From: Anas platyrhynchos
Lineage: Eukaryota > Chordata > Aves > Anseriformes > Anatidae
Reading direction: 5' to 3'
Assembly (NCBI RefSeq): GCF_047663525.1
Contig: NC_092613.1
Location: 3,249,501 to 3,313,500, forward strand
DNA length: 64,000 nucleotides
The notes below the pieces were generated by a model. It made no database searches, was not told where the DNA came from, and saw only the letters and a program-made list of their open reading frames with translations. Shown piece by piece: positions 1 through 64,000 of the stretch; the first letter of the stretch is position 1; every line of letters starts with the position of its first letter. A program made the translations under genes and the position numbers.

Positions 1-3000
1 AAAAAAGGTATTTCTGCATATTTATTTAATTGAATGAGGAATTTAATAATAAAAAAAATCTTTTCCCAAAATAATAACTATGATGCAAGAAAGATGAAGC
101 AGATCAGCTGACAACCAGGAGCTTTCTGAGCTTAAGAAAGATAGAAACCCCTCACCACTGGCAGATGGAAATTCAGCTTGTTTACAAAGCCTCTATGACC
201 TTAATTTTCTTAAATGTGTGTTTTTCCTTCTTTAGATGGAAGACTGGGGCCTTCCAGAGCCCCCAGCTGCAAGAGCCCCCCTGCGCTGCAGGACCAGGTG
301 CCTCTCTCAGACACAACCCGCGCTGATGTCCCCATTGTGGGTGCACAGAGAGGGGCCGGGCAAGGCACCAGTTTGTTCTGGGGTCAGCCCTAGTGCCTGA
401 AAAATGACTTGGAAGCAGTTGCCAACATCCCAGGGGGAGCCACAAGGGGAGAGCATCACTGGGTTGTCTCTGGGATTAACTACCTCCTGCACCTCCCACC
501 CTTTAGCATCCGCAGGACCCTCCTTGAAGATGATTCTCACTTTTACACACTTCATCCACCGTGTCCCTTTGCTCTAGCAACCCAGGAGCATCAGGCTGAG
601 GGCACACGGCCATAGGTGGCTGTGGAATGAGCAGTTTTCACCCCATGCAGGGAAAGGGCATGGAAGGAGAGGCTCCTGTTCTGCTACACCCAGGGGTCTG
701 ACACCATCAGGAAGCTTGCATTGTTCCCAGATGGAGATGGAAGCCCCCACTGTGGGAATGCCACTGTTTGGGAGCTCAGTGCTGTGCATCCCCCAGTGCT
801 GCCGGCAGCTCCCCACATTCCTGCATGCTCCCAGGGAAGGGAGCTCTGAGCTGTGTGTCCTGCCTCGGCCCATCCTTGCTTTCTCAGGGAGGTGGCTGGG
901 AATCATGTCAGTGGATCTTTCAGTTAGGCCAGGGAATGCAGATGCAGGCAGGGAGGAAAAGTGGATTTACAGCAGCCTCCACGTAGGGCAGGCACCAGCA
1001 GCAGCTGTGCTCTGGGTCTGGAGGGTGGGCACCAGGGAAGGTTTCTCCTCTTCCAGAGACAGATCAGCTCCTGTGTCCAAATTCTGCACTTATGCCCCAT
1101 TTGGGTCCATAAAGAGGAAAGTGAAGGAGGGAGCGGGGGGAGGGGGAGAGACAGGGGAAGAAGAAAAAAACAGACTCGGATTTGGTGAATTCAAAATAAC
1201 ATTTAAACCATGGGGACTCTGCTGGTCCTTCCCTACCCCACCACCTTTGCTCCTTCTGCTGCTCCCAGGCAAGACCCCAGCAGCTCCTAAAGGAGAGGAG
1301 ATGATGCTCCCAGCCTCTGGAGATCCAGACCCAGGAAGGTCCAGCTTGCTCCAGCAAGATCAGAGCTAGGAAAAGGGAGAGCAAAGGGTCCAGGGCACAG
1401 AGGAATTGCAGGAGGTGGAATGCCGTTCTCTTGTTCAGGCTGTGAGATCTGAGCATCTGTTTGCAGCTCCCCATCCTCACAGACATGCACAGGGACAGGG
1501 AAACCTTGCACCAAGGGCTGGGCTTTTTTATGCAGATGGAGAGGCTGAAGCAGGGAAGGGATGGATCCAAGGTCACCCAGGGAGCCAGCGAGCCCAGGAA
1601 GGAGATGTGGAAGGACAGAGCAGACACCTCTCCCATCTTCCCTCTGTACCCTGCAAAGCCAAGCAGCAAAGGGGAGGAACTCGAGGTGCATGTCCCAGCT
1701 TTGAGGTCAAACCACAAGAAAAGTAGCTCCAGGACCCCGCCTGCCCCGTGCCACTGCCCAAGGCTGGGAGTGCAGCCCAGCTGGCAGCAGGATCACCTCT
1801 GCAAATGCTTCTCTTGTGAGGCATTGCAGTGCGGGCCTGTGGAGCCCCTTGGCTGCAAGAAACCAGGGGCAGGACCCTCCAGGCAACATCTAAACTCCAC
1901 TGAAAAGCCCCAGGAAGAGACTTTTGCCCCATAGGGAGACACCTCAGCTCTGACCTCCCCAGCCCTTCTCCAGGGGCTCTTCTGCAGTCTCCTTTAAGCA
2001 AACCTCCTGCCATGAGTAGAGGCCAGGAAGAACTGCCTCCATCTTAAAGCTATTCAGAGCCGAGGCTTGCTTACAAACCAGGAAATTCAGAGCTCCAGCT
2101 CGGATCTTCCTCTCCCGTGCTCATCCTCACTGGCTCCACAGGGAAGGTTTTTGCCATCTGGGCTCATTAGGGCTGCTCCCTCTCTCCTCTTCCTTAAACA
2201 ATCCCTGCTAATTAGCGCCAGGCTCTTGCCACCCCACGGAGACAACACACGGTGACTCAGTCACACCCAGCCACACTGCTCACAGTCCCACATCGCGGGG
2301 TCCCACGGTGCTCACCCCTCGCACCCACATGTGAGGAGGTGCAAAATTCAGACAGGGACCATGTGAGCACACACAACAGCACAGGGTAGCCGAGCACCAC
2401 ACACATGCGAGGAGATTTGCAGGAAAGCGGGCTTCCAGCCCCAGCAGACGTTCGTAAGCAGCTCAGCGGCACACACCAGCAACTTCCCTGCCGGAGGAGC
2501 GGGATACTCTGCGCCGTCCTTCCTGTGCAAACGTTCAGACCCACTTTAGCACCATGACACAGGATCGATTCACATTCACTGATGAATCAGAGCTGCCTCC
2601 GCTTCTGTCTTACACCTACCCAAGTGCCGTTCGACAGCCAGAGTGTCCAGATGTTATAAATAGTCCCCAGCTCCCTTAAAGGCATGCAGAGGGGTGGCTA
2701 CCATAGCCCGGCCACCACTTGCCACCTGCTCATCCTGGAGGTGGATGCGTTTCCTACAGCCCCCAGCTCTGGTCTCTTACCAGCAATGGCAGGCTGTGGT
2801 TCTGGTGCCACTCTTTTCTTCAGTGGATGCCAGAAACCCTCAGAAAGGGCAGTTTTGCAGATGGGTCATGAGACAGACACAACAACACCGGAGGAGGGGG
2901 AGCCTCAGCGCCTTGTTTGTCAGGAAGTGTATGAGCCCATTGATTCATCAGATTTGGTCTCCTTTCATGTCTCATTTGGTATCATGAAAACACACATCAG

Positions 3001-4400
3001 CTGCAGCAGTGTGACACCATATCAAAGCCAACCGTCATATGATTCCTTCAGGGCTCCACTAGGCTCACAAGATGATCTTTTTCCAGTTAGCTCTCAGTGA
3101 TCCCTCTTAACTCACCCAATCTGGCTGAAGGTCAGTGACTGAACCCAAAAGCAGCCCAGGTTTATTCTGAAAGGCAGCAAATGGGCACCATCCAAATCCC
3201 TCTGCAGTCTCTGCTCTGTAGTTCATGAAGCATCCATGTTTGTAAACAAACAAATCCAAATGCAACACAGGATGGGGTAAAATCCGAGCCCCTGCACCCA
3301 AGGCAATTGTTTAGTCTGGATGTGCGTAGGTCAGCGCCTGATCTGGGGTAAATTTAATCCTCATGACTCTCACCTGGCTTGGCTCTGCTCTGACTCCAGA
3401 TTCCCTGCTCTGTGCAAGCCTGAAGTGGCACTCGAGTCACTCTAGATTTAAACCAAACCCATTTGTTCCTATTGATTTCTGTGGAGCCATCTCTCCAATT
3501 TACCCTGGAGGACAGACAGACCCAAATTTTATTTCACTTCCGAGCAGCTGAGCTCCAATCAAGCCACCATCCAGCTTCCCTGACCTAGTCCCAACACCTC
3601 TAGAGAGAGATTCACAAGAAACTCTGCACCCTCCCGAGAATAGCTCAGCTGCCTGGCATCTCAGGTTTTTTCCTACCAAAACCAGAAATAGTTGCATCAG
3701 CTCCTGACGGATTCAAACCTCAGTTGCCTCTGACACAAGACAGGATCCAAGAAGCAGAACAATTTCATTTTCTGTGTCCTTTACAAAGAGCTGGGACCAG
3801 ATTTCTTGGCTGGTTTAAGCCCCACATTCCCAGAATGATGCAAATCTGCACCTGGTCGAGATGCCAGCCCAAAACACACACCTTTGGGAATCAGCAATGC
3901 AATAAATGCAGAGAAGCAAATAAGGACTCCCCACACCCAATTGCATGAAACCAGGACCCCAACCCTCATTTTTCTGCCCCAAAAGAATCCATCCAGATTC
4001 AGAAAGTACTTAAAAAAAAAAAAAAAAAAAGAGAGGGTAAATAAAGCCCAAACACTTTGGTGGCTGGGAATTAAATATTCATTGCAGCCAAATGCTTTCT
4101 CTTCTCCCAATGTTATTGTCAAGGTCAGCCTGGAAGCGGCATTTCTACCCACCCTCAGGCAGTGGCTTGGGGGGGAATAAGCCTCCCAACAACCCACAGC
4201 AGGTGCCTGGTGCCACCCCCCGGCACCGGAGTTACCCCCCCCCGCTTCCCCAGTTTGCCTCTAACGGTTCCCCCCAACCCTCGATGCCAGCAGCCGCAGG
4301 GCCATGCTCGATGCCTCCAGGCTCAGGCATCCCCCCCAGCTTCTCCCTGGGCACCTTCCCTCCCAAAAAAACCCCGACAGCTGGAGAGGGTTGGAGGTGG
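1..4400. other. Gene-free left end
   Basis: No coding exon with recognisable homology. It contains a perfect GCTAATTAGC palindrome at 2207-2216, an old repeat at 3465, and an A-run at 4011-4030. If the leftward gene proposed at 4455 is real, this would be its first intron. Confidence 0.6.
3465..3515 (+). repeat. Ancient amniote interspersed repeat (remnant)
   Basis: CCTATTGATTTCTGTGGAGC...CTCCAATTTACCCTGG resembles a repeat common in turtles and crocodilians (CATTGACTTCAATGGAGTTA...CTGATTTACACCAG). The match is from memory of that motif and the divergence is high. Confidence 0.4.
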
Positions 4401-5080
4401 GGAATTAAAGCAGCCAGCCGAGGGGCAGCGGGGCCCAGGGGGGAGCATCCTTACCTCTGCGCTGCGGCTGAAACCGACCCGGCGCCGCGGGAAGCGGAAC
4501 GAATTCCCGGCACAGATTGACCGGGGGGGCCCGGAGAAATTCACCGGGGTCCCCCCCCACGCCCGGGCGGCGGTGGGACCGGACACCTGCGAGGCCACCG
4601 TGGGAGCCGCCGCCGCCGCTGCCTCCGCACCCCGCGGCCGAGAGAAGCTGCGCGGCACCGGGCTGCTGCCGGCCGCCCCCCGCCGCCGCCCCGCGGATGC
4701 GCGCTCGGCTCGGCTCGGCCCCGCTTCCCCTTCGCTCGAGGGGAGGCAACTCCGCTCGGCTCGGGAAAAAAAAAATAATTAAAAAAAAAAAAAAGCACAC
4801 TAAAATAAATAAATAATGAGGGACACGCAGCCCCTGACGCAGGCTTGAGTCACCATGGCTGCACGTCAAAGCCGGGGTGGCGGGCCGGCCCCCCCACCTC
4901 TCCGAGGGGGCTCTTGCGTAAAAAAGAAAAAGAGAGCACCGGGTCCCGGCAGGAGAGGCGGGTTCACTTCTGCCCACCTTGGTGCTGCAGGGAAAGGCAC
5001 GACCTCCGTTGTAATGCCGAGAGGAGCAGCCCCGGCGGTGCTGTCCCGGTCGCCGCCGTGTCTCTGCCCCGGGGAGTGCT
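4400..5080 (-). promoter_or_regulatory. CpG island, candidate leftward promoter
   Basis: A strong CpG island (GCC-rich, many CG) containing a TGACGCA (4835-4841), a TGAGTCA AP-1 site (4846-4852) and an ACGTCA half-CRE (4863-4868). On the - strand a consensus splice donor, GCAGAG|GTAAGG, ends at 4455. A non-coding first exon from about 4740-4790 to 4455 read leftward would fit. In human the gene beyond ALX3 is SLC6A17 (UBL4B between is a mammalian retrogene), oriented as required here, so SLC6A17 is the first candidate. This is inference; no coding exon of it is in the window. Confidence 0.5.
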
Positions 5081-7202
5081 TCGAGGATGGGGGCACAGTG
5101 CTGTGACTCTGACCCGGGCACCACTTTGGGGTGGGAGGTGGGTTTTGGTCACCCCTCTCCTCCAAGGAGAACTTGGTGCGTGGGAGTCGTTGCTTTGCCT
5201 CAGACCACGCAGGGAGGGACGGCAGGAGGAGTGGTCAGGACCCGAATTCTGCTCCCCAAAACTCAGGTGCTCATCTGGAGCCCGTCTGTGGAAGGCAGCA
5301 ATGCTCAGGGCTCGCTCCAAGCCCAGTGGCACTCAGGGGCCACAGAGCCAGAGCTGGGCTCAGAGGACACCACGTCTTCTCCAGCTAAACTGGCTGCCTC
5401 TCACCCCAGAGCCCATCCCAGGAGCAGCACAGGCTGGAGCAGGGCTGAGCTGGGGGCTAAGTCACATTTGGGGATGAGGCAGCAGCACTTATTAGTCCAC
5501 CTTTAATGCTGAGAATGAAATTCTGCAAACAGAAGGGTCCCACCCAGTGATCCAATTCTCCCAGTCCATCTCCCAACTATCCATGGTGGGATATAGTGAC
5601 TCCAGGTATTTTATTAGGATGAAGACATAGATACATGCACCCAACCAGCTCTTTGGGACAACCAAACTTCAAATCCAGCGCCTTTCACAGGCTTAATTTA
5701 ACACAGTACTTTAGGCTCCTTTGATGCTGTAGCATGTCAAACAGAAAGCCCAGGCACACCTCTGGACATCAGCCCTCATCCTTTATTCAGTGCTGCAGAG
5801 AGACCAGCCATCAGAAAGCATCTAATTGGGTTCATCAGGAAGGCCAGAGGGCTGTTAGGTTGGTTTACTGGTGGGGAAAAGAAGTATTCAGTAGAGTTTA
5901 TTGCTTGTTCAGCACATGATGGAAATGATTAAGGTCTATGGGAAGTCCTGAAGACCCAAATTCAGCCCATCCAAACCCCACTGGTGTAGCCTAAACACTT
6001 TTCTCCAACTAGTGTGTTTCTGGTGCAGGGGTACTGGTACCAGTATCCATCTCCTGGAGTCTGTGAGAAACCCTGGCAGAAGGAAAAACACATTTGGAAG
6101 AGAGAAAAAACGTGGAGGATTCAGACCTCTAGCCCCAAGACATGCTCCCTCCAGCCCCTGGATTTCAATGGTTATACACTTTTCTGGCCTCTGGACCCAT
6201 TTCCCTTTCCAGCCTATTAGGCACAAAATGATCAATCCTCCCAAGTACTTGGGAGCTCAGCCAGCACCTGCACAGAGATCCAGCTCCTGAGAGCAATGGT
6301 TATAACTCTTCCTTCTGTCCCCCAGGAGAAGCAAGACCGTATACCTCATTAGATCTGCACCCTTACCCATCCCGGGCAGCAGCAAGGCAGAAGGGGCCTT
6401 GGTTTTTGCTGGTGTTTTACTACCGTGCAGAATCCCCAGTGCCTGCTCGCTGCAATGTCCCTGCACTTCTCACGAGGGCTGGTGCACCTTGGCGGAGGTG
6501 AGGAGGTTGGAGCTGAAGGTGCCACCCCAACGGCAGTGTGGCTTCTGCATGTCTGGATGACACCACGAGCCCCCTCCTATGGGGACATGCAGGGGACAGG
6601 CAATGGCTGAGACAGTGCCACCAGGTCAGGATGGTCCCCCAGCCCGGCCACCAGGCTTTCAGCTCTCTGCCTATCGGGGAACCCCAAAGCCATCAGGGTC
6701 CCGTCTGGGTGCCAGGTGACAGCCACACCCGTGCAGCTGTACCACAGCTCATCACACTCGCTGGGAAGAGCCTGGCAATGGGAAGAAAGGTCCCACTGCC
6801 TGCCGGTGAGAAGGAACCTTCCTGACTGCAGACAATGGGGATTTGTTTCCGCCTTCATGGGGCAATGGGTGCTGGCTTTGCTTGGCAGGGCTGGGGAAGG
6901 GGAGCGGCCAAGCCCAGGGCCACTTGCACCAGCAGCTACAGCTCTGCACAGCCAGAGGCTGAACGGAGGCAGATCAGATGATCTTAAGAAGGTCTGAGGC
7001 AAAGGAAAATCAAGCAACTCTAAGGAGCTCTGCACCAGCCATTCAGCTCTCTGACCTTGCACATCTTAGCGTGCCAAAGGAGAGAGGCTTGAGCCGGGAT
7101 CACGGAAGGTTCGATGACACCTCAAGGTGGGATAAACCCATGCCTGAGGATTTAAAGAAATCCCTTTAGCTGGCTACACAACCACCGAAATGAATTGCTG
7201 GT

Positions 7203-7240
7203 TGGTAAACTGAGGCAAAGAAAGGTTCCCCAGCTGGATC
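7203..7240 (+). repeat. MIR-like SINE remnant
   Basis: GGTAAACTGAGGCAAAGAAAG matches the MIR core (GGAAACTGAGGCACAGAGAGG) with a few changes. Only about 35 bp is recognisable. Confidence 0.5.
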
Positions 7241-8529
7241 AAAACTATAAAAAAAAAAATAATAATAATGACCAGGCCAGGCTGAATGTGGACTCATGAG
7301 CACACTCGGGACCAAATCAAGCAAAAATTTGACTTATTTCCAAGCCACATGATGCTGCCCAAGCTGTCACACTGTGGACGGTGCCAATGATGAGAGCAGA
7401 AGATGCCACAGGCAGAGGCAAGAAGCTCTGGCTCCGGCTGCGTTTGTCTCACTTTTCATAACAGCAGGGACCAGGCAGAGGCTGATCCAGAAACTCAGAC
7501 TCAGAAAAAAACCCAAAGCCCTGTACTTTTCCGCCGCCAGCCCAAGCAGCCAGCATGGGCGATGGGACAGGCTGGATGAAAGCGGAGCATGTGCATGAGT
7601 AATGTCTCTCCTGGAAGAGCAGTGCCCCGGAGAGCCAGCGAAGGGCTGATATCGCAGTCCAAGATAGACGCATTTCCATAAACGCTTGAGCAGCAGCCTA
7701 TAAATAACTGCCTGAATTTACCGCTGCTCTCATGTGACCCTGATCCCTGCATTTTCAGCTGCCATCTGTCACCATGGCAATGGCATCACAGGGCCACCAA
7801 CCATTCATTCATAAGACTGGCCCAGGGGAGGGGGCCTGGCACAGGGGAGGCACCGCCAAGCTGCTTTAAAGGATGAAAGTTGCAGATTCAGGGGAGGAAA
7901 AATACAGGAGGTTTAACAGGAGCATGTGACGACCGAGCAGCCCTCCCCACCAGGAATGCAGCACAGCCCGCATTTCCAAACCACCGTGGCGGGTGCGTGC
8001 TGCCGGCAGGCGGGAGCACCTGCAAAATGCAGAGGCAGAGCTATGGGAAGGGAGGGCTGACAGCTGAGCATGGACAGACAGACATCTGCAGGGAGCACAG
8101 GGATGAGTGACTCCCTCCCAGATTGGCCCCAGGAGCTTGGAGCACCACAAGGGTGCTGCCAGCATGGCAGTTTTTGCCCAAAGCGGGGTGCATACAGAGT
8201 GGATTAGTGGGGCAAGTGAGTGTGGAGCTGCTGGTATACTCAGAAGATGGTTTTCCACCTAAGCTGTCAAGCCAACCTATGTTCAAGTGATAATAATCTA
8301 AGGGGAAAATGCCCTCCAGTTTCTAAATATGTATTTGCCTGCAAAGCCACAGCCTGTCATGGCTCATTCATAGTCCAGCACTGCTAACACAGAGGGAAAG
8401 GGATGGAGCCTGGAAAGGAGCACCCGTCCTGGCTCAGAGCAGAGGAATTTCAAGCTCCTACGTGGTATTTTCCACCCAAGGATCCCAACTCATTTTGCAA
8501 AACGCAGCCTGCCTCGTAACGCTGTAGAC

Positions 8530-8570
8530 TGAAGGGACTTACTCAAGGTTCCAGGTACCACAGCTGAGAT
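8530..8570 (+). repeat. MIR-like SINE remnant
   Basis: CTGAAGGGACTTACTCAAGG followed by CCACAGCTGAG resembles the MIR segment GTGACTTGCCCAAGGTCACACAGCTAG. The copy is old and diverged. Confidence 0.4.
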
Positions 8571-11500
8571 CTGTCCTTCACCTCTCACGGAGAGGCTCAA
8601 ACACCTCTTAGAAAACGATGAGTTCCTCTACTACAGGAATTGGAGATGTTAGAATGTAAAAGGATGCGTCAGAGGTGCCAGGCATGGCTGTGATTTGTCC
8701 AAGTGTCATTATGGCAGGGCCAGCGCAGCCCCGGCAGTAGCAGGTGACATTTCCCCTTGGGTTTGTCCCTGCCCATCCCTGGGCAGGGGGGCACATTTGG
8801 ACCAGTGACTGTCGCACCTGGGCCAGCACAGGCATGGTGGCACTTCCAGGGCTCCCACACCCAGACCTCACACTTTTGCCATCCAAAAGCAGGCTGCTGA
8901 CCCTGCAGGGTGTTGTGTCCCTATACAAGGAATGAGTGCCAGGCAGCCCCAGCTGGAAACATCAAGAAACATGGCAGAAAAAATGACCTTTAGAAGAAAT
9001 AAATGCCATTTATTAGTGATCTCAATAAAACTTTCCCCCTGCCACTCTGTGCTCACCTGTTGGCCATTTTTCCCCAGGGCTGCAGATTGCTGGGGAGCTG
9101 GACTGACTCTTTTTGGCCTGGAGATCATGTCTGGAAAAAAAAAGGGGGGAGGGGGCAGGGGGGGAGAAAGGCAATAAGCCATGGCTGAGTGGAAGAAGGA
9201 AAGCACGCTGATTCACTCAGCCCCAGGGGAAAGGCATGCAGGGAATAAAGGGGACTGCACAATGGAAGGAAAAATAATAAACACCAGCACAGGCGCAGGA
9301 ATGAGAACCATGTCTCGCTGCCCCTGGGCGAATGCTCCTAGCAGCAGGACAACACTCTTTAAAGTGCTGCTGCTCCTGCTTTCTGGTCTTAATTTTCTTC
9401 ACATGCTTAGCCGCCATCGGATCCGATGCGGCCGAGTTTGCATTGTGCAACGGAGGGGGAATTTGTGAGTGCTGGGCCCGTCAGCGGCGCGTTGTCGGCA
9501 GCAGACGGTGGGTGGGGAGCTGCAGTTTCCCACCACCTTGGAGCATCGGGCTCATCTCCCAGGTGGTTTTGGTGGTCAGTTAAAGAGGGGCCTGGGATTG
9601 TAGCTGGGATCTGGGAGGGTTTGGGGGGCTTCTTCTGAAGCTCTGCTGCTGCTGCTGCTGCTTTCCACCCCAGCCCTCCAGTTGCCCCAGCAGTGTGTCT
9701 CTGATGGATTTGCAGTGGGGCAGGTCCCAGCTAGCCCCACAGGTGGGTTTATGGGGAGGTACCAGCACCCAGGCACTGTCCCTCGCACAAGCCCTCCCTC
9801 ATGGCCGGATCCAGCTCAGAGGCCACTCAGGGGATCTGGGACAGTCTCAGCAGTGCTTGTGGCTCCAGGACCCACAGGGTCCTTGGACTTTTTGTCCTTG
9901 GAAATGAAAACAAATCCCTTCAAAGGGCTGCTCAGCCTAAGATCTCCCAGCAAGGACGCTGCGGGTTGAATCCCCAAGGGAACAGAGACCTCAGCCTGCC
10001 TTTGGGCTGGCTCCTTTGAGAGGGGGCGTGTCCCCTTCCCAAATACCAAAGGACACCGTGTGAGAGGACACAGCCCAGAGGGGAGGGCATTTGCCATGGC
10101 TGTGCCCGATGCTGCAAAGACCACAATGTGTCTCATTCCTCCTACACTCATTTCAACCATGCAACCTGCCTGCCATGCGGAGCTAAAATTGCCCAGAAGT
10201 GTGGGGTTTACACCCCAGTGTGCATCCCCTGGGGGAAAAAAAAAAGAATGCCCTGAGCACAGCCCCTGCACCACCACCATCCAGCTGGACCTCATCTCCC
10301 CCAGCAGCTTGGCTCCTGGCACCCTCCCCTCCCAGCTAACGAGCAGCAGCCAGGTGCCACCCAGCGAGTCCCCACCAGTAGCTGCTGTCACCAGAAGTCA
10401 CCCAGGAACTGCCTGGGGCTGTGATGCCGTGGCTGGCGGGGAGCAGCTGGGAGTGAGCTGGCCACAGCCATTGCCACTGGTGTCCCTCCCCACTGTCCCC
10501 AGCCTGGCACAGCCACTCCTGGGTCATGGGGGGACCCAGGGAGTGGTGAAAGCAGAGCTGCCAGCTTCAGACGTTTCCCACCGCATCCTGCAGGTTCCCG
10601 CAGGGCTCCGTGCCTGGAGCCCGCCAGCTCGTGTCGCACCAGCTGTCGTGTGATTTTGCCCTGGGTGTATTTTAAGCGCTGCCTTTGACGTCATGCCTTC
10701 TTCCCCATCTCCCCGGGATACTGCTTTCTATATGTTTCTAGAAAAAATGGCCCCCAAATCTCACCTTCAGCTTCCCCCACTTGGGTTCTTCCTGCAGCAT
10801 CACCGACACACCGACCCTCTGTTTCCTGCATGCTGCACAGCCAGGTCACCCTTCAGCAGCTGAACAGAGATGGGGAGGAAAGAGGTGATATTTAATCTTT
10901 TGGGAGAACAAGGAAATGTGGAAAAACACAGGCTGAGGTGGCCTGTTCACCTAGCACTCAGACTCATGGCAGGAACAGTCCACTGGCCCCAAAGGGTGAA
11001 TGGGGAAGCTTCAGGAGATGGGGCTACCACACCCTGGTGGTGTTGGGTGTACCTTGCTCCAGCCTTGTTTTCAAAGCTGGATACAAGTGAAACATCCTCC
11101 CCACACCCCAACAAGCCCCATGAGGAGCCAGATCCCATCCCCTCCATCCCAGCCACCCTCCTAGACTGGCCCCAGCCCCAAATGAGCTGTGTCCTGTCCT
11201 GCCAAGGAGCAAGAGGGAAAGTCCCTGACCGCCTCCCATCCTGGATGGGAGCAGAATATGGTCATCTGGGGATGTGGAGGCAAGCAGGGATGGAGCAGTG
11301 TGGCCATTGCATTGTTCCAGCAGCTGGGACACCTTTCACAGCACTGCAGTGCAGGTACACGCTGAGCTTTTCGCTTGCACGTCTTGTCCCAGAAACAGCC
11401 TCTGGAGATCATCATCATCTGAACTGCAGGTCACCTCCCACCTGTGCTGTTTGGGTAGCACCATGAATGATGGAGAGCAGCACAGGACAAAGATCAGAGA

Positions 11501-14500
11501 TATTTTTCCTCCTGAGAATTTGTACCTGCAGCTCTGTGTTAACAAATCCCACTGGCTCTCAGTGCCAACACCAGTCACACGAGTGCCTCTGTGTCCTTCC
11601 TCAGGGGTGCCCAAGGTCGGGAGCATCCATCCCAGCTGGGGGTTACCCACTGCCTACCTTGGCATCCCTGCCCCAAAGAAGGCCCAAAACATCTGGCTGA
11701 GGGGCTATTTCCTTATCCCAGACCCCAAGCACACCCTGATTTGTCTCTCAATCTCTTGGCCATAAACCCAGATGAGCACTTCTCCATCTCACCCGTGGCG
11801 GGACATCTCACACCCCATCCAAGGTATGGCAGAGCTGTGAGGGACTGGTGGAGGGGGAAAAGCAGGAGGTCTTGGGGTTGGGAGAGGTCACTGAGAGGAC
11901 TAAAGCAGCTGATAAAAAAACCCATCCCAGTGCCCCAGCTGGAAATGATCATCCACATGAAGACAAGCGGGTTTGGGCAAGCCTCTCCTCCTGCGTGTCC
12001 CCCAACCCTCCGAGCTCCCCGCGCGCGGGGTTTCACTGCGCTTTAAGGACAGCACAGGCCCCAAGGTATGTGAAACACTGCTGGAGAGAGGAGTCTGGAT
12101 GCCATCCCGTACTCTCCCTGCTGAGCTCCCATCGCCAGCCCTTTCATACAGTGGCTCCCATCCACCCAGCGAGACAGTTGCCTGCGGGGCCGCTGCTCCC
12201 CGCCTCGGTGCAGAGGAGCCCGCGCCCATCAGGGAGAGCGGGGCTGCCCCTCTATAGCTGGCACAAGCAAAGGCATCTTCCCCTCATTAACCCCCCCAGG
12301 GTCGATTCTTCTCTCCCATAGAGCAGCACAACAGGGCTGGTTGCGGCACGGACCCAGACCAGCTGCAGCAGGGCAAGAAAGAGGAATCGGGGGCTTAGGA
12401 GAGCTTTCAGGAGCACTTTTGCCTGGGTAACACCCCTGGGCTGAGCTGTGCAGGTCCAGCACGGCCACGCTGCCCCAGCCAAAGATGCAGGCTCATGTCA
12501 TGAGCACCCTGCAGCATGGCTGTGTTTGCTCCAGCTTTGCAAGGAGCTGGGAGAGGGAGATTTTATTTCCCAAACCTCCTCACTGGGATGGGGGTGACAG
12601 CAGGAGGCAGCTCAGCTGCAGGGAGATGTGCCGGCTGTGCAGCGGGATGGGATGCAACCCTGGCTGTAGCACGGCTGGCCGTGATGTGGGCTCTGGCTTC
12701 ATACCTCCCTGCTCCCCCTGTGTTTCTCACTTCTCCTTCTTCTCCCCAGTTCCCGGAGCTTTCTGTGCCAGCTGCATAGTGCAGAGGTCCCCTGCCCGAT
12801 GGGTGCAGCCCGGGGACAGTGTCTGTGCCCCATGCCACCCCTAGGAATGCACCTCAAACCCAGCAACCCAGAGACCTCCGAGGGCATCCTCTGCCTCCAT
12901 GCGGGAGCTCATCCAGGCCCCACCGCCTGCCAGGCCCCATCCCATCCCCCCCGCTGCCCCACGGCTGTCAGCACGCAGGGCCATTGCCAAGACAGCAGCG
13001 CGCTGCATTGTCCGGGTCAGGCCCAAACACTGCCACCCGAGGGGAGCTTTGGATGCACAACAAAACTGGCAACACGAAAGAGACCCCAGAGGGGGGAAGA
13101 GACAAACAAACAGAGAAATCAACCCGAAAAAACAATGAATCTTTCTGAGCTGGGACAAATCCCATCGTCTCCGCTGCAGGGCTCAACCTCTGCTGACTGA
13201 CATGGCCACCGCCTCTGAGAAAGGGACCGGAGAGGAATGCAGCCACATGGGGGTCCCCAGGGGAGGTCGGGGGATGTTCGTGTCTGGGAGGGGGCTGGCA
13301 CAGGGATTGCAAAGCCTTTCAAGCCCCATCCCCATCGGAGGTGAGTGCTTGTGGCCCAGTTTTGGCTGCAACACCTGCACATCTCACCCCTGGGCAGAGG
13401 AGGAGGTGGGGAGGGGGCTGCAAATCAAGGGGAGGGCAGCAGGATGCAGAAGGATCCTGGACCTGATGGGAGACATTTGCTGAGGATGATTTTATGGACA
13501 TTTTAACCTCCCCTTTTCTTCATTACCTAGAAGTTACAGCCCCTTCAAGATGCTCAAAGCTAGAGCTAATGGCACAGAGCATGTAGCACAGACTCTCTGC
13601 AGCTGGGAAAGGGGGCAATTGGCATCACCCTGGGGCCAGGGTGTCCCCAGACACCAGGGCTCTGTGCCCAGCTCTTTCAAGGGGAATCCAGAAGGTCCCA
13701 GCCCCCATCACGCCTTAATTTCCCCATGAAGATGAGGACTTTCCTCTTCCAAACACCCAAGCTCAGCGGATGAGCCTTCGGCTTTGCACACTGAGCCTCC
13801 CTTTGGGCTGGAAATAGGGGCTGGTGTGCAGGGGATGGTGGGGTCCCACCTTGAGGAAGGTCTGGAAAGTCATTGGGAGGAAGTCAGCAAAAACAAGAAT
13901 AAGACGAGCTCGGGGAGAGGCTGGGGAAAGGGAAGAATGAGGAGGCGGCGGCAGGGAGACAGACTGCGCCAACCATCTGCTGCGGGCACTTCCAATTCCT
14001 TGGGCTCGTTTCAGCTCTGCTTGCCTCAGCTTTGCTGTGGGAGCTGCCACATGGGAGCTTGTCCCCAGCACCAGCCCAGCCCTCAGGGGACACGTGGGAT
14101 GGGGCAGGATGGGACCCAGCCTGGGACAGACAGATGGAGGTGGCATCTGTGCCTAGGACAGGGCCAGCCAGGGCTCCTCCCCACAGCACCCACAGGGGTC
14201 AGAGACCTTCAGCAACTGATTCCTGAGGCTCAAAGCCAGCCTGGAGCTGCCCAGGGGAAGGAAAATCTGCTTGGAGAAGCTGGGATGCTTTACACCACGA
14301 GGCAGGTGCCCCTTGGGGTATTAAAAAAACCTTGGGGGCTTGTTAATGATACCTCAATTCAAGCACTCAAGCCTGGACAGGGGACACGTACCTGGGGCTG
14401 CCAAGTTCTGCTCTGTGCTAGAATTGCTCCCCACCTCCCCAAGCAGCTTCTTTGAAACCATTTGCACCTCCCAATGCTCCCCTCACCCTCCCCAGTGCTG

Positions 14501-16328
14501 CCTTCCTGCCTGTCCCCACCTCAGCCCCTCACCCTGGCCCTGGGGGTTCCCACAGCTCCCACGCCAGCCAGCAAGAGCACACACAAAACTCTCCAGCCAC
14601 AATTTGGGCAGCCCCTGTCCTCCTCCCTATGGGATTTGTCTCACTAGAACGGAGCCCCCCGCCATGGGGCCAGTATTATGCTGGTGGCTAAGGCCACCAA
14701 CCCCTGCCATGCTGCAGCCCACCCTGGGTGCCTTTGGGGGGACCCCACCCTCATAAGGGACCCACAAGGTCTTTGTCTTGGCCCTACCATAACAAAAGGA
14801 TAACAACAAGCCATTGTGTTCTGCACAGCCCTTTTATCCCTCATTTGGGGGATCAGCATGGGAGGGAAAACCCAGCTGTTAATTATTCCTTCATCACATA
14901 TGCAAAAAGCAAGCTGCCCATTGGCCACACCACAGGAACCCACTCACATGGTGCAGCATTTGCTCTCCATTGGCTTTGTGGCCAGCAGTGATTTAGGAGG
15001 CCAGGCATCACCTCCCTCAGGGCTGTCCTCGCAGGTCCCCAGGCTCCCTGAGGGATCCAAATCTTTTGCCAGTGCCTGCACGATGCACACCTCTAATGCA
15101 GACCAGATGAGCCTGATGTGTGCCTTCAACTGCCAGCTGCTGGTGCCGCAGGGACCCGGGTGCTCCAGCTGCAGCTCCGGGCACTGTGGGCTTTTGCAGC
15201 AGGATCCCATGGGGAAGACAATTGTCCCAGTGCCTCCACGCTGTGAGTGCTGACTGCCCTTTGTTGTATCATAGCAGGGCTTACCTTTATCCTACAAAAC
15301 TGCTGGCGTTTAGGAGTTCAGAGGGAAAAAGAGTTTGCCATGAAGGCAGCCCCGCTCCTCAGAGGGGCGTGCTGGGCAGCAGGGACCAGGGTGGTACCCA
15401 GGGGAGCAGCACGCACCCCAGTGTGTGCCACCAAGTCTTTCACCCCCAAAATTGCACCCATCTTGTCTTGAACAACCCAAAGCACCCCAGGCTGCAGTGG
15501 TGGCTGCTTGCCAAGGCACTCAGAGCCACACACCCCTCGCCTGAGGTTTTGCACCCAGGCTCAGCACTGCTGCAGAGGACACACACCACGCCTGGGCTTT
15601 CATTTCCCTCCTTGGGTGAGCTTCATGTTTAGCCCCAAGACCAGAGCAAGCTGCAGCACTGTGTGCTGGCCTGGGCTGACTCTCTCCAGCCTCTGCGTGG
15701 GTGCTTGGGCTCTGAGCCATTCACCAGCACCACAGGGTAAAGCCACCAAAGCCAAAAGCTGCAGGTGGTCCTGGGGGCATGGGCAGAGGCAATAGGTTGA
15801 GGGCAGCAGAGGGGATTTGAGAAAAGTGGGAAGATACATCAAAAGTGATCACTCACCAAGTGGCTTAACACAATCAGCTTAGAGCACTAACGAGGAAAAA
15901 CAGCCGCTGAAAGAAGTCAGAGCTTTAATCTTGGAGCAAATCCTGGCACTCCCCTCCCTGCCCCGTCCATCCCCCAAGTACTTTGCCGTCTGTCCCCCAG
16001 CAGCCCAGGGGATGTTTATTTGCATGGACTGCGGTGAGCAGGGTCTGCCCAAGGCTGGGGACACCATCACGGGAGGACAGGCAGAGGGGAGCCAGGGCGG
16101 GATGCTCTATGACCCCGCAATAGGTAATGCTACAGGAAAGCAGGGAAGGAGGCAACTGGAGGGAGAGGCCACGGTCAGGGGAGAGCCGCTGCTACTGGAA
16201 CAAACCCCACAGGTCAGGACTCAGCATTACAGGGTGACTAGAAAGAGTGTGAGCAGGATGTGGCCAGGACACCATCCCACAAATGCTGGGAAACCAAGCC
16301 AGCCCCTCTTCCTATCTCATTTCACCAG

Positions 16329-16378
16329 GTAATTGCCTCTTCCAATTACACAATTACTGTGAGCAAAGGTAATTACAG
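16329..16378. promoter_or_regulatory. Cluster of TAAT homeodomain-type sites
   Basis: Four AATT cores within 50 bp (GGTAATTGCC, CCAATTACA, CAATTACTG, GGTAATTACAG), about 250 bp from the direct repeats that also carry TTAATTA. This is a plausible homeodomain-bound enhancer. It is based on motif density only. Confidence 0.35.
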
Positions 16379-16630
16379 AACAGAGGCGTATAATCATGCT
16401 GCGACTGCCATAACTCAGGGTAGCAAAACTGAGGAGCGAGACACATCCAGTGAGATGATGCTGGAAGGGAAATCACCTCCAAAAAGGGGGGACAGGGACA
16501 GCACAGCAGCAAGGAACCACTGACAACCCCAGGGCCATAGAACAAGATCCCCTTGGCACAGGGGGATGCAGGCAGCACATGCACGTTTGCACACACGTGT
16601 GCACCAAAAGATGGTCTCTTAACTTTGACA

Positions 16631-16704
16631 GCTGGGTGGAAGGATGAATTACAGAGCTAGGCAGCTACCAGCGGTTTGGCATCATAGTGTGTTAATTATT
16701 TTAA
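16631..16704 (+). repeat. Direct repeat, copy 1 (TTAATTA-containing)
   Basis: A 74-bp unit starting GCTGGGTGGAAGGATGAATT and ending at GTGTTAATTATTTTAA. It is about 84% identical to 16821-16894, 190 bp away, and most differences are transitions. It has no CR1 or MIR resemblance. Confidence 0.8.
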
Positions 16705-16820
16705 CGTATACAGGTCCGCTGCCCCATTTCTTCCTTTTCCCTAGGCACAGGGCTTGGTTTCGCAGCATTTTTCTGCCAGGTCAGGGCTGCTTTATGATTG
16801 CCCAGAGGGAGGTATTAATG

Positions 16821-16894
16821 GCTGGGTGGAAGGATGAATTACAGGGCTGGGCAGCTGCTAGCAGTTTGGGATTGCAATGTGTTAATTACATTAA
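16821..16894 (+). repeat. Direct repeat, copy 2
   Basis: The partner of 16631-16704. The first 24 bp are identical and the TGTTAATTA homeodomain-type core is kept in both copies. Confidence 0.8.
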
Positions 16895-17049
16895 AGGCAC
16901 TAAATACTTTCCCTGTGCTGATGAGGGAAGGTGGAGAGACACTTCAGGAGGCTGTGGCATGTCCAAACCCCTAGTGGGAATTGGGGTGCACAGACAGCTC
17001 GTCCCCGCCAGCTCCTTTGGAAAAGGCAGGGTTTTAACACCCTGACCCA

Positions 17050-17830
17050 GAGATCCATAAAGCCACAGCACCACGCACTCGCCCTCCGGACGGGCAGGAC
17101 TGGAGGAAGCATTTTCCTTCCAGTTTCTCCGACTTTACACAGCCAGGTGCCCTCCGGAGCCGGCACTGCGGCTTGGGGGCAGGAGGGAAACCTCCGTTCC
17201 TGCAGCAAAGAGAAAGCAGCCTCCCCGCCAGCGGGGACAAAAACCCCAGCTCCCGCGGGGCAGGGGGTGGCCCCGCAGCTCCCGGCCCCCTGTCGCTAGG
17301 TGGCGGTGCCGCATCTCCGCCCGGAGCCCAGCCCGGAGCCGAGCCCGGAGCCGAGCCCGGAGCCGAGCCCGGAGCCGAGCCCGGCGCCCGCTGCCGCAGC
17401 GGCGGGGGGAGACGGCGGGGGTGGGGGGCGCGGATCGCGGCAAAGCGAAGCCGCCAGGCATCTGCGTTGCCCTGGAAACGGCCCCTTTCCTGGCTGAGGC
17501 TTTATTTGGGTGGGAAAAGGAGGATTTTGGCTGCTGAGCTGGGATTGCTCCTGAAACCGTCTCGGCTCTGCGCTCACGTGCGCTGCCCACGTTTCTGAGC
17601 ATGAAGAGGATGCGGGTCCCAAATTCCCCACTCGGGCCCACAAACAGCCTACCGGGTCCTCGTGCAGACCCCAGCTGTCCCCTCGCAGTGGGGATGGGGC
17701 CCCGCGTTGCACGAACTCTAGGTCGGGCAGGCGAGAAAAGCTGCCTGGTGCTGCTGCCCCCCGTCCTGCGCCCACACCCCTCCGGGGTACAAAAGGACCG
17801 TGCAGCACAGGCAAACACCCAGCAGCAGCA
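17050..17830. promoter_or_regulatory. CpG island without an assigned gene
   Basis: A GC-rich, CpG-dense block midway in the gene-free left part. It contains a 12-bp tandem repeat (17320-17386), an RFX X-box-like site GTTGCCCTGGAAAC (17466-17479) and a CACGTG E-box (17575-17580). I see no convincing splice donor or coding exon on either strand. It may be a promoter of a non-coding RNA, an alternative promoter of the leftward gene, or an orphan island regulating ALX3. Confidence 0.55.
17320..17386 (+). repeat. 12-bp tandem repeat (GAGCCCGGAGCC)n, about 5 units
   Basis: Near-perfect copies of GAGCCCGGAGCC, translating as (Pro-Glu-Pro-Ser)n or (Ala-Glu-Pro-Gly)n in the open frames. It is a minisatellite inside the CpG island; the frames have no family resemblance. 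Confidence 0.85.
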
Positions 17831-20398
17831 GAGCGGCCGATGCCAGCGCTCCCAGCTGACCTCCCAGGCGTGGAACCCCTTAAGGAAATCAGTTTATTTC
17901 AATCGTGTCTGGCACATGGTACAAACCAATCTAGAAACCAGTTCCATTAAATCAGTGTAATTTCTGGGCATGTAACAGCTCTGGTTTAACAATGCATCAC
18001 ACAAGAGGCTCAATCCACATCAGACCATGCCAGCCAGACTTTCAGAGCTGTTTTTCCTGCCTAAGCCTCACACCTTCCTTCCGCTCTCCAGGACCAGCAG
18101 CTGTGATGGGGCAGGCACAGAGCTGAATCAATACCTGCTTGGGAAAGAAGCAGCAAAACCTGAAGATGGTTTCTCTCTGCTGTGGTCAGGTCTGGGAGGC
18201 ACAGCTGGAGACTGAAAAACATGGTTAAAATGCACAGGAGTAGCTGAAAGGGGAGAAATTCTCCTCAAATTCAAAACAAGCTGGAGGACTAAGCCCATGG
18301 ACTTGGCAGAGCAGAGAGATGTCACAGTGCAGGTACAGGACGCTGCAGCACTGGGATATGGGGATGGAGGTGAAGTCAGGGAATGGGCATAACCTGGGCT
18401 CCAGCACAGGGCTGATGAAGGATGGGAGCAAATAAGCCGGAGTTGCTCAGCTCCTCTGGTTCACTCTGTGCAGAAAGCACCAAGATGCAGGGCTGTGAGA
18501 CATTGTCTCTGAGCCCATAAATCCAGTATCCAGACAGCATCTTCATCTGGAAAAACCCACAGCACTGACCACCCACCCAATGTGGGCAGTTTAGGGAAGA
18601 GATTTTAGGGCTTGCTCCCTCCTTTCAAACATGATCAGGCCAGACCCCAGACGGGATGATGGGAGGTGAAGAGGGACAGGAAAAACACAGCCTTTGTCTG
18701 CAATTCTTGTCTCAAATCTCACCAGGGAGCAAGTGGGACCCATGAGTCCCTGGGTCTTCAGAGGCAAGGTAAAGGGACCACAGCAAAGCCTAAAAAAGGG
18801 ATGAAGTTAAACCACAATGAATAGCCAGTTATTTCCTGGATGCTTTCGTGTCCAGCAGCTTTTAACCACACTGAGAATGGCTCCACCAGCAGAAATCAGG
18901 GCAACGCACTCCAGCCTCAGTGCTGGGGAGCGGCACTAAGACCATACACATCCTCCAGCCACTCGTTTCTTTGGCAGAGGGGACGAGGGAAAGCAGCAAG
19001 ATCTGCTCATTCTCAGCTGTGTTTCCACAGTCCCTCAGGATTTCATTCCCTGACACTAGGGCATCGAATTTCCATGACTGAGGATCAGCCTCTTATCATG
19101 GGGGCCTGCAGGAAATTGGTGCTGATGGGAGGCCATGGGAGTCCACAAAGCATTTGGAGGCTGAAGCCTTCAGACCAAAGTCATCCATCGTCCCTGCTGC
19201 TGCTGGGACAGGCACAGAGCCCAGGCCCCTTTGGGGCACCAACCCTATGGGCTGGATAGAACACATCGGGGTGCACCCAGGTGGGGTCGTTAGGATTTAT
19301 CCTGGGAATTGTTCATTTGGGGAGGGCACAGCCCTCACCTCCTGTTTTCTTACATCACCATGCAGGTGCTGGGAAGGGTACATCAAATGGGGCAGGTACA
19401 TGAGACCTGGGACAATCTAGGGATTGGACACAGAGTCAACAGCCTGCTGCAGCCAGCATGGCACAGACCCCTCCTCACCCTCTTCTACAACAAGAAGGAA
19501 GCAGAGGTGTTGGCAGGGAGCATAGCCCCACGCACTGTTACGCCAGGAGCAGCACTCAGCCCTCAACCCTTACCCTACACCAAGAAAAGAGCAGACAGAA
19601 GCAGGTTAACAAGAGCCAACCCCCTCCACCTGCTGTCAGTCACCCTGACTCAGGACAGTGGATGACAGTGACTGACAGCCACTCAGAAGGGATTGATCCT
19701 CTTGGAGGAGGAAGAGGAGGAGGAGGAAGAGTAGGGGAACTTCCCCCACACCAGGCCTGTCTGCTCCATATTTATTGAAACAACAAACACAGGCTCTGCC
19801 TCCAGGTGCTCCTGCACATTCCTGCATGGCTGGCAGAAGCTGGAGCCAGCAGTGGGTGTGATTCAGCTGGCCTCCTGGAAAAAGGCATCATCCCACAGGT
19901 GGCTGCTCAGCATGTCCTGCAGAGCTGCCCCGTGCTCGCCGCAGGCAGGGGGGGGCACACCAGGTCTGCTGAGCGGAGATGTCCAAACAAAGGGGTGGTG
20001 GGATGTAGGGTGATGGATTTCATGTTGCTCCTGCACCTATAGAACGGACATGTCCTGCAGACTAGCTGCATTTTTCTTCCCATAGCATTTTTCTTCCTGC
20101 CCCATTCCCATCCAGGGAGGGTATTTCTGCTGCTATTTGCCCCACACACACACTTTGGAGCTAGATCCAACTCTGCTCCTTCCGAGAATAAATCACTGCC
20201 TTGGGTGGTGAGTAAAAGTCTGCCGCGCTCTCACCCAGAAGTGTTCACATTAACGGGCAGGGGGGAATTAATCCTCCACGCGCAGGCAAGAGCTCAGGGA
20301 TGTCCCTGCTGGAATCAATGAAAGGAAGGATTTCAGCCCAAAAGACATCACGGCCTCAACAGGGTTAGTGTGTCACACACTGCCGCAGGCTGCCCCGT

Positions 20399-20436
20399 TT
20401 GAATTAAATGAGTTAATGAGATTACTGCAAGCCAGG
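20399..20436. promoter_or_regulatory. TAAT-rich candidate regulatory block
   Basis: GAATTAAATGAGTTAATGAG followed by ATTACTGC packs three homeodomain-type cores into about 30 bp within GC-richer, repeat-free sequence (about 20215-20440). Possible conserved non-coding element; unproven. Confidence 0.3.
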
Positions 20437-21344
20437 ACAGGGGGGGTCAAGAAGCTCCATGCCCCCCTCTGAGGAAAAGTGTTCCTGCTCGCAGCTTACC
20501 AGCACTGCCTCTGTGCCAGGGACTGTGGGATGCTTCACGGGGCAGGGGATGGGGCAGACGCTGCTAAACCCCCTGAGTCTCCTCTCTTGGTGCCCTGCTC
20601 TTGTCAGGGTAGGCAGTGATGTAGAGAGGGTGGGAGCAAATCAAGCAGCACTACAGAAACCTGCATAGCAAAGGAAGGTGCAGCAATGTCATTGTTCCCT
20701 GCTGCAAATTAACCTTCCTGTGCAATTTTATCCTCTGGTGGGATCACCAGGTCCCCGTGCATGGTTTGGGATGGGTGGTGAGGATGAGGCAGCCTCAGCT
20801 CAGCTCCCTGGGGTATAAGGCTGCATTTTCCAGGGCAGAGGCACAGAGAGGGACATTCTGCATCCCCTTTGGTGCCGGCAGCCCCAGCTAATAACCGTGA
20901 CTCCTCCATGTGCAGAGGAAGCAGGGTTAATGCTGAGGGAAGCCACACTGAGCCCCTGCCCTGGGTGAAGTTATTGAATTCAGTTCATTGGAGGAGAGAG
21001 CCCAGCACGCTGCGCCTGGGAGCCAGGTGGGACCCATTAAAGCCTGTCCTGGGGACAGGGCAGCGCTAGCCCCCGGGTCACAGGTGCTCCTGGGTCACAC
21101 ATGCCCTCGGGAGAAGGGAAGGAAGGAGGGGAGCCAAGGGGACCTGCTGGTGCAGCCTGGATCCTGCTGACAGGGTAACTCCGTCAGCCTGAGAGCAGCA
21201 AGGGGTGTGCTGGGCCCCTCATTACCCCAGTGGGCAGTTTTAGACTCAAAAAAGGTGGTCACCTGAGCAGCAAAGTGTAGGCTGCATGAGCCCCATGGTG
21301 CTCTGAGACCCTCTGCCCCTACAAGCATTGTCCCCAAGACCCCA

Positions 21345-21368
21345 GCATATTCTATGATTCTATGACTG
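21345..21368 (+). mobile_element. Possible CR1 tail (two ATTCTATG units)
   Basis: ATTCTATGATTCTATGA is the classical CR1 terminal octamer repeat. The sequence just upstream does not align obviously with CR1, so this may be an eroded copy or chance. Confidence 0.35.
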
Positions 21369-22094
21369 AGAAGAAGCAACGTCAAAAAAGCCAACAATAA
21401 ATCAGTGCATTTCCCCAAACACAGCCTGATTCTGCTGATCTCATTTTATCACTGAACAAGGAATGTAGTAATCAGATCCCATCATAATTTTTACTATGAC
21501 CCAGTCCCCTAAAACATTAACTTTCCCTCAGATTACCTGGATCTGAGGACTTTCCCACAGACTGCACATCCCGGGACCCTGGTTCTCCAAACCCCAGCCC
21601 TGGTGATCCCTCCCAGAGCATCCTTTCCACTAACTCACAGGATCGGCTGCTGGACCATTATCCGTGCTCCCTCAGGTAAAGAGCTAAGGGCTGATCCTCA
21701 TGGTTTCTTCCTCCCCAACTACTCTGGGCTCAGAGTTTTAATGTGAAAATGCTGTGGGTTATTTCAGGAATGGGAGGAAGACATCTTTTACTCCAATTTG
21801 GCAGGGGTCACCTCCGCTTATTGCTCTGAGCTTCCCCCCCTGCTGCTCCAAAGGCTTTGAACCAGTTCAGATCCCATTAATGCGGTTAACCAACAGCAGG
21901 GAAAATGTAGGTTTAATATCAGGGGGAATACAGGGTGCCTGCTGGTGTTTAGGGCCTGATTCAGTGGGACGCTCAGACTCTCCATCACCCAGGCAGCCCC
22001 CTGTTTCATGCATGGGTGCTGTTCTTGATAAACACCCAACACAAGGAGAAAGAGAAGCTCAGATCATGGAAATGAAGCAGCTCTGCTGGCCTCA

Positions 22095-22180
22095 GCGCCG
22101 CCACATCTCCCGCTGTTGTGTTGATGCCAATTAGCTTTCTTAGAGCAATTAATGAGCTCCAACACCTCCAGCCATCACCT
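22095..22180. promoter_or_regulatory. TAAT-rich candidate regulatory block
   Basis: GCCAATTAGC and GCAATTAATGAGC lie within 35 bp in non-repetitive sequence. Same reasoning and limits as the block at 20399. Confidence 0.3.
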
Positions 22181-23746
22181 TCCTATAGCTGCAACAGCCT
22201 GGAGAGCAACACACGCCTGTTACAGGTTGCAAGCTGGCTCAGGCGGCTTTGGGCTAAGAGAATGAGCAAGGAAGGAGGTTTGCATCGTGCATCCGCTGAA
22301 ATCTCAAGGCTGAACTGGAAGTCACCAGAAGGAAGGAGGGAGCACAAGCCCAATATGCCAAACAAGTGGTTAACCCAGGGCACTGCCCATATGAGCTGTA
22401 CATGCTGGCCTGGTTCCTCGGCACGGACACAACCTCCCAGTGACATCCAGCTGAGCTTTCCTTGGGTGCCTGAGAATTCTGGGGGGTGAAACTGATTAAA
22501 AGTTCAATGGTGTGGTTTTGTTTCCTATCAAGGGACGTTTGAGGCATGGAACAGCTTGCAGCTCCTCTCAGGGAGATTTGCAGTTGAAAGGTCAAAGCTG
22601 TTTCTGGTTCCCCTTATCAGAGTTGGCCGAGCGAGAAGGAAACCTTTTGCTGTCTGGGTCGGGTAGGAGAGGTCACGCCGAGGACAGAGCACCGAGGCAC
22701 TGGGGGTCCGGAGATGAGGCACCGATGACAGAAGGTGGGAAGAAACCCAGGAGACAGGAACTCTGCCCTATCCCCAGTCCTACAGACAAAGCAACAGAGG
22801 GGAAGGCAACCCTCCCCACCACCCCTGCATGCCCCCATTGTCCCTTCCACAGGAGAATTAAGGGCACTGGGGTGTGATGGCTCAGGTACCATTACCCAAA
22901 GTGGATTTGAGCAACACAACCATGGGGTTGGCCCCACGGGTGGTGGTGGTGGTAGCCACTCAGCTCCATGAACCTGCCCCATATCCCTCCCAGCACTACT
23001 GAACTGGGTTGAGTTTGGTTTGGATTGGTTTGGTTTGGTTCGCATCATCGACATGGATGTGGTTTGGGTGCTGGACCCAAACAGAGCTCAGGTCTTACCC
23101 AATTCTGCCTCATTCTCAGATCTCATCCTCCTCTCTCCAGCCATCCCAGCCTGTAGCAGCTTGGAGACAACCCAACCCATGCTCTGAGCCACGGGGCACT
23201 AGGATTTCCCCTTTGCCTGCTCCCAGCTGTCTCCCAGCTCCTTCCCGTTCCCACCCAAGTGTGTCCTCGCTCACCTTAAATCAGGCAGTGGCTTGAGGCT
23301 GGGAGCCAGGGCAGGCAGGCAGTGAAACAGGGGTGGGAAGCACGAAGCCTTGACAGCCCATCTGGTGTTCGCTTGGTGTTGTCACCTTTCATTTACCCTG
23401 ACAGGTACAGGGCTCACCACCACCCCACTCTCTTGAAGTCCTGACATGCACAATTTGATGACAGAAGCATTAAATGCCTGCCGATGTGCCTGCTGCAAAA
23501 GCACTCACCCTTTGCAGAGCGTGCAAACAGAAAGCACGGGACGAGGAGGGGAAGAAGAGCCCCCAGCATCATCACCCCCGCTGCATCTGCATGAAGATGG
23601 GACCCTCCAAGGCTCCTCCAGGCCAGCCTCCGTCCCCAGCTTCCTTGGGCAGCCCAGCACCACCAACCCATCACGAAGACACCAGACGGAGGGATGGTGG
23701 GGTGTCTTCTACCCTTAACACAGCAAACAACCCATGCTGGTGCCCC

Positions 23747-23787
23747 GTGCCTCAGTTTCCCTGTCTGAAAGGGGAACCTCTGCACCC
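23747..23787 (-). repeat. MIR-like SINE remnant
   Basis: GTGCCTCAGTTTCCCTGTCT is the reverse complement of the MIR core and is closely matched. Confidence 0.6.
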
Positions 23788-24235
23788 CCTGCTGAACTGC
23801 GGCTTGAGATGCTGAGAGACAGAGGCTCCCGTGTGCATGCAGCACCACGCGCCGTGCAGCCGCTCACTCCACACCGCGTCCGTCTGTCTGTCCCAGCAGA
23901 TCCCAGCCGGCAGCGGGGCTCACACCTAAGTGGGAGCGACAGCGGCGAGAAAATACGGCTCTGCCCAGGCTCCCCGCCGAGCCCCCGGGGACGGCTCCCT
24001 CCCACTCTCCCCTCCCTCCCTCCCCCCCCACACACACCAAAAAACGATTGCTTTCAGGTGTCGGCCAGTTCATAAAATAAATCTTCCCCTTAAGGAAGGG
24101 GGAGGTTTGCAAGGGGGTATTTTTTCCAAAGGCTAAACACAAACCAGAAGGCAGCGGACTGCGGCACGTTGGCTCTGCTTAGATTTCCTTGTCCTTTCGG
24201 GACATGGTTGGAGACACATAGCTTGATTTTTCCTT

Positions 24236-24680
24236 TTGTTTTCTCCCCCCAAAAATTCTCCCCTAATTTCTAGGGGCTGCTCCAGATCTGCCTTAGTAAG
24301 CACAAGGCAATGCCAACCCGGCCCCCAAGGGTTCCTCGCATCCCTGTTTGTTGTGGACTTTTCCTTTCCCTGCAATAAATTTTCCACTTACATTTTAAGG
24401 AAAGAAAATGTTTTCCGGTGCTTTTCTGGCTCTCTGTCGGGAGTGATTACTCCCAGATTTATTGGGATTTGCAAGGCAAGCGGCGATACCTGGGATCTCC
24501 GAAACGCCACTCACCAGGATAATGATGCAGGGAGCACTTGTCAGCCTCAGATCTGATTTATGGAGCAAGGTTTCATCCGTCCTGGTGCGTATAATTTACT
24601 GGGCTCTGGAAGTGGCTCATTAGGGGATGAGACGAATAAATCCATCAGTCCCGCGGGGAGGGGAAGAGCTTTGTCCGGCC
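24236..24680. promoter_or_regulatory. Candidate conserved non-coding element
   Basis: An unusually complex, repeat-free stretch of balanced GC with motifs such as CTAATTTCTAGG, GAGTGATTACTCCC (a near palindrome), ATAATTTACTGGG and CTCATTAGGGG. No coding potential is recognised. It is 7 kb upstream of ALX3. Conservation cannot be tested here. Confidence 0.3.
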
Positions 24681-24973
24681 AAGCTTCATGAATGGCTGGC
24701 GAATCCCTGGGGGGGTTGGGGTTCTCCCCAGAGGGCTTGACAGAGCCACCAAGGGGGGAGCATCCCGGCACGGTGCGGATCTGGCTCTGGGTGCAGATCA
24801 GGGGGTGCTTCATGGTGCAGTTTGGGAGCTGCTCCCCGAACACCGAGCATGCAGGAGAAGTTCAAGCCAAGTGCATTTGCTCCTACAAAGCTGATTTCTG
24901 GAAGGGCTCAGGTTTATTCCTGGTCTGTCCTGGCATCAGAGTCAGTTCAGCCCTTTCTCACTACGCAGACAGT

Positions 24974-25092
24974 GCAAAAAAAAAAAAAAAAAAAAAAAAA
25001 AATCTCTCCCCGACACCATCTCCCTTTTTCCTTTTTCCTTCTTTTTTTTTTCCTTTTTTTTTTTTTTTTCCTTTTTTTTTTTTTTTTTTTAG
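24974..25092 (+). repeat. Poly(A) followed by a long homopyrimidine tract
   Basis: A run of about 28 A at 24976-25003 is followed by a T/C-only tract from about 25019 to 25090 (long T runs separated by CC). It is a simple sequence, possibly able to form triplex DNA. Confidence 0.85.
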
Positions 25093-25262
25093 ATTTCCAC
25101 TATTTTTAGGGTGACTTTCCAGGTAAGGGCTCAATTCTGCCTACAGTCACCCCTTATAAATGCAAAATAACTGCAATCGGGTGAGCCCAGCTCTCCACAA
25201 AGGGGAATAAACCCCCGGTGGGACACACAGCCAAACAGGCAGCTGAAATCTGCAAGAGCCCT

Positions 25263-25340
25263 GACATGGAGTTACTCTGATTTAGACCCATTTAACCAAC
25301 TGCTGCATTGGATCAGGGCCGGATCCAGCTCCCAGTTACA
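25263..25340 (+). repeat. Ancient amniote interspersed repeat (remnant)
   Basis: CATGGAGTTACTCTGATTTA...GGATCAGGGCCGGATCCAG matches the same old amniote repeat motif (ATGGAGTTACTCCTGATTTACACC ... AGATCAGGGCC type) better than the copy at 3465. Confidence 0.5.
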
Positions 25341-25684
25341 TATTTATTAATTCTAAGTGATACTGCTTGTTTAGTGTTATTATTTCATACTTATGTTGTA
25401 TAACAGTAATATTCTAAAATTAGAAGTAAAAATCAGCATCCTTGAATCCTGCCACAGTCTGGCCACTTCCCAGCAGAGTCAATCTGGAATAAATTCCATT
25501 TAATCCCTAGATGCATTCCTGATTTTGCAAATGCTGTCAGAATTTAGGAATTGAAAGTACTATTTCCATGACTTTCAACAGGATTAATGCCCCAAACCCA
25601 ACCAGAGCATGTCGAGCCCAGCATCTCCCCTAAACCCTGGCTGCCGCCACTTCCAGGCTTCATTTTGCTTTTTAATTTAATTGT

Positions 25685-25735
25685 AATTTTTTATATTTAT
25701 TTATTTATTTATTTATTAATTTTATATGTATTTTT
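25685..25735 (+). repeat. (ATTT)n microsatellite
   Basis: TTTATTTATTTATTTATTTA-type repeat flanked by TTTAATTTAATTG, in an AT-rich pocket. Confidence 0.8.
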
Positions 25736-26140
25736 ACGGAGCAGCTCTGAGAAAAACCAAGCCTGAACTTGGCACCCCCAAGCACTGTCCCAGGCAACCT
25801 GGAAATCTCCGGCGTGCCTGGTGCTCTCAGTACAGATCTCTCCTTACAGCACGGAGCAGCCGGCACCGCGGACGGAGGGGATGGTGTCCCTGCGGAGAGA
25901 GGCTCTGCTCCGGCATAAAACCGAGCTTACAGACACCAAACAACTGCCCGGCTAACTCAGCAGCCAGGGAAACCCAACCAGCCGGCGTGAATCCACCCCG
26001 GGTTCTCGCTTGCAAAGACAAAGGCCAGACCCTGTGCACGTTTAAAGCAGCCCGGCCACGCTGAGCCCGGGGGAATTAAACTGATTTACTCCTGCAGCTC
26101 CTCTAAAGGCCACGGCATCACCGAAGCACTTTGTAAACAC

Positions 26141-26220
26141 TTCTGTTTTGTTTTGTTTTTTTTTTTTTGTTTGTTTTTTTTGTTGTTGTTGTTGTTTGTT
26201 TGTTTGTTTTGTTTTGATTT
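26141..26220 (+). repeat. T/G-rich simple repeat, (TTTG)n and (TTG)n
   Basis: An imperfect run of TTTTG, TTG and TTTG units with no other bases for about 75 bp. Confidence 0.85.
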
Positions 26221-26334
26221 GGCAACTACAGAAAATGGGTGGATTTTACACTGCTCTGAGTCAAGCCGCTGCTTTTTTCTTCCCCTCAGTCTATCTCCGT
26301 AAAACGCAAACGAAAACAAAAGCAGTTCAGCTTG

Positions 26335-26645
26335 GCTTTCGAGCCGCGTTTAATCCTTAATCCCATTCACAGCCATGCAGTTCATTTTCATGGGTTTTGT
26401 TGCCTTGATTGTTATTGCTATCATTAATTTAAGGCACGCTTTGACACTGAATGTTGCTCTGGAGTAAGAACTCAAGCCGCTGCCGGGACTACACAATAAT
26501 TTAGAGATTTCGGTAACGATGCTGAAAAACTTGCCCAGAGCTGTACTCTCAACAAAGCCACAATTTGCCTGAAAAGTTCCCCCCATTGCCAGTGCCGAGG
26601 GCATACATGTGCTATTGCAGCACACAGATATCACTCCTTAGCTAT
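26335..26645. promoter_or_regulatory. Candidate conserved non-coding element or fossil frame
   Basis: A complex AT-balanced block of about 300 bp, about 5 kb upstream of ALX3 exon 1, distinct from its simple-repeat neighbours. The - strand is open for 94 codons (26350-26634), with a basic, Met/Lys-rich C-terminal part (KATKPMKMNC). I do not recognise a protein family. A non-coding element or a domesticated transposon fragment are both possible. Confidence 0.3.
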
Positions 26646-26678
26646 TTCAACAGAGCTGTAATCCAGCCAGGCAGGGCT

Positions 26679-26767
26679 GGATTATATAGGAAAGATGATC
26701 ACAATATATATAGAAAAGATGATCACAATATGTTTGGATTATAGGAAAGATGATCACAACATGTTTG
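26679..26767 (+). repeat. Three-copy tandem repeat with GATGATCACAA core
   Basis: Units of about 24-32 bp (GGATTATAGGAAAGATGATC ACAATATG), with GATGATCACAA at about 26695, 26719 and 26750. Unit length varies by loss of the TTTGGATTATA part in the second copy. Confidence 0.85.
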
Positions 26768-29700
26768 TACAAATGTGGATATTTCTGCTGTTGTGCGGGT
26801 GCAACTGCCACACGCTCATCTGTGTCTCCGCAATCTAGATGCATGCTTGCACGCTTTTGCTGTCCATGTGTTGGTAACACACACTGATACAGAAATGCCC
26901 TGTGCTGTGTGCACGTCTGTAATACGTATTTTCATGCAATTGAATTATCTGTGCATATCTCTGGGTGGCTATAAGTACGTGTGTGTATATCGGTATTTGT
27001 GCAAAGCGTGTGAGTGGCACGGAGGCTGCCGTTGCCTTTGTGCATTGTTACTACATGCAGGGATACGTTTGTGTCTGCGCTTTTCCTTTGTGAGACCTGG
27101 GAACGGGACCATTTTCTACTTCGCCAGCCTCATTAAACAGCAAATCTGGCTCCGGCTTGGTGGAACCGATGGATTTCCGGCAGGGTCAGGCCGAGGGGCT
27201 CTGTCTCCCACTCAGCCTAACGCAAACCAGGATCGCAAGCAGCAAGGAAGATTTCCCCAGGTGAATTAATAAAGTCATTTTCCTGCCATCACCACACACA
27301 TTCCTGAGCAAGATCGAACTTTGGCTGGAGACAAAGCTCTGCAATGAATCAGGCAACAGAAATTGGGGGATTTTCTGGGGTATTTCTGAGGAAAAGAGGG
27401 ACATGCAGACAGGCAAAGGCTGAGGGGTGAACCCATGGTACTGCTGCAGCTTTAGGAAAAAATGTGAGCAAAGAAACAGCTTCCTTTGCTGCTCAAGGCT
27501 GGCATCAGGCTGCCTGGGAATATGGAAAATGCCCCTGCCCCATGCTACTGCTGACCCAGAGGGTGAGAGGCAGGGATGTGCCCCAGCCCCGCACCAGACC
27601 ACACTGAGCCCAGCCAGGGTGAATCCCCGCTGGGGACCAGAAGGTTCCTGCCCTGGGGCGCAGAGTCTGGAGGAGCCCTGACTGGGGATGCAGGCAGCCG
27701 GTACAGCCAAGTCTCACATCTTGGTTGGGGGAATAACCTCTTGGGATTCCCCACAACACGTCCTTGCCACAACAGGCAGAGGCCTACGGCACATCCCACC
27801 GCCTTTTGTCCGCACACAGCAGACATGGAGAGGTGAATCAGAGCTGAGCAACAGCCTCTAAGCCCTGCTCCAGGCTCAGTCTGCAATTGCCCAGCACAGC
27901 CGGGGATGCCACGGGCTGGGCTTTGGTGCCCCAGTAGCATCAGGAGGGCAGTCACCCCCACACCCAGCCCTGCCCTAACCCTGAAGCCGACGCGCAGAGA
28001 CACACTGAGCTGAGCTCCCCTGTGCTTTGCAGATGAAGTCGTGGCTGTTTCTCAGCAGGCTCCCAGAAAGTGCTTTCTTCCCAAACTGCAGATTTCTCAG
28101 GAAAAAAAAAAAATCAAAATTCCTGAGTAAAAGCCCATTGGTCAAAGTGAGGCTGCTGCCCCCCCCCCCCCCCCCCCGCCCCCTCAGCACTGCCTGCTGC
28201 TCTGCTTGCCCTTTGCTTGCTCTCAGCACTGCAGAGAGGGGCAGAAAGTGGAATTGGCTCTGGCTGAGGGCTGCCAAGAGGCTTGCGCTGGCCCTTGCCT
28301 CCTGTGACCTCCATCTGCTGAACCGTGGAAGTCTGGGGTGATTTGGGCATTGGGTATGCCCCGGTGGAGGTTGGACATGAGGCTGGTGCAGCCCAGCACC
28401 TTGGCACATCCCAGTGTTTGTTTTGAGGCAGGGACCCCAAATCCTGCAGGAGGCAGGAAGGGTGAGAGGGAGAGAACACATTCCTGGTCCTGCGCAGTAG
28501 GGATTGCTCCATGCCGTGCAAGCTTTTCCAAGGCTCTTGGTAGCTTTACAAAGTCTTGGCTGTGCAGGGATATTCTTACAAACCACAGAGCTATGCAAAC
28601 CCTCCCGGACTCCTGCCGAGCACTTCAGTGACATCTTGTGATCTCCAGGGAGGCAAGGCAGCTCTCTGAGATGGCTTAAGATGGTTGGGAAAGCCAATGG
28701 GATGCAAAGAGGGAAAAAATCCTCTTCTGAGCCAGCAAGAGAGAAACCGAAAACAAAAAATGTTTTCACTCCAAGCATCCCACTGGAGTCCTCCTGCTGC
28801 ACTTTGCAGGTCTTTTGCCATGGTTCATTTGGTAGCACATGTGTAAATAGACAAAACTGGGACACAAAAGGACTTTTCCATTCAAGAGCAGAACCAGTGG
28901 CATGTCTCCTTGCAGAGGTGTCATTTGGATGCTAAGACAGTGTGAAAAGTTTCTTCCTGAAGGGTCACAGTCATCCTTCTTCCACAAATACTCTGGTTTG
29001 TGACAAATGAACCCCATGAGCCCCACGGTGACCTCCCTCTCCTGCTCAGCCCTGTCCCAACACCCGCGCACAGTGCAGAGCCCCAGGCCACAAGGAGGGC
29101 CACAAGCAGACCGCCACATTGCCCTCCCCTGCAGCCTTTCCCCTGATCCCAAAGCACCCACCCCATCTGTGTGCCAAACCAGGAGGATGAGGCACCGCAG
29201 TCTGGCTCCACAGACAAGAAAGCCCAGGACAGAGCGGTGGTGGTGGACCCAGGAGACCCCAGAAGTCCTGGGTCAGCCCTACTGGCTGGGTTGATGGGAC
29301 AAAATCCACCAGCACCTCCACAGACTGCCATCTGCACAACAAATACCCAAAAGGGCTCACAAACCTCTCCCCCTACCACTGCCTTCAGCACCCAGATCCT
29401 CCAAATCCCTGCTAGCTTTAGACCAAGCACCTCCCAGGAGCCTTCCACCTGCCCTCCTGGGCCCCTGCCATGGATCCAGCCCAGAAGGACAGAACATCCC
29501 CAGGCAGCAGCCTGTCCCTGCCGCCCCCCCTCCACACCAGCAGCACACATGGACAGACTCATCCCTCTGCTATTAAAAGTCTCTAAATGCCAGCAGTAAA
29601 ACTGGGAGAGGTTCTTTGAAACTAATAAGCCTTTACAGGAGTTATGCTATGTTTAATAACACTTAATGACTTGTCACATGCCAGAGGACTTAAAGTCCCT

Positions 29701-30550
29701 ATTTAGCAATAATTTACAACATGCAGCAAGCTGAGGACAGTCTAACGGGGAAACTCGCGGCAGCTCCAGCTGCTGCGAAGGGAAAGTGTTGGGCAGCACT
29801 GTGTGCAGAGCAGGATGTGGACAGAGCCGTCACAGGCATTTGGGGGGGGGGATAAGGAGGGAACACCACCAGAACAAACCAGAGCCCCGCATCGCAGCCC
29901 CACAACTGCTTTCCTTGTTTTTCAGCTTCCCTCCCCGGGGGCTTTCACCCAGCCGTGATTTACAGCACACGCTGCGGACCTGGTGCTCCTGCGATAACAC
30001 GGGGCTTTGCGACAACCTGACACCACCACATCAATCCTGCAGCTGCGGATGAGACCTAGGGATTACATTATATTTTTATCATAATCTTCAAAGCAAAATT
30101 GCCTTTTGATTTCAGATTTGTGCCACAGGCTAACAAAGCACACCTACACTGCCTCAGCACTGCCAATAAAAGCAATAGCACCATGTACAACATTATTTGT
30201 CAGTGTTGTGCTGTTGTTTGGCTGTTTATCATGTCTGTGACCCACCTGGTTCTTCTCCACCTATTTTTGCTACTCCGAAGCAGTTCATCCCCTGATACCC
30301 ACAGATTATTTTTTGTTTGTTTGTTTGTTTTTGAGATCCTAGCACAGAGCAATGTCCCAGGATTAGCAGAGAGCTGTGCTGTGTGCCATGCATATGGGAA
30401 AACAGCAAATGGAAAACATCACCCTGCAGCTTTGCTCTCCGAGCGTTTCTCTGCATCTGTTACCTAATCTCCCCTCTCTTTGACATTGATCTTCCCTGCT
30501 GTAACACCCAGCCTTTGAATCGCCAAACCTGACCCGATCACTTTGCACTT
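26768..30550. other. Gene-free interval upstream of ALX3
   Basis: No coding exon seen on either strand. A Cys-rich 164-codon frame at 26775-27269 comes from TGT/TGC-rich sequence and has no homology I recognise. The only structured items are the C run at 28159 and a (TTTG)n at about 30312-30332. Confidence 0.6.
28159..28177 (+). repeat. Poly(C) run (about 19 C)
   Basis: A homopolymer of C. Similar runs occur at 31353-31370 (ALX3 5' UTR region) and about 37404-37418 (ALX3 3' UTR). Such runs are hard for older sequencing methods. Confidence 0.85.
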
Positions 30551-32560
30551 AACCACCCCCAAAGCTGTATAAAACCTGCCCCCAGCCCCCAGATCCAAAC
30601 TCTGGGGCGCCAGGATGCAGCCGAAGTGGCTCTGATGCAGACGGACGCAGAGGAGCAGAAAGGGAGGAAAGAGAGGATGGAAGAGGAGCGAACCCAGGCA
30701 AACCCCGGCCCCTCGCCTCGCCATCCCCGCAGCAGGGAAGGGAGCCGGGAGCTCTGCGAATCTGAGCTGGGGGCACGGCGGCGCTCAGCCCTGCGGGGCT
30801 GCTCCGGGGGCAGACACAGACACAGAGGACATGGAGCCGTGGGTCTGGCCTCAGAGCCCTGCCTGCCCCGGTGCCGTGCCTCGGGGTCAGCATCTTCCCT
30901 GCCCCAGCCTGCCCAGGCCTCAGCCGCAGCCCCGAGGAGGGAAAGGCCGCAGACAGCCTCACGCGGCCTGCAAAGGGGAAAAAACCCAATGGGTGTCTGA
31001 AAGACTGAGGGCAGAGGTTTATCCCCCTGCCTGGGACTTTGAGCTGCTCCCAGGGGCTGGGGTTGAGGCTTGGAATCAAGGAAGGGCCCTGGGCGCTTCC
31101 TGTAGCCCGAAGACCCCGGGGAGCAGCAAGCAGGGAGGCCCAGACCCCCGCAGCCCCTGCCCGGGCACGGAGCGGGTTTGTGCCCGCAGCCACGGCAGGG
31201 GGATCGGGGCGTCCCGGGCTGGGGGGGCACCGGGATTAGAGGGTTAACGGAGCGGGTGGGAGGGCGCACGTGACCCAAGCGGTGCAGTGGGCTGGGGTGG
31301 GTGGGTGTGAGTGTGCTGGGGGTGCTGGGCGAGCCCTCCCTTCCAGCCCCAACCCCCCCCCCCCCCCCCCAGCCCCGCACAAAATCCGCTCCCCGCGGCC
31401 GCCCCGGCCCCTCCAACCTGCAGCATGGAGGCGAGGGGCTGCCCGGCCTTCCCCACCGGCCGCCGGGCCGGGCCCCCCCCGGGGCCACCGCGGACCCCCG
31501 GCCCCTTCGTGGCCGGGCAGCCAGGACCCCCCCGGCACCCGCCGCCGCTCAGCCCCCACTGCCCGCCGGACAAGGCAGAGCCCCGGTATTTGGGTGCCAC
31601 CAGCCCGGGGCCCCTCGCCGTGGCCGTCAGTGGGAAGCCCTTCTACCCGGCCGGGGCTGCAGGTACCGGGAGCTGCGGGGTGGAGGTGGGAGCCGGGGCC
31701 GGTACTCCCCCAGCCCTTTTCTTTCCTCTTTTCTGCCCCCGCACGGAGCCCGATCCTGCCGTCGGCCCCGGGGATGCGCCGTGCGGGCTGCCCTCAGTGC
31801 CTCCGGGCCCCCTTATCGCCGACACGCTCCCGCTGTCGCGACATGGCCCTGTTAGAGCACAGACCGCCACGGTCGGGCGGCCTCGACCCCGGCAAGCCCG
31901 AGGGGAGCGGGGATCCCGGCCAGGGCGGCGGGGCCGGGAGCGGGGAGAGTTCAAGCTCCGGGGATGGAAAAGCGGCCCCGTCCCTCGGGGGGGATGCGTC
32001 CGGCCGCCGCCCGGGCCCGGCCTCACCGGCAGCGCCCGGCGCCCGACGGCAGCTCCTGGGCCGGGAGCGGCGGGGTCCCGGGGGGTCCCGGCTCGGGGCC
32101 GCCGCCAGGCTCGGGCAGGACGCGGCGCTTCCCCCGGGCCCGCTCCTCTCCTCGCTCTTTCCCTCCCGGACGAGGCCGTCGGAGACCGCCGAGGGCTCCG
32201 GTTCATCCCGTCCCGCGGGCCTTTTATGTCCCCGTTCGCTTTAATAGAACCCCCCAAAAAAAAGGGGAAAAAAAAGGAAAAAAAGGAAAAAAGAAAAAAA
32301 AAGGCAGCACCGCAGTGTAATGGGAACCAGGTGGGGCTCGGCACAACAGGTAGAGAAAGCCACGGGGCACGGGGAGCCCCCACTGCCACCCCCCGGGCCG
32401 GGCCGTACCGGGGCCGCGCTTACCTGCTCCGGGTGCCGGCAGCCGCGTTCTCTCCCCCGGTTCCTGGGAGCCCTTCCCGTGCCCCGTCCCTTCACTAATG
32501 ATCCCTCCGAGTGCTCCTTTCCCCTCCCGGTTCACCCAATAATCGTGCAGCTGTTCCCCA
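30550..32560 (+). promoter_or_regulatory. ALX3: ALX3 CpG island and promoter region
   Basis: A dense CpG, very GC-rich stretch surrounds ALX3 exon 1 and runs into intron 1. Candidate elements are a TATAAAA at 30568-30574 and a palindromic E-box (CACGTG) at 31267-31272, 153 bp upstream of the ATG. A run of 18 C sits at 31353-31370. The transcription start cannot be fixed from sequence; the TATA box would imply a long 5' UTR of about 0.8 kb, so a start nearer the E-box is equally possible. Confidence 0.6.
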
Positions 32561-35500
32561 GCTGCTGGCTTCCCCAGCGCCGCAAAATTGGTCAGGGGGT
32601 GTTGGTTTGGGGGGTATCTGTGTCTTCCCTTTTTCCCATCCTCTTTGTCCCCCTGCGACTCTGTTTATTTAGCTACACGCCTGTATCCTGCTCCCTTCCT
32701 GCCTTCTCCTTTTTGGCCATTTATTTATTTGTCTCCAATGCTGGAACCCGCTGGACACTTGGAAATGCGGTGCCTTTGGAAAGGGGAAAAACCCCGAACC
32801 CGACGCATTTATCAGACCGGTTTGTGCAGCGGATTTTTTTTTACTTTGTTTTTCCTGATTTTCAGTTGTTTTTTTTTTTTTTTTTTTTTTCCGCCTTCGC
32901 TCTGCTCCTTGGTGGGGCTTGTTTTTTATCACTAAACCCCCTGGCCCAGCTCTAGCCCGGGCTCAGCCCGGCCGAGCCCTTTGAAAGACAAAGCCGGGAG
33001 GAAGCGGCAGCTCGGCCTCATCCCTTCACCGTTACCCGCCGCCGGGGCATGGACACAGGTCGGTACCGAGAGGGAAGGGGAGCAGTCGCCCCCCCCAAAA
33101 TCCCGCCCCAAGATAACATTTTCCCGTTAATTCAAAGCAGATGCACCTCGACTCTTGTCTGTGCGCAGTAACCCCCAAATTGCCTTAATTATGAAACAAC
33201 CAAAAATCAAAAAGGAAAGTCCAGAAAAGGCCGCTCCGGGGGCTGGTTGCGGGGGAGCACAGAGCCCCTCGAGGGTGTGCGGGGACCCCACTCCGCTGAG
33301 ATGTGACGGTAACGGGCCAGGAAGGAGGATCTGTCCCCAAGGAGGTGATTTCCCCCTCGCCGGCCCCAAGCGCTGCGCCGTGCCCAGCACCCAGCGGTGG
33401 GCCGCATCCTGCCCATCTCCAGGGCTGAGCCCACCGGGAGGGCTTCTGGCCTCTACCTGCTGCCAGCCCAAGTCCCTGGAGGTGGAAGTAGTTGGGTGGG
33501 GGCAAAAGAATGGATTTCAGTTCATCTCCTGTCCGGGTAAAGCCCCTGTGTGTCCCCTGCGACTGCTGGGGGACCAGGTCCCCATCACCAGTTCTGCTCC
33601 TCAGGGGACCCCGCAGCACCAGATCCTGGCCAGAGCCGCTCAGACTCTGAGCTCTGCATGTCCCTCCATGGGGACAAGCACCCCTCCCTGGGGGACAAAG
33701 GCAGTCGTGGTGCCTCTGAAACACTGGCAGGGATTTGGCTCCTGGAGTCCATTCTGTGAGACTCCCCACAGGCCAAGCAGCAGTGCGGGGCGGGGGGGAA
33801 CCCCAACTTATTGCTCTGGCTCCTGTCGTGCAGGAGGGAGGGGAAAGGAGCAAAGAGGGTGGGGTTTTTTGTTTGTTTGGTTTTTACTCCTTTTTGAATT
33901 GTTTCCTGAGAGTTACGGCTGAAGGAAATGTAGTACCAGCAGCAGGCAGAGGCTTTTTGGGGTGCGCTGTGCCTGTCCCACCTTGAACCGAGCTGAGCCA
34001 TAGGACTCTGGATGTGGCCCAGGCTCTGTAGCTCCAATGGCTCTGCCCCAGGAGGAGGCAGCAGCCTGTGCAGGAAGGGAGCAGGGCGAGCTGAGCAAAG
34101 CTCGGCCAGGAAGGTGAACCCTCACTCGCCTGCCTCTGCCCCGCCGCACACCCTGTACCCATCAGAGCAGCTCCTGAGAGGCGCCCCAAGTGCGGGTCCT
34201 GCGGTGCCGAGCACCCACCAAGCTGTCCCCTGGCACCCTTGGGGAGCCAGCCCCCCGCTCCCCCAGGGCGAGGGCTTTGCTCTCCACGCTCCCTGCCATG
34301 ACTTTGACCCAGACGGAGCCCCTTTCCCCTGGAGCTGCACCCACACAACTCATGGGGTGATGCGGAATGCACCCAAAATGCAGTCTTCATCCTCTCCCCG
34401 CAGGAACGGGGGGCTCCTTGCGTTAACCAACCCGCCTTGTGACTCTCCCCTCCCAGGTGGTGAGAAGGGATGCAAAGGCGAGTACCAGGTGGTGCCCGCA
34501 GCCTGCCGAGCCCCCAGCAAAGCCCCGGGACAGCTGGGCTGCATGCTGGCAGCACCCCTGGGCAGCCTGCGGGAGCACCCAGCTCCCCCGCTGCCCGAGT
34601 CCCTGCCGCTGGGCAGGAGCAAGAGCAAGAAGCGGAGGAACAGGACAACCTTCAGCACTTTCCAGCTGGAGGAGCTGGAGAAGGTTTTCCAGAAGACGCA
34701 CTACCCCGACGTCTACTCTCGGGAGCAGCTGGCGCTGCGGACGGACCTGACCGAGGCCAGGGTGCAGGTACGGCTCGGGGCTCTCGGCATCTTGCTAAGG
34801 GGTCGTGCCAGGCAGGGCTGGAGGACACTTTCCTCTCCTGCGCAGCAGAGCTTGTGGAGGTGATGCTGAGTGAGGGGCTGGTGCTTCCTGGGGGATTGGG
34901 CCAAGCCCCAGGGAGGAAATCCCAGCCCTGGTGCTCGCTGCGCCCACCATCACAGTGGTGCCAAGTGCCAGCTGCCTCACTGCACCTCTTCCTTTGTCCC
35001 CTCCAAGGGACAGCAGAAGTTAAAATTTGGGAGGCTGCTGCCAGCACCCCCCAGCCTCCTCGTACCCTGTGCCCCACCAAACACCCTCCTAACACCCCCC
35101 TGGCCTCCCTCCCATCCCAACCCCAGATGAGCAGTGATGGAACATCCCCACACCCAGTCGAAACCCCCAGGGTGCAGCCTGGATGGGGCTGGGGATCCCA
35201 TCCCAGGACCCCAGTTTTGTGTTGTGGGGTGGGGTGAGGCCCTCCCTCCGTGCCCCAGCTCTGCCGGCACCGTACCAGCAGCAGGCCAGCAGGCTTTTCC
35301 AGAGGTGTTTCCACGTGGTGTGACACCCTGTGCTGGCCAAGGAGACTTGGAGGGGGGCCCGGTGGAGAGAGCAGCGCAGGCAGGGGGGGAACAGAGCAGG
35401 GCACGAGGCTGGGGGCGCGTGGCATGAGGCTGGGCACTGACTGCCCCGAGCCACCGAGCTCTGGGTACTGCCCCCTGCATGGGGCAGGGGCAGGGGACAC

Positions 35501-37156
35501 ACACCCCCAGCCAGCACATACCCAGCCTCACCGTGCCTGCCATGGCCTCTGAGAGAGCTGCAAGCCCTGATTTGGGGTGCATTTGGCTGAAATTAACAGT
35601 AGCACTGAGAGCTGTGTGGCAGGAATCCCAGCACCACGTCCTGCTCTCCGGGACATGTTGCTGTACCGGTACACTCCCAGCAGCACAGAGGGGGCGTGGG
35701 GTGGGGGGTCTTGTCCTGAAGAGCCTCCTGCAGCAAAACCTGGGGTAAATGAAGCCCAGAATCACAAGGGAGAGAAAATCACCACGCGTGGAGCAGGACT
35801 GCTTCTTTTCCAAGAGAGATGCGCCATTTCTGTTCTTTTGCTAGAGAAAACATCTGGGGAGCTTGAGGCTGTCCAGAGCTGCACACGAGGGAATTTTCTC
35901 CATTCCCCACCATGGAGAGAATCAGCAGGGGAAGGGGACGATGGGGGGGCACCACAGGCTACTCTTTCTGCCGGGACAGGCAGGGGTCTCCACGCCTCAG
36001 CCCCTCCTCTGCCCCCCAGGTCTGGTTCCAGAACCGACGGGCCAAGTGGCGGAAACGGGAACGCTATGGGAAAATCCAGGAGGTGAGAAACCCCACAGCT
36101 GCCCACAGCACCCCACTACCCCCATCGGTAACCCACAGTGCCCAGCTTTTGCCTCTGCCACGAGCTGTGTGGTTGTGCCCCCTTGCAAGGCACCTGGCCC
36201 CCACGGGAGAACAGGGAAGATGCAGCATCACATTCTGCTAGGGCAGGAAGAGGCTGCTTCATGGCCCTGCCATCTCCCCTGGAAATGTGCCCCTCCGGGA
36301 AGGTGTTGGGTTCCCCCCCATGCAAGGAAACCCCTTTTGCAGGGCTGGTGATCCATCATTCCCGTCAGCATCCCCTGATGGTGTGTGGTCACCCAGGGTC
36401 TCCCTCCTCTTCCTCATCTTCCTATAAATCCATCAGCATTTCATCCCTCCCTTTTCTGCAAAACTGCCTTATTTTCAAACACTGAAAAGCATAAAAATAG
36501 TTTAAAAAGCAGTTTTGTACACATCCTCCGTACTCTCCCATGATTGCCCTGCTTGGTGTAGGGGCTGCAGCACCACAAGGGAACAGGGCTGGGGAGGTGA
36601 CAGGGGGGTCAGCAGCACTGCGAACTGCACACCCTACAGGGCAGCGTTCTGCACAGATTTCCATCAGGATTAGCTCCCCCAAGCAATTAAAGTAAAGCAA
36701 CGGCAGCCCTTGCATTGCTTGCTCGCTGGGGGCAAGGGGGATTCAAGAGCTGGGGGGGGCGATGTGGTCCCGACCCTCATCTGCGCATACCCAGCCTCTC
36801 CCCCGCTTCACTTCGGGATTCCTGTTCCTTTTTTTCAGCTGCAGAGCAACCTCTGGCCAAGCTCCGGCCCTGGGAGCCCAACAGGGCCTTGCCTCGTGGC
36901 CCCCGAGAGCATCCCGTCCCCGTGCGTGTCTCCGTACCCCCACGCTCACAGCAACATGGCCAGCTTCATGGGCATCCCCACCTCTCCCAGCCACCCCCCC
37001 GGCATCAACAGTCTCTATTCCCTGCACGGCCTCCCCCCGACCCTCGGTGGCCACCCCTTCGAGCCCCCTCCAGAGAACGACTACAAATCGCCCGCCCTGG
37101 TGACGCTGCGGATGAAAGCCAAGGAGCCGGGCAGCCTGCTGGGCTGGACCACGTAA
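31425..37156 (+). CDS. ALX3: ALX3, paired-like homeobox transcription factor (4 exons)
   Basis: Exons: 31425-31662, 34457-34767, 36020-36082, 36839-37156 (stop TAA); introns are GT-AG and the phases fit, giving 309 residues (human about 343). The ATG has a strong Kozak context (A at -3, G at +4) and is the first ATG in frame. Residues 1-79 are Pro/Gly-rich and diverged. The homeodomain spans about 138-197, with [20 protein letters not shown] in helix 2-3 and [14 protein letters not shown] in helix 3 (Q50, N51), the aristaless-like Q50 class. Exon 4 carries the C-terminal OAR-type tail ([17 protein letters not shown]) and ends GWTT. ALX proteins bind palindromic TAAT sites and act in craniofacial mesenchyme and limb bud. 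ALX3 rather than ALX1/ALX4 follows from the YGKIQE junction, the FEP...DYKSP tail, and the neighbours STRIP1 and AHCYL1. There are no stops or frameshifts. The exon 3 3' end is unusual (see 36083-36145). Confidence 0.93.
31663..34456 (+). other. ALX3: ALX3 intron 1
   Basis: A 2.8 kb intron between GCAG|GTACC and TCCCAG|GTGGT. Its first 0.9 kb is still CpG island. It then holds A-rich low complexity (about 32253-32303) and a T-run (about 32867-32890). A TTAATTA homeodomain-type core sits near 33185. I see no additional coding exon in it. Confidence 0.75.
36083..36145 (+). other. ALX3: Relict of the ancestral ALX3 exon 3 end, probably now intronic
   Basis: Reading on in frame past the strong donor at 36083 (GAG|GTGAGA) gives 21 codons beginning VRNPTAAH and ending THSAQ. 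ALX family proteins have a homologous segment here, with RNPFTAAY in mammalian ALX3, ending in Gln exactly before the exon 4 Leu-Gln. Here the position after the final CAG (36146) reads CT, not GT, so the ancestral donor appears to be lost. A weaker phase-0 donor, TCG|GTAACC, lies at 36128 and would keep 15 of these codons. Which donor is used is inferred from consensus strength only. Confidence 0.7.
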
Positions 37157-38161
37157 CCCACCCCCACGGGACATGGACCCCTCGCCTGAGCCCCCCGCAG
37201 CCCCGGGACGCATCCTCCCTGCCTGCGTCCTCCCTCCCGAGGCACACGGCACCGCTCGGCACTGGGGGGTGGGAGCGGGGTCACCCCTGTCCCCCATGCA
37301 CCCCGATCACTGCCAGCTTCCCCCAGCCCAGCCCTCTCCATCGCGCTATCGGGGGGCAGCAAAAGGGTACCCCCGAAACACAGCCCACCCTGGCACCTCT
37401 CTGCCCCCCCCCCCCCCCGCAGACACAGAGAAGCAGCAAGTGGCTGGTGGGGGCCCAGCTGTCACTGCCTCTGCCATGGGGGCTGGTGCTGGGACCTGGA
37501 AATCAGCTTCAGAAAACCCTGAGGATACTCTGAGGCTGCAGCCCCCAGGGAAGGTGACCATGGGGGCAGGGATGGGAGATCCGCATGGCTGGGGGAGCTG
37601 GGTGGTTTTGGGGCACCATTCCCTTCTCCTGGGGAACTGGGCTGCTCTCTTCCCCAGCTTGGACACGTGGCCCCTAAACCAGCGCAGAGCTCCCCCCTTG
37701 CTCCCTCCATCCCAGTCTGGGTGCCCCAGCTGCAGCTGTCCTGGGAAGAAATGGTCACTTCGGGTGGGGGGGTGTCCAATTTTTGGAGTGGTCTCAGGCA
37801 TGGGGAGGGAGGGGACACGACTGAATTTCCCCATGCAGCTGATGTGCTTCATTTGCTCTGTGACAGGGGGGTCCCGGAGCAAACTGCAAAGCACCCCCAA
37901 ACACCTCTTCAAGGCAGTGCATCCGAGCTTACTTTCCAGACAGTAAACGCCCCGTCACCACGGCCAAATTGCCCAAATCAAGCCAACAACAGGTCTCTTC
38001 TTGCTCCTGCTGAACCCATCTTTAAAAGATGCTGTTATACCCCCTTGTGCCAAAAAAACAAACAAACAAAAAAAAAACAAAAAAAAACATATACCCGTGC
38101 TGGGGAAGGAAAGTGGAGACGCTCAGGAAGGGCCGAGCCTCACTGACCAGCCCAATCTGGG

Positions 38162-38192
<31 letters not shown>

Positions 38193-38365
38193 CAAGGTTT
38201 CCATGCAAAACCCTCCAAAACTCTCAGTACCCCAGGAGCACCATGGCCACAGCAGGTGGACAACCCCCAGGGGCCCCATACTGCACCCCCACTTCCTGCA
38301 GCCCCTGCCATCTGCAGGGATTTTGTTACTCATTTATAAACAATAAAACACACTTTAATAAGTTA
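37157..38365 (+). other. ALX3: ALX3 3' UTR (inferred extent)
   Basis: The region from the stop codon to just past the first + strand AATAAA at 38342-38347 is taken as the 3' UTR. It contains a run of 15 C (about 37404-37418), A-rich runs at about 38051-38090 and 38164-38192, and no open frame with recognisable homology. Its length is inferred from the poly(A) signal only. Confidence 0.5.
38342..38347 (+). terminator. ALX3: Candidate ALX3 poly(A) signal AATAAA
   Basis: This is the first canonical AATAAA on the + strand downstream of the ALX3 stop, in an AT-rich pocket within GC-rich surroundings. No cDNA is available to confirm it. Confidence 0.5.
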
Positions 38366-38784
38366 TTTATGGCTGGGGCCATGCTGTAAAAGCCACAGTC
38401 TGTGATCACCCGCACAGCTGGGGAACATTTCGGAGAGGCTTGATGGAGACACAGCTCGCTCACACCTCGGCTGCTCGGGCGCTGGCTCCTGCCCCGGGAG
38501 CGGAGCAGGCACAAGGTGGGTGCCGGGGGCTGCCCAAACCCCAGCAGGAGGGAAGCAGCCCTCAGCAGTTCAGCTTTGCAAACAAACACACCACAGCCCC
38601 CCCCATCCACACCGCTCAGCGGGGAACGAGGGCAGGGTGCAGCAAGGGGATGGTTTGTGCCACGGGACACCCAGCAGGAGCACCATGGGTTCAGCCTCTG
38701 CCCCTGTCTTGCCTCTCGCTGAAATCAGGGGTGAATCTTTTGGGATTCACCAACCCAAGCTACCCACAGCTGCTGCTACCCCTT

Positions 38785-38832
38785 GGTCAGGGAAACTGAG
38801 GCACAGCAAGGCACAAAGGGGAGCTCTGTTGT
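38785..38832 (+). repeat. MIR-like SINE remnant
   Basis: GGGAAACTGAGGCACAGCAA followed by GGCACAAAGG matches the MIR core. It lies immediately upstream of the CR1 at 38877. Confidence 0.6.
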
Positions 38833-38876
38833 GACCAGGCTCCAGGGATGGTTTTGGTCTCCAGCCCCTCCACTGA

Positions 38877-39419
38877 ATCACAGAATCGTTAAGGTTGGAA
38901 AATACCTCCAAGGTCACCTGGTCCAACTGTCCCCCCACTACCAGCACCCACTGAGCCATGTCCCCAAGCACCAGCCCCAACCTCTCCTGGAGCCCCCCCA
39001 GGGACGGGGACTCCCCCACCTCCCTGGGCAACCCGTCCCAACGCCTGCCCGCTCTGGCTGAGCAGAAATGGCTCCTCATTGCCCACCTCAACCTCCCCTG
39101 GCACAGCTCCAGGCCGTTCCCTCTGCTCCTGGCCCTGGTTATCTGCGAGCAGAGGCCGACCCCCAGCTCCCCACCCCTCTCAGGGAGCTGCAGAGAGCAA
39201 TGAGCTCTGCCCTGAGCCTCCTCCAGCCCAGACACCCCCAGTTCCCTCAGCCGCTCCTCACAGGACTTGTGTCCCAGGCCCTTCCCCAGCCTCGTAGCCC
39301 TGCTCTGGGCACACTCCAGGGCCTTGATGTGCTTCTTGCAGTGAGGGGCCCAAAGCTGAACACAGCACTTGAGGTGCGGCCTCACCAGAGCAGAGGACAG
39401 GGGGATGATCACCCCCTAG
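38877..39419 (-). mobile_element. CR1 LINE fragment (3' part with ORF2 C-terminus)
   Basis: Read on the - strand, this is a typical CR1 3' end: the reverse-transcriptase C-terminal region (LKCCVQLWAPHCKKHIKALE, then ATRLGKGL and EERLRELG), ending in ...GTTGGACCAGGTGACC...ATTCTGTGATT. It is 5'-truncated, as most CR1 copies are. It lies between the 3' ends of ALX3 and STRIP1. The 221-codon frame here is transposon remnant, not a host gene. Confidence 0.93.
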
Positions 39420-40178
39420 GCCAACAGATCTGGTCCGCCTTAAGTGTGTGACCTGAGGACCACGTGGGGACAAGGATGGGAAACACAAGACCACGAACCT
39501 GGGCACCAGCTCAGCCCCACCACTGTCTTCACCCATGGCTGTTTCCCTGGGGCCAAAGGGATGAGGACGCAGACAGAGATCAGACACACAGCTCAGAGGT
39601 ATCGCGAATATATATATATATGTACAGCTCATCCACCCCACCCAGCGGGGCAAGGCAAGACTGCAGCCTCCAGCCCACCCCAGCCCCTCGGCCCTGTCAC
39701 CACCATGTTCCCAGCGCCCCTGGCCCCCTTGCTGTGTCCCCCAGCAGGGTCTGGTGGGGGGACACAGCTACGGTTTTCCTGCCACAGTCGCCCTGTGTCC
39801 CACAGCATCACCTCCCCTCGATTTGCTCCACTAACTGCTCTCCCTCCTCGGCCCTGGCTGGTGAGAGGAGGTGGCAGGGCGATGGCAGTGCCACATCTGA
39901 AAGGCTGGAGCAGGGGCACAGCGTCCTCCATCTAACAGGAGACACCCAGGGAACTGTGGCCTCTTTTCAAAGCCTTCACCCCCAGCACAGGATTGAGGAT
40001 GACAAAGCCTGGGAGAAGGCAGAGGGGCACCATGGCATCCCGGATCCCTCCCAGCCCTGCCGCAGGGGGCCAGGCACCCACAGACCCTGCTAAAGCCACA
40101 CACCTGCGGCTTCACCCCCCAGCCTCCAGCCTGTCCCCAGACACCTCCTGCTTCCCCACTATCCTCGCTGCGAGGGCA
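39420..40178 (-). other. STRIP1: STRIP1 3' UTR / downstream region
   Basis: This is the sequence after the STRIP1 stop up to the antisense CR1 at 39419. It holds a short (TA)n tract at about 39608-39622, which is TATATA on the transcript strand. I could not find a canonical AATAAA on the - strand here, so the 3' end is undefined. No other gene is seen. Confidence 0.45.
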
Positions 40179-43100
40179 TCACTGCAGCAGCTCCTCCCAG
40201 GAGATGGGCCGGGAGAAGACCTCTCTCTCCAGCCACAGGTCGTAGTTGACCTGGAAATCCTCAGGCAGCTCCACGCGCTGGCCCAGCACGCTCTGCAGGC
40301 AGTTGTCCACAGGCAGGAAGTCAGGGTTGCTGTGCGCCCGGTCATAGCGGCGTGAGTTGAAGCGCTCAATGCTGGCACGCAGGGCACACTCCTCTGCCTG
40401 GAAATCCCAGGGCCGGGCATCCAGGTCTGGGCAGAGGGAAGAGGGTGTCAGAGGAGAGCTGGGGCACTTCAGGCAACCAACATCCCCCAGGATGAGATTT
40501 TTCAAATTCTTATAAAGAGCAGAATGCATAGGCACAGAGCAGGCAGCCACCGACATTTCCAACACTGCTGGCCACTGCCAGCTCCTTCCCCACAATGCCA
40601 TCACCCCCAAATCTTCCCAGACCTAGGGGCTGCAAAAGCCCTACGCAAAGGGACAGCTCTGGCACAAACACATCTCTGCATGGAGTGGAAGGACTGCGGG
40701 TAACAGGACATGTGGCAGCTGCAGCAGACATACCATTGCCATAAGCCCAGTCGTCATTGAGACGGTGCCGCACTTTCTGGTAGATGGCTGACATGGTCTT
40801 CATGTTGCTCTTCCTCCACTGCCGACCCAGGTACTTGGTCTGCACCTTAAGCAACTTCAGCACGTAGAGCTGCATCATGGCTTGCTTCACCTTCAGTGCC
40901 CGCTTCAGGATGGGCGCAGACTTGAACACCACCAGCATCTGAGGAACAGCCAGGGCCGGGTGGTGGCACAGCTGGGGACACCCGGGTGCCCCCTGCTGTA
41001 CAGGTGCCAGCCCCCTCCTCCAGCCCAGGCACACACACAAACCTTCCGTGCAGCATGCACGCACCCTCCCCAGAAGCCTCCCACTCCCCACCCACCTCCC
41101 TTCACTCTGCAGGCACCCCCATTGCTCTCCCACTCTCCAGCAAGTTCTGGGGTGTAGCCTGAGGGGCACCCCAAGGTACCCACCATCCTCCCACCCAATT
41201 TAGCCTGCCTGGGCTGAGCCCGAGGAGTCCCCAGCCCTCACCATAGTGCGAGAGTGCTTCCACTTGGTCAGCTTATTCAGGATGCGCAGGAGGTTTATGC
41301 AGGAGAAAAGGTTCCTCCAGCAAAACTGGTTGTTGTCTCCTGCCTCCTGCAGGAAAGCAGAGGCAGAAGTAAAGCATGAGATGGAAGCAGGGATGCAGAT
41401 ATGAAAAGGAGAGGCTGTGCTGGCCCCAGGACCGTTGCCCAAAGAGGCACGGCACAGCAAGCAGCCAAGAGATGCCTGCCAGCCCAAGGGTAGCCACAGA
41501 ACCCTCAGCAGTGCCAGAGGCAGAGCACAGAAGTGTTGAGGGTGCCAGGTCTGGGTGCTGGAGCCCTGCTGTCTCCCTGCGCCCACAAACCCCTCTGGAA
41601 AGCACTGCAGGTCACTGGGAGCCCGAAGAGAAGGGAGCAGCGTACCAGACTCTCCGCTGTCAGCTCCGGCAGCTCGTGCACCACACAGTATGGGTAGTCC
41701 AGGACAGAAATGCTGCAGAAAGGAGGGAGGGTGTCACACTGCTCCCATGGATCATACCCCATGCAGGGCTGTGCGGCAATGCAGTCCCACAACTGGGCCT
41801 GCCTGCACCCAAGCCCTGGCCAGGGAGGGAGAAAGCAAGCAGAACCCCCTTTCCCATACCCTCCTCCACTACCTGTTCTTGGCAGTGATGTAGGACATGA
41901 TGTTCTGGTTGAAAAACTTCAGGATGAGTGGGATACAGTTGGCAAACACCAGATGCTGGGCCATATACTCAAACTGCGGAGAAAGGCCAAGTGGGCAGGT
42001 GAATGCAGACCCATCCTGGGTGCTGCCCATCCCAGAAGCTTGGTGGCCAGACCCTGGCCCAGCTCACCTGGTAGATGTGATTCAGTTTGAAGTGCTTGAG
42101 CAGAAGGAGCAAGACAGCAGAAATGGCTTTGACGATGATCTCCTTGTGCCGATTGACATCCACTCCCAACTTCATGCTCTGCAGCACTGTGGTCCTGGGG
42201 CACACAGAGGAATCCTTGGGGCAGCGCCTGCACCCTACCAGCCCCAGAGGCTGCCCCAGAGGTGTCTGTGGGCAGCCTTGCCATTCCCTGGGCTATCAAG
42301 CAGGGAATGCAGTCAGGTTCTGCTACACCACACGATAGTCAGATTGCCCAGGAAGCATCAGCCCAGTCACAGCCCCCACGATCCTGCCTGGCTCCAAACC
42401 CTTCTTCCTTCCCTCCCCATTACAACTGAACTCCTCCGCTCGCCCTCCATGGTCACTCACGGCATCTCCTCTGGTAAGACATCTGCCAGGATGTTGATAG
42501 AGTCCGTCTTAGCTTTGGATGTGGGAGCTGCAGCAAGGAGGATCTTCAGGAGAGCAATCTGGGGAGAAAAGAGAGAGATGGAAAAGGGGGTGGGGGAAAC
42601 CAGCCACAAGCCACCCTTCCCCACCAGACAACAGAGGGACAGTGACACATATGTTCAGAGGGAAGAAAACGTGGGGACATGACTAGAAAAGGACAGAACA
42701 GCAGAGGCGAGAGGCTCCCAGATCGGCTCCAGGAGGATGGAGCAGAGCCGAGGAGACCCACAGTGCTCACCATGTACTGCGGCAGACTCGGCAGGAGGCC
42801 CTGGTACAGGATCTCTGCAGGGACTTGCTCTACTTCTTCTTCCCCCTGGTGCCAGGAGAGATCAGAAAACCTCACACCAGGAACAGCCACCAGTGCAAAG
42901 GGTCTGTTTCAGCCCTGGGTGTTCTGACCCTGAGGGCAGGATATCCCCGGCTCCTGCCCAACGTCCCCTCACATACCCCACTCTCTGTCCCTGGAGAAAT
43001 TGCTCCTCCTTCCCTAACGACCTGCAGAGCAAACCCAGCCCTCCCGACTGCTGAAACACCAGGCAGAAGCACATGCCCACAGCTCCAACTCTGGAGCCTC

Positions 43101-46100
43101 ATCCCCATCCCCACCCCACACTCACCCCAGAGAGCGGGGAGCGCAGGTACTCATCCTCCATGTGCACTTGCACCTCTGCGATTGACGTGTACTTGTGCTG
43201 CAGAGAGAAAGAAGAGGGTTCACACCAAGGGCCAGAGTCCTCCACCAATGCCATCACTCCCTGCCTGCTCTGCAGCACATCCTGACACTGCCCCAGCATT
43301 ACTGCATTTCCCGCCCTGTCCTCTCATCTTTTTCAGTCCCTCCAGGAACCTTTGTTACTCCTATCCTACTGGTGACCCAACACTGATGGGAAGGGAGGCA
43401 GGGGGACGGTGGCTGCTGGTCTCACCTCTGGGACAACCCCAGTAAGAAAAGGATGAAGCCAGAAAGAGGCTTGGCCAGCCTGGGAAACCAGGGAAGAGAT
43501 GAAAACTTGAGATCTCTCATCTCACAGGACTAAGCAAGGTGGGGAGAGGTCAGGAAAACACAGCACTGGCCCCGACCTGTGATCAGTGCAGGGGGTGGGG
43601 GACCCACACAAAGGCAAGAACTGGAGGAATCCATCAACGTACTCACCTGCTTCAGGGTTCGGATGCTTTCATGGATGGGCCTGGGTAACCCCACCACTGT
43701 GTTGGTGTCACTGGAGAGAAGGGAAAAAGCTGGGCTGGTTGCAGACAGGAGCAATCATGAGCCACCCACCCCATGGGCAGGTCAGGGACCACCACCCAGA
43801 GGAGCTGGCAGCAGAGAAGCCCTGAGCTTGCCAATTGGAGGGCAGCAGCAGCCCCCACACTAGCAGCCTCTGCCACAGCACCCCCACACCAACAGTTCCC
43901 CAGGATGGCTCTGCAGGAACCCACCTGCCCAGAGTGTAGCCGATGAACTTGCTGCGGCTGGACTCCAGGAACATCTCGATGTCCTTCTCTCTGCAGCAAA
44001 AGGGACAAGAAGAAGAGTCACATCTTCCCATCAGCCTAAATCCCCCTTGCAGCTGGGGAATCAGAGCCAGTTTTTTTTCAGTGGTGCCCAGTGCCAGGAC
44101 AAGAGGCAATGGACACAAACTGGAACAAGAGGTTCCATCTAAACACCAGGAAGCACTTCTGTACTGCGCAGGTGACAGCACTGGTACAGCTCGCCCAGAG
44201 AGGTTGTGGAGTCTCCTCCCTGAAGATCTTCAAGAGCCACCTGGGCATGGTCCTGAGCAACCTCATCTACGCAACCCTGCTTGAGCAGATGGGTTTGACC
44301 AGACAACCTCCAGAAGTCCCTTCCATTCTTAACCATTCTGTGATACACCACAGCCCCCAAGCACAGGGCATCAGGAATAAATATTTGGCCTCGTGGCCAA
44401 ATAGAGGGAACAGTGGGTGTCATCCCACTGACCGATAGCCACTGAAGTGACCACCTGATTGACCTCCCCATCTCCAACATCTTCCACACACCCCTGCTGA
44501 AGTCACAAAATGTAACAGCCTCTATTTTACTTGAGCAGCTCCAGCTTTCCCTGCAGCCCAGCCCAGGATCAGCCCCCCAGACTCACCGGACCTTGGGGGC
44601 CCAGGGCAGCCCCTTGGGGCAGGCAATGCGGTCACTTGGGGGATGCTGGGTGGGCGGAGGCATCACCTCATCACGTTCAAGGGGAAAGGTCTCTCCCTCC
44701 AGGCTGTTGTCATCATCATTTTCCTCCTCTTCCTCACGGGAGTCATCAGCTTTGTAAGGGTCCCGCTCATTGAAGGCATCGAGGTTATCCTGTTTAATCA
44801 GGGCCTGGAGAAAAAAAAAAAAGAGCAGGAAGGTGGGTTCTGTCCTACTGCTTACTGTCAAGCAGGGAAATACCCAGGGCACAAACTGCTCCAAGATCTG
44901 TGTCCTGACCCCAGCTTTCTCCTGATTAACACCGCTGGCCCCAGTTCTGGACTCACCTTGTGCTCCCGCCGGCCTCGCTTCTGCTGCTGCTCGATAAGAT
45001 CGGAGGCTGACGCTGGTGGGGAGGCAGCTCTCATATTGCGGATGACTTTAATGCTGTCCTCTGGGAGCGGTGGGAGGCCCAGGACCTCTCGCTTCTCTGC
45101 TTTCATACTCTGGAGCTCCTCAAAGCCCCCCAGGGTGCACTGCAAGGGAGACCATGGCAACATGAACAGAGGGGTACGAGTCCTCCGTACATGGCACTGG
45201 GGGCTTCTCCACCCACCCTCCCAAATCTGCTCTCTGGGAGTCCCAAATCCTTCCCCATGGTCTAAAACAAGATCTGTCTGTCTCCACACTGCTTTTGTCA
45301 TTGTGAAATACAGCAGGGATGGGAGGGTGTTCGTGTAGCTGCAGCTGAGGTATCTGGACCTTTTTTTTTTTTTACATGGAACCCTGGCTAAGGGCCTTAA
45401 TTGGGTCCATCCTTGAAATCCAACTCCAGAGACCAACATCCAATGCTCCCTTAGGGGGCGAAACCTGAGAGGTTTTTAATCGGGCACACATCTACTCGGC
45501 TAAATGCCAGAAAGGAAAGGATGGAGCAATTACAGACAGCTCTGAGGGCAGAACTTCCTTCCTCTGCTAAACATAAAACTGCAAGATGCACACTGGCACG
45601 CCCAGTGTCCTTTCCCTTACCAGCACAGTCTTCCAGAGCAAGAGCAGCACCTTCTTCATGGGGAAGTGCGGGGCGTGGCCACTGCAGAATTTAGTCACCA
45701 TCCCAAAGAGCATGACAGAGAAGGGCTCGTTGTTGTACAGAGGGGCTCCTGGAACCAGAGAGCAGCGATAGCCAGGCCCTTCTCACACCCTGTGCTCACC
45801 CATCCTCCTGCACACTGGCAACACTGGCCCCTGCACCTCCCATGGCTCTGACAGGCTCTCACCCCCCATCTCCGTGGCCCTCGTTTCACCCCAGGCAGCT
45901 CCTCTTTGCTTTTCCATGGCCTTGTACCCTCCACAATTTCTTAACGCTGTTTTTAGAGGAAATGACAGCCCAAATATTCAATTTCATTCCCCAGGGAGTG
46001 CGCACACAGGTTGCAAAAAAGGCTGGCTGGCTGGCCTCTTCTGCTCCCCTCCTTCACCCCATCCAGCAAGGTTCAACCTAGCAGAAACCAACTCAGAGCC

Positions 46101-49100
46101 CTGCTACCTGGGGCCTGGAGCCAAACCCTATCTTGCCCTCTTGCTCTTCAGCCCCAGGAACCCCCATCCCATCCTCCCCAACAAGTGTGGAGTCCTCACC
46201 TAGCTCTGCTCGGAAGGTCTGTCGCATGCTCTTCCACTCGGTCTTGTCCCCCTCAGCCTCCTGCCGGACTGTCTCCACGATCAGGTACATGATGTTCAGC
46301 AGCACCCTGCAAAGAGCAGAAGATTGGGCTAATCACCAGAGGTTGAGGCGGGTTAAGGAGGCTGCCAGCAGCCAGTGCTCTGGGGGAAGGCTTCATTTGC
46401 CACAACCACAGCTTGCCTTCCATTCACCCACTCCACACCAAGGAGTTTGGGCTCAGGCACAGAGGAAAAAAAGCAAGGCAAAGCAAGCCAGAAACTCTTG
46501 TCCGCCTCTCCTCCAAACCCTGCTCCATACCTCAGGTCTGTACTGTCAGCCAGGGAGATTGCAGGCTTCCTCACAGCACTGCTGCAAGCTGCGCTGTTAC
46601 TGCGGAGGGAGAACAGCCTCGGTGAGTTTGGGGACATTTTAATTCTGCCACGAGCAACCCACACACCAGAGCCAAACCCTGGAATAGGTATTGCTGCAAC
46701 AAGCCCCCCCCATCAACAAGAAAGGAGGAACACAGCTGCTTCATTCACTGCCAGACAACACAGCTCTTGGTGAATTTCTGCATTGATCACATTTAATTCT
46801 ACATGACATGACCCAAAACAATGTGTGTCACTGCAGAGGCTGCAGGAATCACATTAGGGATAGACCAGGAATGGGGCTGGGACAACACACAATGACCATG
46901 AGCCAGCACTGTGCCCTTGTGGCCAAGAAGGCCAATGGCATCCTGGGGTGTATCAGAAGGGGAGTGGTTAGTAGGTCAAAGAGAGGTTCTCCTTCCCCTC
47001 TACTGTGCCCTGGTGAGACTGCATCTGGAATACTGCATCTGGGCCCCTCAGTTCAAGAACAGGGAACTGCTTGAGAGTCCAGCGCAGAGCCACAGGGATG
47101 ATTAAGGAAGTGGAGCATCTCCCTCACGAGGAAAGGCTGGGGGAGTTGGGTATCTTTGGCTTGGAGAAGAGGAGCCTGAGGGGTGACCCCATTAATGTTT
47201 ATAAATATGGAAAGGGTGAGTGTCAGGAGGATGGAGCCAGGCTCTTCTCGGTGACATCTAATGATAGGACAAGGGGCAGTGGATGCAAGCTGGAACACAG
47301 GAGGTTCTGCTTAAATATGAGATAAAACTTTTTCACAGTGAAGATGACAGAACACCAGAACAGGCTGTCCAGGGGGGTTGTGGAGTCTCCTTCTCTGGGG
47401 ACATTCAAAACCCACCTGGACACGTTCCTGTGTGACCTGATCTAGGTGTTCGTGCTCTGGAAGGGGGATTGGACTAGATGATCTTTCCCTTCCAATCCCT
47501 AACATTCTGTGATTCTGTGAAAAAACCCACCCAGGGAAGAGCTCCAGAGCCACTTCTCAAGTGCCTGCCCACAGTACTCACTCAATCTCCATGTTCAGCA
47601 GCTCTACCAGAGCATTGAACGTCCCCACTTCCAGCAACAGGAAGATGTTATACCTCATCCAGGCCTGCACCTCAGCCTCAGAGCCGCACTCCCCAAACGT
47701 GCCTGCAATGACACCCTCACTGAATCCCATCTCTGCAGGGACCCCAAGGCCCTTCCACGCAGCCAGAACGCTTTGCAGAGGGAACGACAAACACTTTCTT
47801 AAATTTAATGCCAAAAGTCAGATGCAGAGGGACAGAACTGCTCTCTTGTGGGTAACAAGAGTCCAAATCAGGCAGAGCAGGCATAACACATAGAATACTT
47901 CTAAGTTTTGGACAAAGCTCCTACAAACTGTCTAGTTCCCTCAAGAATTAGCTTTGTTCAAGGCATCTCAAGTAGAATGAAAAATAAACTCTTCAAAATA
48001 TTTTAAATCAATAGCTTCCAACCCTTTACCCAGATTTAGGAACAGGGTAAAGGCCGCCAGCCCAGTGTCAGGATGTACCTTGGGCAACGTAAAGGATTGC
48101 TCGGGCAACCCTGAGCCGCTTCTCCCGCGCAGTGACCTCCAGCCCATCGAGCAGCCGCATGGCATGGGTGCGATGCTGGTTCTTGTCCAGCTCCGTCCAC
48201 TTCTTGTCCCGCACTGGAAAGCCAAAGCAGACAGGCTGAGGGCATGCAGCACCTCTGTCTGCACTGGGCACAAACATCACAGGAAGAGCTCAAAAGGATT
48301 CGGCTTGAAGGAAAACAGGGCTGGCCCAGCAAACGAGACATCGCTGGGAATAATGGCCACGCACGCGTGACCAGGGCAGAGGAACTGTCTCCTGTCTCGC
48401 GTCACACGGACGGATGAATCCCATCCATCTACACTGCCACCAGCAGCTGATGGAAAATGAGCTGGCTGCTCTTGCTGCTGCCAGTATGTTCCAGCACAGC
48501 TGTCCTGGCACCGACAAATCTCCTTGGTCATTAACAGCAGCAAATGCTGATCATGCTGGACACAGTGAGCTGTGCACCAGGGCCAGCCCACACGTGCTAA
48601 TGAGGTCTGCAATACAAAACACATGAAGACTGCCACTGCCTGCTGCAGCTCTCTGATGCGGCATTAGTGCAGCAACACCTGCATCACTTCCACGAGATCC
48701 CCATCCCACTCCCAGCGGGGCGAGCACTCCAAGGGAAAGGTCTTACCATGGATCCTGAAGTCCTCCTCAAAGCACTTGCGGTTGAGCAGGAACTCTGGCC
48801 CTTCCGTGTAGCTGTACAGCTCTGCCAAAAGAACACAGGGAAAAAATCTTCACAACCTGCACCAAGCCATCAGAGAAAGCTCCAACCTGGACAAGGTAAT
48901 TGCTATTTACAATGAGGGAAATGCAAAAAATAAACCCAGTGTATGGTAAAAAAAAAAAAAAAAAAAAAATCGTTACATGATATCGCATCCCTTTTAACAC
49001 CAGTGAGGTATTCAAAGACAATAACAAAAACGTTGGAGTCGACAGAATTCCTTTAACCATTACCAGGAAAGCAAATCATGGCTGATAATTGATTCATCAG

Positions 49101-50276
49101 GATGAGTCCCTTACCAGAGAGCTCTGCTGCCCATTTATCGGTATCTGCATATTCAAACTCCAGGTCCGGGGACTCGGAGTAGCCCTAAAAGTAGAAAAAA
49201 TCAGTTCAATTACAGCATTTTTCAGTAAAATCAACATCCCCAAGACAATCACAATTCACCTCATCATCCTGCAGATCCAGGACTATATCTTCTGTTTAAG
49301 AAATAACAAATTCACCCGCAGCAGCATAAACGTTACCAAGGCAACCCCCAGCAGAGCTCTCCCCAGCCCTGCTGCCGCATTGAGCTGGGCTGCGCTTCGC
49401 TGCTCGGCAGCCCCCGCCACTGCACCACCTCCGGAACAGCCCAGGAGCCCCTAAACACCCAAACACGAAGCAGGAGGCAGGGCGTGCCCAACCTCGGGAA
49501 AGGCGTGGGTTAGACGAGCCCGAGCTGTTCGCCCTTTTTGCACAGATTTAAGAAAACTTCGACGATTCCCCCAGCGACACGCAGATGTCAACAGACGTGA
49601 AGAGCGTGCCCGAAACAACCCGAGCTTCTTTGGCGGGGCTGGGAAAACGCCCACGGGAGGCCTCCGGGGGCTGAAGCCTGGCTCCGAGCGGCCCAGCGGA
49701 GCCGAGCCCCGGTGAACGCTGCCCAGCCTCGGGGCTCCGCTCCCGGGGGTGCTTCCCCTGCCCCCGCCAGGGCAGCTCCGGAGCCCCCGGGGCCGGGACG
49801 CTTCGGGCACACACCGGGAGGGCCGGGGGACGAGGCAGCGCCCCGGCCCCGGCCCGGAGGCCCCTCACAGCCCGGGGACCCCTCGGGGGGCTCCGTCACC
49901 TCTCGCCCGGACCGGGCCCGCACCGAGCGCCCGCGGGGTGCCGGCACCGAGGCGCTGCGAGCCCAGAGCAACCGGAAAGGGGCTGGCGGGGCCGGGCCCG
50001 GCACCACAACCGAGCGGCGGGGCCCAGGCCGGGGGGGAGTCGAGACGGAACCGGACCGGGAGCACCGGGAGCGGCACCGGCCGGGCCCCGCCCCTCCCGG
50101 GAAGGCCTCCGCCCGCCCCCCGCACAGCCGGGCCCGGCGGCGGCGGCGGCGCTGACCTCGGAGTCCTTGCGCGGCGGGCGGCCCAGGTCGCGGCCCTTCC
50201 CGGGCGGCGCCGCCCCGCCGCGGGCCTTGTTGTTGGCCGGGAGCGGCCCCGCGCCGCCGCCGCCGCCCGGCTCCAT
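40179..50276 (-). CDS. STRIP1: STRIP1 (FAM40A), striatin-interacting protein 1, 21 coding exons
   Basis: Coding exons in transcript order: 50157-50276, 49115-49184, 48747-48821, 48079-48213, 47582-47702, 46531-46599, 46200-46306, 45621-45748, 44957-45139, 44587-44804, 43925-43990, 43647-43710, 43126-43197, 42771-42845, 42461-42558, 42068-42194, 41873-41973, 41646-41712, 41242-41346, 40734-40938, 40179-40426 (stop TGA). All junctions are GT-AG and in phase; total 2454 nt, 817 residues (human 837, the difference being mainly a shorter Gly/Pro-rich N-terminal linker). Recognisable segments include [22 protein letters not shown] (STRIP N-terminal domain), an acidic stretch ([17 protein letters not shown]), PLYNNEPF, and the C-terminus SWEELLQ. 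STRIP1 is a core scaffold of STRIPAK (striatin/PP2A with GCKIII kinases), acting in Hippo signalling, cytoskeletal and Golgi organisation. The start ATG has a perfect Kozak (GCCGCCATGG). Confidence 0.98.
44066..44347 (+). mobile_element. CR1 LINE 3' fragment in STRIP1 intron 10
   Basis: This short CR1 3' piece contains AACTGGAACA...AGGTTCC, GAGAGGTTGTGGAGTCTCC and a tail ending AACCATTCTGTGAT. It is antisense to STRIP1 and starts about 75 bp upstream of the exon 11 acceptor. Confidence 0.9.
46876..47520 (+). mobile_element. CR1 LINE fragment in STRIP1 intron 5
   Basis: A 5'-truncated CR1 in + orientation, antisense to STRIP1. Hallmarks are GTGGCCAAGAAGGCCAATGG, the TGCCCTGGTGAGAC segment, and the tail GGACTAGATGATCT followed by ATTCTGTGATTCTGTGA. 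It ends about 60 bp from the STRIP1 exon 5 donor. Confidence 0.93.
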
Positions 50277-50700
50277 GGCGGCCGCCCTCCGCCGCGCGCG
50301 CCGAGCTCTCGCGAGGACTCACCCCCCCTTCTCGCGGGAGCGGCAGGGAGAGCCGGGGCAGCGCCGCCGCCATGTTGGGAGTGGCGCCGGGCTCCGGCCG
50401 CTCGGGCGGCTGCGCCATGGCTCCGCCCGCCCGTCCCGCCGCCCCGCCGCGGCGGCCGCGTCACCGCTCGGCGTCGCCCGCCCCCGGCGGCCACGTCCGG
50501 TGCGGTACCCGGCCGGCACCGAGCTCCGCCCCCCGAGCCGCCATGTTAGGTGTGGCACGGCCCCCAGAGCCCGCAGCCATGCTGGGAGCGGCGCTTCCGC
50601 CCGCGGCTCGACGGCTTCGAGCCGCCATGTTGGGAGTGGCAAGAAGGGGCGGTGCTGGGGACAGACCCCAAAATGAGGGGCCCTGAGCCAGTGAATCCCC
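50100..50700 (-). promoter_or_regulatory. STRIP1: STRIP1 CpG-island promoter
   Basis: A CpG island of about 1 kb (roughly 49650-50660) covers STRIP1 coding exon 1, the 5' UTR, and the start of intron 1. No TATA box is evident, as usual for housekeeping genes. YY1-like sites recur upstream of the ATG (see 50366-50640). The start site is probably between 50290 and 50450, but sequence alone cannot place it. Confidence 0.75.
50366..50640. repeat. Five dispersed copies of a YY1-like 20-mer in the STRIP1 promoter
   Basis: Copies of GCCGCCATGTTGGGAGTGGC occur at 50366-50385 and 50621-50640 (identical), 50537-50556 and 50573-50592 (3-4 mismatches), with a degenerate one at 50487-50506. The core GCCGCCATNTTG matches the known YY1 consensus, read AAGATGGCGGC on the other strand. 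Spacing is irregular (36-121 bp), so this is not a simple tandem array. Confidence 0.75.
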
Positions 50701-50980
50701 AAACCGAGGGGACTGGGGGTGCTTAGACCCCAATTACAGGGGGACGAGAGAGGCCCCATAGAACTCTCAGTCCCTCAGAGGGCCAAGAGGGGCTCAGAGA
50801 AGATCAAAGTCCCCCTCAGTGGGGTCAGGGGGGCTCAGACCCCAAAGGCAGGGCCCTGGAGGAGCTCCCCGGGGGCAGGGCCCCCGCCACACACGGGGCT
50901 CAAATGCAAGCCCCAGGGGGTGCATTCAGTGCTCTTCAAACAAAAGGCCCACAGGAGGAGTGCTTTGTTTTTCCTAATAG
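50670..50980. other. STRIP1-AHCYL1 intergenic spacer
   Basis: About 300 bp lie between the STRIP1 promoter array and the AHCYL1 poly(A) site. It is G-rich with repeated CCCCAAA/GAGGGGC-like phrases (for example around 50665-50720). No gene is seen. Confidence 0.5.
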
Positions 50981-52835
50981 TTTAATTAGACTTTAATGAT
51001 TTATTGCTCAACTGCAAGGATTAATATTGCATTCATTAAAAATCATTCATATACAAAATAAACCTCTCTCTCCCAGCCCGACGCCACCACCACCCCGGCT
51101 GCCCCGCACAACATGGCTTATACAGAGCTGGAGGCCCTACTCCCGGGTTTGACGCCCGACAGGGGTGGCACAGAGGGGGACGCTGTGCTCCCAGGGCGGG
51201 GGGCCCAGCCCAGGCCCCCAGAGACCCAAGCCCCAGTCCCCCGTGAAATCTTAGGGACAGCAGAGGGCTCCCCACATAGCTGCTGGGCAAGTGCAGCTCA
51301 GCAGAGGGATAATCAGAGGAGAAGGTGGGGACAAGAAGGTGATCAAAGCCACACCGTTCAGGGTTGCATCATCCTCCCGTCCCCACCAAGAGAAAAGGAG
51401 CATTGCACCCTCCGCTATCAGCAGCGTCCACAACCCAGCACTAAAACAGCATCCCCTGTCCCCAGGGACAGGGCAGCAAGAGCAGCCCTCTCGTGGGTAC
51501 CACAGCATCTCACAGCCCTGTACCGGGCAATGCAGGCTGCACAGGCAGCAAGGGAACAAGAGAACCAAGGGCTAGGGGCCTTTCCGCTGTGCTCTGGCCT
51601 TCGCCAGGTGAAGAAAGAGGCATTGGGGGGGGAAAAAAAAGCTAAGAAAAACCTCACTGGGTTGCAAGGACTTTTCCCTGTCCTGGGGCTAGATGCAAGA
51701 GACAGAAAAGAGAAATATTTGTCACCAGCAAGGATAGGGGAGGAAAGAACAAGGCAATGAGAGCAGCTGAAACACCGTAAGAGGGCAGGGGAGGCAGCTG
51801 AGAAAGCCCAGCTCGAAGGATGAGGCAGCAAAGGGGAGCCCAGGCTGGGACAGGGGGAAGGTTCATCTCTGCATCCATCTTGAAACAAAAGTGAAATGCC
51901 CCCCTGAAAAACCCAGACACCATTAAAAACCACCCTCACTTCTTGCTGGGAGATGGGGCCGCTCTGATGCAGCAAGTGCTCAAACTCTGCAGCCAGATGC
52001 ACCCCCAGTGCTTTTCCCCTCTTTAATACATCTTTTTAAGAATCAAAAAGGAGAAAGAGGGGGAAAAAAGTTTTAAACTCAATTAAGGTGCAGTTTGGCT
52101 AAAAAACAAAAACAAACAAAAAAACACATTAGGAGAGATGAGGATAATGCTGGGTGAGTGACCCCCATCCAAATTCAGATTAGCACCCTGGAACAGTGAA
52201 CTCCCCGTACCCAGCCAGCCAAACCCAGGCCAGCAGCCACCTCCACACATGGACCCTGGCCGGGTGGGGACAGTCACCTATTCACGAGGTGGCCAGCAGG
52301 CGCCACTCTGCTCCCAAGCAGAGCTAGGAGCATAGATCTAGCAGCTAAAACTGGGCTCTTTAAGGCAATTTAGAAGTTGCAGATAATCCACACAAAGAAA
52401 GAAAAATGTAAGATAATGTAGAACAGCATCTCCATATCTTCAGATATCCTGGACAAGACTAACATGGGCTGGAAAGGTCAAAAAAACAAACAAAAAAAAA
52501 AAAACAAACAAAAAAAACACCACTGCAGGAATTAATTGCCCTTCGCACACCAGGAAAGGGAACCAGGGCTGGGAGCCACCAGCGGCTTCAGCCATATCAA
52601 AGCAGGAAGCAAATCCCAGGTTGTCTGCCAAGATCAGACAGAGATGTGATCACATAAAAGGGTGAAAACTTGAGAGGAAAAAAAAAAAAAAAAGGTGACC
52701 TTAAAATCACACTGATAAATGTAAAAACAGGTTTCTTTGTTGGTTTAAAAAAAAAAGTAGGTCAAAAAAAAATGATTTTTAAAAATAATCTCTCATGTTG
52801 CCTTGTGTGGTCTGGTCCTTCATAGGTATGGTCCA
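50980..52835 (-). other. AHCYL1: AHCYL1 3' UTR (inferred extent)
   Basis: About 1.85 kb from the stop codon to just past the - strand AATAAA at 51000-51005. It contains A/T-rich simple runs on the + strand (about 52107-52125, 52480-52518, 52678-52694, 52747-52770). There are open frames but none with recognisable homology. The length is similar to the long 3' UTRs of mammalian AHCYL1. The end is set by the poly(A) signal alone. Confidence 0.65.
51000..51005 (-). terminator. AHCYL1: AHCYL1 poly(A) signal AATAAA
   Basis: TTTATT on the + strand reads AATAAA on the transcript strand, with an ATTAAA about 20 nt further along. It lies in an AT-rich pocket right next to the GC-rich STRIP1 promoter. 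It is the best candidate for the end of AHCYL1 transcription. Confidence 0.6.

Positions 52836-64000
<11,165 letters not shown>

Follow-up and report, generated by a model that had tools for sequence, protein, structure and literature searches.

A gene at positions 31425 to 37156 on the forward strand of the window, as we term the whole 64,000 nt stretch of DNA that was analysed, is very probably an intact ALX3 orthologue from a duck, most likely the mallard, encoding a paired-class homeodomain transcription factor; its third exon has most likely been shortened in frame.

Structure of the gene

The gene extends exactly from its ATG, which lies in the context GCAGCATGG, to its stop codon, and is composed of four exons. 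Exon 1 (31425 to 31662, 238 nt) begins with the ATG and exon 2 (34457 to 34767, 311 nt) encodes the first part of the homeodomain, the rest of which is encoded by exon 3 (36020 to 36082, 63 nt); this ends with the residues KIQE at the donor GAG/GTGAGA, the slash marking the splice junction. Exon 4 (36839 to 37156, 318 nt including the stop) encodes a C terminus of the ALX3 type with a partial OAR motif. As the initial annotation had proposed, all four exons are open and splice-compatible: they join to form 930 nt encoding 309 aa with no internal stop codons, all three introns are bounded by GT and AG, and the exon junctions are in phase. Its description of the 5' end as very GC rich, with a long run of C residues before the ATG, was equally accurate, exon 1 being 80.3% GC and the run of 18 C residues (31353 to 31370, forward strand) lying 54 bases upstream of the start codon. 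The end of exon 1 and the start of intron 1 are also rich in CpG, the observed to expected ratio being 0.76 and 0.91 in the two halves of the stretch from 31501 to 32500, compared to 0.25 for the median of 128 stretches. Downstream of the gene, an AATAAA hexamer at 38342 to 38347 (forward strand) is, as a motif match only, a candidate polyadenylation signal. A second long homopolymer, of 15 C residues, is found at 37404 to 37418, beyond the ALX3 stop codon, and is likely to be another source of gaps in short-read assemblies. No matches to Rfam at gathering scores were detected over the window.

The least certain of the junctions is the end of exon 1, the predicted position of which is based mainly on alignment with human ALX3; the human ALX1, ALX3 and ALX4 sequences used throughout are provisional. 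The N-terminal region of the duck protein matches human ALX3 at 50 of 131 positions, and none of 500 shuffled sequences aligned as well. The putative donor, CAG/GTACCG, is weak, having a score of 0.57 on an approximate position matrix that is used for all the donors described here; 10.5% of the 2433 GT dinucleotides on the forward strand of the window score at least as highly. A stronger GT (scoring 3.23) is present 23 bases further on, at 31686, but was rejected despite its higher score because its phase does not fit that of the acceptor of exon 2. Alternative or non-productive splicing is possible between 31663 and 31686.

Genomic context and source of the sequence

The window is part of a 9.41 Mb contig (C27). 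The initial annotation had named the interval between STRIP1 and SLC6A17 as the place to look for ALX3 in birds, and the exons flanking the duck gene accord with this. To the right, in convergent orientation, is the C terminus of STRIP1, represented by an exon piece at 40182 to 40403 on the reverse strand that matches residues 764-837 of the 837 in PDB 7k36_I (E = 7.8e-44); further to the right on the same strand is an AHCYL1-like exon piece (61313 to 61456; PDB 3mtg_A, E = 6.8e-18). To the left, approximately 2.6 kb beyond the edge of the window, is an SLC6-family exon, also on the reverse strand, that we infer to be part of SLC6A17, the PDB search having named other SLC6 members. The available text of McGonnell et al. 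(2011, PMC3166657) places zebra finch Alx3 at the syntenic position, between Slc6a17 and Fam40a (STRIP1); the two bird genes are therefore alike in their interval, although one is from a songbird and the other from a duck.

That the DNA originates from a bird, as had also been claimed, is indicated by the alpha-A globin of this genome. A search with residues 1-99 found PDB 3eok to be the best single-copy chain (208.4 bits), followed by 1faw and 1a4f, entries which we take to be the globins of duck, greylag goose and bar-headed goose, respectively. Six PDB entries outscore 3eok, because their chains hold two copies of the globin and the scores are summed. One contig of the assembly (C42) encodes mitochondrial proteins, and the assembly also has micro-contigs, a further avian marker. 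On the basis of the globin matches and the mitochondrial contig, a source other than a bird was rejected.

Relationship to ALX1 and ALX4

The whole genome, which comprises 1.26 Gb in 42 contigs, was searched with part of the window ALX3 protein. With 150 of the 219 candidates scored, there were 103 matches, corresponding to the gene's own exons, ALX1 on contig C1, ALX4 on contig C5 and other homeobox genes. The stretches on C1 and C5 were translated, and it is from their sequence that we take them to be ALX1 and ALX4; as each has its own locus, the window gene must be a third member of the ALX family. Among the candidates scored, exon 4 has a strong match only in the window itself (229 bits, as opposed to 44 and 42 bits for the paralogues). 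A scan of viral contigs for relatives found 15 stretches matching the search pattern, none of which was confirmed. Clusters of homeobox matches were also observed at 124.42-124.53 Mb on C2, 23.17-23.24 Mb on C7, 0.32-0.46 Mb on C28 and 1.80-1.92 Mb on C36; these look like the four Hox clusters, with that on C36, a 6.3 Mb contig, probably being HoxC.

Comparison with the provisional human proteins gives the gene the identity that had originally been assigned to it. The part of the protein encoded by exon 4 shares 66 of 102 residues (64.7%) with human ALX3, compared to 33 of 103 with ALX1 and 34 of 102 with ALX4. This provisional human set can be considered usable, since duck ALX1 and ALX4 pair correctly with their namesakes, at 98 of 106 and 90 of 107 positions respectively. 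Furthermore, Q202 and the exon 3 start VWFQN in the provisional human ALX3 agree with two human variants, c.604C>T p.Q202X and c.595-2A>T, that are given in the available text of PMC7719703; the latter can be compared with the position of the intron that interrupts the homeodomain at VQ/VWFQ, which the duck gene has in common with human and mouse ALX3. In a tree of six sequences, the window gene and the provisional human ALX3 were joined with support values of 100/99, whilst those for the ALX4 pair were only 81/78; a warning from the program identified the pairs of ALX1 and ALX3 as long branches, such that their joins may be false. The branch leading to the window gene is 0.25 in length, compared to 0.036 and 0 for duck ALX1 and ALX4, and looser constraint on ALX3 is therefore possible.

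It is barely credible, given these results, that the gene is merely a duplicate of ALX1 or ALX4, or that the DNA comes from an organism other than a bird. Nothing was found in favour of either proposal; assignment to ALX1 or ALX4 was rejected owing to their separate loci, the exon 4 identities and the tree, and is also opposed by the synteny, whilst a non-bird source is opposed by the presumed duck and goose globins and by the mitochondrial contig.

Homeodomain and C terminus

The gene encodes a paired-class homeodomain of the ALX type, which scores 83.5 bits against Pfam PF00046; the top three matches of the protein in a search of PDB sequences were all ALX4 chains. Over 68 residues, the homeodomain differs at nine positions from the PDB ALX4 sequence and at eight from duck ALX1, but at only one from the provisional human ALX3, hence its description as nearly identical to that of mammalian ALX3 was correct. 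We infer that the duck gene is transcribed and spliced and that its product binds DNA: by analogy with the ALX proteins of mouse, human and fish, it most likely recognises paired TAAT sites as a dimer, and its role, which would overlap with those of ALX1 and ALX4, would most likely be in patterning the frontonasal neural-crest mesenchyme.

The OAR tail, which had been thought to be preserved, is so only in part. The core, LRMKAKE, matches the Pfam OAR model, but the remainder does not, and the tail scores 11.9 bits, below the cut-off of 20.1; when the whole 309 aa protein was searched, no OAR match was reported at E <= 0.1. In duck ALX1 and ALX4, by contrast, the motif is canonical (39.0 and 41.3 bits, respectively), and none of the 16 OAR matches found in the genome at E <= 0.001 is on the contig containing the window. 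A full canonical OAR motif in duck ALX3 was consequently rejected, its score being under the cut-off. This is a point of likeness with human and mouse ALX3: the provisional human tail aligns well with that of the window gene and also has no match to the Pfam model. The weak motif is therefore probably a trait of ALX3, rather than a sign of decay in the duck, and the Pfam cut-off does not define ALX3.

A probable shortening of the third exon

Duck ALX1 and ALX4 resemble duck ALX3 in the end of the homeodomain, in having an intron before VWFQ and in their OAR-type ends, but differ in the length of exon 3, which is 129 nt in both paralogues and 63 nt in ALX3. The exon ends at CAG/GTATGG in ALX1 and CAG/GTGAGT in ALX4, as opposed to GAG/GTGAGA in ALX3. 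The provisional human ALX3 has 22 residues following KIQE that are absent from the duck model. An exon 3 carrying the post-homeodomain segment is not a feature of the duck gene model, a structural difference that does not define the orthologue.

The 63 nt beyond the ALX3 donor (36083 to 36145, forward strand) are in frame and form 21 codons, one fewer than in the paralogues, of which the last is CAG; at the position of the old donor, immediately afterwards, there is a CT in place of GT. To judge from its alignments, this sequence is probably a decayed vestige of what was once the end of exon 3. At the protein level, the alignment score was reached by one of 2000 shuffled sequences for duck ALX4, by 184 of 2000 for duck ALX1 and by none of 2000 for the provisional human ALX3. 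The corresponding figures for DNA alignments with ALX4 and ALX1 were 53 and 167 of 2000, so the signal from the DNA is weak, and that from ALX1 poor. Seven residues of the segment are identical between duck ALX1 and ALX4, and six of these are gone from the aligned remnant.

The current donor scores 5.79 on the approximate matrix, which ranks it within the highest 0.29% among 2433 GT dinucleotides on the forward strand of the window. It most likely arose inside the ancestral exon 3, which would have shortened the exon in frame and produced a protein without the 22-residue post-homeodomain segment kept in duck ALX1 and ALX4; the abandoned 22 codons and the old donor would then have decayed. The alternative that the gene is functional and exon 3 is not truly shortened, the ancestral segment being used through another donor or in another isoform, might be suggested by the in-frame 63 bases, with their partial likeness to the segment in ALX4 and human ALX3, and by the reading frame remaining open to 36241. 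Yet the old donor has become CT, each of the six other GT dinucleotides up to the end of the open frame scores -0.46 or less against 5.79, and the aligned remnant has lost all but one of the residues common to duck ALX1 and ALX4, making this alternative unlikely. Coding read-through past exon 3 was set aside because there is no usable donor. In favouring the shortened exon, we would suggest, at rather less than even confidence, that ALX3 in birds, or in the duck, is a remodelled protein in which a donor inside exon 3 has cut the post-homeodomain segment in frame, with the leftover decaying in the intron. We found no description of a short ALX3 exon 3 in the open-access literature.

The same observations could be read as indicating a gene that has recently been disabled, is open by chance and is heading for the loss claimed for chicken. 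The weak exon 1 donor, the lost segment of exon 3 and the branch longer than those of ALX1 and ALX4 are in keeping with such a history, to which the openness of exon 1 is little objection, stop codons being infrequent in sequence so rich in GC. However, it would have to accommodate 309 codons free of stops and frameshifts with in-phase junctions, a homeodomain with a single difference from the provisional human ALX3, the identity of 66 of 102 exon 4 positions across the split between birds and mammals, and the retention of the CpG-rich 5' end. We consider it very unlikely, and prefer to regard duck ALX3 as intact.

ALX3 in birds and its reported loss from chicken

The initial annotation considered the survival of ALX3 in birds to be surprising. 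The gene does survive in the duck, but the observation is not novel, as zebra finch Alx3 has been in print since 2011 (PMC3166657). The available text of the same study reports that Alx3 is absent from chicken, Anolis and Xenopus, with the claim for chicken resting on Build 2.1 of that genome; the main text of the paper mentions neither exons nor introns. A chick study from 2026 still refers to Alx3 as lost in chicken and, for that reason, could not examine it, according to its available text (PMC13249048). The absence from chicken may be real or may be the assembly artefact that the initial annotation had raised as an option. Alx3 is not named in the main text of the paper on the near-complete mallard and Silkie chicken genomes (PMC11745021), and there was nothing bearing on bird ALX3 in the available portions of PMC4916603 and PMC9167625. 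No paper on duck ALX3 was found in the open-access literature, though sequence databases may well annotate it. As a gene, duck ALX3 is ordinary, and does not amount to a discovery that birds keep ALX3.

Anseriforms are the sister group of galliforms. With this phylogeny, an open ALX3 in the duck, an anseriform, implies that a true loss in chicken would fall on the galliform side, after the two groups split, and so the duck copy narrows the period in which chickens could have lost the gene. An open ALX3 in the duck would also make duck and chick a natural pair for studying how the beak is patterned in the presence and absence of ALX3. The part worth following up is the probable shortening of exon 3, a datable and testable step of remodelling. 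If this change is common to birds, ALX3 would have been altered or relaxed before its outright loss in chicken, and one of the recurrent losses of Alx3 would have come about in steps.
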